From Vibrio proteolyticus NBRC 13287 (GTDB lineage Bacteria > Pseudomonadota > Gammaproteobacteria > Enterobacterales > Vibrionaceae), in the NCBI RefSeq assembly GCF_000467125.1, contig NZ_BATJ01000007.1, forward strand, positions 62,001-126,000: a DNA stretch of 64,000 nucleotides, given 5' to 3'. Shown one piece after another: positions 1-64,000 of this stretch. Below the pieces are notes generated by a model. It saw nothing but the letters and a program-made list of their open reading frames with translations. It searched no databases and had not been told where the DNA came from. The stretch's first letter is position 1, and each line of letters begins with the position of its first letter. The position numbers and the translations under genes were made by a program.

Positions 1-1
1 A

Positions 2-229
2 ATGTCATATTCACTGCCAGCTATTGTCAGTGATATCCCCGCGAATAAAGAAGTGAAACTGGAAGATCGCGTGTACTTCCCTGTATCGGACGTGGATGCC
101 TTAGCCGATAAGTTACAACAGGCCCACATCGGGGAGCGCTGTGATTACTCAGCGTATCTCAGCAAATACAACTGGGCAGAAATAGCTCAGCAGACACTGA
201 ATGTCTGGAACAAAGCAGCAGGAAAGTAA
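2..229 (+). CDS. Glycosyltransferase family 4, C-terminal end only
   Basis: This is the tail of a gene that begins before the window; the reading frame is open from the first bases, so the ATG at position 2 is almost certainly internal. The visible 75 residues carry the 'LPAIVSDIPANKEV' stretch typical of the C-terminal nucleotide-sugar binding lobe of GT-B (family 4) glycosyltransferases, followed by a helical end. Such enzymes move a sugar from an activated donor onto a growing polysaccharide. The two genes just downstream run the same way with short gaps, so this is likely the end of a capsule or exopolysaccharide operon. Donor and acceptor cannot be told from the fragment. Confidence 0.75.
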   Translation: MSYSLPAIVSDIPANKEVKLEDRVYFPVSDVDALADKLQQAHIGERCDYSAYLSKYNWAEIAQQTLNVWNKAAGK

Positions 230-233
230 AAGA

Positions 234-638
234 GTGATCGATAACCGAAGTAAAGCCGTTAAGCAGTTCTATCACATGCTGGATAAAGACGTGGCAGATA
301 GTCTGGATGAGTCGCAGCGCAACGAAATTGAACGAACCATCGATGCGATGGGGTTAGTCACCCGGCATCCTCTGGATGTCAGGAAAACCATTCCCTGGAT
401 TGGTAAACGTTATTACTTCGTGTTACTTGCAGGACGCGATCGGCGGCGTGCCGTTCGGTATGAGAAATCGCGGCTGCTGAATTTTTTGTTAACCGCGACC
501 ATTACGTTGGGGATTGTCGCGATTATTGTACTGGCACTGCTGGCGTTATATCTGATCAAGTCGGCGCTTGGTATTGATGTTTTCAAGCACTTCTCATTTG
601 GTGTGTGGGATTGGTTTAAAGACCTGTCTGGCATTTAA
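234..638 (+). CDS. Small membrane protein of polysaccharide operon, unknown function
   Basis: A 134-residue protein I do not recognise by name. An ATG at 201 lies inside the upstream gene, but the GTG at 234 has an AGGAAAG ribosome site at the right distance and starts just after the upstream stop, so I chose it. Residues 1-80 are charged and mostly helical; residues 84-108 form one clear transmembrane helix; a short aromatic tail (WDWF) follows. The gene sits 4 bases behind a glycosyltransferase and 14 bases ahead of a beta-propeller protein, which suggests a membrane accessory role in polysaccharide synthesis or export. That role is inference from position only. Confidence 0.7.
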   Translation: MIDNRSKAVKQFYHMLDKDVADSLDESQRNEIERTIDAMGLVTRHPLDVRKTIPWIGKRYYFVLLAGRDRRRAVRYEKSRLLNFLLTATITLGIVAIIVLALLALYLIKSALGIDVFKHFSFGVWDWFKDLSGI

Positions 639-652
639 GGAGGAGCAAACGG

Positions 653-1588
653 ATGCTCAAAGCGATAGTGGATAAGTTGTTTCGTCTGGAGGAATGGCAG
701 ATCGGTGTGGTACGAGACAGCCATTTTACAGACGCGGATTTTTATCAGAAGGTACGCTGGTACAACTTCGCCGGTTATTCGTTTGAGGCGGATCCGTTTT
801 TATTCGAGCTTGATGGCCTGCCTTATCTCGCATTTGAAGTGTATAGCTATTTCGTCGGGCAGGGGAAACTGAAATGTTTCGACTTAGCAGGCAAGGAATA
901 CGATTTTTTTAGCGATATCAATGCACAGAATGGGCATGTTTCGTTTCCCTATATGTTTGAGTATCAGGGCGAGTTGTATCTGATACCGGAAACGTCGGAT
1001 CAAAAAGTAATTAAGCTGTACCGTTTTGAACCGGAAAATCAAAAGTTTATTTATGTCCGGGATTTGCTTTCTGGTCACGAGTATGTTGACAGTGTTCTGT
1101 ATCCGAATCAGGATGGCTGTTACCTTTTTACGTCCAGCAATGAAGCCTCAACCAAGCAGCGTTTGTTCCGGGCTGATGAGTTGACGTCAACGTTTTTTGA
1201 ACACCCCCAGTCTCCGATTGCGGATAGTCCTCAAAGTGGCCGAAACGGCGGTGCAATTTTGCAGCATAACAGTCAACTTTTCCGGGTAGCACAGACATCA
1301 GAAGGTTCAGTGTACGGCCGTTCCATTCTATTGATGCGTATTGAGTCGCTCAGTCGCGATGAATATCGAGAGAGGGAATGGCAGGAGTTGACACCGTCGG
1401 CCCCATTTCCAGATGGATTGCATACGTTAAATCAGTGTAATGGAACGTGGGTCATTGATGCTAAGCGTTACAGCTATGCGCCGACCAATATAATCATAAA
1501 ACTGGCTCACAAGCTGGTACCATTCTTCCGACCAAGTACTCGCTATCCTTTGCGTTACGCACAACGAAAGTTACCAGATGACATTTGA
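653..1588 (+). CDS. Five-bladed beta-propeller protein, glycosyltransferase-associated
   Basis: A 311-residue soluble protein with a strong AAGGAGG ribosome site. It has repeated beta-strand blocks with motifs such as 'YSFEADPFLFE', 'HVSFPYMFEYQGELYLIPE' and 'NGGAILQHNSQLFRVAQ', which resemble the beta-propeller fold found at the N-terminus of glucosamine inositolphosphorylceramide transferase-like proteins and next to formyltransferase domains in polysaccharide clusters. No partner transferase domain is fused here. It is the last gene of the operon, followed by a strong hairpin. The fold call is from motif memory; a catalytic function is not shown, and a sugar-binding or scaffolding role is possible. 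Confidence 0.6.
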   Translation: MLKAIVDKLFRLEEWQIGVVRDSHFTDADFYQKVRWYNFAGYSFEADPFLFELDGLPYLAFEVYSYFVGQGKLKCFDLAGKEYDFFSDINAQNGHVSFPYMFEYQGELYLIPETSDQKVIKLYRFEPENQKFIYVRDLLSGHEYVDSVLYPNQDGCYLFTSSNEASTKQRLFRADELTSTFFEHPQSPIADSPQSGRNGGAILQHNSQLFRVAQTSEGSVYGRSILLMRIESLSRDEYREREWQELTPSAPFPDGLHTLNQCNGTWVIDAKRYSYAPTNIIIKLAHKLVPFFRPSTRYPLRYAQRKLPDDI

Positions 1589-1595
1589 TACATAC

Positions 1596-1628
1596 AAAAA
1601 TCCCCAGAGTCGCTCTCCGGGGATTTTT
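1596..1628. terminator. Bidirectional terminator between convergent genes
   Basis: AAAAATCCCC at 1596-1605 pairs with GGGGATTTTT at 1619-1628, giving U-runs in both directions. It ends the polysaccharide operon (+) and the small YgjV-like gene (-). Confidence 0.85.
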
Positions 1629-1647
1629 AGGTTCATTTGATTAGTTG

Positions 1648-1902
1648 TTATGCAACGTTTTCAGCGCTACTGCCGGTTTTTTTTTCTTGTTGCATTTTAG
1701 TCAGGAAGTAGACGTTGACGCAGGCAATGAAACCGTTGGTCACAACAACTGGCCATGCATCGATCATCAGACCGTAAGCGGTAAAAAGTGCACAACCAAT
1801 AAAGTTAAGTACGCGCAGTTTGACGATGTCTTTCATGGTGAGCGAGATCGCCACCATAATAGAGGCTGCGTAACCCATAATTTCAACCATGTTCATGTCC
1901 AT
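1648..1902 (-). CDS. SemiSWEET/YgjV-like small inner-membrane protein
   Basis: An 84-residue protein made of three hydrophobic helices (about residues 5-22, 30-50 and 53-70) and a short charged tail. The pattern 'MGYAASIMVAISLTMKD..LRVLNFIGC..FTAYGL' matches the YgjV/PQ-loop group that includes bacterial SemiSWEET sugar carriers, which work as dimers of three-helix units. The frame is open further upstream to 1929, but the ATG at 1902 has GAGGG before it and starts the hydrophobic protein directly. Transport of a sugar is possible by family but not shown by the sequence. Confidence 0.6.
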   Translation of the reverse strand: MDMNMVEIMGYAASIMVAISLTMKDIVKLRVLNFIGCALFTAYGLMIDAWPVVVTNGFIACVNVYFLTKMQQEKKTGSSAENVA

Positions 1903-2153
1903 TATTTGACCCTCTTGTATATGCCGCACAGTGTCAGTGTGGGTACCAATCTTCTCTTCGTGAGATTATTGAGGAAGCTCCATGCCTCGAATGGTCTGTT
2001 TAATTAACTGGTTTGAACTATAACAGTGCTAAATGTGTGATAAAAGCCCCAAAATAATGAACGGAGAAGGTTAGCGATTACGCAAACGTTTAACGCTATT
2101 ATCAAAAATGTAATTACCAATACTGTTGAAAGATAAATTCCCTGTATACAAGA

Positions 2154-2175
2154 AAGCCCGCGTATTTGCGGGCTT
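2154..2175 (-). terminator. Terminator hairpin after tmaR
   Basis: AAGCCCGC (2154-2161) and GCGGGCTT (2168-2175) form an 8-bp stem just beyond the tmaR stop; the U-run on the minus strand is short. Confidence 0.65.
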
Positions 2176-2194
2176 GCTGAATCATTCACCTGAC

Positions 2195-2512
2195 TTATTT
2201 TTTGCCTTGAGTGACTTGCTTGTCGGCTTCAGTTAGCTCACGAATACGACGGCTGGCCTCACGGCGCTCTTTTGAAATTTCAGCACTTTTGATGATGTGA
2301 TCGTCTACACGGTCTTCGTAGTCTGCTTTCATGTTTTTGATGATCGCAACGATTTCATCATGGCTCATGTCTGGTTTGATGTAGTCCAGCAAGTTTTCAA
2401 GCAGATCAACACGTTTACGGTTGTCGCGAACTTTTTTCTCATTATCCAATAGCTCACGTTTCAGTTTATTTTTTCGGCGTGCCTGACTTACGATTTCAAA
2501 TACACTACTCAT
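2195..2512 (-). CDS. tmaR: Pole-localising PTS organiser TmaR (YeeX, DUF496)
   Basis: A 105-residue, highly charged coiled-coil protein. It matches E. coli YeeX along its length, with the shared signatures '[10 protein letters not shown]', 'DNRKRVDLL', 'LDYIKP.MS', '[21 protein letters not shown]'. In E. coli this protein, renamed TmaR, forms clusters at cell poles and holds the general PTS enzyme I there, limiting its activity. The start is set by GGAAAGGA a few bases upstream. It is a single-gene unit with its own hairpin. A full fructose PTS lies in the same window at 31.8-35.7 kb, but the two are far apart and no direct link is visible. Confidence 0.9.
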
Positions 2513-2719
2513 AGGTCCTTTCCCCAGAATTTACATTAACTGTCAATGATTAAATCACAACATGCCTGCGCATAACAGCCCTAAGATCAATCCTTTCATT
2601 CTCTTGATGAAATTGTCGCCACTCTTGTTTAAAACCAGCGTAGCGCTGCAATATCACAACGAAATTCTGATAATTTTAACTTTTGATGAACGTTCTCACG
2701 GTATCGAACCGGGGCCTTT

Positions 2720-3127
2720 TTACTTCGAATTTGCCATCAGTGAAATGCTGGTGTAACCCAATTGTTGCAGTGTGTCTAACACCTCCATGATACGCGCGTA
2801 AGCGGTAGCGCGGTCTGCACTGACGAAAATGGTTACTTCTGTGTCAGGCACCAAGTCAGATAATGTGTCTGGTAACTCACTCAGCAGCACCTTATGACCG
2901 TCAACCAACAGTGAATTCTCGGCGTTTTTTATCGTGATGCTGGTGGGGGGAGCCGTCACGGGTGACATTTTTTGCGATAGTTCGGGAAGCCGTATATTCA
3001 TGTGTGTTGTGCTTACGGATGCGGTTACCATAAAAATGACGAGCAACACCAGTAAGATATCGATAAAAGGAGTGATATTGATTTCGTTGTTTTCGTTGCA
3101 ATCATCAGACGTGTAGTGCTTTCTCAT
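2720..3127 (-). CDS. exbD: ExbD/TolR-family biopolymer transport protein
   Basis: A 135-residue protein with a short cytoplasmic N-terminus, one transmembrane helix (about residues 20-40) containing the family signature 'INITPFIDILLVLLVIFMV' with the proton-path aspartate, and a periplasmic C-terminal domain. ExbD forms with ExbB the inner-membrane motor that uses proton flow to energise TonB-dependent outer-membrane transport. It overlaps the end of exbB by 23 bases, so the two are translationally linked. No tonB follows: the 200 bases downstream are empty and then comes tmaR. The motor may therefore serve a TonB encoded elsewhere or another partner. Confidence 0.9.
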   Translation of the reverse strand: MRKHYTSDDCNENNEINITPFIDILLVLLVIFMVTASVSTTHMNIRLPELSQKMSPVTAPPTSITIKNAENSLLVDGHKVLLSELPDTLSDLVPDTEVTIFVSADRATAYARIMEVLDTLQQLGYTSISLMANSK

Positions 3128-3890
3128 GGCTCTTACTCAAACTGCGGGAAGTCAGGACATCAATCGCTATGGCAATATCGTTCGCCAGATAACCGATTGT
3201 GTGGATCTGTCGTATGAAATAGTTGTAGATGATGACAGCTGGGATAGCGGCGAAAAGCCCGACACCTGTTGCAAGCAGGGCCTCTGCTATCCCGGGAGCA
3301 ACCACAGACAAGTCGGTTGATTGAGTCGTGGCGATACCCATAAAACTGTTCATTACTCCCCATACTGTGCCAAATAAGCCAATAAAAGGCGCCGTGGAAG
3401 AAATGGTCGCCAACACTCCGGTGTGTTTATTGGCCTGAATTTTAAGAGCACAAATATATTGGTAGGAAAGTGTGCTGATTCGATCCTGTAGTTCACGCCA
3501 ATACATGCTATTGCTGCTGGCCATCTCGTTGACGGCAACGGAGAGCATCGGACAACTGATACCAGCTTTGCGACAAAGGAGATCTGCGTGTTGGGCATCC
3601 CTTGCCATAGCAATTACCTGTTTTTGTTGAGACTGCGTTCGTTTAAGGCGGCTTAGCTCCCAGGTTTTGGCGATAAACAGAGTCCAGGACACGACAGACA
3701 TCGCGATCAGACTCAGCATGACGCCTTTGACCACCAGGTCAGCGTCATGAAACATTTGTTGCGCTGTTAAAGGAGAGGCTGGCTGACTCGAAGCCAACGT
3801 ATTGATTTCTGTTGAGGCAAAAACAAACGATGGCAAAATAACACTAACAATAATGATAATAAACAAAATATTAATTAAGGTTTTTTTCAT
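3105..3890 (-). CDS. exbB: ExbB-family proton-channel protein with signal peptide
   Basis: A 261-residue MotA/TolQ/ExbB family protein. Residues 1-26 look like a cleavable signal peptide, as in Pseudomonas-type ExbB. Then comes 'FHDADLVVKGVMLSLIAMSVVSW' (first helix), a cytoplasmic loop, and the two helices with 'APFIGLFGTVWGVMNSFMGI' and 'APGIAEALLATGVGLFAAIPAVIIYN', which closely follow E. coli ExbB. Together with the overlapping exbD it should form the inner-membrane energising complex. There is no good ribosome site before the first ATG; a later start would remove the signal peptide. No Fur-type box is obvious upstream. Confidence 0.88.
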   Translation of the reverse strand: MKKTLINILFIIIIVSVILPSFVFASTEINTLASSQPASPLTAQQMFHDADLVVKGVMLSLIAMSVVSWTLFIAKTWELSRLKRTQSQQKQVIAMARDAQHADLLCRKAGISCPMLSVAVNEMASSNSMYWRELQDRISTLSYQYICALKIQANKHTGVLATISSTAPFIGLFGTVWGVMNSFMGIATTQSTDLSVVAPGIAEALLATGVGLFAAIPAVIIYNYFIRQIHTIGYLANDIAIAIDVLTSRSLSKSHEKALHV

Positions 3891-4264
3891 GAAATGATAG
3901 CTCTTAAATAAATATAATTAGTAATATATTTCTCTATACAGCTTTAAGGCTCTATTTTCAATGTCATTATTATTTTTATATAAAAGCTTTATACTAATCA
4001 TCGATTGTTTATTTTATCTTTACATTATTGGTTTATATAAATTAATTTTGTTCTTTTAATAGTTCTTATTTGTTGTCTCATGACTTTATTCTGACATTTT
4101 ATTGAGTTTAATACGTAATTATAGAACTGTTCTGAAGGGGTTTTATTTGACACCATATAATGTCTCTTAAGAGCAACTGACTTGAAAACCTTCCTATTTT
4201 AGGAAATTTCTCGTATAAGTGTAATCATTTAAAACTTGTCTAATCTGGCGAAATATTGTCTTTT
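3891..4264. other. AT-rich gene-free stretch upstream of exbB
   Basis: No protein-coding frame is convincing here. The left part must hold the exbB promoter (minus strand). The right part carries a candidate small-RNA unit on the plus strand, described separately. Confidence 0.6.
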
Positions 4265-4293
4265 CCAGCCTCTAACGAGGCTGGTTTTTTTTT
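4167..4293 (+). ncRNA. Candidate small RNA
   Basis: A strong plus-strand terminator at 4265-4293 has no plus-strand gene before it. A TATAAT box lies at 4155-4160, which would start a transcript near 4167 and give about 125 nt. Inside it TTCCTA and TAGGAA (4191-4205) form a small hairpin. No clear -35 is seen at the right distance. The call rests on the orphan terminator; the start is a guess. Confidence 0.35.
4265..4293 (+). terminator. Orphan plus-strand terminator
   Basis: CCAGCCTC (4265-4272) pairs with GAGGCTGG (4277-4284), loop TAAC, followed by nine T. On the other strand there is no U-run, so it acts on plus-strand transcripts, yet no gene is there. Confidence 0.8.
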
Positions 4294-4324
4294 GCCCAAA
4301 AATCGGTATTGTTAAATGGATAAT

Positions 4325-4350
4325 AAAAAAGCCGCTGAACGCGGCTTTTT
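4325..4350 (-). terminator. Terminator of the deleted permease gene
   Basis: AAGCCGC and GCGGCTT form the stem, with a U-run on the minus strand. It directly follows the remnant permease and was probably its original terminator. Confidence 0.8.
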
Positions 4351-4356
4351 GCACCT

Positions 4357-4580
4357 TTAGAACAGAGTGTCCAGGTTGTATATGATGGCAGATATGTCAT
4401 TGGAAAGGCGAGGATCGCCATTATCAGTAACGGAAGTAATCCGCCTACCTCCGCATTGATGGGAAGGAAGAGTACACCAGCGCCAATGGCGGTGTCATAG
4501 AGTCCGAGCATCCACATAGTGTCGGATTGTCGCCAGGTGGTGGTTGATAATTGCGTAGGGAGTGTTGTTGAACGAGCCAT
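4357..4580 (-). pseudogene. Internally deleted HAAAP amino-acid permease
   Basis: The first 55 or so residues match the N-terminus of the intact permease at 4683-5972: 'MWMLGLYDTAIGAGVLFLPINA' against 'AWMLGLYGTAIGAGVLFLPINA', and 'FPMTY' against 'FPLTY'. The match stops abruptly after that. In a neighbouring frame the next 37 bases read 'SAIIYNLDTLF' and stop at 4357-4359, which resembles the C-terminal end of this transporter family ('SSTLYSLI' in the paralogue). The simplest reading is a gene that lost about 350 codons from its middle, joining start to end out of frame while keeping its start, stop and terminator. An ORF continues to 4272 through the terminator but has no family match. Confidence 0.75.
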
Positions 4581-4594
4581 ATTAATTCACCCAT

Positions 4595-4634
4595 CCTTGT
4601 TCTGCGAACAGAATAAACAGTGCGCAGAACAAGG
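4595..4634. repeat. Perfect 12-bp inverted repeat between permease copies
   Basis: CCTTGTTCTGCG (4595-4606) and CGCAGAACAAGG (4623-4634) are perfect inverted copies with a 16-base loop. It lies between the stop of the intact permease and the start of the deleted one. It could end the upstream transcript (without a U-run) or act in the leader of the remnant. Confidence 0.6.
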
Positions 4635-4682
4635 TATTTATGTGTATGTAAAAGTTCTTGTGTTGAGCGTTTGGTTTATTAC

Positions 4683-5972
4683 TTATATCAGGCTGTATAA
4701 CGTTGAAGATAGAGCCGCAATGCCTATTAAAATAACGAAAGTGTTACTGTTTTTATTTCTGTGTTTTTTTAGTGAAGGTAACTTGTGAATAGCATACATA
4801 GGAAGAAGAAATAATATTAATGACAGAATCGGCCCGCTAATCATTTCTATCATCCCTAGTACAGAAGGATTCCATGTAGAAACAAACCAAACCGAGAGTA
4901 AAATAAACAGAGCGGCAAGGTCATTTAATTGATTTTCTTTCAAAGGTTGATTTTTAATACGGGGTGTTCGATTCACCAGAGCGACAAAGCCTTCTTTAGC
5001 ACCAATATATGTGCCCAGAAAGGATTTGGTGATCGCCACGAAAGCAATGATCGGCGCTGCCACACCGATCAATGGCGTACCCAGATGATTGGCGAGATAC
5101 GAAAGTATCGTGATATTTTGTTGTTTGGCTTCTAGCAGGTGCTGTGGTGACAGCGTCAATAAGCAACTGAAGACAAAGAACATTACCGTGACCACCATCA
5201 TAAAGTGTGCACGTTTGAGAATCGCACAGCACTTTTGATCCACCAGCGACGGGCCATATTCTTTCCGTTTGGACTTCGCGAACGCAGAAATGATGGGTAC
5301 GTGGCTAAAGGAAAAGACCATAACAGGGATGGCGAGCCACAATGTCATACCTAGCTTTCCGCTGGCTGCGGATGCCACGATAGATGACGTCGAAAACAGT
5401 TCACCATTCCAATGAGGGATCAGATACACCGCCAACAACATCAAAACTGCGACAAATGGGTACACCAGCACTCCCATTACTCGAACAATGATTTCTTCAC
5501 CAAAACGTACTATGCCGATGACACCAGCAAGCAAGGTGACCGAAAGCACAACTCTAGGGGGAGCAATCATTCCCATTTGGTGAGTCACGAAACTCTCAAC
5601 GGTATTCGTCAGAGATACTCCATAAACCAATAGTATGGGAAAAATCGAGATAAAATAGAGTAGGGCGGCCAGTTTACCGGCTCGCGCACCGAAATGCTCT
5701 TCAACCACTTCGGTGATGTCGTTGCTCTGTTGACTGCCGGATAACACAAACCGCGCGAGTCCGCGGTGAGAAAAATACGTTAATGGGAAGGCCAGTACCG
5801 CCATCATTAACAGCGGCATCAGCCCACCTATCCCCGCGTTTATCGGCAGAAACAACACGCCTGCGCCGATGGCCGTACCGTACAAACCAAGCATCCACGC
5901 TGTGTCTGAAGATCTCCAAACGGCTGGAGAATCAACACGTGGAGCGTCACTTCCTGTTTTTGTCGTTATCAT
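4683..5972 (-). CDS. HAAAP-family amino-acid/proton symporter (SdaC/TdcC-like)
   Basis: A 429-residue inner-membrane protein with about eleven hydrophobic helices. The opening 'WMLGLYGTAIGAGVLFLPINAG' is the hallmark of the hydroxy/aromatic amino-acid permease family (SdaC, TdcC, DlsT, YhjV), which import serine, threonine and related amino acids with protons. The middle 'GVSLTNTVESFV', 'SFSHVPIISAFAKSKR' and 'KSFLGTYIGAKEG' are also family-typical. AGGAA precedes the ATG. The exact substrate cannot be read; serine is the commonest. An internally deleted paralogue lies immediately downstream. Confidence 0.85.
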   Translation of the reverse strand: MITTKTGSDAPRVDSPAVWRSSDTAWMLGLYGTAIGAGVLFLPINAGIGGLMPLLMMAVLAFPLTYFSHRGLARFVLSGSQQSNDITEVVEEHFGARAGKLAALLYFISIFPILLVYGVSLTNTVESFVTHQMGMIAPPRVVLSVTLLAGVIGIVRFGEEIIVRVMGVLVYPFVAVLMLLAVYLIPHWNGELFSTSSIVASAASGKLGMTLWLAIPVMVFSFSHVPIISAFAKSKRKEYGPSLVDQKCCAILKRAHFMMVVTVMFFVFSCLLTLSPQHLLEAKQQNITILSYLANHLGTPLIGVAAPIIAFVAITKSFLGTYIGAKEGFVALVNRTPRIKNQPLKENQLNDLAALFILLSVWFVSTWNPSVLGMIEMISGPILSLILFLLPMYAIHKLPSLKKHRNKNSNTFVILIGIAALSSTLYSLI

Positions 5973-6310
5973 AATGATTCCTGCGGCTCTTTTAGTTGAA
6001 CAAGCCGTAAGTGGTGTATTCGAAAAGCAAAAAGATGAAGTTAGACAGATAACTTCGGGCTAAAACTAAAAGCTGCAGGGCGGTAATTCTGTGATCTGAT
6101 GCAGGTTTGCCTTTTTCTATACATACTCTTTATATCAATAGCGTTGAGAGCCGCGGTTGTTTACAACTTTTATATGCCATGCGATAGGCGAGAAACTAAG
6201 GAATTGTTTAAAACATCAGCAAGTCAGCGTGTTTCACACGCAAACACTTGTTTCTGTCGGAGGTAGCGCTATATTAGGGCTCCTAGTAATGACACTGATG
6301 TGAATGAGTG
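5973..6310. other. Gene-free stretch between divergent genes
   Basis: It must hold the promoters for the permease (minus) and the small gene or yceH (plus). I saw no clear operator, riboswitch or terminator in it. Confidence 0.5.
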
Positions 6311-6508
6311 ATGTTGACCTCAGAGATCATTGTTCCCAAATCTGAAAAAAATCCCACTCCGGCTAACAAATCCAGAAAGCTGAGCGATGCTTATAAAACA
6401 GAAAGGACTCGTCAGGAGGTGACGGAGATAGAGCTCAATCGAGCGACCATCGTCATTGTTGATGAGGACGGACAGTTGCGTAAAGTCCCGCTGCTTGGCG
6501 AGCATTAG
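6311..6508 (+). CDS. Small charged hypothetical protein upstream of yceH
   Basis: About 65 residues, rich in K, R and E, with a hydrophobic strand near the end ('ATIVIVDEDGQL'). I do not recognise it. An in-frame stop at 6305 limits the start to GTG 6308, ATG 6311 or TTG 6314; none has a good ribosome site. It ends 35 bases before yceH and runs the same way. It may be a real small protein or an untranslated leader; the strand-like ending favours a gene slightly. Confidence 0.45.
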   Translation: MLTSEIIVPKSEKNPTPANKSRKLSDAYKTERTRQEVTEIELNRATIVIVDEDGQLRKVPLLGEH

Positions 6509-6543
6509 GCGCGAAGTGGTGAAAGAAGAATAAGGATTGAACC

Positions 6544-7212
6544 ATGAATATCGAACTAAGCGCAGTTGAAGCCAGAATTATTGGCTGTCTGATAGAAAAA
6601 GAAGTCACGACGCCGGACTACTACCCACTCACCCTAAACAGCCTGACGACAGCTTGTAACCAGAAAAGCAACCGTGATCCAGTGATGTCGCTGTCTGACG
6701 CTGATGTTCAGGATGCCGTCGAAGCGTTGATTTCGCGCCGTCTGGTGAGTGATGAAAGCGGCTTTAACAGTCGCGCAAATAAGTTTCAACATCGCTTCTG
6801 CAACACCGAATTTGGTGATCTTAAACTTAATGAGCAAGAAAAAGGGATCGTGTGCTGCTTGCTACTTCGCGGAGCGCAAACGCCTGGTGAACTGCGTACC
6901 CGAACTAATCGTTTGTGCCACTTTAATGATGTGAAAGAAGTGGAAGCTGTGTTAGAGGCGATGGCCGGTCGTGAAGCGGGTGCCCTGGTGGTCAAATTGC
7001 CTCGTGAAGCTGGCAAACGGGAATCGCGCTATCAACATTTGTTCTGTGGTGAGGTGGATGTAGAAGCGTTGCAAGCCCAGTCGGGTGGACACCAACCAAC
7101 AGCGTCAGCAAGTGTACACGAAGAGCGAATTGAATCGCTTGAGCAGCAAGTTTCTGAACTTCAGGCTGAAGTCAGTGAGTTGCGTGAACTGGTCAACGCA
7201 CTGACACAATAA
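6544..7212 (+). CDS. yceH: YceH family protein (UPF0502/DUF480)
   Basis: 222 residues matching E. coli YceH: 'LSAVEARIIGCLIEKE.TTPD.YPL.LN.L..ACNQKSNRDPV' at the N-terminus and 'LR.RGAQTPGELR.R..RL..F' in the middle are signatures of the family, which has two winged-helix domains in tandem. The end (about residues 185-222) is a predicted coiled coil. Known members are cytosolic and poorly characterised; the fold suggests nucleic-acid binding. AAGGATT precedes the start. The GIY-YIG gene begins on the base after its stop, so the two form a tight operon. Confidence 0.92.
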   Translation: MNIELSAVEARIIGCLIEKEVTTPDYYPLTLNSLTTACNQKSNRDPVMSLSDADVQDAVEALISRRLVSDESGFNSRANKFQHRFCNTEFGDLKLNEQEKGIVCCLLLRGAQTPGELRTRTNRLCHFNDVKEVEAVLEAMAGREAGALVVKLPREAGKRESRYQHLFCGEVDVEALQAQSGGHQPTASASVHEERIESLEQQVSELQAEVSELRELVNALTQ

Positions 7213-7494
7213 ATGTCGAGTCTGTGGTATATCTACCTGATCAGAACGCAAGCTAATGCGCTGTATTGCGGCATTACGACCGATGTCGACAGACGTTTTG
7301 ATCAGCACAGTCGTGGACAAGGGGCCAAGGCGTTAAAAGGTCGTGGCCCGTTAACACTCGAATGGAGTGTTAAGCTGACGGATTCACGGAGCGAAGCGCT
7401 CAAAATTGAATACGCTATCAAGCAACTTTCTAAAGCGCAAAAAGAACAACTGGTGGCCGGGCAGGTAACCTTATCGTGCCTTGGGTTAATATAA
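7213..7494 (+). CDS. GIY-YIG nuclease-superfamily protein (UPF0213/YhbQ-like)
   Basis: A 93-residue single-domain protein with '[28 protein letters not shown]' (the GIY-YIG strand pair, here WYIYLI and YCGI, followed by the arginine helix) and a glutamate in 'ALKIEYAIK'. This is the YhbQ/UPF0213 group of stand-alone GIY-YIG domains; an E. coli member has been linked to DNA repair and nuclease activity. The ATG abuts the yceH stop codon, so translation is probably coupled. No separate promoter is seen. Confidence 0.88.
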
Positions 7495-8935
<1,441 letters not shown>

Positions 8936-8938
8936 TAC

Positions 8939-11497
8939 ATGAAGTTCAGTCTAAAAAGGATGCCGAAGCGTAACCGGCTGGCCGCGTTAATCACACGCTC
9001 GGTGTTTATCATTAATGGTCTGTTGATTCTGGTGGTATTGTTTCAAAACTATCAGGTCAGCCGACAGATCATCTCACAAGAGGTTGCACGATCAAATCAG
9101 CAAACCTCGAGCTTAGTGCAATCCTTTTTTGACTTCCGACTGACGGCACTTCAGGTTCAGCAAGATGCATACAGCCGTAGTGATAGCCTGCTCATCGCGT
9201 TGCGAGCTCGTCATTACGACACTTTAGATGCCTTCTTCGCCAGTATTGATCAAACCGTCCCTGAGTTGGTGCCGGACTTCCGTTTTGTTATTCAGGATGG
9301 AAAACTTGCCTGGGATGACGCCAACCATGAATTTTACGGTATCGATACCAAGCAACTGCCTTTGATGGCCAAAGCGATGTCCGTCAGTAGCAACTGGCAT
9401 CTGAGTCAGGTGCCTTCAACCCTTGGCACTCGTTATCTGATGTTGAGAAAAACGCCGATTATTGACGTGAATACCGGAGAGGTCATGGGGTTGCTGTACA
9501 TCGGTATTGTCCTGAACAACAACTATGGGTTGGTCAGTACATTAAGAGACAGTGCGAAAGCGGACAATGTGATCATGTCGGTTGGCTCAGAAGTTATTGC
9601 CTCGACCATCACAAATCGGGCTGGCTACAGTGGTATTGATGTACTTTCTCACTACTCACAGAGTCCGGAGCACCGCAATTTTGTGGTGTCGAAAACGGAT
9701 CTTTTGATCAACACCACACCGACGTATCTGTCCATTTATACGATCACGAACAACACTCAGATTTCAGCTCTCGCCAGTAGTCATTATTTCTGGGTTGCTG
9801 TTGTTTTGATTGCCATCTTTATCTTTGCGGCGCTTACGCGACTCTGGCTCAATAAGCGGGTGTCAGATGAACTCGACCGACTGATGACGTTTACTCAGGA
9901 TGCGGTCGACAACAAGATTGTGGCGCCTTCTCCGGAGTCGGACGTTGAAGAGTTCCATCAATTTGGCCAGACACTGGAGTTGGCGTTTAAACGTTTGTAC
10001 GAACAAGAGCGGCGCTTTGAAGATCTGTTCAAGTTCTCTTTATCTCCGATTATCTTGTGGGACAGCGGTGGTCAGGTGGTAAAAATGAACCCGGCTGCGC
10101 ACAGTTATTTTGATTCAGAAGACGACGATACGTTCGAGCAGCTGGTCTCCAAACTAATGCCACAAATCAAGATGTGTAATACCGGTGCGACATTGACGGG
10201 TATCAACCTGCCACTCGGCAACAAAGTTTTCCGGTGGAACCTGTCTCCGATCCTGATTCAGGGGAAAACCCACACCATTATTACACAAGGACAAGACATC
10301 ACCAGTCTGATTGAAGCAGAGAAACAGAGTGAAGCCGCTCGTCAGGAGGCTGAAGAATCGGCTCGTGTGCGGGCAGATTTTCTGGCCAAAATGAGCCATG
10401 AATTACGCACACCGCTCAATGGCATCTTGGGTGTCTCTCAACTGCTGAAAAGCTCCGTTCGCGACAGCGATCAGCTCGAGCAGGTCAATGTTTTGTGCAA
10501 CAGTGGTGAACACTTGTTAGCAGTTCTGAATGATATTCTGGATTTCTCCAAAATAGAGCAGGGCAAGTTTCATATTCAAAAATCTGAGTTCCGTTTGGTT
10601 GAGTTACTTACATCGGTTGAGAAGATCTTCTCGCCCTTGTGTCTTGAAAAACACATAGACCTCAAAGTCAGCAATGATCTGAGTGAAGATGTACTGCTGT
10701 TTACCGATCAAGTCCGACTCAATCAGGTGCTGTTCAATCTGGTCAGCAACGCGGTCAAGTTTACTCATGAAGGGCAAGTGCACGTGAATGTCTCTGCCAG
10801 TAAAAGCACTCAAGGTGAGTCGCTACTGAACATCGTGGTAGAAGACACAGGGATCGGAGTGGAAGAATCTCAGTTGCAGTCGATTTTCGACCCGTTTGTT
10901 CAGGCTGAATCGACCACCACTCGTGAATACGGTGGCAGTGGATTGGGGCTGGCTATCGTCAAGAGTCTGATGGAGTTACTGGATGGTGAGATACGAGTGT
11001 CGAGTCAGCTAGGTCTGGGTTCACGATTTGAACTTGTACTGCCAACACCAATGCGTATTGCTTCCTCTGTCGAGGAATCCGGCGAGCAGGTCAGCGATCA
11101 GGAGCTGTTATTTGACCGACAATTAAAAGTTTTACTCGTTGAAGACAATCACACCAATGCGTTCATTGCGCAGGCATTTTGTAAGAAATACAAGATGGAG
11201 GTGATATGGGTAAAAGACGGTTTGGCGGCGATTGAATATCTAAAGCAGAATCCTCACATTGATCTGGTGTTAATGGACAACCAGCTGCCCAATCTGGGGG
11301 GGATTGAAGCGACGAAGATGATTCGTGATGATTTGAATCTCGACATCCCAATCTACGCCTGTACCGCAGATGGTATGATGGATACCAAGCGTGCGTTTCT
11401 CACTGCCGGGGCGAACTATGTGATTGTCAAACCGATTAAAGAAAAAGCGTTAAATCAGGCGTTTGTGCATTATAAAAATATGTTCTATCACGGCTGA
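8939..11497 (+). CDS. luxQ: AI-2 hybrid sensor kinase/phosphatase LuxQ
   Basis: 852 residues. Transmembrane helices at about 19-37 and 281-301 flank the periplasmic domain that grips LuxP. A PAS region follows, then the HisKA box 'FLAKMSHELRTPLNG' with H487, the ATPase boxes 'NLVSNAVKF', 'DTGIG' and 'GGSGLGL', and a receiver domain with D780 ('DLVLMDNQLP') and a conserved lysine ('VIVKP'). Without AI-2 it feeds phosphate through LuxU to LuxO; with AI-2 it removes phosphate. LuxU and LuxO are not in the window. The stop is immediately followed by the stop of the opposing plzE gene, with no spacer. Confidence 0.97.
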   Translation: MKFSLKRMPKRNRLAALITRSVFIINGLLILVVLFQNYQVSRQIISQEVARSNQQTSSLVQSFFDFRLTALQVQQDAYSRSDSLLIALRARHYDTLDAFFASIDQTVPELVPDFRFVIQDGKLAWDDANHEFYGIDTKQLPLMAKAMSVSSNWHLSQVPSTLGTRYLMLRKTPIIDVNTGEVMGLLYIGIVLNNNYGLVSTLRDSAKADNVIMSVGSEVIASTITNRAGYSGIDVLSHYSQSPEHRNFVVSKTDLLINTTPTYLSIYTITNNTQISALASSHYFWVAVVLIAIFIFAALTRLWLNKRVSDELDRLMTFTQDAVDNKIVAPSPESDVEEFHQFGQTLELAFKRLYEQERRFEDLFKFSLSPIILWDSGGQVVKMNPAAHSYFDSEDDDTFEQLVSKLMPQIKMCNTGATLTGINLPLGNKVFRWNLSPILIQGKTHTIITQGQDITSLIEAEKQSEAARQEAEESARVRADFLAKMSHELRTPLNGILGVSQLLKSSVRDSDQLEQVNVLCNSGEHLLAVLNDILDFSKIEQGKFHIQKSEFRLVELLTSVEKIFSPLCLEKHIDLKVSNDLSEDVLLFTDQVRLNQVLFNLVSNAVKFTHEGQVHVNVSASKSTQGESLLNIVVEDTGIGVEESQLQSIFDPFVQAESTTTREYGGSGLGLAIVKSLMELLDGEIRVSSQLGLGSRFELVLPTPMRIASSVEESGEQVSDQELLFDRQLKVLLVEDNHTNAFIAQAFCKKYKMEVIWVKDGLAAIEYLKQNPHIDLVLMDNQLPNLGGIEATKMIRDDLNLDIPIYACTADGMMDTKRAFLTAGANYVIVKPIKEKALNQAFVHYKNMFYHG

Positions 11498-12163
11498 TCA
11501 GACAGACTCCAGCTCATAGACTTTTTCAAGTAAGCACGTTCGAAGATCGTCGCTCATTTCCAGTACGGGTTCAAACTTTATCCCCAAGCGGTGCCCGTTT
11601 GCATATCGGCTGATACTGACCACTTGATAACGGATATCTTCTGGGAGCAGATCGTTCAATTCACTGTCTACCGTTATCATACTCTGCGTTTCTAACTCGT
11701 TCTCTCCCTTTACAAAAAAAGCGCAGCCAGAAACAGAAAAGTCAATCAGATGCGACTCGTAAGACACTGTGTTATGGGTGAGCGTCGCGGGAATATGAAG
11801 GTTATAGCGCTCATGTTCTCGTATTGGTTTGGAGGCGAAGTGCTGTGGCATTCTCAGAAACAGCAAGCAACCAGGTTTGTTGGTTTGAGTCAGGATGGAA
11901 GTTTTAAACGCGATCACGTTACCAAGCTTGGTTTGAGTGATACCGCGAACCACAATCAATACGTTTTCCAGTTTTCGCATTAACAGCGCTTCACGCGCTT
12001 TCATTGGTAAATCGATCAACAAATAACCGTCAGGCTTACAACCGATATATTGTGACGAGAAGGCGTATTCGTCGTCTGGGCCGAATTCGATTTTGGCCGA
12101 CAACCGCATGCCAGGTTTCAACAGGTTAATTAATTTATCGATAGAGTGGGTTACTGACGCCAT
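11498..12163 (-). CDS. plzE: PilZ-domain c-di-GMP receptor, YcgR type (PlzE)
   Basis: 221 residues: an N-terminal YcgR-like domain (about 10-105) and a C-terminal PilZ domain. The c-di-GMP binding residues are complete: RxxxR as R115/R119 in 'REHER', and DxSxxG as D141-S143-G146 in 'DFSVSG'. V. cholerae has the same gene, plzE, beside luxQ, so I use that name. Proteins of this build bind c-di-GMP and act on motility or surface traits. It converges on luxQ with zero bases between the stops, so the transcripts probably overlap. Confidence 0.85.
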   Translation of the reverse strand: MASVTHSIDKLINLLKPGMRLSAKIEFGPDDEYAFSSQYIGCKPDGYLLIDLPMKAREALLMRKLENVLIVVRGITQTKLGNVIAFKTSILTQTNKPGCLLFLRMPQHFASKPIREHERYNLHIPATLTHNTVSYESHLIDFSVSGCAFFVKGENELETQSMITVDSELNDLLPEDIRYQVVSISRYANGHRLGIKFEPVLEMSDDLRTCLLEKVYELESV

Positions 12164-12300
12164 AGGAAATCGTTTTTATAGGGACGTTACACAAAATATA
12201 TGTCTAAAGCTCTGAAATTGCACTGACAAAGCGATTTGGAAATGAAGATTTGTTATCCCGGTGACATTCATCCTTGAATATCACGAAGCCCGATACTGGC

Positions 12301-13575
12301 TTAAGACTTGGCCTGGCCTCGGGCAAGCTTATGATGCGCTCTGGAAAAATGCTCCGCGCAGAATGCGCCTACGATGGAGAGTTCACCGGCCAGACATAGG
12401 GCGGCGGTGACTTCTGCAAACGCTCTCGCGTTGCCTGAGCCGGATAGGCCGAGAATATCAAGACACGCCTTTTGTGTCGGTAATCCTGTCCCTCCGCCAA
12501 CTGTGCCGACCATGATATTGGGCAACGTAACACTGGCATAGAGTGCGCCGTCTTGTCTCATTTCCATGCGTGAGATGCCGATTGACGATTCAGAGACGCA
12601 CGCGGCGTCCTGACCACAGGCAATATACAACGCCGCCAGGGCGTTTGCGTAGTGAGCATTGATACCAACACTACCGCTTAGGAGTCCGCCTACGGTGGTC
12701 TTATTGGCGAAGCTGACCATGCGTGCAACGCTGGTATGCAGGTATTTCTCTACCAATTCGGCTGCAATGATCACTTCCGCAGACACTTTTTTACCGCGCA
12801 CAGAACGCAAAGTATGGGCGTTTGGCTTCTTGTCGCCGGACAGGTTTCCATCAAGAAACGCTTCCACCGGAACGATTGGGCTGTGTGACAGAATAAATCG
12901 ATACACGGCATTGGTAGCAATGGTTACCATGTTTTGACCAGAAGCATCCCCTGTCAGATACTCAAACACCAGATAGACATGATTGCCTTCGATATTGACG
13001 TTCATGTCTTTGAGTTGACCATGGGATGTGGTGTCTTCCGCTATCTCTTTGAACTGTTCGTATTGTGCGACCGCCCAAGCGACAAACAGACCTGCATCGG
13101 CCAGAGAGTCGAAAGCAAAGACAGGAGTGCGACTCACCCCTTCGTTAATCAGCATGGCACTTGCGCCGCCCGCAGCGGTGATTAGGTTGGCCCCACGGTG
13201 GTAAGAGGCGACTAGGGCGGCTTCGGTGGTTGCTAGCGGCACCAGGTAATCCTCCTGTGCATACAGGCCGTTGACACGCAAAGGACCGGCAATTCCGACG
13301 GGGACGTTGACCGTGCCGATGAAATGCTCAATGTTTCCCTGATAGGCGTCGTAATGGGCTTGGGTAAAGCTATCCAGTAATACTGTCTGATCGGTTAATT
13401 CTGACAATATACGCCAACGTCTTTCCAAATGCTTATCGGAGAGTAGTGGGCTAGGGCACAGTTTACGCTCAGGCTTATGTTTCCGACTCTGTAAGGATTG
13501 GTGAATACGGTTTGGTTGAGTATGTGGAGCAAGCGGCGAGGTTTGGCTAACAATGTCAGAAGAAAATTTGGGCAT
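12301..13575 (-). CDS. mvaA: Hydroxymethylglutaryl-CoA reductase, class I
   Basis: 424 residues. It reduces HMG-CoA to mevalonate with NADPH. Family motifs are clear: 'FIGTVNVPVGIAGPL', 'VPLATTEAALVAS' (catalytic E118), 'GDASGQNM', 'GNLSGDKKP' (catalytic lysine near 249-250), 'GQDAA' (D323), 'MVGTVGGGTGLPTQ' and a C-terminal histidine pair (H414-H415). The layout is the class I form usual in eukaryotes and archaea rather than the class II form of most bacteria, a known feature of vibrios. No other mevalonate gene is near. The frame is open to 13656; the ATG at 13575 is my choice, with no strong ribosome site to decide. Confidence 0.9.
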   Translation of the reverse strand: MPKFSSDIVSQTSPLAPHTQPNRIHQSLQSRKHKPERKLCPSPLLSDKHLERRWRILSELTDQTVLLDSFTQAHYDAYQGNIEHFIGTVNVPVGIAGPLRVNGLYAQEDYLVPLATTEAALVASYHRGANLITAAGGASAMLINEGVSRTPVFAFDSLADAGLFVAWAVAQYEQFKEIAEDTTSHGQLKDMNVNIEGNHVYLVFEYLTGDASGQNMVTIATNAVYRFILSHSPIVPVEAFLDGNLSGDKKPNAHTLRSVRGKKVSAEVIIAAELVEKYLHTSVARMVSFANKTTVGGLLSGSVGINAHYANALAALYIACGQDAACVSESSIGISRMEMRQDGALYASVTLPNIMVGTVGGGTGLPTQKACLDILGLSGSGNARAFAEVTAALCLAGELSIVGAFCAEHFSRAHHKLARGQAKS

Positions 13576-13669
13576 AAAACTGGGTATCAATCGATTTTGT
13601 CGTGATTGTAGAGAACCGACGACGAAATACAACGGGCACAATACGTTTTGCAACAAATGTGTGAAGTTT

Positions 13670-13945
13670 TCAGATGTGAACGTCCAGCAAAGAGCCGATC
13701 ATTTCTCGCTCACGTTGCCTAACTGTGGTTCCGGTTTTACCGTAAAGTTCTGCCTGATTAAGTTTAACCAACGATGATGCGAGGTCATCATCTGACTTTT
13801 CAACTGGTTTGGTATCGACTTTATTGAATTCAAGAGCGTTTGACGAGCTGGTTGTTACCGAGTTGATTTCAGCCGCAGCTTCATCCGCCTGTTTAAAAGC
13901 GTTGTGTAGGATAGGGTAGCTGTTTGAAACCGCAGACACTGACAT
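13670..13945 (-). CDS. Small hypothetical protein
   Basis: 91 residues, polar and helical, no signal peptide or membrane helix. I do not recognise it. AGAAGGAG lies at good distance before the ATG, so translation is likely. The N-terminus is low-complexity (Ser, Ala, Asn), the end is basic ('VRQREREMIGSLL'). It lies between mvaA and another tiny gene, all on the minus strand, and may be co-transcribed with it. Function unknown. Confidence 0.65.
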   Translation of the reverse strand: MSVSAVSNSYPILHNAFKQADEAAAEINSVTTSSSNALEFNKVDTKPVEKSDDDLASSLVKLNQAELYGKTGTTVRQREREMIGSLLDVHI

Positions 13946-13987
13946 GACCGTGACTCCTTCTCTCTACTGATAAACTAGTAGATTTGA

Positions 13988-14149
13988 TTAGGAAAACAAG
14001 CTGGAAATAAGTGACATTTCTTCGTCAGTCAGCAGGCCTTCGTCAGAGCGTGACAGATTGCTGCTGATTTCACACTGCAGTTGTTTCAGTTGTTGCGGCG
14101 TCAGTTCTTTGAGTTGATTCTTCAACGTTTCAAACTGTTGCATGTTCAT
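13988..14149 (-). CDS. Small hypothetical protein, 53 residues
   Basis: A short helical, glutamine-rich protein ('MNMQQFETLKNQLKELTPQQLKQLQ'). The frame is open to 14218, but the ATG at 14149 has GGGAGAG in front, which sets the start. It is 42 bases upstream of the next small gene and likely shares its transcript. I do not recognise it; the two-helix look would fit a small regulatory or binding protein, but that is inference. Confidence 0.6.
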   Translation of the reverse strand: MNMQQFETLKNQLKELTPQQLKQLQCEISSNLSRSDEGLLTDEEMSLISSLFS

Positions 14150-14334
14150 CTTGCTCTCTCCCAGCATCGGTCGGTGTCGCGATACACGTTCACCGCAGTA
14201 AGAGATGTCTCCTTCCATGCTCCCACCTTCAAATAAATGACTATTGAGTTAATACTAGGTATCGAACGCTGTTTTTTTGTCCGAGTAATGTCAACTAATG
14301 TCAAGGATTCGTGAGAGAGACAAGATCCTGTCGC

Positions 14335-16509
14335 TTAACTGTTTGATCCCGGAGAGTCTACGCGGACCGCGAATTTGCTGGCCAAAGAATGCATTTCAGG
14401 CAGCATTCGATGGATCAGGTGCAACTGTTGCAGCACCATGCGAGCGGAGCTGTCATCTTCGTCGCGCCACTCAGAAAGACGTTTTTCCAGACCTGAATCG
14501 TCGATATCACTGGTGTCACAGGTATCACAGTGATCATTGAGCTGAGTGTAAAGAATATCCAGATGTCGGTGAATGGCCCGATGCGCATCAAGTACTAATT
14601 GATGTATGGCCTCATCATTGATTCGGGTGCGGTGGGCACCCAAAGCGGAGATGTAGCTGAGCAGGGCGTGGTTCAATGTCAGGAAACGAAAACTTTCGTC
14701 GACTGCCGCGCGGTAACGCCCCGGTTCTGCCAGCATCGTGCTGATGGCATTAGTTAGGTTGGCATCGTTGTTGTGAGCAGAACGACGCGCGATACGATAA
14801 GTTAAGTTGTCTTTTTTACCAATGCGGTACTGACCGATGATCTGAGCCAGATAATCTTTGTTCGCACCAATCGCATCTGCCATGATCTTATGCAACCGAC
14901 GCGACTGCCAGTCAGGGAAAATAGATACCACGGCGGCGACGGCCAACGCACAACCGATCAACGTATCTCCAAGGCGAGGCAATACAACGGCAAAACCTTG
15001 ACCAAGCTGGTTGAAACAAAACAGGACTAACAGAGTAATAAAGCCGGTCGCAAATCCGTAATTGTTGATACGAAACGCGAAAAACATGACGCCGGAGAGA
15101 ACGATCAACACCAGTTGGCTTTCCTGTGACGGGAAAAACGTCAGCAGCGGTACCCCAATCAATAGGCCAGCCAGCGTGCCGGCAATTCGGGCCACCAGTT
15201 TCTGGCGTGTCGCGGCATAGTTGGGTTGGCAGACAAACAGTGTAGTCAGCAAGATCCAATATCCTCTGTCGATATCGAATACTTGAATAATGCCATAGCC
15301 GAGCGTCAGCGCGAGAGACATGCGCAGAGCATGGCGAAACAGCAAGGATTCTTTGTTGAGATTCGACTGAACTCGCTGCCACATGGCTTTCAATGAGTGC
15401 GCTTCGGTGTCATCAAGTACATCTTCTTCCGGTTTACTCTCTGCATCCGGGTTGTTGATGTTGTTGAGCTGCTTTTCAACCGTTGCAAGGTTATTGAACA
15501 GGTAGCTTAATTGAGCCAGAAGACTTTTCCATTGCGGATTCTTTTGTTCCTGCAGATAGGTCATCGCGCTTTGCAATTCATCTAACGCAAGCACCGAAGC
15601 GTTCATATGCTGGTATTCTTTTCCGAGGCGAATCGACTGCGCAATTTCGCGACAGGCAAAAGCCTGCGTTTGCAGCAGATGTTCAAAACGAAACATCACA
15701 TCCGAACGCTGAAACTCTTTGGCCAGTTCCTGATAGCGGTAATGGCTGGAGCTGACGCGTTCGTGAATATCCTGTGCCATAAAATAAATGTTAAGAAAAC
15801 GGTCACTGGCACCATCAACGTGGCCACGCTTTGAACGGCTCAATAAGGTAGCTTTACACTGGTTCAAGGCGGTCACTGTGGCAGCGTTGAGCTTGGCTTC
15901 CGCGATACGATGAGGCTGAGGAATCAACTCGCTAACGGGGTGGAAAAGGTGGCTTTTGGACTCCAGATAATCGGCCAGTTTCTCAAAGACGTTTGCCAGG
16001 CTGTGCTGAACTGGCTGCATAGGCCAGAAGGCATGCCAGATCATTGAAACAAAGTAATACCAGGCTGCCCCCGTCAGCAGCATCGCGGGTTGAAACCAAA
16101 TGTCGGTGCTTTCATGGGCACCTAACATGGTGTAGATGGCGATCAGCAGGGAGCCAAATGCGATGCTGGCGTATCTTGGGCCTACGGCTCCCAGCATAAT
16201 AAAACCAAAGGTTGAGATAAAAAGGCCAGCGGCGAATAACCAAGGCAGCTTAAACAGTATTTCGATGGAAAGCGACGCGATACCAAAACAGACAAAGGTG
16301 AGAGTGACCGCTTTCAGACGACCGGTGAAACTGGCGTCACTCTCCGCCAGTGCCGCCGCAATGACGCCGAGAATGAGCGGGATGATTTCTCTGTCGAGCT
16401 GAAAATGCCATGCCGGAATGACAACGCCGAGCAGAGTGATCAGAATAAGCAGGCAGTAGTTGATGGTTTTATTTGCCCAATAAAGGCGCAACTGGTTGGT
16501 AAAATTCAC
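14335..16509 (-). CDS. yccS: YccS-family FUSC inner-membrane protein
   Basis: 724 residues. Two blocks of membrane helices (about 15-160 and 390-540) are each followed by a long cytoplasmic helical region, the FUSC/YccS build related to aromatic-acid efflux proteins such as AaeB. 'GRLKAVTLTFVCF.IAS.S.E.LF..PWLFA.GL..ST.GFI.LG' and 'YASIAFG.LLIAIYTMLGAH' match E. coli YccS. The start is GTG at 16509. Substrate is unknown. It is divergent from helD, and the region between must hold both promoters. Confidence 0.88.
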   Translation of the reverse strand: MNFTNQLRLYWANKTINYCLLILITLLGVVIPAWHFQLDREIIPLILGVIAAALAESDASFTGRLKAVTLTFVCFGIASLSIEILFKLPWLFAAGLFISTFGFIMLGAVGPRYASIAFGSLLIAIYTMLGAHESTDIWFQPAMLLTGAAWYYFVSMIWHAFWPMQPVQHSLANVFEKLADYLESKSHLFHPVSELIPQPHRIAEAKLNAATVTALNQCKATLLSRSKRGHVDGASDRFLNIYFMAQDIHERVSSSHYRYQELAKEFQRSDVMFRFEHLLQTQAFACREIAQSIRLGKEYQHMNASVLALDELQSAMTYLQEQKNPQWKSLLAQLSYLFNNLATVEKQLNNINNPDAESKPEEDVLDDTEAHSLKAMWQRVQSNLNKESLLFRHALRMSLALTLGYGIIQVFDIDRGYWILLTTLFVCQPNYAATRQKLVARIAGTLAGLLIGVPLLTFFPSQESQLVLIVLSGVMFFAFRINNYGFATGFITLLVLFCFNQLGQGFAVVLPRLGDTLIGCALAVAAVVSIFPDWQSRRLHKIMADAIGANKDYLAQIIGQYRIGKKDNLTYRIARRSAHNNDANLTNAISTMLAEPGRYRAAVDESFRFLTLNHALLSYISALGAHRTRINDEAIHQLVLDAHRAIHRHLDILYTQLNDHCDTCDTSDIDDSGLEKRLSEWRDEDDSSARMVLQQLHLIHRMLPEMHSLASKFAVRVDSPGSNS

Positions 16510-16696
16510 AATGGCTCAACTTTGAAAAATTCTAACCTATACAATAACCCGTATTGAGGGCTTAACATACTGACACAGATAAAAAAATGAGACTGTTTGT
16601 AGATATAATCGTCAATGCAAATATTGACATTAAATTTTCATCCCTGATCCTGATTGTTATATCATGACGGCAACCGAATCGACAGGCAAAAAAGTA

Positions 16697-18766
16697 ATGC
16701 AGCTAAGTGCTAATAAGACTGCAAAGTACCTTATTCAAAACGAATATCATCAAGTTGAGCTCGACAGCGAGCTGATTGTTTTATCTTCTGCGATGAGTGA
16801 AGAGCGGATTCCGTTCAATGTATGGAACGGAAAAGTGGCGCTCAAAAGGGGATTGCTGTGGGGAGAAATGAAATTTTTCGCCCATGAAGAGACCGGAGTG
16901 CAACGTGCCTGGGTCGTACAGGGATTGCCCTGGCGTCAGTGCCGAGAGTTTGCCCGCCATGCGGTAGCCAAGTACCAACACTGGCACAATGAACAGTGTC
17001 GTCAGTTGTCACAACATCTCCCTGAATGGGAAGAAGAGCTGACGCGTCTACGCCGTTTGCCGTCGTTCCTTTCTCATTCGAGTGTTGGACGCTGGATTGA
17101 TACCGTGAATCAAAATTTGACCGGCATGCATATGTCTCTGGCTGAAGCATGTCAGAGAATGCCGGAGCGTATGGCTGCTCTGACGCCCTGGCTTGAAGAC
17201 ACGGATGAAACCTTATCAGAGCGTAACCACACTTGGCTTGAAAATGAGCGTCCCAATTGGGAAGTGCTCTTTTCGCAACTGGAGTCTTCACCACTTAACC
17301 TGTCTCAACAGTTTGCCGTGTTGCTGAACGACGATAATAACCTGATTCTGGCGGGGGCCGGTTCTGGCAAAACCAGTGTGTTGACCGCACGGGTCGCTTA
17401 TCTGTTACAAAGCCACTTGGCACAGGCAGAAGATATCCTGATGGTAGCGTTTGGCCGTGATGCTGCGCAAGAAATGAGGCAGCGTTTAGACGATAAACTC
17501 GGTATGTCTACCGACGGTATCAGCGTGAATACTTTCCACCAGCTTGGCCTTAAGATACTGAATCAGGTTGAAGAAACGAGCGTGGTGGTTTCCCCTCTGG
17601 CAGTGGATGATAATCAGCGAAAAGCTTGGTGTATCGATTGGCTGAAGAAGCACTGGATGACACCAACCAATTTTAAACGTTGGCAGAAGCATCTCTCTCA
17701 ATGGCCAATTGCTTATCTGGCTGGTGATGACGAGCTGGGTAGTCAGGTCGAGAACCCGAAATTGATCGCCTGGCTGGAGAAACAGATGATGCAATTGGCT
17801 GCAATGGGCGCGACCAAGAAAGATCTGCAAGAAAAACTGGTCAGCCATTCGGAATATACGCGCTTAAACAGCGAATTATCCCTAGTATGGCCATGCTATC
17901 AAGCCTGGCAACAAATGCTTAAAGAGACGGGCCAGATTGATTTCAACATCATGATTCGCCGTGCAACTCAGTATGTGAAACGTGGGCGTTATCGTCCAAC
18001 GTGGAAATACATCATGATTGATGAGTATCAGGATATTTCACCAGAGCGACTTGAATTGATTGAAGCCTTGTGTGAAAAAGGCAAAGACACAGAGCCGTGT
18101 ATTTTGTTTGCCGTTGGTGACGACTGGCAGTCTATTTATCAGTTTGCCGGTTCTGATGTCGACCTGACCACCGGCTTCGATTACCGCTTCCCGTATTCGA
18201 CGGTGCATTATTTGGATACGACATACCGTTTTAATAACCAAATTGGTGATGTCGCGAATCAGTTTATTCAGGCTAACCCGGCTCAGTTGCCAAAAGCGCT
18301 ACGCAGTCACAAGGAGCAGAAAGCCAAGGCAGTCTATACGGCACCGTCAAACAATGTTGAGAAGATTCTGGACCAACTGAATCGAAGCGCAAAAGGCAAG
18401 AAAACCGTGTTGTTACTTGGTCGTAATCATTACCACAAACCGGAGTTGTTGGCAGACTGGCAAAAACACTATGGGTTGCTATCGATAGAGTTCATGACGT
18501 GCCATGCAAGTAAGGGTAAAGAGGCTGACTACGTGATTATTCTTTCGGTGGATGAAGGGCAATTCCCGGCCAAAGAGAAATCATTGCACCTGGATGCGGC
18601 GTTGACCAAGTCGGATGATGATTTCCCGCACGCAGAAGAGCGGCGCTTGTTCTACGTTGCAATGACTCGGGCAAAAGAGAAAGTCTGGATTACGCACTCG
18701 GCCAGCGGGTCCAGTTTTGTCAAAGAGTTACTCGACGGAGATTACCCGGTGATCAAACAGAAATAG
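16697..18766 (+). CDS. helD: DNA helicase IV
   Basis: 689 residues, an SF1A (UvrD/Rep-like) 3'-to-5' DNA helicase. Motif I is 'AGAGSGKTSVL', motif II 'IMIDEYQDIS', motif III 'GDDWQSIYQFAGS', then 'THYRFN'-type motif IV region and 'VAMTRAKEKVW' (motif VI). The N-terminal domain 'MQLSANKTAKYLIQNEYH' lines up with the start of E. coli HelD, so I place the start at 16697 and not at the ATG at 16664. E. coli HelD takes part in recombination and replication-fork work. It ends at a strong bidirectional hairpin shared with mgsA. Confidence 0.93.
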   Translation: MQLSANKTAKYLIQNEYHQVELDSELIVLSSAMSEERIPFNVWNGKVALKRGLLWGEMKFFAHEETGVQRAWVVQGLPWRQCREFARHAVAKYQHWHNEQCRQLSQHLPEWEEELTRLRRLPSFLSHSSVGRWIDTVNQNLTGMHMSLAEACQRMPERMAALTPWLEDTDETLSERNHTWLENERPNWEVLFSQLESSPLNLSQQFAVLLNDDNNLILAGAGSGKTSVLTARVAYLLQSHLAQAEDILMVAFGRDAAQEMRQRLDDKLGMSTDGISVNTFHQLGLKILNQVEETSVVVSPLAVDDNQRKAWCIDWLKKHWMTPTNFKRWQKHLSQWPIAYLAGDDELGSQVENPKLIAWLEKQMMQLAAMGATKKDLQEKLVSHSEYTRLNSELSLVWPCYQAWQQMLKETGQIDFNIMIRRATQYVKRGRYRPTWKYIMIDEYQDISPERLELIEALCEKGKDTEPCILFAVGDDWQSIYQFAGSDVDLTTGFDYRFPYSTVHYLDTTYRFNNQIGDVANQFIQANPAQLPKALRSHKEQKAKAVYTAPSNNVEKILDQLNRSAKGKKTVLLLGRNHYHKPELLADWQKHYGLLSIEFMTCHASKGKEADYVIILSVDEGQFPAKEKSLHLDAALTKSDDDFPHAEERRLFYVAMTRAKEKVWITHSASGSSFVKELLDGDYPVIKQK

Positions 18767-18770
18767 AAAT

Positions 18771-18799
18771 AAACAAGCCCCGCATCGCGGGGCTTGTTT
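18771..18799. terminator. Bidirectional terminator helD/mgsA
   Basis: A 13-bp perfect stem (AAACAAGCCCCGC / GCGGGGCTTGTTT) with a 3-base loop lies between the convergent ends of helD and mgsA. Confidence 0.9.
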
Positions 18800-18802
18800 A
18801 TA

Positions 18803-19258
18803 TCAGGTACGATCGCTTAAATAGGCTTGATAGTCGGGCACTTCAATATCGACTTCTTCTTCGAGCAGAGAAGAGGAAAAAACAAACTTCGCCGACGCTC
18901 GGTTGGTGGCCACAGGAATGTTCCACACACTGGCAATACGCAAGAGTGCTTTTACATCCGGATCATGAGGTACGGCATTCAGCGGATCCCAGAAGAAAAT
19001 CAGCACATCTATTTTCCCTTCAGAGATCAATGCACCGATTTGCTGATCGCCGCCCATTGGACCACTGATCATGCTCTTTATCGCCAACCCGGTTTCTTTA
19101 CTCAGCATGCTGCCGGTGGTGCCCGTTGCGTAAAGGAAGTGACGTTGTAGCTTTTCTTTGTTTTCTTCAACCCAGCGCAGTAGTTCAGGTTTGCAGTTGT
19201 CGTGTGCGACCAACGCAATATGTTTGTGGGCTGGCATTGTACGTATGGTTTTCTTCAT
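18803..19258 (-). CDS. mgsA: Methylglyoxal synthase
   Basis: 151 residues. It converts dihydroxyacetone phosphate to methylglyoxal, a bypass used when sugar phosphates pile up. Motifs '[10 protein letters not shown]', 'ATGTTGSML', '[12 protein letters not shown]', '[17 protein letters not shown]' and '[11 protein letters not shown]' cover the phosphate-binding loop and the catalytic aspartates and histidine. TTAGGAC precedes the ATG. The YqhD-type aldehyde reductase 5 kb away would help remove the product. torT lies upstream on the same strand with only 17 bases between, so the two may share a transcript. Confidence 0.96.
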
Positions 19259-19275
19259 GTCTTGTCCTAACTTTC

Positions 19276-20298
19276 CTAATATGTGTCACGCGATTCGGGT
19301 TTGACCCGGAATACCGGTCGGTATTTGGACGGGGACAGCGAATCGCTGATCACACTCTCATCCAAATTCTCCGGTGTCAGGGGCGCGATGTCGGGGGCCT
19401 GAACGGGGGAGAATGGATTCCCGCTCAAATAATCATAAGCTTGCATCACTGACAAGCGGCCTTGTTCGACCATTTTATCTGTCGGCGAAAATTCAACTTT
19501 GTGCCGCAACAGACCACGATAGACGCCATGACTGAGATAGGTGGACACCAACCCAATTTCGTCAACTTTTCCGGCAGATCGTAGCTCACTGATGGCGGCC
19601 TCTATGGCGACGGCACTACCAACTATATAATCAATAGCTCCGTCTTCCACGGCTTTTTGCACAAAATTGCGTTGTAACTCTTTATCGTTGTCTGCCCATT
19701 CGGTGGCGACGATCTCGATACGGCTCTTTTTTATGGCCTGATAGAAACCTTCGATTACCGGTTTGGTTCCACCACTGGAGCGAGGCCCTGGTAGCAACAA
19801 TACCCGAAGAGCGTCTGTTTTGGTTGCCGCTTGTTTTGCCAGGTATTGGCCGGACTGGAATCCCATCGAATACCAGTCTACGCCAACTTCTCCTTTCAGC
19901 GCTGATACACCAGCATCATTGAGATTGAGTTGATTGACGGTTGCAAAGATCGGCGTCGACCCTGCGAGCTGAGTTAAGGTATCGCGATACAAATCAGGTG
20001 CCACAGTCCCCAAAAGAATGGCGTCGGCTTTCCATTTTACGCATAAACGAATGTGCTCTTGCTGTTTTGCCTCATTCGGATAGCCACCCGCTTCCAGCAC
20101 ACGTAGGTCGACATTCAGTTTTCGCGCTTGCTCGACCATTCCGTAGTTTACCGACAGCCAGTAGGAATCTTTGAGATGCGGATAGAGCGCACACATTTTA
20201 AATACGGTGTTTGAGGAGGTGGCCGCCGACGCCTGTAGAGACGGTAAGATAAAAAGACATCCTACGACGAAAGAAAAGGAGCGTTTAGTCAGAGACAT
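19276..20298 (-). CDS. torT: Periplasmic TMAO-binding sensor protein TorT
   Basis: 340 residues, close to the 342 of E. coli TorT. A signal peptide (about 1-25) precedes a periplasmic binding-protein fold. '[24 protein letters not shown]', '[11 protein letters not shown]', 'ILLGTV', '[10 protein letters not shown]' are family-typical. TorT binds trimethylamine N-oxide and passes the signal to TorS. It is divergent from torS, with 80 bases between the starts. The reductase genes (torCA) and the regulator torR are not in this window. Confidence 0.92.
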
Positions 20299-20378
20299 TG
20301 ATCAATTCGTTGGCATAGCAGTGTAAACACTGCAAAAATATAGCGTATTCCCGCTGTGTAAAGAAGTGAAGTTTCAGA

Positions 20379-23264
20379 ATGTTATTAGCCAGAGCCAGCA
20401 TCGGTCGGAAATTGTTGTTCGCCTTTTTGATTATGGCGCTGCTGGTATTATCTTCAGCCTTAGTTGGGATGTTTGGCTTTTCATCGGTCGCCAGAACAGA
20501 GCGCAACGTGGTGAATTCAGCGATCCCGGCAATGATCGAAGCGCGTCAGGTCGCGGAATTAAGCTCCCGGATTATCGCGTCGGTTCAGGTATTGTCAAAT
20601 GCAAAAACCGAGGTACAGCGTCAACAATCCGGCGACGCTTTGTTCAGCCAACTTCAAACTCTCCTTGAACATATCGGTGCGCTGGGTTCCGATTCTTTTG
20701 ATGCCGGTTTGCTCGATAAACTGGCTGCCGATGTGCAAAACATCATTGATACTCTGGCGAACCTGGGAGTGTTGGTGGAAGAAAAACTTCAGCTTGCTGA
20801 AGACCTGAATGAACGAGTGAAGGAGATGCGTAAGATCGGCCTGGAGCTTGAGCAACTGACCCGCACACAGGTTTTGAATACCAGCACTATTGCCGTGGCC
20901 AATGTCACGCACATCTATGATCTGTTGGATAAGCAAGATACCACCGAAGCATATAAAGCCCTTGATGCGCTGGTGGAAGTCGATCTCGATCTTTCTGAAC
21001 GTTTGCATGAATTGCACCTGCTTGCGTTTAAAATGCTCAATCAGATTGAGGAAACTCGCACTGTGACTGATGCTTCACGCATTCAGCACATTCGACAGGC
21101 GTTCTCTGAGAACCTCCTTATCATGATGCGGCGTGTTAAGGCGGTTGAGGATCCGACTCGATCACAGCAAATGGTTCAATTGTTGCGGCAACTGGAACAG
21201 AAGCAGCTGTTGTTTGATGTTTTACAGCAGCGCTATGACAATGAGCAGCAACTTCATCAATTAATGCAAGATACGCTAGCGCAGTTTTCAGCGCTTAACA
21301 CCACCGTTAATCAATTGGTGGATGCGTCAAATCAGACGACAACTCAAGCCATATCGGAACTGAAAAGCACCTTACAGCTTGCTCAGATCGCTTTGTTGGC
21401 GCTGACGTTAGCGGGTCTGTTGGCGGCGGTCATCATTGTCTGGAAAGTGGTTTACATTTCAGTGGTTAAACGTTTGAACCGGTATTCGCAAGCGTTGTTA
21501 TCCATCGCAAAAGGCCAGCTTAAATTGGATATTGAAGCTGAGGGGCATGACGAACTGGCGCAAATGGGACGAGCGATTATCACCGCCAGAAATACCGCTC
21601 AGGCATTAAAGATCGTGGCGGAAAGTGAAGCGGAGGCAAAGCGAGAGCTGCTGCAACACAAAGAGCATCTGGAAGAGTTGATAACGGAACGAACCGGCCA
21701 GCTTCAGCAGGCCAATCAGCAGTTGAATCAGGAAGTGACGAATCACGCCAAGGCCAGAGCCGATGCGGAGCAGGCCAGCCGCGCAAAATCGGCGTTTCTC
21801 GCCACGATGAGTCACGAAATTCGTACGCCGATGAATGGGGTATTGGGTACCGCGCGTCTATTGCAGGAATCCTCGCTGGATCGGAAGCAACGTCACTATG
21901 TCGATGTGATCAATCGCAGCGGCAAGACCTTGTTGGCTATCCTCAATGACGTCCTGGACTATTCGAAAATTGAAGCCGGATATCTCGAAATTAGGCCAGA
22001 CGATTTTAATCTCCGCAGCATGGTGACTGACGTTGCCGAGTTGTACAAAGGACGAGCGGAAGAAAAAGGATTAGAGTTGACCGTGACATTGGAATCCGAA
22101 CTTGCTCATGATTGGTTCGGGGATAGGACACGCATCAGCCAGGTCCTGACGAATTTGATTGGCAACGCAATTAAATTTACTGAAAACGGTTATGTGGACG
22201 TTTACATCAGTGAAGACCCAGATAACCAAGGGCAGTTATTGTTTGATGTTAGCGACTCAGGGGTAGGGATTTCAGCCGAAGAACAACGAACCTTATTTGA
22301 CGCATTTACCCAGGCGTCAAGTGGTATCTCCAGCAGAGGCGGAACTGGATTAGGTCTTGCCATTAGTAAGCGTATCGTTGAGGCCATGGGCGGCGCGATT
22401 TTTGTTGAATCGGAACTGGGTCAGGGAAGTCGGTTCGGCTTTACCATTCCACTGACCCAGGGGCATTCTCAGCAACAGCAGGAAACGCCATATAGCGCGG
22501 ACAAGAAAGCTTCGGTATTGCTGATAGAAGATAATGATGTTAACAGTCTGGTTGCTGAAGGCTTTTTGACAAGTCTTGGCCATGACGTGACTCTGGCTGA
22601 AGATGGACATCAGGCTAAAGAAGCCTTTGTGGCTCACCGTTTTGATATCGTCTTGCTGGACATCAACCTGCCGGACATCAATGGTGTTGAGTTGCTGAAA
22701 GAACTGCGTGAGATGGATTTGTCCATTTCTAGTGACGTTGTCACTAAGTATGTGGCTGTTTCTGCACATGTGTTTCGTGAAGAGGTGGAATCCTACTTAG
22801 AAGCAGGCTTTGATGGGTACTTACCCAAACCCTTGGATAAAGATGAACTTTCTGATTCTATCCAGCAAGCATTGGCAGGAAATTACGTAACAGCAGGGGC
22901 TGAGAACACGCCCAATGAAAGCCATGATGATGATGTAATATTGGATACCTCGGTGATTGACTCTGATATTCGTATTTTAGGACTTGATAAAGTTCAGGAA
23001 ATCATCAGTATGTTTGAGACGACAGCTAAACAAACCGTTGCTTATCTGGACGCGTCCGCTTGCAGGCATGATCAGGATGGCGTGACAGCGCTGGCACATA
23101 AACTCAAAGGGTCGGCGGCGAGTCTGGGTCTGAACACTCTGATGGCATTGTGTCGTGATATCGAAACCAGCAAAACCGCATGCCAGGACTATTCAGTCAA
23201 TCGTTTCCGCCTGGAAACATTGCTTATTCAGTCAACTCAGGCACTCAAGGACTATACCCAATAA
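20379..23264 (+). CDS. torS: TMAO-sensing hybrid kinase TorS
   Basis: 961 residues. Transmembrane helices at about 11-33 and 333-356 flank a long helical periplasmic sensor. Then come a HAMP region, a coiled coil, the kinase box 'FLATMSHEIRTPMNG' with H479, the ATPase boxes, a receiver domain with D761 ('VLLDINLPDING'), and a C-terminal HPt domain with H907 ('ALAHKLKGSAASL'). This four-step layout is that of E. coli TorS, which passes phosphate to TorR. Its partner torT is the divergent neighbour. The target regulator must lie outside this window. Confidence 0.93.
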   Translation: MLLARASIGRKLLFAFLIMALLVLSSALVGMFGFSSVARTERNVVNSAIPAMIEARQVAELSSRIIASVQVLSNAKTEVQRQQSGDALFSQLQTLLEHIGALGSDSFDAGLLDKLAADVQNIIDTLANLGVLVEEKLQLAEDLNERVKEMRKIGLELEQLTRTQVLNTSTIAVANVTHIYDLLDKQDTTEAYKALDALVEVDLDLSERLHELHLLAFKMLNQIEETRTVTDASRIQHIRQAFSENLLIMMRRVKAVEDPTRSQQMVQLLRQLEQKQLLFDVLQQRYDNEQQLHQLMQDTLAQFSALNTTVNQLVDASNQTTTQAISELKSTLQLAQIALLALTLAGLLAAVIIVWKVVYISVVKRLNRYSQALLSIAKGQLKLDIEAEGHDELAQMGRAIITARNTAQALKIVAESEAEAKRELLQHKEHLEELITERTGQLQQANQQLNQEVTNHAKARADAEQASRAKSAFLATMSHEIRTPMNGVLGTARLLQESSLDRKQRHYVDVINRSGKTLLAILNDVLDYSKIEAGYLEIRPDDFNLRSMVTDVAELYKGRAEEKGLELTVTLESELAHDWFGDRTRISQVLTNLIGNAIKFTENGYVDVYISEDPDNQGQLLFDVSDSGVGISAEEQRTLFDAFTQASSGISSRGGTGLGLAISKRIVEAMGGAIFVESELGQGSRFGFTIPLTQGHSQQQQETPYSADKKASVLLIEDNDVNSLVAEGFLTSLGHDVTLAEDGHQAKEAFVAHRFDIVLLDINLPDINGVELLKELREMDLSISSDVVTKYVAVSAHVFREEVESYLEAGFDGYLPKPLDKDELSDSIQQALAGNYVTAGAENTPNESHDDDVILDTSVIDSDIRILGLDKVQEIISMFETTAKQTVAYLDASACRHDQDGVTALAHKLKGSAASLGLNTLMALCRDIETSKTACQDYSVNRFRLETLLIQSTQALKDYTQ

Positions 23265-23276
23265 CCGGAGAATTTT

Positions 23277-23816
23277 ATGCTCAATATTGAATCAGCCAGA
23301 CTATCTATGACTCAGTTAACAAAGGACGACTGGGCATTGTTTCAGCGTCTTCATCAAGATGAGAAAGTGATTCGATATGCATTTGATAAGCCGGAAGTTG
23401 AAGACATTCGCCGTCGGTTTGAGTCACGCTTGCCTGTCTGGCAGTGGGGATCAAAACATTGGTTGTGTCTGGTTATTCGTGAACAATGGTCTGGGAAAGC
23501 AATCGGCGTAACCGGGTTATGCGTTTCAGAAGAAGGCGAAGCGGATGTCGAGATTGGCTATATGCTATTGCCGGAGTCCCACGGGTTGGGTTATGGCACC
23601 GAGTCGTTGGTGGCTTTAGTCAGGCATGTTGAGCAAAATTTCCCGGTAGAAAAAATTTCGGCGATCGTCACAGACGGCAACATCGCTTCACGTAAGGTGT
23701 TGGAAAAATGTGGCTTTAAGTTATTTGAGAGAGAGAAAAACGCCTACCAAATTGGCGGCGTTTTATACGATGATTTAATTTATCGCTACCTGGTTAAAAC
23801 GTCAGAACCCGCGTAG
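23277..23816 (+). CDS. GNAT acetyltransferase, RimJ/RimL type
   Basis: 179 residues. N-terminal 'LSMTQLTKDDWALFQRLHQDEKVIRYAF' and the acetyl-CoA loop region 'IGYMLLPESHGLGYGTESL' followed by 'SRKVLEKCGFKL' mark the RimJ/RimL-like group, which acetylates protein N-termini, ribosomal proteins or small amines. The substrate is not readable. CGGAG precedes the ATG, 12 bases after the torS stop, so it may be read with torS. Its last 23 bases overlap the opposing yhhN gene. Confidence 0.85.
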   Translation: MLNIESARLSMTQLTKDDWALFQRLHQDEKVIRYAFDKPEVEDIRRRFESRLPVWQWGSKHWLCLVIREQWSGKAIGVTGLCVSEEGEADVEIGYMLLPESHGLGYGTESLVALVRHVEQNFPVEKISAIVTDGNIASRKVLEKCGFKLFEREKNAYQIGGVLYDDLIYRYLVKTSEPA

Positions 23817-24438
23817 AAAGCGCGACCGCAGAGAGCGTAATTAAAGCTTGTGCTGTGTAATATGTAACCATGATGACGTGGCGGGAAAATTTTGAGGTTG
23901 AGCGGAAACGGTCAATCGCCAGCACTAGATCAGACAACATGAAAATGAACGCCCCCATCATGGCAAGGCTCGCTGACTGACTGCCAATGTCGTGCCAGTA
24001 TTCCATCGCGCACCATGTCATAACCATGATGACCAAGATATAGAAGGCCACCGGAATGGCCATATTGCCAAGGTTTGGCAGCAGGAAAAGAAACACGATC
24101 ACGCCGCTGCACAGCAACAAGATAGGAATCCAGTGAGTGATTTGCGGGTTGGCAAACTCAGAAAACCCAATGGCATAGGCAATATGCGCCAGTAAAAAGC
24201 TCAGCAAACCGGGGACGAACTTGTCTTTAGGGTGCATCAGAAACACATCCCCGATAGCGGACAAAACTAAGCCTGCAAGAATCCACTGCGCGTATCCCAG
24301 TGAGGCAATATCGGAATGGAAGATAACCGCCATCATCAACACTATGGGTGTTGGTTTGGATAGGTAAAAGATCCATTTAGGGCCACGATCAATAGATAGA
24401 ATATGAATAAGTGCTGTGAGTCCGATTGCCAGCCACAT
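23794..24438 (-). CDS. yhhN: Lysoplasmalogenase family membrane protein (YhhN)
   Basis: 214 residues with about eight hydrophobic helices. 'SKPTPIVLMM', 'GLVLSAIGDVFLM', 'FLLAHIAYAIGF' and 'GAFIFMLSDLVLAIDRF' match the YhhN/TMEM86 family. TMEM86B splits the vinyl-ether bond of lysoplasmalogens; the bacterial role is less clear. The two conserved acidic residues in 'GDVFLM' and 'SDLVLA' are present. ACGGAGC precedes the ATG. It overlaps the end of the GNAT gene tail to tail. Confidence 0.88.
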   Translation of the reverse strand: MWLAIGLTALIHILSIDRGPKWIFYLSKPTPIVLMMAVIFHSDIASLGYAQWILAGLVLSAIGDVFLMHPKDKFVPGLLSFLLAHIAYAIGFSEFANPQITHWIPILLLCSGVIVFLFLLPNLGNMAIPVAFYILVIMVMTWCAMEYWHDIGSQSASLAMMGAFIFMLSDLVLAIDRFRSTSKFSRHVIMVTYYTAQALITLSAVALSTRVLTF

Positions 24439-24454
24439 AGGTGCTCCGTTAATA

Positions 24455-24487
24455 AAAAAGCAGTGTACGTTTTGTACACTGCTTTTT
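24455..24487 (-). terminator. Terminator after yqhD
   Basis: AAAAAGCAGTGTAC (24455-24468) and its inverted copy (24474-24487) form a 14-bp stem with T-runs on both sides. It lies beyond the yqhD stop and before yhhN. Confidence 0.9.
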
Positions 24488-24539
24488 ATTTTATCGCTTA
24501 CGTGGCTAAAAGCGACTGATAATTCATACTTATTTGAAT

Positions 24540-25688
24540 TTACGCGATGGCTTCTTCAAGGATCTTACGCGAAACGGGCAACGTGATTGCCTGATGTTCA
24601 CCAAGTTGGGTCATACCGTGCGCTTCGAGTTGGGAAATCACCGCTTCGATGGCTGCGTTTTTATCGTCACCATGTTCCGTCAGTTTGGTTGGTACGTTCA
24701 ACGAAAGATAGAAGGCTTCTATGGCATCGATAGTTTGCTCGGCCAGGTGAGCGGATTGAGCCAATCCAAATACATTGCGACCCATCTGTTCGAGTTTGGC
24801 GCGTTTCACGTCAAGCTGATTTCTCAACAACGATGGTTGAATAATTGCTAACGAGCGTGCGTGATCGACGCCCCACAGAGCGGTTAACTCATGGCCAATC
24901 ATATGCGTTGCCCAGTCATGAGGCACACCACTGCCGATCAAACCATTGAGCGCTTGGTTGGCGGAGTACATCAGATTGGCGCGCCAGGTGTCATTGTCGC
25001 GTTGGTCGAACTGTTCACCCAGAGTTTTAAGGTTACGCAATAATACCTCTGCGTAGCCATCCTGAACCATCGCATCACCCGTCATGGTCAGGTATTGTTC
25101 ACAAACATGAACCCAGGCATCAACGATACCATTTAACAACTGACGCTCAGGCAGGGTTTTCATCACATCTGGATCCATGACGGCGAACTTAGGCTGAACC
25201 GCCGGAGACATAAACGGAAGTTTATCGTGGGTTTCTGCTTTGGTGATCACCGCCCCCATGTTGGATTCTGAACCGGTTGCTGGCAGTGTGAGGATAGCGC
25301 CAATCGGCAGGGCTTCCGTCACCTGGTGTTTCCGGGTCATGATGTCCCAGCCATCACCGTCATACTTTGCCGCCGCCGCAACGTACTTGGAACCATCAAT
25401 GACGGATCCACCGCCGACGGCAAGGATAAAGTCGATCGCTTGTTCTTTTGCGATAGCTACCGCTTTGTCCAGAGTTTCTTTGGTTGGGTTCGGCTCAACC
25501 CCGGAAAATTCAGTCCACTGATGATGTTGTAGGGCGTCGACAACCTGATCGTAAACGCCGTTTTTCTTAATCGAGCCACCGCCATAAATAACCAGGACTT
25601 TTTGCTGCTGAGGAATTGTCGTCGCGACTGATGAAATTTGCCCCTGACCGAATATGATTTGTGTTGGGTTGACGTATGTAAAGTTCAT
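24540..25688 (-). CDS. yqhD: NADPH-dependent aldehyde reductase YqhD
   Basis: 382 residues of the iron-containing alcohol dehydrogenase family. 'YGGGSIKKNGVYDQVV', 'GVEPNPTKETLDKAV', 'ILAVGGGSVIDGSKYVA' and 'LPATGSESN' are YqhD signatures; the glycine-rich 'GGGS' loop binds NADPH, and 'DAWVH' and 'HDWATHMIGHELTALWGVDHA' supply the metal ligands. In E. coli it reduces short aldehydes such as glyoxal, methylglyoxal products and lipid-derived aldehydes. AAGGGAAAG precedes the ATG. It faces the AraC-type regulator yqhC, its likely activator, in the E. coli arrangement. Confidence 0.95.
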   Translation of the reverse strand: MNFTYVNPTQIIFGQGQISSVATTIPQQQKVLVIYGGGSIKKNGVYDQVVDALQHHQWTEFSGVEPNPTKETLDKAVAIAKEQAIDFILAVGGGSVIDGSKYVAAAAKYDGDGWDIMTRKHQVTEALPIGAILTLPATGSESNMGAVITKAETHDKLPFMSPAVQPKFAVMDPDVMKTLPERQLLNGIVDAWVHVCEQYLTMTGDAMVQDGYAEVLLRNLKTLGEQFDQRDNDTWRANLMYSANQALNGLIGSGVPHDWATHMIGHELTALWGVDHARSLAIIQPSLLRNQLDVKRAKLEQMGRNVFGLAQSAHLAEQTIDAIEAFYLSLNVPTKLTEHGDDKNAAIEAVISQLEAHGMTQLGEHQAITLPVSRKILEEAIA

Positions 25689-25844
25689 TACTTTCCCTTT
25701 TTGATGGTGTGCAATGGATTTTCATAAATGGAATGTGTGCATATTAGTCCTTGAGGATGGAGCTTTAAATACCAATTTCTCCATTTATATTGCCTATTTC
25801 TACAAATTCGATAATCTATTGTACAGTTCGATAGGGAGGGGCTT

Positions 25845-26735
25845 ATGAAAAGTCTTGGTCAACTGCTGCAAGTGTACATAGACAAACATCATCTTGATGA
25901 GCTGGAAGGAATTGCACCGACGGCGATTCGCGGCGTAACGGTTTATCGCAGTAGCACGGGCAATAAGCGCACACCATTTGTTTATCAGTCTGGCATCATT
26001 ATTTTGGGCCAGGGATGTAAGAATATACATATCGGCAATGTGCCCGTGTGTTACGGGCCAGAGGACTATCTGGTGGTGGGGGTTCCGATGCCGCTCGAGT
26101 GTGAAGCGCATGCTGTGGATGGTAAACCGCTGTTGGGACTCAATATCGATATTGATCCTAAACTGCTACATCGTATGGTGAACAAACTTGAGGCTATTGG
26201 TTATCGCCACTCTCCGCGCACGGGACATAAACAGGGGCCTGGTTTACGATCCGTTCATATGAATGACAGGATGCTGAGTTCCTGCAAGCGTCTGGTGGAA
26301 GCACTGTGTGATGATCTGGAGGCCGAAATGTTGGGAGAAATACTGTTGGAGGAAATGGTGTTTCGCGCATTGACCAGCGAAGAGGGGTACGTGCTGTTTG
26401 ATCTGGCGCAGCATGAGGGGGCCTATGCACGGGTTGCCAAAGCGCTCAATAAAGTTCACAAAGATTATTCGTCCACACTGACGGTTCAGGCGTTAGCGGA
26501 AGAAGCAAGCATGAGTATTTCCGCGTTTCACACTGCTTTTCGCTCTGTGACGCTTGAATCACCATTGCAATACATCAAAAAGGTGCGACTCAATAAGGCC
26601 AGAGAACTGATTCATTTTGAAGGACGTCGTGTGAATGATGCGGCACGTTTGGTGGGTTATACCAGCTCGTCGCAGTTCAGTCGTGAGTACAAACGTCATT
26701 TCAACGAGACACCAAGTGGAGTGAGAGCGAACTGA
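25845..26735 (+). CDS. yqhC: AraC-family regulator, YqhC-like
   Basis: 296 residues. The N-terminal half ('GVTVYRSSTGNKRTPFVYQSGIIILGQGCK', 'VVGVPMP.ECEA') is the AraC_N sensor domain seen in YqhC; the C-terminal half has two helix-turn-helix units ('ALAEEASMSISAFHTAFRSVT' and 'VNDAARLVGYTSSSQFSREYKRHFNETP'). E. coli YqhC activates yqhD in response to aldehydes. Its divergent position next to yqhD, with 156 bases between, supports that job here. GGGAGGGG gives a strong start. Its transcript ends at the hairpin at 26853. Confidence 0.88.
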   Translation: MKSLGQLLQVYIDKHHLDELEGIAPTAIRGVTVYRSSTGNKRTPFVYQSGIIILGQGCKNIHIGNVPVCYGPEDYLVVGVPMPLECEAHAVDGKPLLGLNIDIDPKLLHRMVNKLEAIGYRHSPRTGHKQGPGLRSVHMNDRMLSSCKRLVEALCDDLEAEMLGEILLEEMVFRALTSEEGYVLFDLAQHEGAYARVAKALNKVHKDYSSTLTVQALAEEASMSISAFHTAFRSVTLESPLQYIKKVRLNKARELIHFEGRRVNDAARLVGYTSSSQFSREYKRHFNETPSGVRAN

Positions 26736-27109
26736 CTCGCAACTTTTATAAAAGAGGAAACTAACCTGTTGGTTGTTTACTGTTTTTTAACAATTTGGTT
26801 TGATGCATAATTCTCTTAACCCCTATAGAGATCTAGTCAATCTCGCTCCAATAGCCCGCATTTTCATCATGAAATGCGGGCTTTTTTTAGATGCTCAAAA
26901 TAAAAGAAAATAAGTTATCGATGCAAATTAAGTAGGGTGGCGTTACATTGCCACAACAATATATTGCGAGTGATTATATAAATATCACATATTTTGCGTG
27001 TAATTTTCGTTAACTCTCCTAGAGTTGTTTTACTTGAGATTTTAAGTGTTCTTACAGAACTGAGAATATTTATTTTTATGTGAAACAACTACTTAAGGGA
27101 AAGGCAATT
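26736..27109. promoter_or_regulatory. Region between yqhC and endI
   Basis: It holds the yqhC terminator (26853-26888) and then the AT-rich promoter region of the chitodextrinase, with a small inverted repeat GTGGC/GCCAC at 26937-26954. A near-symmetric AT-rich stretch follows at about 26970-26990. I could not assign a known operator. Confidence 0.45.
26853..26888 (+). terminator. Terminator of yqhC
   Basis: AGCCCGCATTT (26853-26863) and AAATGCGGGCT (26872-26882) form an 11-bp stem followed by a run of T. Confidence 0.92.
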
Positions 27110-30100
27110 ATGCATCGTAACGGAAAAGTAGGCAAAAGCGTGTTTACGCTCAGCACTTTGACAGCATCCTGCTTGATGGCATTCGGCAGCTACGCAGCCG
27201 TTGATTGTACTGGCGTTCCAGAATGGGATGCAGGAACAATCTACAACGGCGGCGAACAAGTACAACAAAACGGTACCGTCTACCAGGCAAACTACTGGAC
27301 TCAGGCAAATGATCCAGAAACCTCAAACGGTGATTACGCACACTGGAAAGTCATTGATACCTGCGATACCGGGCCAATCGACCCGAATGAGTCGCCAAGC
27401 GCCTCGCTACTCAGTCCGTTAGCCTCAGATCAAATTACCGAGGGTGACGTTGTCACTCTTTCTGCAAGTGCTCAAGACACTGATGGTACAGTTGCGCGCG
27501 TCGACTTTATGGTTGATGGCGTGGTGGTGCAGCAAGTCAGCAGTGCGCCATATTCAGCGTCCTGGACGGCAACCGCAGGCCGTCATACTTTCGCTGTGAT
27601 GGCATATGATGATAAAGACGCCGTTAGCCCAGAAAGTTCGGTGACGCTGACAGTATCGTCTTCGCAGCCTGGTAATGAATCGCCAACGGTGAGCGTTGCA
27701 GTATCTGCGACACAAGTTGAATTGGGAGAGGTGGTCACCTTGACGGCTGATGCTGCTGATACCGATGGCAGTGTTGACAAGGTTGATTTCTATGTAGCCG
27801 GAACATTGGTCGGTACAGTTGCCAGTGCACCGTACTCACTGGACTATACGACGACGCAAAGCGGTGCTTTGGCTGTTTACGCGAAAGCGACGGATAACCT
27901 TGGCGCCAGTACAGATTCGTCTCTGGTGACGCTTACCGTGAATGGCGCACCGAGTGTTGCAAATTGTCGCCCGGATGGTCTGTATCAGACCGAAGGTGTG
28001 AACGTTCCTTACTGTACGATTTATGATGAGGAAGGCCGTGAGAAAATGGGCGTCGATCACCCTCGACGTGTCATTGGTTACTTTACCAGTTGGCGTAGCG
28101 GTGATGATCCTCAAGCTGCCTATTTAGTGAAAGACATTCCATGGGAACAACTGACGCACATTAACTATGCCTTCGTCAGCATCGGTTCAGACGGAAAAGT
28201 GAATATCGGTGATGTTAATGACCCGAACAACGCCGCTGTAGGCAAAGAGTGGAATGGCGTTGATATTGACCCAGCCCTTGGTTTCAAAGGTCACTTTGGC
28301 GCTCTGGCAACTTACAAAGAGCGCTATGATGTGAAAACCCTGATTTCGATCGGCGGCTGGGCAGAAACTGGCGGTCACTTTGACACCAATGGTGAGCGTA
28401 TTGCAGATGGTGGTTTCTACACCATGACAACCAATGCAGATGGTTCTATCAACCATGCCGGTATTGAGAAATTTGCGACGTCTGCTGTCGAAATGATGCG
28501 TAAATATAAGTTTGACGGCTTGGATATCGACTACGAATACCCAACGTCCATGGCGGGGGCGGGCAACCCATATGACAAAGACTTCATGGAACCACGTCGC
28601 CAATATTTGTGGGCGTCTTATCAAGAGTTAATGAAAGTTCTTCGCGCCAAGCTGGATGCAGCGTCGGCTCAAGATGGTCACCACTATATGCTGACTATCG
28701 CGGCGCCGTCTTCGGGTTATCTGCTGCGTGGTATGGAAACGTTTGATGTGACCAAATACCTTGACTACGTCAACATCATGTCTTATGACCTGCATGGTGC
28801 ATGGAACGATCACGTGGGACATAATGCGGCGTTGTATGATACTGGTGAAGATTCAGAGCTGGCTCAGTGGAGTGTTTACACCACAGCGCAGTACGGTGGT
28901 ATTGGTTACCTGAATACCGATTGGGCTTACCACTATTTCCGTGGCTCTATGCCTGCGGGCCGTATCAATATCGGCGTTCCTTATTATACTCGCGGATGGC
29001 AAGGTGTAACGGGTGGCACTGATGGCCTGTGGGGCCGTGCAGCACTACCAAATCAGTCTGAATGCCCGGCAGGTACTGGGGAGGGCGAGAAAAACAACTG
29101 TGGTTACGGTGCTGTCGGCATCGACAATATGTGGCACGACACCGATCCTAAAGGCAACGAAATGGGGGCTGGTTCTAACCCGATGTGGCATGCCAAAAAC
29201 CTTGAGAAAGGCATTTGGGGTTCTTACGCAGAAGCGTATAAGCTGGATCCAGTTAATGACCCAACCGATCAATTGGTTGGTCAGTACACCCGTCATTACG
29301 ACAGCGTAGCGGTGGCACCATGGCTGTGGAACAACGATAAGAAGGTTTTCCTTTCGACCGAAGATGAAGCGTCGGTCAACGTTAAAGCTGACTACGTTAT
29401 TGACCAGGAAATTGGCGGTATCATGTTCTGGGAGCTGGCGGGTGACTACAACTGCTATGTTCTGGATGCCAATGGAAATCGCACCAGTGTTGATGAAACG
29501 GAACAGGCTTGTGCAACCGGCAATGGTGAGTATCACATGGGTAACACCATGACCAAGGCTATCTACGATAAGTTCAAATCGGCGACACCTTACGGAAATA
29601 AAGTTGCCACGGGTGCTATTGCTACAGAAGCAGTGGATATTGCAGTGTCTGTTGGCGGGTTCAAAGTGGGTGATCAAAACTACCCAATTAATCCGAAGAT
29701 CACGTTTACCAACAACACCGGACAATCCATCCCTGGTGGCACAGAGTTCCAGTTTGATATTCCTGTATCGACACCGGACAACGCAAAAGATCAGTCGGGA
29801 GGCGGCTTACAGGTGATTGCATCAGGCCATAGCCGTGGTAACAATATTGGTGGCTTAGATGGTACGATGCACCGTGTTGCGTTCTCACTGCCATCATGGA
29901 AGGAACTACCGGCTGGAGGAACGTATGAACTGGATATGGTGTACTACCTGCCAATCTCTGGCCCTGCGAACTACAGCGTGAAGATCAACGGCGTGGATTA
30001 CGCCTTCAAGTTTGAACAACCTGACTTACCACTGGCCGATCTTTCCAGTGGCAACAATGGCGGAGATAACGGTGGCGGTGACACCGGAAGTGGTACGGTA

Positions 30101-30247
30101 ATTCAGTGGGAGCCGGGTGTCACTCAAGTTAGCAACGGCGATACCGTGACGTACAACAGCAAATGTTTTGTCGCGAAAAACAATCCTGGAACATGGGATA
30201 CACCAACCCAGTCAAACTGGTTCTGGGACGAAGTGACTTGTCCTTAA
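27110..30247 (+). CDS. endI: GH18 periplasmic chitodextrinase (endo I type)
   Basis: 1045 residues from the ATG at 27110, chosen because AAGGGAAAGG precedes it and it starts the signal peptide (about 1-30). Order: CBM5/12 chitin-binding module (32-82), two Ig-like domains (about 95-182 and 192-278), GH18 catalytic domain (about 318-800) with 'DGLDIDYE' at 469-476 and acid E476, a ChiC-type beta domain (about 840-975), a Gly/Asn linker and a second CBM5/12 (about 1000-1045). Length and neighbour glgC fit the chitodextrinase known from V. furnissii and V. cholerae, which cuts soluble chitin oligosaccharides in the periplasm. A secreted chitinase is the alternative. Confidence 0.88.
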
Positions 30248-30255
30248 TCCGAAGT

Positions 30256-30285
30256 AAAAAAGAGCCACCAAACGGTGGCTCTTTT
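30256..30285. terminator. Bidirectional terminator endI/glgC
   Basis: AGAGCCACC (30261-30269) and GGTGGCTCT (30274-30282) flanked by A- and T-runs, between convergent endI and glgC. Confidence 0.9.
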
Positions 30286-30318
30286 ATTGATACGCAAGAT
30301 TCGCTCTACTACTCTTTT

Positions 30319-31536
30319 TCAAGAGAATTGATAGCTCTCCGGAACCACAACAATTCCTTTTTCTGAGATATGGAAACGCTGCGCATCTTCCAGGCGGTTT
30401 AAACCTATCTGAGTCTCGGGCGGGATCTTCACGTGCTTGTCTATAATGCAGTTGACCAACTGGCAACCTGCGCCGACTTCGACATCGTCAAATAAAATAC
30501 TGTCCACGACTGTGGCGCCATCATTGATCTTAACACTCGATGAAATGATCGAGTGCTGAACAGAACCTCCGGAATTAACGACCCCGTTAGAAATCATGGA
30601 GTTAATGAATATTCCTTCATTCCCCGAACCTGAGGAGACCGTTCGGGCAGGCGGTAGCTGAGGTTCATAAGTTCGTATTGCCCAGTTGGGTTGGTAGAGA
30701 TTCATCGGAGGAACCGGCTCGAGCAAGTCCATATTAGCTTCATAGAAGGAGTCAATGGTTCCCACGTCGCGCCAGTATTTATCTGCCGCGACTCGTCCCT
30801 TATCCCGGCCGAACTGGTAAGCGTAGACGCCTTGCTGACCGATCAGTTTCGGAATGATATCCTTCCCAAAGTCGTGACTCGAATCCTCTAGATGGGCGTC
30901 TTCTTCCAGTGCTGCCTGCAATGTACTCATATTAAAAATATAGATACCCATTGATACCAGACTACGCGTGGGGTTATTTGGCATTGAAGGGGGATTGTCT
31001 GGCTTTTCGACGAATGAGGTGACACGATGCGAGTCATCAACCGCCATAACGCCAAACGCACTGGCTTCATCTACCGAAACGTCCATGCACGCAACGGTCA
31101 ACTCGGCACCCGTTTCTTTGTGTTCTTGTAGCATGGCGGCATAGTCCATGCGATAGATATGGTCTCCAGATAACACAACTACGTACTCAGCGTCGCTGCG
31201 ACTGAGCAACCACAGGTTATGGTAGATCGCGTCAGCCGTTCCTTCGTACCATTTGCCACCTTTACGCATCTGTGGGGGCACTACAGTAATAAATTCGCCC
31301 AGCTCTGGGTTAAAAATAGACCAGCCGTCACGCAAGTGCTTTTGTAGTGAGTGCGACTTATATTGAGTTAGGACAAGAATACGTCGTAGGCCGGAATGAA
31401 GGCAGTTGGTTAACGTAAAATCAATGATGCGGTATTTCCCTCCGAAGGGGACGGCAGGTTTGGCGCGGTCATCCGTGAGAGGGCTGAGTCGTGATCCCAT
31501 TCCTCCGGCGAGTACAACGGTAAGAGTATCTTGCAT
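30319..31536 (-). CDS. glgC: Glucose-1-phosphate adenylyltransferase (ADP-glucose synthase)
   Basis: 405 residues. It makes ADP-glucose from ATP and glucose 1-phosphate for glycogen. 'VVLAGGMGSRLSPLTDDRAKPAVPFGGKYRIIDF' is the nucleotide and sugar-phosphate site; 'FVEKPDNPP' and 'YWRDVGTIDSFYEANMDLL' are also diagnostic; the C-terminal third forms a left-handed beta-helix. GGGAGA precedes the ATG. There are no other glycogen genes nearby, which fits the lone second glgC that vibrios carry beside the chitodextrinase gene. Confidence 0.95.
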   Translation of the reverse strand: MQDTLTVVLAGGMGSRLSPLTDDRAKPAVPFGGKYRIIDFTLTNCLHSGLRRILVLTQYKSHSLQKHLRDGWSIFNPELGEFITVVPPQMRKGGKWYEGTADAIYHNLWLLSRSDAEYVVVLSGDHIYRMDYAAMLQEHKETGAELTVACMDVSVDEASAFGVMAVDDSHRVTSFVEKPDNPPSMPNNPTRSLVSMGIYIFNMSTLQAALEEDAHLEDSSHDFGKDIIPKLIGQQGVYAYQFGRDKGRVAADKYWRDVGTIDSFYEANMDLLEPVPPMNLYQPNWAIRTYEPQLPPARTVSSGSGNEGIFINSMISNGVVNSGGSVQHSIISSSVKINDGATVVDSILFDDVEVGAGCQLVNCIIDKHVKIPPETQIGLNRLEDAQRFHISEKGIVVVPESYQFS

Positions 31537-31775
31537 CTTGGTTCTCCCTGAAACAGTGCAATGTATTTTCCTTTTTGGTACCCGCTACAAGATTTAAGCC
31601 AATCCAAGTACGCTTTAATAATCATGAATATACTTAACGTGCTTTACCTCATTGCACCAAATGCGTGAACGGTCATGTGGCAATTGCACTCTATTGGCGC
31701 GGCACGACCTGGCGGAAAATATCTGCTGTGTGATAACGGTTTACTCCCACAGTGTAGTTGCCTACAGGAGAGTTA
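31537..31775. promoter_or_regulatory. glgC upstream region
   Basis: Gene-free DNA between glgC and the end of the fru operon. It must contain the glgC promoter. I saw no clear operator or leader structure in it. Confidence 0.4.
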
Positions 31776-31805
31776 GATAAAAAAGCACCTCCGGAAAGGA
31801 GGTGC
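31776..31805 (-). terminator. Terminator of the fruBKA operon
   Basis: GCACCTCC (31785-31792) and GGAGGTGC (31798-31805) with a U-run on the minus strand, about 30 bases past the fruA stop. Confidence 0.9.
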
Positions 31806-31836
31806 TGAATGCCTGAATAGTCGGGGGTAGGCAAAT

Positions 31837-33582
31837 TTACGCTTCGGCAGGTTTGTTGGCTTTGCTGCCACTGCGATTTTTCATAAATGCATAGCCAAAG
31901 CCAGTAACCAGTGTACCGGCAGCGATCGCAACCAAATACATCAGTACCGGTGTTATCGCATTTGGGATTAACAGCACAAACAGACCACCGTGAGGTGCCA
32001 TTAGTTTCGCGCCAAACAACATAGATAGAGCACCAGTCAGTGCGCCACCTGCCATACAGGCTGGAATGACTCGCATAGGGTCTTTTGCTGCAAATGGAAT
32101 CGCACCTTCGGAGATAAAGCACAGCCCCAGAACAAAGGACGCTTTACCTGCCTCACGTTCGCCCGCTTCAAATTTATCTTTGGCCAGGAAGGTCGCCAGC
32201 CCCATGCCCAGTGCCGGAACCATACCGGCCGCCATAATCGCCGCCATTGGTGCATAAGTCTGAGAGGCCAGCAAGCCGACCCCAAATGTGTATGCAGCTT
32301 TGTTAACTGGACCGCCCAGATCAAAGCACATCATTGCGCCCAGAATAACACCCAACAGCACGGCATTCGCTGAGCCCATGTTGTTTAGGAACTCTGTCAT
32401 TGCAGCCATGATGCCAGACACTGGACCACCCACCACGTAAATCATGACAAGGCCGGTGAACAAGCTCGCAATGAACGGAATGATCAGAATAGGCTTAAGG
32501 GCTTCCATCGATTGAGGTAGCTTGACATTATCTGCGATAAATTTAGCTGAGTAACCCGCGATGAAGCCTGCGGCAATACCGCCCAAAAAGCCTGCGCCGG
32601 TCGAGCTAGCTAACATTCCGCCAATAAGGCCAGGTGCCAGACCCGGACGGTCGGCGATAGAAAACGCAATATACCCTGCAAGTACCGGGATCATCAGAGC
32701 AAACGCTGAACCACCGCCAATGCTCATTAGCGCCGCCGCCAGTGTCCCTTCTTCTTTGAAGGCTTCAATACCAAACACAAACGAAAGGGCAATGATCAGA
32801 CCACCCGCAACCACGACAGGCAGCATATGTGAAACCCCTGTCATCAGGTGTTTATACACGCCTTTTTTCTCTTCAGTAACACCACTGCCTGTGCTCGTGC
32901 CAGTACTGTGGTGATAAACTGTGGCTTCATTGAAGGCCTTGTCGAGTTCTTGTTCGGTTTTCTTCAGTGCCAAACCGGTACTGGTTTTATACATAGATTT
33001 ACCAGAGAAACGATCAAGTGGCACTTCAATGTCAGCGGCAATGATGACCAGATCAGCCTGAGCGATGTCTTCTTCGGTTAACTGATTTTTCGCGCCAACA
33101 GAACCTCGGGTTTCTACTTTGATTTGATACCCTCGACGAGTGGCTTCTTCCTCCAGTGCTTCCGCCGCCATAAATGTGTGAGCCACGCCTGTTGGGCAAG
33201 CAGTGATCGCCACGATTTTTTTGCTGGCTGATGAATCAACCTGAGCTGGCGAAATAGTGGTGGTTGCAGTCGTGAGTAATTCCGCTTTGGCCGCTGCTGT
33301 TTGTAGAAACGTTTTTGGGTCATGAGTGCATGCACTGATGTCAGCACGGTAGACTTTCTTGCCGACAAAACGCGTGTCATCGACTGGCGTATTCGCTGCA
33401 ATCACAATCACGTCTGCATCGTTGATTTTTTCTGAGTTTATTGGCTGAGAATCGAGTACCGACGACTGGCATTCGATCGAAGCATTCCACTCCAGCGCTT
33501 TCGCTGCTTTGTCCAGCAGACCGGCAGCAATAATGCTGTTGGCCACGCCGCTAGGGCAGGCTGTGATAATCGCTATATTCAT
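31837..33582 (-). CDS. fruA: Fructose-specific PTS enzyme IIB'BC
   Basis: 581 residues. An N-terminal IIB-like domain (1-95, 'TACPSGVANS', C9) is followed by the working IIB domain (about 121-220, 'ITACPTGVAHTFMAAEAL', active C129) and the membrane IIC domain (about 250-560). It imports fructose and phosphorylates it to fructose 1-phosphate at the inner membrane. Both IIB copies keep the CP pair, but only the second has the full motif. AAAGGACAAAGG lies before the start. It is the last gene of fruBKA, 18 bases after fruK. Confidence 0.95.
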   Translation of the reverse strand: MNIAIITACPSGVANSIIAAGLLDKAAKALEWNASIECQSSVLDSQPINSEKINDADVIVIAANTPVDDTRFVGKKVYRADISACTHDPKTFLQTAAAKAELLTTATTTISPAQVDSSASKKIVAITACPTGVAHTFMAAEALEEEATRRGYQIKVETRGSVGAKNQLTEEDIAQADLVIIAADIEVPLDRFSGKSMYKTSTGLALKKTEQELDKAFNEATVYHHSTGTSTGSGVTEEKKGVYKHLMTGVSHMLPVVVAGGLIIALSFVFGIEAFKEEGTLAAALMSIGGGSAFALMIPVLAGYIAFSIADRPGLAPGLIGGMLASSTGAGFLGGIAAGFIAGYSAKFIADNVKLPQSMEALKPILIIPFIASLFTGLVMIYVVGGPVSGIMAAMTEFLNNMGSANAVLLGVILGAMMCFDLGGPVNKAAYTFGVGLLASQTYAPMAAIMAAGMVPALGMGLATFLAKDKFEAGEREAGKASFVLGLCFISEGAIPFAAKDPMRVIPACMAGGALTGALSMLFGAKLMAPHGGLFVLLIPNAITPVLMYLVAIAAGTLVTGFGYAFMKNRSGSKANKPAEA

Positions 33583-33600
33583 AATATCGACCTTTGTCCT

Positions 33601-34551
33601 TTAGCTTTCTACTGGAGAAAGCGGTTGTACTTTTACTTGTTTTTGTAGGGATTGAACTTCTTGGATGTCGTCCACACCAACACCTATCTGGCTAACGGCG
33701 AGGGCAGATAAAGCCGTTGCGAACGACAGTAATTCGGTTTTCGGCAGGTTCTGCATATGGCCCCAGCAAAGCCCGGCAACTAAGGTATCTCCGGCACCCA
33801 CAGTGCTAACGACTTGCATGCGAGGAGGCTGTGCGCGTAACCACTCATTTTGATTGAGCCACATGACGCCATCAGCTCCCATGGAGACCACGATATTGTC
33901 GATGCCTTTCTCGGAGAGTGTCATTGCCGCCGACTGACACTCCTCTGCAGAAGTCAGTGTTCGGCCAACAAAGTCTGACAGCTCTTCATCATTTGGTTTA
34001 ATCAGCCATGGGTGAGCGTCCAAGCCCGCACTTAAGGCAGCACGGCTTGAGTCGAATAAAACTTTTTTGCCTTTGCTGTGTAAGAGTTTTATCCAACGGG
34101 CGCACTGCTCGGGGCTCACTCCTTTAGGCAAACTGCCGGCGAGCACAAAGAACTCATGATCTTCGCAAAGCGCAAGCAGGGTGCGTTCAAATTCAGCCAT
34201 CGCGGATTCGGTGACCGTCACGCCGGGAAAGTTGATGTCGCTGACCGAACCGTTGTGTTCAACTAATTTGACGTTGATACGAGTCGAGCCTTCAACCCGC
34301 ACAAAGCGATCATTTGCGCCCATTTGAGCAAACAATTGGCAGAACATTTCTTGGTTATCCCGGCCGAGAAAACCGGTGACGGTAACTTGTGCGCCCAGGT
34401 CAGATAAGACTTTAGCGACATTCACACCTTTGCCTGCCGCATGCAGATCGCTATGACTGACCAGGCTTACCGAGCCGGGATTCAGCGTGTCGAGGCTTCC
34501 GGTTAAATCTAAGGCCGGATTTAACGTTATCGTGACGACTTTATTGACCAT
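33601..34551 (-). CDS. fruK: 1-phosphofructokinase
   Basis: 316 residues of the PfkB/ribokinase family. It turns fructose 1-phosphate into fructose 1,6-bisphosphate. 'TLNPALDLTG' opens the protein; 'DLHAAGKGVNVAKVL' binds the sugar phosphate; 'VVSTVGAGDTLVAGLCWG' carries the catalytic aspartate. The frame is open to 34572, but the ATG at 34551 has GAGGTG upstream and begins the conserved part; it lies 10 bases after the fruB stop. Its substrate, fructose 1-phosphate, is also the effector of FruR encoded next door. Confidence 0.95.
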   Translation of the reverse strand: MVNKVVTITLNPALDLTGSLDTLNPGSVSLVSHSDLHAAGKGVNVAKVLSDLGAQVTVTGFLGRDNQEMFCQLFAQMGANDRFVRVEGSTRINVKLVEHNGSVSDINFPGVTVTESAMAEFERTLLALCEDHEFFVLAGSLPKGVSPEQCARWIKLLHSKGKKVLFDSSRAALSAGLDAHPWLIKPNDEELSDFVGRTLTSAEECQSAAMTLSEKGIDNIVVSMGADGVMWLNQNEWLRAQPPRMQVVSTVGAGDTLVAGLCWGHMQNLPKTELLSFATALSALAVSQIGVGVDDIQEVQSLQKQVKVQPLSPVES

Positions 34552-34561
34552 ACTCAGCACC

Positions 34562-35707
34562 TCAACCTTCACCCAAACCTGATTCTATCGCTGTGCCAAT
34601 GGCGGTCAGCGCCTGCTGAGCGTCTGGTCCCTCGGCGGTGAACTGTAACTGATGTCCGTGTTTCACGCCCATGGCGATCACTTTCATCAGGCTCTTGGCA
34701 TTCACCGGTTTGGCATCACCATCCAAATTGGCCACCTTGATGGTTGATTCGAATTTTTTCGCTTCGGCGACGAGCATCGCTCCCGGACGGGCGTGTAGAC
34801 CATGCGAGTTGCGAATTTTGAAGATCGCCGTGTTACCGAAAGAGGCTTCTTGCGTGTCATTTGATGCTGCTTCCTCTTCTCCGCTAAATAGAGTAAGCAG
34901 TTGATCGGCGGATGCGCTCAGAATCGAATCTTGTCGACCTTCAAAGACCAGTTGGCCGAGAATGTCGAGTTGTTTCTGGTGTGCAGCGTTGCATGCAGCA
35001 AAAGCGATTAAGCCTTTCACAGGTGCACCTTCATATTCACAATGATTTGCTGTGGTAACCAGTGACATACCGGTACGTTTGACCGCTTTGTTTGAACTGG
35101 TTAACCACAGTCCTTGTCCAAGATGAGTGGGGGACTTGGTCACGAGTTCAGCGACAAATTCATTGTCTGCACATCCAGTATTTTTTAACAGGCCTCCCGC
35201 TACCGCCGTCATTTGCACCATATCACTGGCAGGGAAGGAGAGTTGGATCAAGGATGCGTCAAAATCAGCTTCAAGCTGAACTTCACCGTTCAGCAGTGCA
35301 ATAATGTCATTGGCACTGCCGGCATTTTTTAAGCGTTCTTCAACACCGTCTGCGGAAAGCACTTTCGTCAGTTGTTTCAGGATGCCCAGATGTTCATCAG
35401 ATTTTGCAGCGATACCAATCGCGATGTATGCCGTATTACCGTCGCCCCAGTCAACGCCGTGAGGAAAGTGTTGGATGGCAACGCCAGTATGATTAACCAT
35501 ATCGCGAGTGTCTGTTGTGCCATGTGGGATCGCGATTCCATTTCCAAGAAAGGTTGAATTTTGCGCTTCGCGGTTGAGCATACCTTCAACGTACCCGTCG
35601 GCCACCAACCCCTTATCTGAGAGTTGCTGTGCAATCGCGCGGATCGCATCCTGCTTTGAGGAATGCGATTGATTAAGCGTGATATCCTGAATAGTTAACT
35701 GGAGCAT
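34562..35707 (-). CDS. fruB: Fructose PTS enzyme IIA / FPr (HPr) fusion
   Basis: 381 residues. Residues 1-145 are a IIA domain with the active histidine H62 in 'GIAIPHGT'; a degenerate middle module follows (about 155-275); residues 293-381 are an HPr-like domain with H305 in 'SHGLHARPG'. It carries phosphate from enzyme I to FruA. This is the DTP/FPr form seen in enterics and vibrios. AAGAGG precedes the ATG. First gene of fruBKA; three FruR-type boxes lie between it and the divergent fruR. Confidence 0.95.
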   Translation of the reverse strand: MLQLTIQDITLNQSHSSKQDAIRAIAQQLSDKGLVADGYVEGMLNREAQNSTFLGNGIAIPHGTTDTRDMVNHTGVAIQHFPHGVDWGDGNTAYIAIGIAAKSDEHLGILKQLTKVLSADGVEERLKNAGSANDIIALLNGEVQLEADFDASLIQLSFPASDMVQMTAVAGGLLKNTGCADNEFVAELVTKSPTHLGQGLWLTSSNKAVKRTGMSLVTTANHCEYEGAPVKGLIAFAACNAAHQKQLDILGQLVFEGRQDSILSASADQLLTLFSGEEEAASNDTQEASFGNTAIFKIRNSHGLHARPGAMLVAEAKKFESTIKVANLDGDAKPVNAKSLMKVIAMGVKHGHQLQFTAEGPDAQQALTAIGTAIESGLGEG

Positions 35708-35794
35708 AATTGCCTCTTATATTCTGCTTATCAGCAACAGAGCGCTGATGTGTTCTATCCCTCGAGTGCGCAGCTGAACCTTACTGAACGGCTA

Positions 35795-35810
35795 GCTGAA
35801 TCGTTTCAGC
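35795..35810. promoter_or_regulatory. FruR-type operator 1
   Basis: GCTGAATCGTTTCAGC, a palindrome with one mismatched pair and matching the FruR/Cra consensus, 88 bases upstream of the fruB start. Confidence 0.8.
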
Positions 35811-35915
35811 ACTCTTTCAAAAAAATTCAGCAAAACACACGCATCAAAATATGAGTGTAGGTGCATTTGCTGATTATTGATTGATTTCCTCAATCTATTT
35901 CACAAATTTGATTTT

Positions 35916-35931
35916 GCTGAATCCTTTCAGC
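35916..35931. promoter_or_regulatory. FruR-type operator 2
   Basis: GCTGAATCCTTTCAGC, outer GCTGAA/TTCAGC arms intact; its centre is 22 bases from that of operator 3, two helix turns. Confidence 0.78.
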
Positions 35932-35937
35932 TTTTAT

Positions 35938-35953
35938 GCTGAAACGTTTCAGC
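35938..35953. promoter_or_regulatory. FruR-type operator 3
   Basis: GCTGAAACGTTTCAGC, a perfect 16-bp palindrome and the best match to the FruR/Cra consensus in the window, about 70 bases before the fruR start. Confidence 0.88.
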
Positions 35954-36023
35954 TTATAATGCAAATAATCCTAAGATCGAATGTGGTGATATTTGATCAA
36001 CACCACAAATTAAAGGCACTGAT

Positions 36024-37013
36024 ATGACACTTGATGAAATAGCCAGATTAGCCGGTGTGTCGAAAACGACGGCCAGTTATGTCATCAATGGTAAGGCCCA
36101 GAAATATCGGATTAGTGAAAAGACTCAGCAAAAAGTTATGGCGGTGGTTGAGGCTCACAATTATCGTCCGGATCACGCCGCAACCTCATTGCGGGCAGGG
36201 AACAGTCGATCCTTTGGTCTGATCATTCCGGATCTGGAGAACACCAGTTATGCACGTCTGGCAAAACTGCTTGAGCAAAATTCGCGTAGCGCAGATTACC
36301 AGATTCTGATTGGTTGCTCTGATGACAATCCAGAAACGGAAAAGAAAGTCGCAGATGCGTTAGTGAGTCGTCGTATTGATGCGTTGTTTGTTGCCAGTGC
36401 GATGCCAGACGCGAGCGAGTTTTACCTCGCGTTACAAAAATCGGGTACACCGGTGATTGCGATTGACCGTCCTTTAGACGACGAATATTTTTCGTGTGTT
36501 ATCAGTGAAGATTTCGGCGCAGCATTTGAATTAACACAATCTTTAGTATGTGACGGCGTCACTAATTTTGGATTAATTGGCGCATTGCCAGAACTTAATA
36601 TCTCCCGTGAGCGTCAATTGGGATTTGAAGCCGCGGTCAAAAAAGCAGGACAACGCTTTCAGGTCGGCTATGGTCAACACTTCAACCGTGAAGATGGTAA
36701 AAAAGTGTTTGAAGAGTGGGTAAGCGATAATACTATCCCTCAGGCTCTTATTACAACGTCATACACGCTGCTCGAAGGCGTTTTGGATGTGTTGTTTGAG
36801 CACCCCGAGTTAATGCACCGGATACAGTTGGCCACTTTCGGTGACAACCGTTTACTGGATTTCCTACCGATAAAAATTAACTCTCTACCACAACAGTTTG
36901 AGTTAATCGCCGACAGTGCCCTTGAGCTGGCATTAAATGCGACGGCCAAGCGCTACAACCCCGGAATAGAATTGATACCGAGAAAAATTGTGGTAAGGCA
37001 ACAAAAAAGGTAG
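36024..37013 (+). CDS. fruR: LacI-family fructose regulator FruR (Cra)
   Basis: 329 residues. The N-terminal helix-turn-helix 'TLDEIARLAGVSKTTASYVINGKA' and hinge 'RISEKTQQKVMAVVEAHNYRPDHAATSLR' match Cra/FruR; the rest is a periplasmic-binding-protein-like effector domain that senses fructose 1-phosphate. It is divergent from fruBKA and three matching palindromes lie between, so it surely acts on this operon. In V. cholerae FruR has been described as an activator with fructose 1-phosphate, unlike the simple repressor view of E. coli; which applies here is not shown. Confidence 0.94.
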   Translation: MTLDEIARLAGVSKTTASYVINGKAQKYRISEKTQQKVMAVVEAHNYRPDHAATSLRAGNSRSFGLIIPDLENTSYARLAKLLEQNSRSADYQILIGCSDDNPETEKKVADALVSRRIDALFVASAMPDASEFYLALQKSGTPVIAIDRPLDDEYFSCVISEDFGAAFELTQSLVCDGVTNFGLIGALPELNISRERQLGFEAAVKKAGQRFQVGYGQHFNREDGKKVFEEWVSDNTIPQALITTSYTLLEGVLDVLFEHPELMHRIQLATFGDNRLLDFLPIKINSLPQQFELIADSALELALNATAKRYNPGIELIPRKIVVRQQKR

Positions 37014-37028
37014 CGTCGGCTACCTTTT
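37003..37028. terminator. Bidirectional terminator fruR / OM protein
   Basis: AAAAAAGGTAGC and GCTACCTTTT form the hairpin; it overlaps the fruR stop codon and serves the convergent gene as well. Confidence 0.82.
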
Positions 37029-37042
37029 CCTTTGTCACAGAC

Positions 37043-37567
37043 TTAGTATTGGAAGCGAACCGACATGACAGCCTGCGGGCCATACACACCATTGTTGCGA
37101 GCTTCGGCTGATAAAGACAATTGATTGGTGGAGTGGAAACGCACCCCGGCATGAAACACAGAGCGTTCATCATTTTTACCGATGCGGCCGGTTGCCTCTA
37201 GTTGATCGCTTAGCCACAGACGTACACCAATGTTAATTTCTGCTTGTGTATTGTTGTCATCACCGTCTTCTTCTGACTCCTGGATATTGTGTACCAACAG
37301 TTGTCCGTATACATCGGCAAATTGGTTGATCGGACCGTTAAACCCAATACCCGCCGCAGCGTCCCAGTCGTGATCCAACTTTGAATCAATCCGGCCAACC
37401 AGGTGAAGGTTTTCAGTGATCAAAGTACTGGCTTCTACACCAGCGGTTTCCGGACTCATTCCCATGCGCACTTCGAAAAAGTTGTAGTCAAAATTGTTGG
37501 CTTGTGCGGAAAGAGGCAGAGAGCTTGCCAGCGCTGCCAGGCAGACAGCGAAACGTTGTTTGTTCAT
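37043..37567 (-). CDS. Small outer-membrane beta-barrel protein
   Basis: 174 residues with a clear signal peptide (1-23, ending AQA). The mature part alternates polar and hydrophobic residues, with strands such as 'ENLHLVGRID', 'ADVYGQLLVHNI', 'AEINIGVRLWL', 'VFHAGVRFH', and ends with 'VRFQY', the aromatic C-terminal signature of outer-membrane barrels. About eight strands fit the length. It recalls YfaZ-like proteins, but I cannot confirm the family. Single gene, closed by a shared hairpin with fruR. Confidence 0.7.
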   Translation of the reverse strand: MNKQRFAVCLAALASSLPLSAQANNFDYNFFEVRMGMSPETAGVEASTLITENLHLVGRIDSKLDHDWDAAAGIGFNGPINQFADVYGQLLVHNIQESEEDGDDNNTQAEINIGVRLWLSDQLEATGRIGKNDERSVFHAGVRFHSTNQLSLSAEARNNGVYGPQAVMSVRFQY

Positions 37568-37602
37568 TACAACTCCAGATGGATGTGATTGATTTTTGGC
37601 GT

Positions 37603-37630
37603 TAATAAAAAGGTCTGCAAAAAGCAGACC
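37603..37630 (-). terminator. Terminator of the ygiW-like gene
   Basis: GGTCTGC (37612-37618) and GCAGACC (37624-37630) with a U-run on the minus strand. Confidence 0.88.
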
Positions 37631-37663
37631 AGTTTACCAATCTGGAGCTGTATTCGAACGACT

Positions 37664-38026
37664 TTACAGCAGTTGAACCTGCTCGACTTCAATTTCCGGT
37701 GTTTGACCACCTTCAAACTCGCCGTATAAACGCACTTTAGTCTCTGCATTGAGCGGTGTGTTGAAATGAATGTCATCATCGAATTCGATTTGGACTTCGC
37801 CATCACCATCAGAAAAAATGAAGGTGTCTTTACGAACCTGACGCAGCAAATGGCCTTCTACCACGACATCTTTTTCTGTGAACATATTGGCATCGGCCAG
37901 CAGTTGTTTCACAGAACTGACTTCTACCGGACCGTTGTATTGGATGCCTGTCTGAGTAGAGTTGGCCAGGGCAAGAGCTGGTGACAGGGTTAGAGCGGCA
38001 GTAAGTGCAATTATCGTCTTTTTCAT
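37664..38026 (-). CDS. ygiW: YgiW/YdeI-family periplasmic OB-fold stress protein
   Basis: 120 residues from the ATG at 38026 (AAGGACA in front); the open frame reaches 38107 but without a ribosome site. A signal peptide (1-21, ending ALA) precedes an OB fold: 'YNGPVEVSSVKQLL', 'DVVVEGHLLRQVRKDTFIFSDGDGEVQIEFD', 'VRLYGEF', 'EIEVEQVQ'. This is the BOF family (YgiW, YdeI, VisP), periplasmic proteins tied to stress and host survival in enterics. The ligand is unsettled in the family. Confidence 0.85.
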   Translation of the reverse strand: MKKTIIALTAALTLSPALALANSTQTGIQYNGPVEVSSVKQLLADANMFTEKDVVVEGHLLRQVRKDTFIFSDGDGEVQIEFDDDIHFNTPLNAETKVRLYGEFEGGQTPEIEVEQVQLL

Positions 38027-38182
38027 CTTTTGTGTCCTTATATATGGTTGTTTGATGGTGGAATTACAACACGCAGCACTTGAACCCTTGGTGAGTAGGC
38101 CATTCATACTCTATTCATTTATTGAGACACCAGCAGGGATGTGAGTATTATAGAGGCGTAGATTTAAGTTTTTGGAATAGTT

Positions 38183-39655
38183 ATGGATTTATCACCTCGC
38201 ACTCTGATGGTTCAGGGGACAACGTCTGATGCAGGGAAAAGTGCGTTAGTGGCAGGCTTATGCCGTGTGCTGAACAGAAAAGGGGTAAACGTTGCCCCTT
38301 TCAAGCCGCAAAATATGGCACTTAACAGTGCCGTCACTCCTGATGGCGGCGAAATAGGACGCGCGCAGGCTGTTCAAGCCCAGGCATGTCGTATTGATCC
38401 ATCCGTGCATATGAATCCGGTCTTGCTCAAGCCAAACTCAGATACAGGGGCGCAGGTCATCTTGCAGGGGAAGGCGATACAGGACATGGAAGCGGTGGGC
38501 TACCAAAATTATAAGCAGATTGCGTTGCCCACGGTTCTGGAGTCTTTTGATATTTTATGTCGTGAGTATGACTGTGTGGTTGTTGAAGGTGCCGGTAGCC
38601 CGGCAGAGATCAACTTGCGAGAAAACGATATCGCGAACATGGGGTTTGCAGAAGAGGCTGACGTTCCGGTGATCATCATTGCCGATATCGATCGGGGCGG
38701 AGTGTTCGCGCATTTATTCGGTACGCTGGCGCTTTTGTCTGAATCAGAGCAGCAGCGCGTCAAAGGCTTTGTCATCAACCGTTTTCGCGGGGATATTTCG
38801 CTTTTGCAACCGGGCTTGGATTGGTTGGAAAAAACAACCGGCAAACCTGTGATCGGGGTTCTGCCTTATCTTCATGGTTTTAACTTAGAAGCGGAAGACG
38901 CCATCACTACCCAACAAAATCTGAATTCAGGCGCTAAGTTAAATGTTGTCGTCCCTGTTTTTACTCGGATCAGCAATCATACCGATTTCGATTCATTGCG
39001 TTTAAACCCTGATATCAATTTACGTTATGTGGGTAAAGGTGAACGCCTCAGCCATGCTGATTTGATCATTTTGCCTGGGACAAAATCGGTCCGCGCAGAT
39101 CTGGCGTACCTCCGAGAGCAGGGATGGGATAAAGACATTCAGCGCCATCTGCGCCTAGGGGGAAAAGTCATGGGGATTTGCGGTGGCTACCAGATGTTGG
39201 GACGTACTATTGATGACCCATACGGCGTAGAAGGCCCTGCTGGAGTCAGCCGTGGACTTGAACTATTGAGCGCTGAAACGGTATTAACTAAGCAAAAAGC
39301 GCTCACTAATGTGACCGGGTCACTTACTTTGAACACCCGGTCCGTTCCCGTCAAAGGCTATGAAATACATGTTGGTCGCACTCAAACCTCTGGATCGAGC
39401 CCTGTGATCTTGGATGCTGCCACAACAGACGGTGAAATCAGTGATTGCAATCAAATCTTTGGGACCTATCTGCACGGTATATTAGACAGCCCTGAAGCAC
39501 TGCAACTGATTTGTGAGTGGGCAGGGTGTGAAGCCGTAAAGCTGCAATCACATGAAACAATGAAAGAACAAGCGATAGACCAAATTGCCGACGCTGTTGA
39601 GCAGTGTCTCGATTTGAGTTTGTTATGGCCCCAGCTACAAAAGAGTGCACAATGA
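38183..39655 (+). CDS. cobQ: Cobyric acid synthase (glutamine-dependent)
   Basis: 490 residues. It amidates adenosylcobyrinic a,c-diamide at four side chains in the B12 pathway. The N-terminal part is a dethiobiotin-synthase-like ATPase ('[23 protein letters not shown]', '[14 protein letters not shown]'); the C-terminal part is a class I amidotransferase with the nucleophile in '[10 protein letters not shown]' and the histidine in 'YLHGILDS'. No other B12 gene is near and no cobalamin riboswitch is visible. Its stop overlaps the modA start (ATGA), so cobQ and modABC look like one operon. Confidence 0.95.
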
Positions 39656-40395
39656 AAGTACCTTATATAGCAACGTTTGTTGCGCTAACCATCAGTTTTT
39701 CCGCATCCGCTGAGGACGTGCGCATTTATGCTGCTTCTTCCATGACAAATGTGTTGAATGATTTGATCACCAGTTATGAAAGTAGTCATGATGGCATCAA
39801 GGTTGTTCCCGTTTACGCCGGATCGTCAGCGCTAGCACGTCAGATAGAGAATGGCGCGCCGGCGGATGTGTTTGTCTCAGCCAATGAAAAGTGGGTTAAC
39901 TATCTGATCAATAAAGAGATGATAAATAGTGACGCTGTCACTGAGTGGGCATCCAACAAACTGGTTGTGATAGAGCCGAAAGGTGGCGATACGAATTTGG
40001 TGTTGGAGAGTGCCGACTCCTGGATTCATGCGTTAGGTCCAACCCGACTGGCGATAGGCAACACACAGGCCGTTCCGGCCGGCATTTATGGTCGAGAGAG
40101 TTTAGAAGCTCTGAAGGTTTGGCCAGAGCTTGAAAAACATCTGGCTCCGACCAGCAATGTACGCTTGGCGCTGGCATTGGTAGAGCGTAAAGAGTCCAAT
40201 CTCGGCATTGTTTATAAAACAGATGCGTTGCTGTCGGACAAGGTCAGCATTGTTCGGGAATTTGACGATAGCTTGCATACGCCCATACGTTATCCCATGG
40301 CGGTCTTCAATCAGGATGCGCAAACCCAGGCTTTTGTCGATTACCTCAACGGCGAACAAGGTAAAGCGATCCTCGATAAGTACGGATTTAACTAA
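39652..40395 (+). CDS. modA: Molybdate ABC transporter, periplasmic binding protein
   Basis: 247 residues. Signal peptide (1-20, ending ASA), then '[17 protein letters not shown]', '[28 protein letters not shown]' and '[11 protein letters not shown]', the ModA pattern with the serines that hold the oxyanion. The frame opens at 39604 inside cobQ, but the ATG at 39652, overlapping the cobQ stop, directly starts the signal peptide. First of modABC, which imports molybdate for molybdopterin enzymes; TMAO reductase, whose sensors TorT and TorS are in this window, is one such enzyme. Confidence 0.95.
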
Positions 40396-40406
40396 GAGCA
40401 TAAGCA

Positions 40407-41099
40407 TTGTTATCTGAATATGAATACCAAGCTCTGCTGCTGAGCTTAAAAGTCGCGTTTTACGCCATCGTATGGTTAATACCGATCGGTATTGCGTTGG
40501 CCTGGATGTTGGCGCGTAAGCAATTTATAGGTAAAGGCTTACTCGATAGCCTGATTCACCTACCTTTGGTGCTTCCTCCCGTTGTGATCGGCTACTTGTT
40601 GCTTGTCCTGATGGGCAGGCAAGGTATATTGGGAGCGTGGCTGGCAGAACATTTTGGTTTAGTCTTCAGTTTCAGTTGGAAAGGCGCCACGCTCGCATGT
40701 ATTGTGGTGGCGCTTCCTCTAATGGTGCGCTCGATTCGTCTTAGTTTAGAAAGTGTCGACACGAAACTAGAGCAAGCTGCAGCAACACTGGGAGCTTCTT
40801 CATGGCGGGTATTCATGACAATAACCTTACCACTCACGATTCCCGGCATCATAACTGGTACGATGTTGTCTTTCGCACGTAGCCTAGGTGAGTTTGGCGC
40901 TACCATCAGCTTTGTTTCCAACATTCCTGGCGAAACACAAACCATTCCTCTGGCAATGTATAATTTTATTGAAACCCCCGGTTCTGAGCTCGAAGCGGCA
41001 CGTTTGTGCGCCATCTCTATCGTGATCGCATTAGCGTCACTACTCATCTCGGAATGGATGGCACGTCGGACAGCGAAACGTCTGGGGGCCGTGCGATGA
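40407..41099 (+). CDS. modB: Molybdate ABC transporter permease
   Basis: 230 residues with about five membrane helices. The ABC-coupling loop 'EQAAATLGASSWRVFMTITLPLTIPGI' is the conserved EAA motif. The start is TTG at 40407: an in-frame TAA lies just two codons before and no ATG occurs until deep in the first helices. The ribosome site is weak, so translation may depend on modA. It overlaps modC by ATGA. Confidence 0.94.
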   Translation: MLSEYEYQALLLSLKVAFYAIVWLIPIGIALAWMLARKQFIGKGLLDSLIHLPLVLPPVVIGYLLLVLMGRQGILGAWLAEHFGLVFSFSWKGATLACIVVALPLMVRSIRLSLESVDTKLEQAAATLGASSWRVFMTITLPLTIPGIITGTMLSFARSLGEFGATISFVSNIPGETQTIPLAMYNFIETPGSELEAARLCAISIVIALASLLISEWMARRTAKRLGAVR

Positions 41100-42202
41100 C
41101 ATTGCTTCGGGTAAAATATTGCCTGGTATTGGGCGACACGCACTTTGACATTGATTTGGATTTACCAGCAAGCGGCATTACCGCCATATTTGGCCGCTCC
41201 GGAGCCGGAAAAACCTCTTTAATCAACGTGGTTGCAGGCCTATTGCGACCAGATGAAGGTGAGATAGTGGTTCAAGACCGAACGTTGTTTTCGTCATTGA
41301 AGAACCTTGATGTACCAGTCCACAAACGTAACGTTGGCTATGTGTTTCAGGATGCGCGTTTGTTCCCTCACTACCGGGTGAAAGGCAATCTGCTTTATGG
41401 CGTTAAGAAGATGGATCCTGACCACGTGGAAACCATCATCAAGTTGTTAGCCCTTGAACCGTTGTTAGACCGCTTTCCAAGCGAGCTGTCTGGCGGAGAA
41501 CAGCAGAGAGTGGCCATTGGCCGAGCGCTACTGGCAAAACCGGATATCTTGTTAATGGACGAACCTCTCGCCTCTCTGGATATGCCACGTAAACGTGAAG
41601 TGATGCCATTTCTGGAAGAACTAGCCGATCGGGTTCAAATCCCAATTCTGTATGTCACTCACAGCTTGAATGAGATCCTAAGACTGGCGAACTATTTAGT
41701 GATCATCGACGACGGTCAGGCGGTGACTTCTGGACCGGTAGAACAGGTTTGGTCAACCAAAGCAATGCGCCCTTGGCAGTCTTTTTCTGATCAAAGCTCT
41801 TTGTTTGAAGCTTCAATCGAGACGCACAATGACGACTACGCGTTGAGTCAGCTTAAGTTGGCGACGGGTGTTCATCTTTGGGTTCAGCGAATAGATGCTC
41901 TAGTGGGCACATCGGTCCGTCTTCAGGTCAGGGCCAATGACGTCTCACTCGCTTTGGAGAAACCGCGCTCGACTTCTATCCGGAATATATTACCGGCTGA
42001 GATTGTGGAGCTAGAAACTCGTCGCCATGGAGGCGATAAGCAAAGCGTGGCGATAAAACTGGCGTTGGGTGAAGGGTGCTGTCTATGGGCCACGGTAACT
42101 GCCTGGGCCAGAGATGAACTTGGCTTACATGTCGGGATGCAGGTGTTTGCCCAGGTTAAAGGGGTGAGCGTGACGCAACGGGATGTTGCCTTAACGCACT
42201 GA
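41096..42202 (+). CDS. modC: Molybdate ABC transporter ATPase
   Basis: 368 residues. Walker A 'GRSGAGKTSL', Q-loop region 'YVFQDARLFPH', signature 'LSGGEQQRVAIGRAL', Walker B 'ILLMDEPLASLD' and the switch histidine 'VTHSLNE' are all intact. The C-terminal part (about 290-360) is the molybdate-binding MOP/TOBE domain typical of ModC. The ATG at 41096 overlaps the modB stop; earlier in-frame ATGs lie inside modB. No modE or ModE box was found nearby. Confidence 0.95.
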   Translation: MTLLRVKYCLVLGDTHFDIDLDLPASGITAIFGRSGAGKTSLINVVAGLLRPDEGEIVVQDRTLFSSLKNLDVPVHKRNVGYVFQDARLFPHYRVKGNLLYGVKKMDPDHVETIIKLLALEPLLDRFPSELSGGEQQRVAIGRALLAKPDILLMDEPLASLDMPRKREVMPFLEELADRVQIPILYVTHSLNEILRLANYLVIIDDGQAVTSGPVEQVWSTKAMRPWQSFSDQSSLFEASIETHNDDYALSQLKLATGVHLWVQRIDALVGTSVRLQVRANDVSLALEKPRSTSIRNILPAEIVELETRRHGGDKQSVAIKLALGEGCCLWATVTAWARDELGLHVGMQVFAQVKGVSVTQRDVALTH

Positions 42203-42203
42203 A

Positions 42204-42235
42204 ATAAAAAAGCCGCGGTGAACGCGGCTTGATTT
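42204..42235. terminator. Bidirectional terminator modC / DUF3069 gene
   Basis: AAGCCGCG (42210-42217) and CGCGGCTT (42223-42230) flanked by A- and T-runs between convergent genes. Confidence 0.88.
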
Positions 42236-42241
42236 TTGATT

Positions 42242-42685
42242 TTATTTGACGAATACGTCTTTGAAGTCTTTCTTCAGAATAGGATCACGGCGAGCTTTCT
42301 TGATTTGTTTCACCATATCCTTCACACAGTTGTGCAGCACTTCATCCAGCAGTTCTGCGCGGTACTGTTCTTTCTGCTCTTCCGTCATCTCTTTCGGCAG
42401 GTTAAGCGTTGGGAACTCTTCCATCACGTTAACGCCAGCAAAAGCCTGACTCACAGAAATCAGAGAGTGAAATTGCTCGAAGTTGTCGAGCACATTCTGT
42501 GCGCTGGCAGGCAGTGAGTCCCAAGCTTCGCGTACGGCTTCTTCTGACACTTCGTGAATAGAGGAAACCATGAAGTGCATCGCTTCAGGCACCTGATCAA
42601 ATTCGATTACCTGACGTAGTTCAGGAGAAATCGTTTCCAGATCGACAGTTTGTTGTTCGGTTTGGTTGGTGTCAGACATTGACAT
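42242..42685 (-). CDS. DUF3069-like hypothetical protein
   Basis: 147 residues, acidic N-terminal half and basic C-terminal end ('KQIKKARRDPILKKDFKDVFVK'), all helical, no signal peptide. I recall such proteins as the DUF3069 group found in vibrios and relatives; no function is known. Two possible ATGs (residues 1 and 3) lie together. Single gene with a shared terminator. The family name is from memory and should be taken as likely, not certain. Confidence 0.65.
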   Translation of the reverse strand: MSMSDTNQTEQQTVDLETISPELRQVIEFDQVPEAMHFMVSSIHEVSEEAVREAWDSLPASAQNVLDNFEQFHSLISVSQAFAGVNVMEEFPTLNLPKEMTEEQKEQYRAELLDEVLHNCVKDMVKQIKKARRDPILKKDFKDVFVK

Positions 42686-42930
42686 ATTCTCGTATCGAAA
42701 AAGGGCGATCCTAAAAACTCACAGCGAAAAGTCAATACTCAAACTCATCTTAGCGCGTGATATCAACAGATAAATGCTGAAAATCAAACAACTTTAAGTG
42801 ACTTTGCCGGGGTTTGCTCCTTTACTGCTTGGTGCTTAGATAATTTAAAAGCAAGTTATTGATAATACACGGTGCAACAAAGAGGCTGCTGTGCTATATC
42901 TAAATATATCCAATTATTTCTGGTACTTAC

Positions 42931-43902
42931 ATGAGTGAAACGGGTTCATCAATGCGTATTCTACTGGTTGACGATGTTCAGCTGGACAGAATGCAGCTTG
43001 CGATTCGCTTGAAACAGCTTGGTCATACTGTCGAAGCTGTCTCCAGTGGTCGTGCTGCCTTGGCGCTATACAGTGACTTTGACCCTGAGCTTGTGCTACT
43101 TGATATTTCGATGCCGGAAATGGACGGTTTCGAGCTCTCTCACGAGATCAGACGATTGTACCCGGAGTGGGTGCCGATCATTTTCCTCAGTGGTCATGAT
43201 GAACCGAGTATGATCGCGAAAGCCATTGATGCCGGGGGAGACGATTACCTTATTAAGCCGGTCGATAAAATCGTACTGAACTCTAAGCTACGTGCCATGC
43301 AGCGGATAGCCTTCATGCGTCGTGAGTTGAAAAAGACTTCGGCAAAACTTGAAGAGTTAAATCACGTCTTACAACAGCAGGTTAACGAAGACGGGCTGAC
43401 TAAAGTGTTCAACCGCCGGTTTATTGATGACAAATTGCAGGAGTTGATCGCCTGGCATGGACGGCAGGAGTTGCCACTTGGCATGCTTTTGTTTGATGTC
43501 GATAATTTCAAAGCATTTAATGACAATTACGGCCACCTTGAAGGAGACCGATGCTTAATTCGACTTGCTCAGGAAACGTCTAAACTATTTAGCCGCAGCG
43601 GTGAGTTTGTAGGTCGATATGGCGGTGAGGAGTTTGTTGTTTTACTGGCGAATACGTCATTGGAGCAGGCGAGCCAGGCAGCGCAACGCATCATGGACCG
43701 GTTTAAAGACGTCGCGTATCCGCATGACTACAATCATGGCACACCTTACGTGACGGTGTCACTTGGCGTGTTGAGTATTTTGCCCAAAGGGCGTGAATCT
43801 AATGAAGATATTTACGGCGCCGCCGATGATGCACTGTATCAAGCGAAAAGTAACGGGCGAAACTGCTTTGTAGTCGTGTCTGATTTGGAAAGAACTGGAT
43901 AG
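42931..43902 (+). CDS. Response regulator with diguanylate cyclase (REC-GGDEF)
   Basis: 323 residues. A receiver domain (8-125) has the acidic pair 'VDDV', the phosphate site in 'LVLLDISMPEMDG' and the lysine in 'YLIKP'. A short coiled coil leads to a GGDEF domain (about 155-318) with the active 'GGEEF' and the metal-binding 'LLFDVDNFKAFND'. So it should make c-di-GMP when phosphorylated. The product-inhibition site RxxD reads RSGE, a conservative change. It starts a block with a membrane barrel, a second cyclase and a ComFB protein. No kinase lies beside it. Confidence 0.93.
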   Translation: MSETGSSMRILLVDDVQLDRMQLAIRLKQLGHTVEAVSSGRAALALYSDFDPELVLLDISMPEMDGFELSHEIRRLYPEWVPIIFLSGHDEPSMIAKAIDAGGDDYLIKPVDKIVLNSKLRAMQRIAFMRRELKKTSAKLEELNHVLQQQVNEDGLTKVFNRRFIDDKLQELIAWHGRQELPLGMLLFDVDNFKAFNDNYGHLEGDRCLIRLAQETSKLFSRSGEFVGRYGGEEFVVLLANTSLEQASQAAQRIMDRFKDVAYPHDYNHGTPYVTVSLGVLSILPKGRESNEDIYGAADDALYQAKSNGRNCFVVVSDLERTG

Positions 43903-43932
43903 TCTTCTCTAAGACTTGCTGTACAGGAAACG

Positions 43933-44931
43933 ATGAAACGGACCTTCTTAACTTATCGAGTAGCGCTGTTTTTTAGCGTGCTTACCGCTTCACAACAGAT
44001 CTCAGCGAATCAGTTGGATGACGCGATAATCAAATCGTTTGAACATCGATTTGCCTCAGTTGTCGTGCTGACTGATACCGATGTCATTAAATTCGGGGTG
44101 AACGACTTTAATCCTAATCGGGCATTAAATCTCGACAACGAAAATCTGGGCTCGGATGATGCTGTCGAGCGACGGAAACAAAATTCGGTTGTGGCCATCC
44201 CGCTCACGTTTGAGTTTGATGAGCCCGACTCAGACAACCAACATCGTATTTATCTCCGCCTGTCGGGCATTTTCACTGATTCGGATACCCAGTTACTTCA
44301 GGGCGACGTGCCAGAAGACAACTTAAAAGAGACGATCATTTCTGGTTTTGCGGCCTATCGCTATCGTATGAACCTGACTGAAAACTGGCGACTCATCCCG
44401 GGTATAGGCACTCATCTGATTCATTATAAAAATGACTTTACTGCCAATAGCTTAGAATCACAGGAATTGATAGATGTTTTTCTGAAAGACCGCTTAGTCG
44501 ATGTGTCTGCCTGGTCCAACATTTATGAACCCACGCTAAAATTCGAGTATCACGACGAGCCGGAGTGGGGTAAATGGAAAGTTGTCTCATCATGGCACTA
44601 TTTTTATGGTTATGGCTGGGGTGATGCCAATAGTGGCAATGTGGGTAACCCGGAAGGCTGGTATGTTTCTAACGGAGCAGAACTGTTTTACAACATCACG
44701 CAGTGGGGAAACTCGTTGCAGTCTTTATATGCCAGTATCAGTCGAATTGACTTGGGTGGAGACACGCCGAGTGAGTTTGGCACAGACTACTACTACGAGA
44801 CGTCCATCGGCTGGCTCATGACGCCGCCATTCGAAGCAGACTGGATCGATAATATCGGCATCGGTATCAATGTTAACTACGGGTCCGATTACAAGGGCGG
44901 TAGTATCGTGTTGTTTTTTAATCAAGATTAA
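43933..44931 (+). CDS. Outer-membrane beta-barrel, solitary autotransporter-like
   Basis: 332 residues with a signal peptide (about 1-26, ending ISA). The mature part is rich in alternating strands ('VVAIPLTFEFDE', 'HRIYLRLSGIF', 'ISGFAAYRYRMNL', 'WRLIPGIGTHLIHY', 'NIGIGINVNYG') and ends in 'GSIVLFFNQD'. I recall a family of lone autotransporter-like barrels that fits this profile. It follows the REC-GGDEF gene by 30 bases on the same strand and its stop overlaps that of the opposing cyclase gene by four bases. Function unknown. Confidence 0.7.
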   Translation: MKRTFLTYRVALFFSVLTASQQISANQLDDAIIKSFEHRFASVVVLTDTDVIKFGVNDFNPNRALNLDNENLGSDDAVERRKQNSVVAIPLTFEFDEPDSDNQHRIYLRLSGIFTDSDTQLLQGDVPEDNLKETIISGFAAYRYRMNLTENWRLIPGIGTHLIHYKNDFTANSLESQELIDVFLKDRLVDVSAWSNIYEPTLKFEYHDEPEWGKWKVVSSWHYFYGYGWGDANSGNVGNPEGWYVSNGAELFYNITQWGNSLQSLYASISRIDLGGDTPSEFGTDYYYETSIGWLMTPPFEADWIDNIGIGINVNYGSDYKGGSIVLFFNQD

Positions 44932-46166
44932 GCCTTAGCTTTCTCAATCCGATTGCGACCTTTCTCTTTTGCTTTGTACAACGCGTTATCGGCGCGTTTC
45001 ATGACTTCTTCGGCTTTGCGGCTTGTTTTGCTATCGGCATAACCAATACTGATGGTCACGCTCACCGATTCACGTTTTTTCGCTTTGCCACGCTGCCGCA
45101 AGCCTTGTTTATCGTTCTTCGGCCGACTGTCGTCGCGAAGGTACATTTCGTAGCCCTCGATAGATTGCCTCAATGTTTCGAGATGCGAGGTGGCTTCATC
45201 GGCATTTTTACCTTTGAATAATACGGTGAACTCTTCGCCCCCGTAACGGTAGACACGCGCCCGGCCGCCCACTTTGGTGAGCTTAGAAGCAACCAGCTTT
45301 AAAACGTCGTCGCCAGTATCATGACCATAGGTATCATTGAATGATTTAAAGTGGTCAATATCCACCATGGCGACAGTAAAGTGTCGGCCAAGGTGGCGTA
45401 AATCAGCGTCTAATGCCAATCGTCCTGGTATACCAGTCAGCCGGTCATTGAAGGCCAGCTCGTAGCTTGCTGAGAGCAGATAAATGAGCAACAAGATACC
45501 GGCGACTGAAAACATCGTGCTGGAGACGTAGTGAACGTGAAAAAAGATGAACGTGATGCTGGTTAACGACACAACTGAGTAGACGGAAACATCAACAATC
45601 CGATTATTACGCAATACAAGAATGGCACTGATCCCAACCAGAGCAGCCAGGTAGAGCACTAAAATCAAAGGAAGGCGCGATATCTGTGGCACATAGTAAA
45701 GAAATGCATTGCTGAACGTGCTGAAGCCTCCGTCGTTGTAGTGAGCCACAATGAGGTATGCCCAAAAGACGAACATCAGCAGAACCAGTATATAAACACC
45801 AAATGTACGACTATTGATGCCCGTATCACTCATTGGATAAACCAAAAAACTGGCGACGGGCAGTAAAAAGGCTAATAAAGAGAGTTCTAACAGCGTTGAG
45901 CCCGTGGTGAGAGGGCTTTGAAGTCTGACCTGGATCACCCAATAAGATAAAATAAGCGCAGCAGAAATCATAGAGATTCGACTTTGCTTAAAAAAGTGGC
46001 CTAAGGTAAAAACTGATCCCAGAATAATGTAGGGAAGATGTGACGCGAATCCTATATTAGCTTGTGTCACCGTGATGACATTGCTCATACCTGTCCATAG
46101 CAGCGTAACCAGCAATAGCGGAAACGCTAAACGAAACCAGTTCGTAGTGACTATGGAGTACGACAT
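44928..46166 (-). CDS. Membrane diguanylate cyclase (GGDEF)
   Basis: 412 residues. About seven to eight membrane helices fill residues 10-240; the rest is a GGDEF domain with 'VAMVDIDHFKSFNDTYGHDTGDDVL', 'YRYGGEEF' and 'KADNALYKAKEKGRNRI' type end. Active-site residues are intact, so it should make c-di-GMP. The RxxD inhibition site is not evident. A lysine- and arginine-rich insert (near 'GLRQRGKAKKRE') interrupts the domain before the last strands. The frame opens with TTG at 46199, but the ATG at 46166 starts the membrane part. It converges on the barrel gene. Confidence 0.9.
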   Translation of the reverse strand: MSYSIVTTNWFRLAFPLLLVTLLWTGMSNVITVTQANIGFASHLPYIILGSVFTLGHFFKQSRISMISAALILSYWVIQVRLQSPLTTGSTLLELSLLAFLLPVASFLVYPMSDTGINSRTFGVYILVLLMFVFWAYLIVAHYNDGGFSTFSNAFLYYVPQISRLPLILVLYLAALVGISAILVLRNNRIVDVSVYSVVSLTSITFIFFHVHYVSSTMFSVAGILLLIYLLSASYELAFNDRLTGIPGRLALDADLRHLGRHFTVAMVDIDHFKSFNDTYGHDTGDDVLKLVASKLTKVGGRARVYRYGGEEFTVLFKGKNADEATSHLETLRQSIEGYEMYLRDDSRPKNDKQGLRQRGKAKKRESVSVTISIGYADSKTSRKAEEVMKRADNALYKAKEKGRNRIEKAKA

Positions 46167-46327
46167 AAAACGAAAAACTCGGCCCGATGAATATAACAAT
46201 TTCGAAAATTGAGTATAAGAATACTTCTATTTATTGAATTGCCAAGCTTTTTACTAAACTATCAGAGTAAAAGTTGGTCTATGTTTATAAATTAACCTGT
46301 TTAATCCTGTTGCGAAGGAATGACGTT

Positions 46328-46693
46328 ATGCAAATTAGTGTGGATGTTCATAACTATATGGAGACGCTGGTCGGCCAGGTTCTGACCCGGGAAGCTTACG
46401 CCAACCACTTTACTCATGATCAGCTCGCTGACCTTGCATGCCTGGCGCTTAGTCAGCTTCGTCCGGTCTATATTCGGTACGATATTGATTTTTTGTCAGC
46501 CTTGCCTGAGCATAAAATGTTGTCACTTCAAAAGGCGGCGGAAGATGCAGTATTCGCTGCCGAGTCAATGATCATTGACGATCGACGTCAGAATCGCGAC
46601 GAACACATTCCGTTTATTCGTTCGTCAAATAAGGGTGAAAGCGATACGCTGGAGTGGTACGAGAAACCAATCATTAATATTAAACGTTCTTAA
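46328..46693 (+). CDS. ComFB-family protein, probable c-di-GMP receptor
   Basis: 121 residues from the ATG at 46328, which has GAAGGAA upstream. 'DVHNYMETLVGQVL', 'LADLACLALSQLRPVYIRYDIDFLSAL' is the late-competence ComFB pattern (N-terminal helix, then the conserved L.PRY-like stretch, here 'LRPVYIRYDID'). ComFB proteins of cyanobacteria have been reported to bind cyclic dinucleotides, including c-di-GMP. Its place right beside two cyclase genes fits such a role. It is followed closely by an HlyU-like gene with an 11-base gap. Confidence 0.8.
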   Translation: MQISVDVHNYMETLVGQVLTREAYANHFTHDQLADLACLALSQLRPVYIRYDIDFLSALPEHKMLSLQKAAEDAVFAAESMIIDDRRQNRDEHIPFIRSSNKGESDTLEWYEKPIINIKRS

Positions 46694-46703
46694 GGAGTAG
46701 TGA

Positions 46704-46979
46704 GTGGGTCTATTTTCACGCCTGTTTTGTGGCAGTCAACCAAAAGAACCAAAACAGGTAGAGCCAGTAGAATACAAAGGTTTTCTGATTTATCAGGAAG
46801 CGATAGCAGAAGGCGGTCAATATCGGATTGCCGGTCGGATAACCAAAGAAATCGATGGTGAAGTAAAAACACATCGCTTTATTCGTTCTGATGTCCTAGC
46901 CTCAGAAAGCGATGCTAATGAATTCATGCTGAAAAAGGCGCAAATGTTTATCGATCAAATGGGCGATAACATTTTCTAA
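46704..46979 (+). CDS. HlyU-family (PF10115) small protein
   Basis: 91 residues from a GTG start with AAGGAG in front. 'EYKGFLIYQEAIAEGGQYRIAGRITKEIDGE.KTHRFIRSDVLAS..DA.EFMLKKA' is typical of the family named after HlyU. That name is misleading: this family is not the ArsR-type haemolysin regulator of V. cholerae. Its function is not established. It lies in an apparent two-gene operon with the ComFB gene and ends at a strong hairpin. Confidence 0.78.
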   Translation: MGLFSRLFCGSQPKEPKQVEPVEYKGFLIYQEAIAEGGQYRIAGRITKEIDGEVKTHRFIRSDVLASESDANEFMLKKAQMFIDQMGDNIF

Positions 46980-47278
46980 TTTATCAAATTTCTCTTTGAT
47001 TCCAATCAGTATTTTATGAGCCATAAGTCGATATTCTTATGGCTCGTTTTATATGTAATACGATTGTAATCTACTGTTTAATTTGAACTTTTTTGTTACT
47101 GGTTTGACCTCTGCTGAGTCAAGAATACGTTGTTTTCTTACAATCTTGTCAGCAAGATGATTCATTACATACGGTTATAACTCATGATATTTTGTATTTT
47201 TGTTACAAAGTACTTGCAGTTCATTTTTTGGTCCGATAAAAACGGATAAGTCATTCTGCCAATAGTCAAGGAATCGCT
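46980..47278. promoter_or_regulatory. Terminator and pntA promoter region
   Basis: The hairpin GAGCCATAAG / CTTATGGCTC (47018-47045) followed by T-run closes the previous operon. The remaining AT-rich 230 bases must drive pntAB; I saw no clear operator. Confidence 0.65.
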
Positions 47279-48829
47279 ATGCAAATTGGTGTGCCAAAAG
47301 AAATACTCGCGGGTGAAACGCGAGTAGCTGCCTCGCCGAAATCGGTAGAGCAGCTAATAAAACTGGGATTTGATGTCTCTGTCGAAACGCAAGCGGGGGT
47401 GCTGGCTAGTTTCGATGATGCTGCATTTGAGGCGGCGGGGGCAAACGTTGTTTCCAAACAAGACGTTTGGTCTTCAGATGTCATTCTAAAAGTGAATGCG
47501 CCACTCTATGAGGGCGAAGTTGATGAAATTGCGTTGTTAAAAGAGGGCGCAACGTTAGTCAGTTTTATTTGGCCTGCACAAAATCCTGAATTAATGGAAA
47601 AACTGTCAGGCAAAAACATCAATGTAATGGCCATGGATGCCGTCCCTCGTATTTCACGAGCTCAGGCGCTTGATGCCTTGTCTTCAATGGCGAATATCGC
47701 AGGTTATCGTGCCGTCGTCGAAGCTGCACATGAATTCGGGCGATTCTTTACTGGGCAAATAACTGCAGCGGGTAAAGTGCCTCCTGCTAAAGTCCTGGTC
47801 GCTGGGGCTGGTGTTGCCGGCTTGGCGGCGATTGGCGCGGCAGGCAGTCTGGGGGCTATCGTGCGCGCATTTGACGTTCGCCCGGAAGTGAAAGAACAAG
47901 TCGAATCGATGGGGGCTGAGTTCCTGACTGTCGATTTTCAGGAAACGGCTGGCTCTGGCGACGGCTATGCGAAAGAGATGTCCGATGATTTCAATAAGAA
48001 AGCGGCTGAGCTTTACGCTGCGCAAGCAAAAGACGTCGACATCATTATCACCACGGCTTTGATCCCTGGCAAGCCTGCGCCGAAGCTGATCAGCAAAGAA
48101 ATGGTCGACAGCATGAAAGCGGGCAGTGTGATTGTCGATCTTGCAGCCGCTAATGGCGGTAACTGTGAATACACCCAGGCCGATAAAGTTATCACGACGG
48201 ACAACGGCGTTAAAGTTGTTGGTTATACCGATATGGTTGGCCGATTGCCAACGCAATCATCGCAACTTTACGCTACCAACCTGGTAAACCTACTGAAACT
48301 GCTTTGCAAAGAAAAAGATGGCACTGTCAATATCGATTTTGATGATGTGGTGATTCGTGGTGTTACGGTAGTGAAAGAAGGGGAAGTTACTTGGCCAGCG
48401 CCACCGATTCAGGTTTCTGTACAGCCTCAGACAAAAGCTGTGGAATCTGCCAAGAAAGATGAGAAACCACAAGAGCCAGCGTCACCAGTGAAAAAACTGG
48501 CGGGTGTCGCCATCGGTGTGGCTGCCTTTGCCTGGGTGGCATCGGTCGCACCCGCAGCATTTTTGTCTCACTTTACGGTATTCGTTCTGGCTTGTGTAGT
48601 CGGTTATTACGTTGTCTGGAATGTCACGCATTCCCTGCACACCCCGTTGATGTCGGTGACCAATGCGATTTCAGGCATTATCGTCGTTGGTGCTTTACTG
48701 CAAATTGGGCAGGGGAACGGTTTAGTGACCTTCATTTCATTTATCGCTGTTCTCATTGCGAGCATTAATATCTTTGGTGGCTTTACCGTGACCAAACGTA
48801 TGCTCGAAATGTTCCGTAAAGACCGTTAA
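47279..48829 (+). CDS. pntA: NAD(P) transhydrogenase subunit alpha
   Basis: 516 residues. The NAD(H)-binding domain I covers 1-380 ('[17 protein letters not shown]', '[33 protein letters not shown]', '[10 protein letters not shown]'), a short linker with K/E/P repeats follows, and three to four membrane helices end the protein. With PntB it couples hydride transfer from NADH to NADP+ to proton flow across the inner membrane and supplies NADPH. pntB starts 14 bases downstream. Confidence 0.96.
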
Positions 48830-48843
48830 ATAGGGAGTAACAT

Positions 48844-50238
48844 ATGTCTGCAGGATTAGTACAGGCGGCTTATATCGTTGCTGCTCTGTTTTTCATATTG
48901 AGTTTGGCTGGTTTGTCGAAGCAAGAGTCAGCAAAACGCGGTAATTATTACGGCATCGCAGGGATGACGATCGCTTTGATCGCGACGATCTTCAGCCCAG
49001 GGGCACAAGGCCTAGCCTGGATCATCTTAGCAATGGTGATCGGTGGCGGGATCGGTATTCATTTCGCTAAGAAAGTCGAAATGACAGAGATGCCAGAGCT
49101 GGTGGCAATTCTTCACAGCTTTGTTGGTATGGCCGCCGTATTAGTGGGCTACAACAGCTATCTTGAGCCACCAGCGCCAGTATCGACAGACCTGGCCGGT
49201 ATACACGCAGAACACGTCATTCACATGGTGGAGGTGTTTCTGGGCGTCTTTATCGGTGCCGTCACATTTACCGGTTCGGTGGTCGCATTTGGTAAATTAC
49301 GCGGGATCATTTCATCTTCACCGCTAAACTTGCCGCACAAACATAAAATGAATTTGGCGGCCGTTGTAATTTCTACGCTCCTGATGATCTATTTTGTCAA
49401 AGCGGAAGGCAGTATGTTTGCTTTAATCGTTATGACGTTGATTTCGTTTGCTTTTGGTTACCACCTGGTGGCGTCCATCGGTGGGGCGGATATGCCAGTC
49501 GTCGTTTCGATGCTGAACTCCTACTCTGGCTGGGCAGCCGCCGCAGCCGGTTTCATGTTGGCGAACGATCTACTGATTGTAACGGGAGCATTAGTGGGTT
49601 CTTCAGGTGCCATTCTGTCATACATTATGTGCCGGGCGATGAACCGTTCATTTATTAGCGTAATTGCCGGCGGTTTTGGTCAGGAAGTGGTGGTTTCCAG
49701 CGATGTGGATCATGGCGAGCACCGCGAAATTACTGCGGAAGATGTCGCTGATATGCTGAAAGGCTCTAAGTCAGTGATCATCACTCCGGGGTATGGCATG
49801 GCGGTTGCTCAGGCTCAATACCCAGTACATGAGATCACGGAGAAGCTTCGTGCACAAGGCGTAAACGTTCGTTTCGGGATTCACCCTGTAGCAGGGCGCT
49901 TACCTGGTCACATGAACGTGCTGCTAGCCGAAGCGAAAGTCCCGTATGATATTGTTCTGGAAATGGACGAAATCAACGACGACTTTGGTGATACCGATAC
50001 AGTTCTGGTCATTGGTGCAAATGATACGGTCAACCCAGCCGCTCAGGAAGATCCAACCAGCCCGATTGCCGGTATGCCTGTCCTCGAAGTTTGGAACGCG
50101 CAGAACGTCATTGTGTTCAAACGTTCAATGAATACTGGTTATGCTGGGGTACAAAACCCGTTGTTCTTTAAGGACAATACCCATATGTTGTTTGGCGATG
50201 CCAAAGACAGTGTAGACGCCATATCGAAAGCGCTATAA
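48844..50238 (+). CDS. pntB: NAD(P) transhydrogenase subunit beta
   Basis: 464 residues. Eight or nine membrane helices (1-260) form the proton path; the C-terminal domain III binds NADP(H), with '[18 protein letters not shown]', '[22 protein letters not shown]', '[12 protein letters not shown]' and '[19 protein letters not shown]' all diagnostic. GGGAG precedes the ATG. Closed by a strong hairpin. Confidence 0.97.
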
Positions 50239-50256
50239 ACTGAAGTTAACGCTTAA

Positions 50257-50290
50257 AGAAGCCAGCAATTTTGCTGGCTTCTTGTTTTTT
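50257..50290 (+). terminator. Terminator of pntAB
   Basis: A 13-bp stem (AAGAAGCCAGCAA / TTGCTGGCTTCTT) followed by GTTTTTT. Confidence 0.92.
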
Positions 50291-50388
50291 AAAGAACACA
50301 TTATTGACATCAATATTACATTTCACATGTATTCTTGGTACATAATGCCTTATAGTTATCGTAACGTACTGAATTTGAACAAATACCC

Positions 50389-51843
50389 TTGATTAAAGCA
50401 GCATCTAAATTCATATTCACGCTATTTGCGTTTGCCTCTATGCAGGTGAGTGCCGATTCGCTGCCTGAGCGTATTGACAAGTTCGTCGATCTCTTTGATA
50501 CCTCTTCAGCCACCGTCTCTTATGATATCCGGGTGATTCAGACAGAATATCCAACCCGATTGATCACTCCCGAGTCGATGCTGCCTCAGACATCCCAATA
50601 TCCGTTGAAAGATATTCAGCAACTTTACCAGTTGGCTAAGACCTGTACTGGCAAGTTACCGTTAAGCCCGCTAATTACCGAACCTTTGGTGTTCACCCGC
50701 GCGATTTGTAAAGGCACAAAGTTAAGTACACGTTGGTTCGCACGCAGCGGGCTTGTCCATCCGGGGGGAGGCTCTTATGCAGCTCGCTATGTGGAGAAAT
50801 ACCCGGACAAGCAGGATGAACTCCAGCAATACATGCAAATCTCAGAACGCCCACTTGCCGACAACGATACGTTGCTTGGGCGTTTACAGCGCATGGATGA
50901 AGATGCGATCACGGCTCTGATTTCCGGTGCGAGCATGTTTATGGAACGTGGCGAGTTTTGGTTGAGGCAAGGGGATCGTTATTATATTTTTCCTGAAGAT
51001 GTCTGGAAGGCGAATATAAGCCAGGCCGGATTAAGCTTTTCTTTATCGAACCAATCGACCAGTTGTTTTGTCCAACGAGGTAACCTGTGTTGGAATGTCG
51101 AAGATCACGCCAACATTTTGCGCATCAGTATGGTCATATTGGTGATCGCCAACATTTTGTTGGTGTTGGGTTGGTCGGTTTATCGATGGAATACAAAACG
51201 CAAGGAAATGAAGAGTCGCATGTTGATTCTTCAAATCCTGACACACGAACTGAGAACACCTATTGCCAGCTTGTCACTGACTGTGGAAGGGTTCCGGCGT
51301 GAATTTGAGCGACTGCCTGAAACGGTATACGATGAGTTTCGGCGACTTTGCGAAGACTCGCGTCGTTTGCGGCAACTCGCTGAGGCGAGTAAGGACTATT
51401 TGCAATCAGACAGTAAACCTTTAGCGACCGAATGGGTGCCATCGATAGAAGAGTGGTTATCATTTAAAATTGAAGAAGAGTTTGAAGGTGACATTAAGCT
51501 GACCATAAACAAAGATGTCGCTGCTAAGCTTAATGTTTACTGGCTGGGTACATGTATTGATAACCTGATTCGTAATGCGGTTAAGTATGGTGTTCCACCT
51601 ATTACTTTGGATGTGGCGACAACAGACAACGGCATTACCGTAAAAGTTATTGACCAAGGCGAACTCACTCACAAGGACTGGCGTCAGTTGAAAAAGCCAT
51701 TTGTGAGCAAGGCCGGGCTTGGTTTAGGATTAACTATCGTAGAGTCGATGGTCGGCAGAATGGGCGGAAAGATGACCCTAGCCGGACCACCAACCACTTT
51801 TATATTGGAGATACCTTGTGAAACAGACGTTGCTTCTCGTTGA
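50389..51843 (+). CDS. vxrA: Envelope-stress sensor kinase VxrA (WigK)
   Basis: 484 residues. Signal peptide (1-22, ending VSA), a periplasmic sensor of about 220 residues with paired cysteines, one transmembrane helix (244-264), then 'LQILTHELRTPIASL' with H286 and the ATPase boxes 'NLIRNAVKYG' and 'GLGLGLTIV'. In V. cholerae VxrA/WigK senses cell-wall damage and, with VxrB, controls wall synthesis, type VI secretion and biofilm. The start is TTG 50389; an in-frame stop shortly before and no upstream ATG force this. It overlaps vxrB by 26 bases. Confidence 0.9.
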   Translation: MIKAASKFIFTLFAFASMQVSADSLPERIDKFVDLFDTSSATVSYDIRVIQTEYPTRLITPESMLPQTSQYPLKDIQQLYQLAKTCTGKLPLSPLITEPLVFTRAICKGTKLSTRWFARSGLVHPGGGSYAARYVEKYPDKQDELQQYMQISERPLADNDTLLGRLQRMDEDAITALISGASMFMERGEFWLRQGDRYYIFPEDVWKANISQAGLSFSLSNQSTSCFVQRGNLCWNVEDHANILRISMVILVIANILLVLGWSVYRWNTKRKEMKSRMLILQILTHELRTPIASLSLTVEGFRREFERLPETVYDEFRRLCEDSRRLRQLAEASKDYLQSDSKPLATEWVPSIEEWLSFKIEEEFEGDIKLTINKDVAAKLNVYWLGTCIDNLIRNAVKYGVPPITLDVATTDNGITVKVIDQGELTHKDWRQLKKPFVSKAGLGLGLTIVESMVGRMGGKMTLAGPPTTFILEIPCETDVASR

Positions 51844-52477
51844 AGACGATAAAAACCTAGCTGATGGCCTTTTGGTTAGTTTAGAGCAAGCGGGATATGA
51901 ATGTTTCCACTCTGAAACTATCGCGGGCGTTGCGCAGCATTGGGATAAAGCCGATCTGGTTATCCTGGACCGCCAGCTTCCTGATGGCGATTCAGTTCAG
52001 CATCTTCCTGAATGGAAAAAGATTAAAGACGTTCCTGTCATCCTGCTGACGGCGCTGGTCACTGTAAAAGACAAAGTGACAGGTTTGGATGCCGGAGCCA
52101 ATGATTATCTGACGAAGCCGTTTGCCGAAGCCGAGCTTTTTGCTCGTATTCGTGCTCAGTTACGTCTACCGGAATCAGATGCACAAGACGACTCAAAAGT
52201 GAAAACCGAACACTTGGTGATCGACAAAGCCACTCGCGAAGTGTTTTACAAAGAGGAGTCTGTCACACTGACTCGTACTGAGTTTGACTTGCTGCTTTTC
52301 CTTGCCAGTAACCTTGGTCGCGTGTTCACTCGTGATGAATTGTTGGATCACGTATGGGGCTACAACCATTTCCCGACAACTCGCACCGTAGATACGCACG
52401 TACTTCAGTTACGCCAAAAATTACCAGGGTTAGAAATTGAAACCCTGCGTGGTGTTGGTTACAAGATGAAAGCGTAA
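51818..52477 (+). CDS. vxrB: OmpR-family response regulator VxrB (WigR)
   Basis: 219 residues. Receiver domain with 'VEDD', the phosphorylated aspartate D51 in 'DLVILDRQLPDG' and the lysine in 'DYLTKPF'; then a winged-helix DNA-binding domain (about 125-219) with 'LTRTEFDLLLFLASNLGRVFTRDELLDHVWG' and 'RTVDTHVLQLRQKL'. The start is GTG at 51818 inside vxrA, preceded by TTGGAGA, so the pair is translationally linked. It should be phosphorylated by VxrA. Confidence 0.93.
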   Translation: MKQTLLLVEDDKNLADGLLVSLEQAGYECFHSETIAGVAQHWDKADLVILDRQLPDGDSVQHLPEWKKIKDVPVILLTALVTVKDKVTGLDAGANDYLTKPFAEAELFARIRAQLRLPESDAQDDSKVKTEHLVIDKATREVFYKEESVTLTRTEFDLLLFLASNLGRVFTRDELLDHVWGYNHFPTTRTVDTHVLQLRQKLPGLEIETLRGVGYKMKA

Positions 52478-52480
52478 TCA

Positions 52481-53362
52481 ATGCGAGGTTCTTACTGGCT
52501 GATTGGCGCGCTGGTATGCGCGCCTTTTCAAACCCAAGCAGTCGATTGGTTTCAAAAAAACACACCATTGACTCAGGCCCATCAGCACCTGCTCGACAAT
52601 GACTTACCTTCGATGTTCTCATCGTTGGTTGAAGTGTGGCAACAAGAAACGAATCCATCAATTGAGCCTCACCTAAATGACTTAATTGTCCAGTCATTTG
52701 ATGTCGATTGTGGCAAAAGCCTAGAAAACAAGCCGTTACCAGACTGGATAAAATCGGTTTTAGTCAGAAGAACCGATATCCAAAGCCCCGGCCGAGATGC
52801 CTACCGAGCCAGTGTAGAAATCCGCACCAACAAAGAGTTGGCAGACATAACACTGAAAAAGTGGGTCGATAAATCGATGTCTGCCGACGATGAAATGACC
52901 ATCAGTGACGCTGGGCCCTCGGCGAACAGTGACGAAAAAGTTTATATGAAACGCTACAACCTAAACAGTCGTGTTTCGATGGGGCTTTATCGAATTGATG
53001 TGACCGCCAAAGACCAAACGTCGTGGAGCTCTTGGCTGATTCTCGGCGACCCAAAAGCCAAATACACCGTACGTTGGGCCTCGAAAGATCAGTGGCGAGT
53101 TGAGAAAAACGCTTTGCTGAATAAGTACTGTCCGCTGCCGAAACTCAATGTTGCGTTTTACGACTACGTTGATGGTTCATACAACCAGGTATGGTCTAAG
53201 ACGTACGAATCCGATTATCCGACATCACTGGAATTGGTCAACGTTCCTCCGGCGCGTTATGTGTTAGCGATTTCTATGACACATCAACGCTGGCAAGGTC
53301 CAATAATTGTGGAACAAACCCAAATTATTAGTAAGACCTATGATGTTTCAGTAGAGGAATAA
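52481..53362 (+). CDS. vxrC: DUF2861 periplasmic protein VxrC
   Basis: 293 residues. Signal peptide (1-20, ending TQA), a helical part, then beta-rich segments ('RASVEIRTNKELADITL', 'MGLYRIDVTAKD', 'PARYVLAISMTHQRWQGPIIV'). It belongs to DUF2861 and takes the place of vxrC in the V. cholerae operon. Begins 3 bases after the vxrB stop. No enzyme motif is visible; a role in sensing or shaping the signal that VxrA reads is possible but not shown. Confidence 0.82.
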   Translation: MRGSYWLIGALVCAPFQTQAVDWFQKNTPLTQAHQHLLDNDLPSMFSSLVEVWQQETNPSIEPHLNDLIVQSFDVDCGKSLENKPLPDWIKSVLVRRTDIQSPGRDAYRASVEIRTNKELADITLKKWVDKSMSADDEMTISDAGPSANSDEKVYMKRYNLNSRVSMGLYRIDVTAKDQTSWSSWLILGDPKAKYTVRWASKDQWRVEKNALLNKYCPLPKLNVAFYDYVDGSYNQVWSKTYESDYPTSLELVNVPPARYVLAISMTHQRWQGPIIVEQTQIISKTYDVSVEE

Positions 53363-53423
53363 CTAAAGTTAATAGAGAATAGGTCGTTATAACCCATACG
53401 GAAGTGGACACTATATAACGACT

Positions 53424-54563
53424 ATGAAAACCTCTATAAAACTTTTAACTTGCTCGATTCTCCTTGCTACCGGTTCTGCATCTGCAGCCAACTACGCTAT
53501 CGAAGCCCGTGGTGAAGCCATGGGTGGTGTCGGTGTTGTGTCAGCAAACTTTTTAACTGCGCCTTTCTACAACCCTGCGTTAACTGCCATCTATCGACGT
53601 AACGACGATGTTGGTATGTTGATCCCAAGCGTAGGCTTAACCTATAACGATGAAGATGGCATGGTCGATGAACTCGATCGCGTGTCCGATCTTATCGACA
53701 GTCAGGATCCGAACCGAATTCCTGAACTGGAACAGTCACTTGATAACCTTACAAGTACTGAAGTCAAAGCTGACTTAGGTGGCGCTGTCGCGTTTGCGAT
53801 TCCGAACAAATTTGTGGCCGCAAACGTGTTTGGCAAACTTTACACGGAATCGTACGCGACTCCGCAAATCTCTGATGATGCCGATATCGAAACACGCGCT
53901 CGCAACTCGACGGTTAACGCCGTTTCGATTGGCGTAGCGGAGGCCGGTATCTCATTGGCAAAATATCAGACATTCTTAGAGCAGCACATTGCTTTTGGTG
54001 TAACACCGAAACTTCAGCGTATCTACACCTACGTTTATGAAGCCAGCTTAGATGATTACGATATCAAAGACATCCGAGACAACGACAAAGCGGAAACCAT
54101 GTTCAACATGGATGCGGGTGCACTTTGGTTTTACGGCCCATTTCGAATTGGCTTTGCTGCCACTAACCTGGTCAGCCGAGACATCGAAACGAAAACCATT
54201 GCTTCACGTAATGGCGGAACGTTGAAATACGAATACCAGATGAAACCGCAGTACACCGTTGGTGCCGGTATCGTCGCAGACTACTTTACACTGAGTGTCG
54301 ATTACGATCTGAATGAAGAAGAACGCTATAAAGATTTTGATGACAATACCCAGTGGATTAGGGTAGGTGGAGAAATCGATGTCCTGCGTCAATTGCAACT
54401 GCGTGCGGGTTATAAGAAAAACTTAGCGTACAGTGACCAAGATGGAACGGTAACAGCCGGTATTGGTCTTTCACCACTCAACTTATTCCAAATGGATATC
54501 GGTGCCAGTTACACTAACGAAGATGCGATGGGGGTATACCTCAACTTCCTGGGTAGCTACTAA
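53424..54563 (+). CDS. vxrD: TraF-like outer-membrane protein (VxrD position)
   Basis: 379 residues with a signal peptide (1-21, ending ASA). 'ARGEAMGGVGVVSANFLTAPFYNPAL' at the N-terminus and a barrel-like C-terminal half ('QLQLRAGYKKNLAY', 'GTVTAGIGLSP.NLFQMDIGASYT') fit the chromosomal TraF_2 family of FadL-like outer-membrane proteins. The name comes from weak likeness to plasmid TraF; no conjugation genes are near. It follows vxrC by 61 bases. A terminator-like hairpin stands directly after it, before vxrE. Confidence 0.8.
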   Translation: MKTSIKLLTCSILLATGSASAANYAIEARGEAMGGVGVVSANFLTAPFYNPALTAIYRRNDDVGMLIPSVGLTYNDEDGMVDELDRVSDLIDSQDPNRIPELEQSLDNLTSTEVKADLGGAVAFAIPNKFVAANVFGKLYTESYATPQISDDADIETRARNSTVNAVSIGVAEAGISLAKYQTFLEQHIAFGVTPKLQRIYTYVYEASLDDYDIKDIRDNDKAETMFNMDAGALWFYGPFRIGFAATNLVSRDIETKTIASRNGGTLKYEYQMKPQYTVGAGIVADYFTLSVDYDLNEEERYKDFDDNTQWIRVGGEIDVLRQLQLRAGYKKNLAYSDQDGTVTAGIGLSPLNLFQMDIGASYTNEDAMGVYLNFLGSY

Positions 54564-54597
54564 TAGTGGAAGAACAACGTATTTACGTTTATAGTCA

Positions 54598-54624
54598 GGC
54601 TCCTTTTCCACAGGAGCCTTTTTT
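54598..54624 (+). terminator. Terminator hairpin fused to the vxrE ribosome site
   Basis: GGCTCC (54598-54603) pairs with GGAGCC (54613-54618), followed by six T that run straight into the vxrE ATG at 54625. The AGGAG ribosome site of vxrE is the 3' arm of the stem. So the element can end transcription and also hide the ribosome site. Confidence 0.85.
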
Positions 54625-54774
54625 ATGTTTAACGATATTCCGACACTGTCCCACCAAGAGCAACAAGAAGCTGTAGAGCGAATCCAACAGCTAATGGCAA
54701 CGGGTATAAGCACTGGTGAAGCCATCAAAATTGTGGCTGAACAAATCAGACAAGAGCAGAAAGACAAAGAATAG
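54625..54774 (+). CDS. vxrE: UPF0181/YoaH-family small protein (VxrE position)
   Basis: 49 residues: '[20 protein letters not shown]' then '[21 protein letters not shown]' matches E. coli YoaH closely. V. cholerae carries a UPF0181 gene at the end of its vxr operon, so I use vxrE. The AGGAG ribosome site lies inside the terminator hairpin just upstream. All-helical and cytosolic; function unknown. A weaker hairpin follows the stop. Confidence 0.85.
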
Positions 54775-54796
54775 GGCGGTTAACCGTCCTTTTTTG
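54774..54796 (+). terminator. Terminator of vxrE
   Basis: GGGCGGT and ACCGTCC (one G-U pair) with a two-base loop and six T, starting at the last base of the vxrE stop codon. Confidence 0.7.
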
Positions 54797-56082
54797 TCTC
54801 TAATGCAATATAACTAAATTTAGTGTCTCTAAATTCCTTATTTAGTTGAGTTATCGCCTAAGTAAATCTTCACTTCAAAAATAGTTGAATGCTTTGTAAG
54901 TCACCATGTAAGACTTACAAAACCATGGAAATCCAAATATACTCTTTATAAACAACAAGATAACGCAATATAATTACCTGGAAAGATCTGGATTGAAGGT
55001 GTAGATGTAACTTAATTACACAATCCTCAAGGTAAGACAATTAACCTAGTGATTTATCCTGCCAGCTTACGTTGTCACTCATCATCAATAAAACCAGTCA
55101 TTTTAAAAGTGGTGAGTACTCGCATATATCATGTCGTCACTAAACGTTGTGACGATGTCACGACGTTGGTTTGGTTAACCACATTCAAGAAAGGGAAAAC
55201 GATGGAAACGTCAGTTACAGGATTGCGACGTTATAGTCTCAAAAATGAAATATACATGTGGTTGCATTTGGAGGTTTAGGTTACAGTAAGCGTGTTCTTT
55301 GTTTCATGGACATTATCTTCTTACTGTGTCGTATCGGCGTCACTTTTAGCCACTGGAAGGAGTGGCTTTTTTTTAGCTGTAGGAATTTAGTAACAGTTTA
55401 CTCTGTATCTCTTAGACGCAATGATAAGAGCCCATCAAATGATGGATGTCTAACGCGCGTGCACGTCATCAAATGACAAGGTGTTTGTTCCGGAATTCTC
55501 TTTGTCAGAATGCGTAACAACGTAATCCACAAAATGCGCCTTGATGTTACTTCGGTTCGCAGCTTTCTAAGCAATACGACCGTTGGTTTTAAAGTACTGG
55601 ATTCTAAAGTCACTAAAATTTTAAGGTAACTTAAGTTAGGGAATCCGAATCCCATTTAAATGTCCTGAACTTAAAAACGATTAATGTCTCGGCCACTCAT
55701 GAGAATTAGCACCGGTGAGGCCCTCAAAGATCAACATGCTCATTAAGCAGAAGAGGACATTTTAAAAGGATATTACTAAATTGCACACACAGCTTAAATG
55801 CGTATTATCTATCTTATGTTAAATTAACTATGAGTTAGCTTGGATTCTGATTCGTTTTGCTCCCCTTACTAACTTTAAGGTGGCTCAGATTAAACATAAC
55901 TGTATTTACCATAAAATAGCTAATAAACAGTTTGTTAATCTGCGATTCTCAACTGTTTATTACGCGAATAAGAAAATAGTTTAATATCGGATGAACTTTT
56001 CACCTTGTGTGTCGTAAGCTTTATAACGGCTAACCAGTCGTTCAGCAGTACGGTTATTCAAACCTATATACAAGGAAAGATT
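54797..56082. other. Gene-poor 1.3-kb region
   Basis: Several open frames exist on both strands but none has family-like sequence and most lack ribosome sites. Visible elements are a hairpin-rich 55.14-55.17 kb (CGTTGTGAC / GTCACGACG), a 25-codon ORF at 55202-55279 preceded by AAGGG, a two-hairpin unit ending in a strong terminator at 55374, and the 10-mer CATCAAATGA repeated at 55433 and 55468. No transposase, integron attC site or phage gene could be recognised. It may be eroded DNA, regulatory RNA, or both. Confidence 0.6.
55263..55374 (+). ncRNA. Candidate small RNA with two hairpins
   Basis: ACAGTAAG (55283-55290) can pair with CTTACTGT (55320-55327), and AGCCACT / AGTGGCT (55348-55367) forms a terminator with eight T. 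TATACA at 55251-55256 could be the -10 box. No coding gene uses this terminator. Start position is a guess and no known RNA family was recognised. Confidence 0.35.
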
Positions 56083-56505
56083 ATGAATATTCATTTTAAG
56101 AACTCTCTTAAAAAGTTAGGATTCCTCGCCCTGCTACTCGGCGCGTCGGCAACGGTCAGCGCAGCACAGGATGTTAAGGGTACAAATCAGGATGTGTCTG
56201 GCGGAACCGTTACCGCTGACATGATTCATGCTGATGCAAACGGCTGGCTTGTGGTTCATCGTACTGACAGCGCTATGAAGCCTGGCCCAGTCGTGGGTTA
56301 TGCCCCGCTCAAAATGGGTGAAAATAAAGACGTTTCAGCGATACTGACCGAGCCTGTAGAACCTGGTGATATGTTGATGCTGATGCTGCACGGCGAGCAA
56401 GGTGGTATGAAAACTGGAGTATTTGAGTACACATTGGGGGCTAAAGAAGATGGTCCGGTTCGTGTAGATGGCAAGCTGGTCATGGCGGTGATCACCGCTG
56501 AATAA
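56083..56505 (+). CDS. Secreted DUF7282-like protein
   Basis: 140 residues from the ATG at 56083 (AAGGAAA in front). A signal peptide (about 1-28, ending VSA) is followed by a compact beta domain: 'NGWLVVHRTDSAMKPGPVVGYAPLKMGENKDVSAIL', 'LMLMLHGEQGG' and 'DGPVRVDGKLVMAVI'. The pattern recalls the DUF7282 group of exported proteins; I am not sure of the family. Single gene with a strong terminator. The long gene-free DNA upstream may control it. Confidence 0.65.
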   Translation: MNIHFKNSLKKLGFLALLLGASATVSAAQDVKGTNQDVSGGTVTADMIHADANGWLVVHRTDSAMKPGPVVGYAPLKMGENKDVSAILTEPVEPGDMLMLMLHGEQGGMKTGVFEYTLGAKEDGPVRVDGKLVMAVITAE

Positions 56506-56513
56506 TTCATAAT

Positions 56514-56540
56514 AAAAAGAGCGCATCACGCGCTCTTTTT
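56514..56540. terminator. Bidirectional terminator
   Basis: GAGCGC / GCGCTC stem flanked by A- and T-runs between the secreted protein gene and yciH. Confidence 0.9.
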
Positions 56541-56554
56541 CATGGCTTTGAGGG

Positions 56555-56866
56555 TTAACCTCCGGCCAACTTAACCGTAAAGCCTTTCTTCTCGAGTACC
56601 GCTTTAATTTTATCACGGGCGTCGCCCTGGATTTCAATCGTGCCGTCTTTCACTGAACCACCACAACCACACACTTTCTTCAGTTCAGCGGCGAGCAATT
56701 TAAGTGGAGCATCATCCATATCCAAACCTGAAACGATACAAACGCCTTTTCCTTTTCTACCTTTTGTTTGACGCTGGATCCGTACGATACCATCGCCTTT
56801 AGGTCGCTCTGCTTTTTGCTCTTCTGGCTTAATTCGGCCGACTTCAGTGGAATATACAAGAGTCAT
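56555..56866 (-). CDS. yciH: SUI1/eIF1-family protein YciH
   Basis: 103 residues. 'VYSTEVGRIKPE', 'GIVRIQRQTKGRKGKGVCIVSGL', 'LAAELKKVCGCGGSVKDGTIEIQGD' and 'VLEKKGFTVKLAGG' match bacterial YciH, a homologue of eIF1 that affects start-codon choice in initiation and is described as a stress-linked translation inhibitor. It begins 4 bases after the stop of the upstream DUF3319-like gene, so the two form an operon. Confidence 0.94.
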   Translation of the reverse strand: MTLVYSTEVGRIKPEEQKAERPKGDGIVRIQRQTKGRKGKGVCIVSGLDMDDAPLKLLAAELKKVCGCGGSVKDGTIEIQGDARDKIKAVLEKKGFTVKLAGG

Positions 56867-56870
56867 AAGA

Positions 56871-57248
56871 TTACTTCTTCTGTTGCATCTGGGCTTTTTG
56901 CTTAGCCACTAAGTATGCCTCGATATGCTTTTGAATAGCAATCTTTGAACCCTTGATCAACCTACCATTGAACATGCAATACCAAGTATTTGGTTCTCCT
57001 GTATCGTTTTTAAGCACAAAACCATGGAAATCTTCTGATGAAGGCTTCCCGCTTTCGGTTTTTTTTCGTCCCACGGAGCTGAACTCTTTAGGATCGATAA
57101 TGGTCGCTGTATCACAAAACCAATCGATACTCTTTTTTACAGCAGCAAGGTTACCAGATAACACATGGTTCTTAATTTGGACTTGCCAAATATCCATTGT
57201 GCCACCGGCTGATTTGAGGTTAAAACCTCTATAATTAGCTACAGCCAT
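56871..57248 (-). CDS. DUF3319-like hypothetical protein
   Basis: 125 residues from the ATG at 57248; the frame is open to 57308. Mixed alpha/beta with 'MAVANYRGFNLKSAGGTMDIWQVQIKNHVLSGNLAAVKKSIDWF' and a basic C-terminal end (KQKAQMQQKK). I recall the pattern as DUF3319, a vibrio-centred family without known function. It is upstream of yciH by 4 bases. Divergent from the recombinase-like gene. Confidence 0.62.
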   Translation of the reverse strand: MAVANYRGFNLKSAGGTMDIWQVQIKNHVLSGNLAAVKKSIDWFCDTATIIDPKEFSSVGRKKTESGKPSSEDFHGFVLKNDTGEPNTWYCMFNGRLIKGSKIAIQKHIEAYLVAKQKAQMQQKK

Positions 57249-57348
57249 ATAGAATCTTATCTGTCCAGTTGTTCTATTAAATAATAATTGTAAATCTATG
57301 GTTATCAAGTATATTTAGTTCCAAGACTCATAGTTATATTGCGTCAGA

Positions 57349-58305
57349 ATGAAAAAAAATCTACCCGAGATCACAGATTCCGAAGAATTAACCTGTTGGT
57401 TAATAAAATTTAATAGTGGGATCACGCTTCAAGATTTGGATGAGCTTACCTATCATCAATATGCGCGAAACTCGCTGATGGCGATGACCAAAGATTGGAA
57501 CCTCTTTAGTGAGTTTTGTCGTTCAAAACGAGTCAAATCACTGCCCAGCTCGACAACAGCTGTTCGTTTGTTTCTGGAAAAAGAAGCCAGAATAAGAAAA
57601 TACGCCACCCTTAAACGTTACACCGTCACCATAAGTGTTATTCATCGCATATTGGTTCAGAAAGATCCGACGTCAAGCTCGGTGGTGAAATCGGCATTGT
57701 CAGGTCTGCGTTTAACCAAACATGGTGATGCGACTCAGGCTGCCGCTTTTAACGCCAAACATATGGGGGCGTTGGACAATGCTTTATCACGCTCAAAGTC
57801 TATTCGGGATCTACGTAACCTCGCGCTCTGTTATGTGATGTTCGAATGTGCATTGAAACGCAATGAAGTCAGGAATCTTAATCTGGAGCAATTTTCCGAT
57901 ACCGAAATGGGCATGACACTCTCTATCGGAGACAAAACGTATCGTTTAAGTGCTCCCGCTAGGGACAGCATGACTAAATGGTTTACCGCACTTCCCTATT
58001 CCACCGGACCAGCATTCCGAGCCATCGATCGACATGGCAATATATCATTGAGCCTGATGGACGACTCATCCCTTTACCGTGTTGTGCGTTCGGTAAGTAA
58101 CATTATTGGCGTTTCGATTCAATTTTCAGGTCAGTCGATGCGGGTAGGCGCGGCAAAAGAGTTGGCTAAGAGAGGATTGAAAGTCAGAGAGATTCAAGAA
58201 TTTGGTCGATGGCTCAGCCCTGCAATGCCTTATCAGTATACTGGTAACAAAGCGGCTGCAGAGGCTGAGAAGATGGCTTACTTATCGTTTAAACCACTCG
58301 AGTGA
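57349..58305 (+). CDS. Tyrosine-recombinase-like protein with altered active site
   Basis: 318 residues: an N-terminal core-binding domain (about 15-115) and a catalytic-type domain (about 135-318). The alignment of 'FECALKRNEVRNL' to the usual GLRxSEL box puts K170 where the first arginine belongs (R171 follows). 'GQSMRVGAAKEL' has Q262 in place of the usual histidine but keeps R265; 'FGRWLSPAMPYQY' keeps W288 and Y297. So two catalytic positions are changed. No att-like repeats or cargo are obvious around it. It converges on ddlA with one base between stops. Activity is doubtful; a domesticated role is possible. Confidence 0.75.
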   Translation: MKKNLPEITDSEELTCWLIKFNSGITLQDLDELTYHQYARNSLMAMTKDWNLFSEFCRSKRVKSLPSSTTAVRLFLEKEARIRKYATLKRYTVTISVIHRILVQKDPTSSSVVKSALSGLRLTKHGDATQAAAFNAKHMGALDNALSRSKSIRDLRNLALCYVMFECALKRNEVRNLNLEQFSDTEMGMTLSIGDKTYRLSAPARDSMTKWFTALPYSTGPAFRAIDRHGNISLSLMDDSSLYRVVRSVSNIIGVSIQFSGQSMRVGAAKELAKRGLKVREIQEFGRWLSPAMPYQYTGNKAAAEAEKMAYLSFKPLE

Positions 58306-58306
58306 A

Positions 58307-59305
58307 TCAACGTTTAACGGATTCATAAACGCAACTGGCCAAAAACTCATGGAACTGATGGCCATTGTGCTGCAGCATTTTAGGAAACATTGAAATTGGC
58401 GTCATTCCCGGGAATGTATTTACCTCATTCAAGTAGATATCACCGTCTGGGGTTAAAAAGAAATCGATGCGAGATAAATGGCGCAACTTCATATGTGTAA
58501 ACACTTTTAGCGCACTTTCCCGGATGATACGTTGCTGCTCATCCGTCAGATCTTTCGCTTCAACTTCAGTGACTGAATGGCTGTCTGTACTGTACTTCTC
58601 TTCATAGGTGTAAAACACGTCCTCAGGAGCGATGATTTCTCCTGGTTTCGTGACAAAGAGTTCGCCGTCAATTTGATAAGCTGCCACTTCCAGTTCTCTT
58701 GGCTTGACTGCTTTTTCAACCAGAACCTGATCGGAGTATCCAAATGCATCATTGATGGCAGTTTGAAGATCCGTTTTATTTGTGACCTTGTAACAACCGA
58801 CGGATGAACCTTGTCTCGCTGCTTTAACAAACACCTGTCCCCAAGTATCAAACGCTTCTGAGCTTCGAGCATAAGCCTGTTCATTATTGTCGGTCAGGAA
58901 CAAATACGGGGTATTGGGAATCCCTAAGGCGTCGTACCAGAGCTTCGAGGTGATTTTGTTGAAGCTGTTGGTGCTGGCTTCCGGGCCACAACCCAAATAA
59001 GGAATGCCGGCCAGCTCGAGCATCGACTGGATATCACCGGTTTCCCCTGGAAAACCGTGAATGCAAGGAACAACAAACTCGACCTGCTTGGAGAAGGAGT
59101 CCGTGTTGATTGTACCTGTATTGGTATCCAGGTAAGCCAGCTCGCCATCGGCACAGTACCAACCGTCGTGCTTCATTTCGATTCGAATGACATCAAAGCC
59201 AGGAGTCATACTCAACTGAGCTTGTACGAAGTCTGCAGAAACGAGTGACACTTCGTGCTCGGATGAGCCACCGCCACATAATAAAAGAATAGTCGTATTA
59301 GCCAT
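58307..59305 (-). CDS. ddlA: D-alanine--D-alanine ligase A
   Basis: 332 residues, ATP-grasp fold. 'LLCGGGSSEHEVSLVSA', 'PCIHGFPGETGDIQSMLELAGIPYLGCG', 'VKAARQGSSVGCYKV', 'REL.V' and 'EVNTFPGMTPISMFPKM' are the Ddl motifs for ATP, the two alanines and magnesium. It makes the D-Ala-D-Ala end of peptidoglycan precursors in the cytosol. GGAAAG precedes the start. The wall-damage operon vxr lies 4 kb away, as in V. cholerae. Confidence 0.94.
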   Translation of the reverse strand: MANTTILLLCGGGSSEHEVSLVSADFVQAQLSMTPGFDVIRIEMKHDGWYCADGELAYLDTNTGTINTDSFSKQVEFVVPCIHGFPGETGDIQSMLELAGIPYLGCGPEASTNSFNKITSKLWYDALGIPNTPYLFLTDNNEQAYARSSEAFDTWGQVFVKAARQGSSVGCYKVTNKTDLQTAINDAFGYSDQVLVEKAVKPRELEVAAYQIDGELFVTKPGEIIAPEDVFYTYEEKYSTDSHSVTEVEAKDLTDEQQRIIRESALKVFTHMKLRHLSRIDFFLTPDGDIYLNEVNTFPGMTPISMFPKMLQHNGHQFHEFLASCVYESVKR

Positions 59306-59426
59306 TTAAAATCTTTCCGTGATACAACCGATTAAGTGGGAACCATAATAATCAATTCAGTCACAACTTACACCGGTCGTACTGTATTTGGTTTAATGTT
59401 TCAGCCTGTTCGCCTAATTGTTAAAC

Positions 59427-59451
59427 ATAAAAAAGGGGCTTTCGCCCCTTT
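59427..59451 (-). terminator. Terminator of the SPOR lipoprotein gene
   Basis: AAAGGGGC (59432-59439) and GCCCCTTT (59444-59451) with U-run on the minus strand. Confidence 0.88.
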
Positions 59452-59466
59452 CCTGTCAACTTTCAG

Positions 59467-60036
59467 TTAGTTTAGCTTATTCAACGTTGGAAACTCAGAG
59501 TTTTTGATTTTATCGATGCTTTTCACAAATGGCTTCAGGTTCCGGAAGTTGGCTGGCAGGTTGGCAATCGCAGCTTGCGCTTCTGCATGAGTCGCGTAAT
59601 CACCAAACAAAACGGTATACCACTTTGTTCCGTTTACCACTTTATAGTTTTCCCAGATAGGTTGGCCATTAGCTGGTAGTTGGCGAGCGAACGAATCCAC
59701 TTTATTCTGTGAACCGACAGCGGCTACTTGAATGGTGTAACCATAACGAGAACTCATGGCTTTTTGCTTAGCGGATGGCGGTTTCAAAGCGACAGTCGTA
59801 CTACTTTTTGCGACTGGTTGTGGCTTCGTCATCGGTTTTTGCGGTGCGGGTTTGGCTTTTACGACGTTGTTTTCAGTGATCCCATTAACCGTACCGTCCT
59901 TTGTCACTACTGGCTGCTCAACTTTAGCGGTAGTGTAGTCCTCTCGGTAGCTCTCTGAGGTGACGTCAGTAATATACGTATCTGAGGCACAAGCGGCCAA
60001 ACCCAAAGACAAGCTAACAATTGCTAATTTTTTCAT
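59467..60036 (-). CDS. SPOR-domain lipoprotein
   Basis: 189 residues. A lipoprotein signal ends in 'LGLAAC' with the lipid cysteine at position 16. A Pro/Lys-rich linker (about 40-95) leads to a SPOR domain (about 98-180: 'YGYTIQVAAVGSQNKVDSFARQL', 'WYTVLFGDYATHAEAQAAIANLP'), which binds denuded septal peptidoglycan. So it is probably an outer-membrane lipoprotein at the division site. No clear strong ribosome site. Single gene. Not DamX or RlpA by layout. Confidence 0.88.
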   Translation of the reverse strand: MKKLAIVSLSLGLAACASDTYITDVTSESYREDYTTAKVEQPVVTKDGTVNGITENNVVKAKPAPQKPMTKPQPVAKSSTTVALKPPSAKQKAMSSRYGYTIQVAAVGSQNKVDSFARQLPANGQPIWENYKVVNGTKWYTVLFGDYATHAEAQAAIANLPANFRNLKPFVKSIDKIKNSEFPTLNKLN

Positions 60037-60129
60037 GAAATCTCGAACGCCTATAATAGAAACTAATGTAAATCATGCCGTTAGAGCTGCGTAGAATCAA
60101 CCCGAATCATCAAAATATCTAAGCATACC

Positions 60130-60145
60130 TGTGACTTTGAACACA
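60130..60145. promoter_or_regulatory. CRP-like site upstream of patZ
   Basis: TGTGA-CTTTGA-ACACA, nine of ten half-site bases match the CRP consensus; about 110 bases before the patZ ATG. In E. coli patZ is activated by cAMP-CRP, which makes a real site plausible. Confidence 0.5.
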
Positions 60146-60254
60146 AAGTGACACGCAAAAGATGCGCATTCGATCACAGTGATATTAAAAGGCGCAGCTT
60201 GCTGCCTTGGCTTTGGTTAATCTATGGTCATAAATGGGCCATTACTGGTGAATT

Positions 60255-62945
60255 ATGAACACACTCGCTGCGTTGCTCAAACCCCGCTCAGTTGCTGTAA
60301 TAGGCGCGTCCATTAACAGTGAACGGGCAGGAAACATTGTGATGAAAAACTTACTCCAGGGTGGTTTTGAAGGCGCAATCATGCCTGTTACTCCTAAGTA
60401 CCCTTCTGTGTGTGGTGTGCTTGCCTACAAGAGTGTGAATCAACTTCCTATGGTGCCGGACATTGCCGTTTTATGTACGCATGCATCGCGGAATCTCGAC
60501 ATCTTTCGTCAGTTGGCAGACAAAGGTGTGAAATCGGCTGTGGTATTGTCGTCCGACATGCACGTGATTGATGCAAGCGGTCTTTCTATACAAGAGCAGT
60601 GTTTACGCGTTGCCAAACAAGCTGGGATAAGGGTTCTTGGCCCCAACAGTCTTGGATTGATTCTCCCCTGGTTGAACTTCAACGCGTCGTTTTCTCCGGT
60701 GACAGCCAGTAAAGGCAATATCGCGTTTATCTCTCAATCAGCAGCGGTGTGTACCACCATACTCGATTGGGCGAATGATAAAGATATTGGATTCTCGGCT
60801 TTTATTTCCCTTGGCAATGCAGCAGATATCGACTTTTCAGATCTTTTAGATTGCCTCAGCACAGACAGTCACACTGACGCTATCCTTCTGTATGTGGATA
60901 CCATTCAGGATGCTCGCCGATTTATGTCTGCAGCGCGTGCCGCTTCACGTAACCGTCGTATCCTGGTTTTAAAAGGCGGTCGGACGAAAGCGGGTCGAGA
61001 GGCAGCTCAGGCTCATACTGGCGGCGCCGACACCATGGACATCATTTATGATGCAGCAATCCGCCGAACCGGGATGCTGCGGGTAAAGAATACGCACGAA
61101 TTGTTTGCCGCTGTTGAGACCTTAACTCATGCCGTCCCTCTACGTGGTGAGCGGTTAGCGATTATCACTAACGGTGGCGGTCCGGCGATCATGGCCGTCG
61201 ACACTTTGCTGGAACGTGGCGGCAAGCTGGCCGATTTGGATCCTCCTCTTTATGACCAGCTCAGTCATGTGCTGCCACAAAGTTGGTCACATCGAAATCC
61301 GATCGACATGGTTGGTGATGCAGGCCAACAGCGTTATGTGAAAACCATCAATGCGGTTTTAGACAGCGATTGTGCGGATGCCCTGCTTATTATGCACAGC
61401 CCCTCGGCTATTGCTCATTCCGAGCACACCGCACTGGCAGTCGTCGATGCGATCAAATCACACCCACGGCATAAACGTTTCAATATTCTCACTAACTGGT
61501 CAGGAGAGTTGACCGCAAAGCCGGCCAGGCAAATTTTCACTCAAGCCGGGATACCAACCTATCGGACTCCAGAAAGCGCGGTGACCGCTTTCATGCACTT
61601 AGTCGAGTATCGGCGTAACCAGAAGCAACTGATGGAAACGCCAACAACTGCCGAACCTGTTCATGTTGCAGAATTGAATACCGCCAAAAAGTGGATAGAA
61701 GAAAGATTACTGGATAAAAGCACAGTATCCATGGACACTCATCAGATTGGTAAGTTTTTAGCGTGTTTCGATTTTAACGTGCTCCCCACCTGGTTAGCCT
61801 CGGATACCAGCGAAGCGGTGCACATCGCCGAACAAATCGGATACCCAGTAGCCGTGAAACTGCGCTCGCCAGATATTGCTCATAAATCTGACGTTCAGGG
61901 CGTCATGCTGAACCTTCGTAACAGTCAGGAAGTGGCCAGCGCCGCCCAAGCGATACTAGATAGAACGCAACTTTCCTACCCATCAGCCAATATTCACGGC
62001 TTGTTAGTGCAAGGCATGGCAAAACTAGCAGGAGGGGAAGAGATTCGAATCAAAGTGAAAACCGACGAAACATTTGGCCCCGTGATCTTGCTTGGCCAAG
62101 GTGGATCCGAGTGGGATGAGGCACTTGATGCAGAGGCGGCACTCCCCCCATTAAATATGACGCTGGCTCGCTATCTTATTGTGCGCGCAATTAAACGTGG
62201 CAAAATCCGACTGCAAAAGCTGCCTGAACCAATGAATATCACTGGTCTATCAGAGTTTTTGGTCAGAATTTCGCAAATGGTAGTAGATTGCCCGGAAGTT
62301 CATGAGCTGGATATACATCCAGTTCTGGCTAATGGAAATGATTTCATCATTCTGGACGCCGATCTTGTTCTGCAACGCTATCAAGGTGATGCGCAAACAA
62401 AACTCGCTATACGCCCCTATCCCGTTGAATTTGAAGAACACGTGACATTGCGAGACGGCGACACAATATTAATTCGTCCGATCCTTCCGGAAGATGAACC
62501 GGATCATGCAGCGTTTATTCATCGGGTGTCGAAAGAGGATTTATATAAGCGCTTTTTTTCCGATGTGGGCGAATTTAATCACGAAGCATTAGCGAATTTG
62601 ACTCAAATCGATTATGACCGGGAAATGGCCTTTGTCGCTGTCGAGCATGATATCGAAGGGCACCCTTCGATTCTCGGCGTCTCCAGAGCACTGATTAATC
62701 CTGAGAATACCGATGCTGAATTCGCGATATTGATTCGTTCCGATCTAAAAGGTAAAGGTCTCGGTAAGATACTGATGCGCAAGATCATTGATTACTGTCA
62801 GAAAAAAGGTACCAAACAAATGTCGGGGATGACCATGCCATCGAACCGAGGCATGTTGATGTTGGCGCAGAAGATGGGATTTGCGCTGGACGTGCACTTT
62901 GAGGATGGTACCGCCGATATGGTCTTGCCGTTAAATGCTGAATAG
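60255..62945 (+). CDS. patZ: Protein lysine acetyltransferase, acyl-CoA-synthetase/GNAT fusion
   Basis: 896 residues. An NDP-forming acyl-CoA synthetase-like part comes first: CoA-binding Rossmann domain (1-130, 'SVAVIGAS'), succinyl-CoA ligase-like domains (about 145-460) and an ATP-grasp domain (about 485-700). A GNAT domain closes the protein (about 730-896, 'RSDLKGKGLGKILMRKIIDYC'). This is the PatZ/YfiQ (Pka) layout; E. coli PatZ acetylates acetyl-CoA synthetase and other proteins. H254 in 'AHTGG' sits where active synthetases carry their phosphohistidine. A CRP-like site lies upstream. Confidence 0.92.
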   Translation: MNTLAALLKPRSVAVIGASINSERAGNIVMKNLLQGGFEGAIMPVTPKYPSVCGVLAYKSVNQLPMVPDIAVLCTHASRNLDIFRQLADKGVKSAVVLSSDMHVIDASGLSIQEQCLRVAKQAGIRVLGPNSLGLILPWLNFNASFSPVTASKGNIAFISQSAAVCTTILDWANDKDIGFSAFISLGNAADIDFSDLLDCLSTDSHTDAILLYVDTIQDARRFMSAARAASRNRRILVLKGGRTKAGREAAQAHTGGADTMDIIYDAAIRRTGMLRVKNTHELFAAVETLTHAVPLRGERLAIITNGGGPAIMAVDTLLERGGKLADLDPPLYDQLSHVLPQSWSHRNPIDMVGDAGQQRYVKTINAVLDSDCADALLIMHSPSAIAHSEHTALAVVDAIKSHPRHKRFNILTNWSGELTAKPARQIFTQAGIPTYRTPESAVTAFMHLVEYRRNQKQLMETPTTAEPVHVAELNTAKKWIEERLLDKSTVSMDTHQIGKFLACFDFNVLPTWLASDTSEAVHIAEQIGYPVAVKLRSPDIAHKSDVQGVMLNLRNSQEVASAAQAILDRTQLSYPSANIHGLLVQGMAKLAGGEEIRIKVKTDETFGPVILLGQGGSEWDEALDAEAALPPLNMTLARYLIVRAIKRGKIRLQKLPEPMNITGLSEFLVRISQMVVDCPEVHELDIHPVLANGNDFIILDADLVLQRYQGDAQTKLAIRPYPVEFEEHVTLRDGDTILIRPILPEDEPDHAAFIHRVSKEDLYKRFFSDVGEFNHEALANLTQIDYDREMAFVAVEHDIEGHPSILGVSRALINPENTDAEFAILIRSDLKGKGLGKILMRKIIDYCQKKGTKQMSGMTMPSNRGMLMLAQKMGFALDVHFEDGTADMVLPLNAE

Positions 62946-62960
62946 AAAATTTAGGAAAGT

Positions 62961-62998
62961 CACCACCCCACTGTCGTTTTGACGCTGGGGTGGGTGGT
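62961..62998. terminator. Hairpin between patZ and the LysR gene
   Basis: ACCACCCCA pairs with TGGGGTGGGTGGT with one bulged G and a 14-base loop. It lies between convergent genes; no U-run, so its role as a terminator is uncertain. Confidence 0.5.
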
Positions 62999-63026
62999 AA
63001 TGTGTCAGGCAAAGACGCCGCAGAAT

Positions 63027-63914
63027 TCAGGCCAGTTTCCAATTTTTTTTCAGATACTGGATACACCAAGACTTTGCTTCACCAATTTTATTGCGTCGCC
63101 ATGCCAGAATAATTTCTATACCGGTTTCATCCGTATCCGCGATTTGCTTTAACTTTCCTTGTTCAATCAAGGGCTGAGCCACATGAGACGGCAAGGTTCC
63201 GATCCCCAGACCACCGGTCAGGGCTTCTATTTTGGCACTAAAACTGGTAACGGTCAGACGTGGCTGGCGCTGCAAAATGTTCACACTCATGGCGGGTTGT
63301 TCTCTGGCGGTATCCGCGATGGCGATCACACGATATTTTTCACGTGCTGTATCGTCAAACGGCCCCGAACGCTTATGCACATAATGATCGCTTGCTGCCA
63401 CCCAAATCATACTCATTTCACCGATAGTTTCGGCTTTCACATCATGGGGCAAAGAATCGATTCTTGGGCAAACCAGCAGGTCAGCGCGGCCCTCAGCCAG
63501 AGATTCCCAGCAGCCCGCCAGGATTTCCTCCTGTAAACGCACTCGTGTTTTGCTCACATTGCCTAACGCATCAACCATAGGGAAAAAGTTGTGAATCGGA
63601 ATGATGCCATCAAATGCGACGGTGATGTCGAGTTCCCAACCATTTGCCAGCACACTGGCATCATGCACCAGCTTTTCGGTTGCAGTCAGAATAGCCCGGC
63701 CCCGCTCAAGGATAAGCTTACCGGCGTCAGTAAAGCTCGCCCGATGTCCCGAACGATCAAAGATCATAATATCCAGATCTTGTTCAAGCTTTTGAATCTG
63801 ATAGCTCAAAGATGATGGGGCTCGATTAAGCTCTGTTGCTGCCGCAGCAAAACTTCCTCGCCTGTCGATAGCGTCAAGTATATGCAGTGCTTCAAGCGTA
63901 ATTGGACTTTGCAA
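63027..63914 (-). CDS. LysR-family regulator, YhaJ-like
   Basis: 295 residues. The helix-turn-helix 'TLEALHILDAIDRRGSFAAAATELNRAPSSLSYQIQKLEQDLDIMIFDRSGHRASFT' and the later 'YRVIAIADTAREQPAMSV', 'QPRLTVTSF', 'IILAWRRNKIGEAKSWC' follow E. coli YhaJ closely. YhaJ responds to aromatic compounds and activates target genes. The start is TTG at 63914, with AAGGAAG seven bases before it. A near-perfect CRP site lies just upstream toward the window edge, so a divergent gene beyond the edge may share the region. Confidence 0.88.
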   Translation of the reverse strand: MQSPITLEALHILDAIDRRGSFAAAATELNRAPSSLSYQIQKLEQDLDIMIFDRSGHRASFTDAGKLILERGRAILTATEKLVHDASVLANGWELDITVAFDGIIPIHNFFPMVDALGNVSKTRVRLQEEILAGCWESLAEGRADLLVCPRIDSLPHDVKAETIGEMSMIWVAASDHYVHKRSGPFDDTAREKYRVIAIADTAREQPAMSVNILQRQPRLTVTSFSAKIEALTGGLGIGTLPSHVAQPLIEQGKLKQIADTDETGIEIILAWRRNKIGEAKSWCIQYLKKNWKLA

Positions 63915-63948
63915 GTTCGGCTTCCTTATTGAGTGATCGATTATTTTA

Positions 63949-63964
63949 TGTGACTCTAATCACA
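63949..63964. promoter_or_regulatory. CRP site near the window edge
   Basis: TGTGA-CTCTAA-TCACA, both half-sites perfect with the right 6-base spacer. It is 35 bases upstream of the YhaJ-like start and may act on a divergent gene outside the window. Confidence 0.7.
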
Positions 63965-64000
63965 CATATGACTTGGTTTTATACTTATAACTTATGACAT

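Follow-up and report, generated by a model that had tools for sequence, protein, structure and literature searches.

The small gene vxrE stands at the end of the vxr operon, and its ribosome site forms part of a hairpin that has the shape of an intrinsic terminator, which raises the question of how it is expressed. The features concerned, in coordinates of the window (the whole stretch of DNA analysed, 64,000 nucleotides long), are the following.

53424-54563, + strand: vxrD, the upstream gene, 379 aa, TraF_2 family (open reading frame list; Pfam TraF_2, E 1.2e-80)
54561-54563: stop codon of vxrD
54567-54572, + strand: predicted -35-like hexamer TGGAAG of a vxrE promoter, weak (3/6 against TTGACA), 17 bp 5' of the -10-like hexamer, which is the place conserved in relatives
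54590-54595, + strand: -10-like hexamer TATAGT, shared by 105 of the 120 Vibrio that have vxrD before vxrE
54597-54604, + strand: 5' arm of the hairpin, AGGCTCCT (direct reading and scan, folding)
54601-54605, + strand: predicted transcription start of vxrE's own mRNA, placed by the usual hexamer-to-start distance, 6 to 10 bases past the hexamer, and by folding
54605-54611, + strand: hairpin loop, 7 bases (direct reading and scan)
54612-54619, + strand: 3' arm of the hairpin, AGGAGCCT (direct reading and scan, folding)
54612-54616, + strand: ribosome site AGGAG, wholly within the 3' arm (direct reading; SD duplex energy -6.6 kcal/mol)
54619-54624, + strand: T-run of six T, the first paired and the last adjoining the ATG (direct reading)
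54625-54774, + strand: vxrE, a 49-residue UPF0181/YoaH protein, ATG at 54625 (open reading frame list, Pfam, NCBIfam)
54773-54790, + strand: terminator-like hairpin at the vxrE stop codon (scan); 52 of 68 non-redundant relatives have a terminator-like site close to that stop

The terminator shape between vxrD and vxrE, a stem followed by six T, and the inclusion of the whole AGGAG in the 3' arm were both claimed by an earlier note on this DNA, and both are borne out by direct reading, the former also by the scan. The same note proposed that vxrE is carried only by read-through transcripts, the hairpin being a switch through which a melting factor would raise transcription and translation together. 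In V. cholerae, where vxrE is VCA0569, vxrABCDE has been reported to be co-transcribed on the basis of RT-PCR and RNA-seq (PMC4441509), hence some read-through exists; the genes and their order are the same, vxrE is treated there as a co-transcribed member, and the passages of that paper on the operon mention neither a separate vxrE promoter nor a hairpin. Deletion of vxrE had only a slight effect in the mouse (index 0.70; PMC4441509), and vxrC, vxrD and vxrE were not required either for sporadic T6SS activity (PMC10268840) or for the activation of VadR (PMC7695739). Among open-licence papers, judged by titles and the starts of abstracts, none was found on a vxrE promoter or hairpin, and 'vxr' is absent from the main text of a direct-RNA paper on V. 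parahaemolyticus.

One account of the hairpin is that it is the ordinary terminator of vxrABCD, in which case the ribosome site would lie in the stem by convenience and the masking of it would have no selected role, with an own promoter for vxrE being possible. The shape is indeed common, as the scan listed seven terminator-like sites in 7 kb against 7.1 expected by chance, and 39 of 68 non-redundant relatives have, like the window, a GC-rich stem and then a T-run that is terminator-like by a simple rule. The hairpin itself, with its 8-bp stem and 7-base loop, folds in isolation at -12.9 kcal/mol (z -4.4), a value equalled by none of 200 shuffles, although the whole 161-nt region around it is no more stable than its shuffles (z -0.6). 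What sets it above chance is its high opening cost and its conservation with covariation. Opening the vxrE ribosome site (bases -16 to -6 before the ATG) in read-through RNA costs 13.7 kcal/mol. In a rule-based set of 71 other starts within 190 kb of this genome (median 5.6 kcal/mol), only two reach that value, and such rarity speaks against mere convenience.

Comparison was based on upstream DNA from 185 distinct genomes, 136 of them Vibrio. vxrD is directly upstream of vxrE in 120 of the 136, the arrangement being otherwise in 16, and counts over these 120 come from related genomes and hence are not independent. At least 60% of the SD bases are paired in the predicted fold of the read-through RNA in 117 of the 120. 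Of the 68 non-redundant sequences, 41 have a common register (17 adopt another, and 10 neither); in these 41, there are 26 double-changed cells against 6.4 in shuffled data, 92.1% of cells are paired against 84.8%, and five of the eight stem pairs show change on both sides; shifting the pairing partner along abolishes most of this covariation signal. When arms were swapped between species, a test that took in all 68 sequences, the native fold beat the mean swap in 64, with a median gain of 3.6 kcal/mol, and a small mixed group of seven was not best with its own arms. The 68 sequences contain 55 distinct arm pairs, the covariation extends outside the AGGAG core, and the loop ranges from 3 to more than 20 nt. 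The earlier note would have been undermined had the stem not been conserved together with the ribosome site; across Vibrio the two are kept together, with covariation. Exceptions are few: the read-through opening cost is below 8 kcal/mol in seven of the 120 genomes, in two of which (L036 and L108) the hairpin barely forms, and the lock in V. rotiferianus is weaker, at 6.7 kcal/mol.

A covariance model of the element, built in part from the same genomes and searched with strict filters, gave the vxrE place as the best match in its own genome (E 0.03, the next being 1.5 and 9.5). Across 61 genomes of the genus, 33 had a match at E <=0.1, at 35 places, 29 of which were at vxrE and six elsewhere, the latter with E values of 0.007 or worse. 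A search of Rfam with E up to 1 gave no family for the hairpin. An RsmZ-like Rfam match at 54670-54798, at the end of vxrE, was taken as a chance hit (24.6 bits, where the gathering score is 44; E 0.014).

The T-run and the lock can be told apart by their distributions. The last six bases before the ATG contain five or six T in 65 of the 120 Vibrio, three or four in 12 and at most two in 43, and the median opening costs of these groups are 13.7, 13.1 and 14.1 kcal/mol respectively. A T-run is present in V. harveyi, V. owensii, V. diabolicus and V. atypicus; in V. splendidus, V. lentus, V. crassostreae, V. tasmaniensis and V. chagasii the stem reaches or nearly reaches the ATG and there is none. 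As the lock is undiminished where the T-run has been lost, it outlasts the terminator. The element thus resembles an intrinsic terminator in having a GC-rich stem and then T in many species, but differs in that the stem is kept without the T-run in 43 of 120 genomes and overlaps both the ribosome site and the predicted start. The full-strength lock in those 43 genomes, the extension of the stem to the ATG in relatives of V. splendidus and the covariation outside the AGGAG core make it unlikely that this is an ordinary terminator.

A route to vxrE expression that avoids the hairpin is suggested by the sequence on its upstream side. The -10-like hexamer adjoining the hairpin is TATAGT in 105 of the 120 Vibrio with vxrD upstream and a near variant in the other 15, its position having been set by hand in seven of the 120; among 23 named Vibrio loci, TATAGT is at the same place in 22, and TATTCT in the 23rd. 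Alignment on this hexamer of the 45 non-redundant genomes with a long gap makes two blocks stand out, the hexamer itself and a CTNG whose first base lies 24 bases upstream, where a 17-bp spacer would put a -35 element. CTNG occurs at this fixed offset in 27 of the 45, and in six at most at any other offset from -45 to -10. In the 67 short-gap genomes (gap 39-45 nt), the -35-like block sits within the last codons of vxrD, where the leucine codon in the block is CTT in all 67 (23 of 23 when non-redundant) and nearby synonymous sites vary; CTT makes up 24% of the other vxrD leucine codons in these genomes. In the long-gap genomes, the same codon is CTT in seven of 53, with leucine encoded there in 46 of the 53.

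The best -35 at a distance of 16-18 bp averages 3.68 matches of six, compared with 2.63 at shifted positions, and scores only two or three of six in 36 of the 120 genomes. By the sigma-70-type measure of -10 and -35 elements 16-18 bp apart, the conserved pair lies at 17 bp across genomes. A consensus promoter scan of this region of the window did not list TGGAAG-17-TATAGT, the -35 being below threshold. The bases from the hexamer to the predicted start (54596-54603 in the window) are G+C-rich in most relatives. G+C-rich discriminators are known at stringently controlled promoters.

The predicted start bears directly on access to the ribosome site. With a start at +7 after the hexamer, the first base of the 5' arm would be reached or passed in all 120 Vibrio, and its last base passed in three. 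As the predicted start is within or just past this arm, vxrE's own mRNA would lack most of it and the ribosome site would be accessible. The median opening cost over the 120 is 13.7 kcal/mol in read-through RNA and 2.6 kcal/mol in RNA starting at +8, the two kinds of RNA differing by at least 2 kcal/mol in 117; in the window, the values are 13.7 and, from the predicted start, 2.4-3.3 kcal/mol. Access was measured first by mean unpaired probability and then by opening energy, and both are reported: the former gives a smaller contrast, 0.11 against 0.44, and exceeds 0.5 in only 49 of 120, because the freed ribosome site still partly pairs with the coding region. At its other end, the predicted mRNA would be only about 190 nt long, as the terminator-like hairpin at 54773-54790 starts within the vxrE stop codon.

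We therefore return to the proposed switch, in which vxrE would be expressed only by read-through, and a factor, or temperature, would melt the hairpin and raise transcription and translation together. It is consistent with a ribosome site covered by a hairpin with a T-run, and with the report that vxrD and vxrE are co-transcribed in V. cholerae (PMC4441509). However, the stem is split by the conserved predicted -35/-10 pair, and the hexamer survives in two genomes in which the lock has decayed. That vxrE is carried only by read-through is challenged by this predicted promoter: the earlier note regarded a separate vxrE promoter starting after 54603 as evidence against it, and the predicted start, 54601-54605, comes close to this, being inside or just past the 5' arm. 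Joint control of both steps is not the conserved feature, as 43 of 120 genomes lack the T-run and keep the lock. Nothing was found that points to a melting factor, and the lack of an Rfam match to the hairpin also tells against the switch, although an undescribed element is possible. Altogether, we regard the switch as quite improbable.

On the simplest account, which is also the probable one, the hairpin is not a melting switch but an insulator against read-through combined with a promoter, and often fused to a terminator. Polymerase arriving from vxrABCD would meet an intrinsic-terminator shape right before vxrE, and any message that read through would carry the full hairpin, with the 3' arm masking the ribosome site, such that vxrE would be poorly translated. 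Expression of vxrE would instead come from its own sigma-70-like promoter, with the -35 at 54567 and the -10 TATAGT at 54590, and the mRNA starting at about 54601-54605 would escape most of the 5' arm, leaving the ribosome site accessible. Output of vxrE would thus be independent of the vxrAB operon. Sequence comparison shows the hairpin and its covariation, the conservation of the -35/-10 pair and its spacing, and the link of these to the vxrD-vxrE junction; from these features we infer an active promoter, its exact start, termination at the T-run and a block to translation. That the palindrome is instead a DNA operator, bound by a regulator at the vxrE promoter start, is very improbable, as this inverted repeat, while it does adjoin the downstream side of the conserved -10-like hexamer, has arms that co-change (55 distinct pairs in 68), where one regulator would conserve its site, and a loop that varies from 3 to more than 20 nt.

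Arrangements of this kind are known from phage. In the account given in PMC3014915, a hairpin masks the ribosome sites of the T4 lysozyme gene e and of I-TevI in long upstream transcripts, and promoters just upstream start within the 5' strand of the structure, yielding short transcripts that are free of it and are translated. Like that of T4 gene e, the stem of vxrE is predicted to include the ribosome site in the long transcript, and a candidate promoter of its own is at the matching place. The two differ in that gene e uses phage late promoters, with timing being the point, whereas vxrE is chromosomal with a predicted sigma-70-like promoter; furthermore, the vxrE hairpin is terminator-like through its T-run in many species, and the likeness is drawn here from sequence and folding. 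In IS10 and other insertion sequences, read-through from outside folds over the ribosome site and the element's own promoter avoids the structure. There the arrangement protects the transposase of a mobile element, whereas vxrE is fixed in the chromosome, as the last gene of an operon.

Changes in gene order provide a set of natural contrasts. In 14 of the 16 Vibrio without vxrD upstream, vxrE comes 9-34 nt after vxrC, opening the ribosome site costs 1.4-7.0 kcal/mol, and TATAGT is missing from the last 60 bases; scoring found TATGAT at about the hexamer distance in four of these 14. The other two appear to have retained the promoter while the lock decayed: L055, with a divergent neighbour and no vxrD found, has TTGATA-17-TATAGT and an opening cost of 4.6 kcal/mol, and L024, with vxrC 122 nt upstream and no vxrD, has TTGCGG-17-TATAGT and a cost of 5.6 kcal/mol. 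Two genomes of other genera have vxrD upstream; one (L174) has GTGACA-17-TACAAT together with the lock (10.8 kcal/mol), and the other (L157) is without the lock (3.9 kcal/mol). The order is vxrC-vxrE-vxrD, as against vxrC-vxrD-vxrE in the window, in 13 genomes from a sister genus (g2), where vxrC and the start of vxrE overlap by one base and the cost is 0.9-5.6 kcal/mol. No vxrD was found in ten genomes of another genus (g106), where the cost is 2.3-7.5 kcal/mol.

With somewhat less assurance, we favour a wider reading: that this is a genus-wide chromosomal insulator of about 40 bp in which four functions are combined, namely the end of the upstream message, a translational lock on read-through, a promoter and the ribosome site of the next gene. 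The start inside the stem would free vxrE's own message from both brakes, and with vxrD in front of it, vxrE would be regulated separately from the VxrAB operon, whereas behind vxrC it would truly belong to the operon. If true, a read-through lock of the phage style would be a conserved and evolving feature of a bacterial chromosome, and deletions in the vxr operon would have to be read differently, since vxrE would not simply follow VxrAB. Natural experiments are offered by the vxrD-vxrE and vxrC-vxrE orders, by the T-run kept or lost and by the promoter kept where the lock has decayed, and a search rule is suggested: a conserved -10 adjoining a hairpin over the ribosome site may point to a hidden promoter of a small gene at the end of an operon.

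VxrE itself matches UPF0181/YoaH in Pfam (PF03701, 91.4 bits against a cut-off of 23.5, E 2.6e-26) and YoaH in NCBIfam (NF003476, 87.4 bits against 72); a search for a solved structure of a relative found none, the best E being 0.82. The neighbouring vxrD (53424-54563) belongs to the TraF_2 family, and a relative is encoded in 1934 plasmid records, some of them annotated as conjugal transfer protein TraF; no named V. cholerae copy was among the plasmid records listed. At genus level, a VxrE match was found in 111 of 118 genomes, at family level in 231 of 247 and at order level in 71 of 295. Four Vibrio genomes with a listed completeness of about 100% (G013, G068, G085 and G111) had no VxrE match in either search, and in these the gene may be dispensable or have diverged. 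In one further genome (G019, locus L110), the vxrE frame diverges from the family past about residue 35, as if frameshifted, and both the hexamer and the hairpin are retained.
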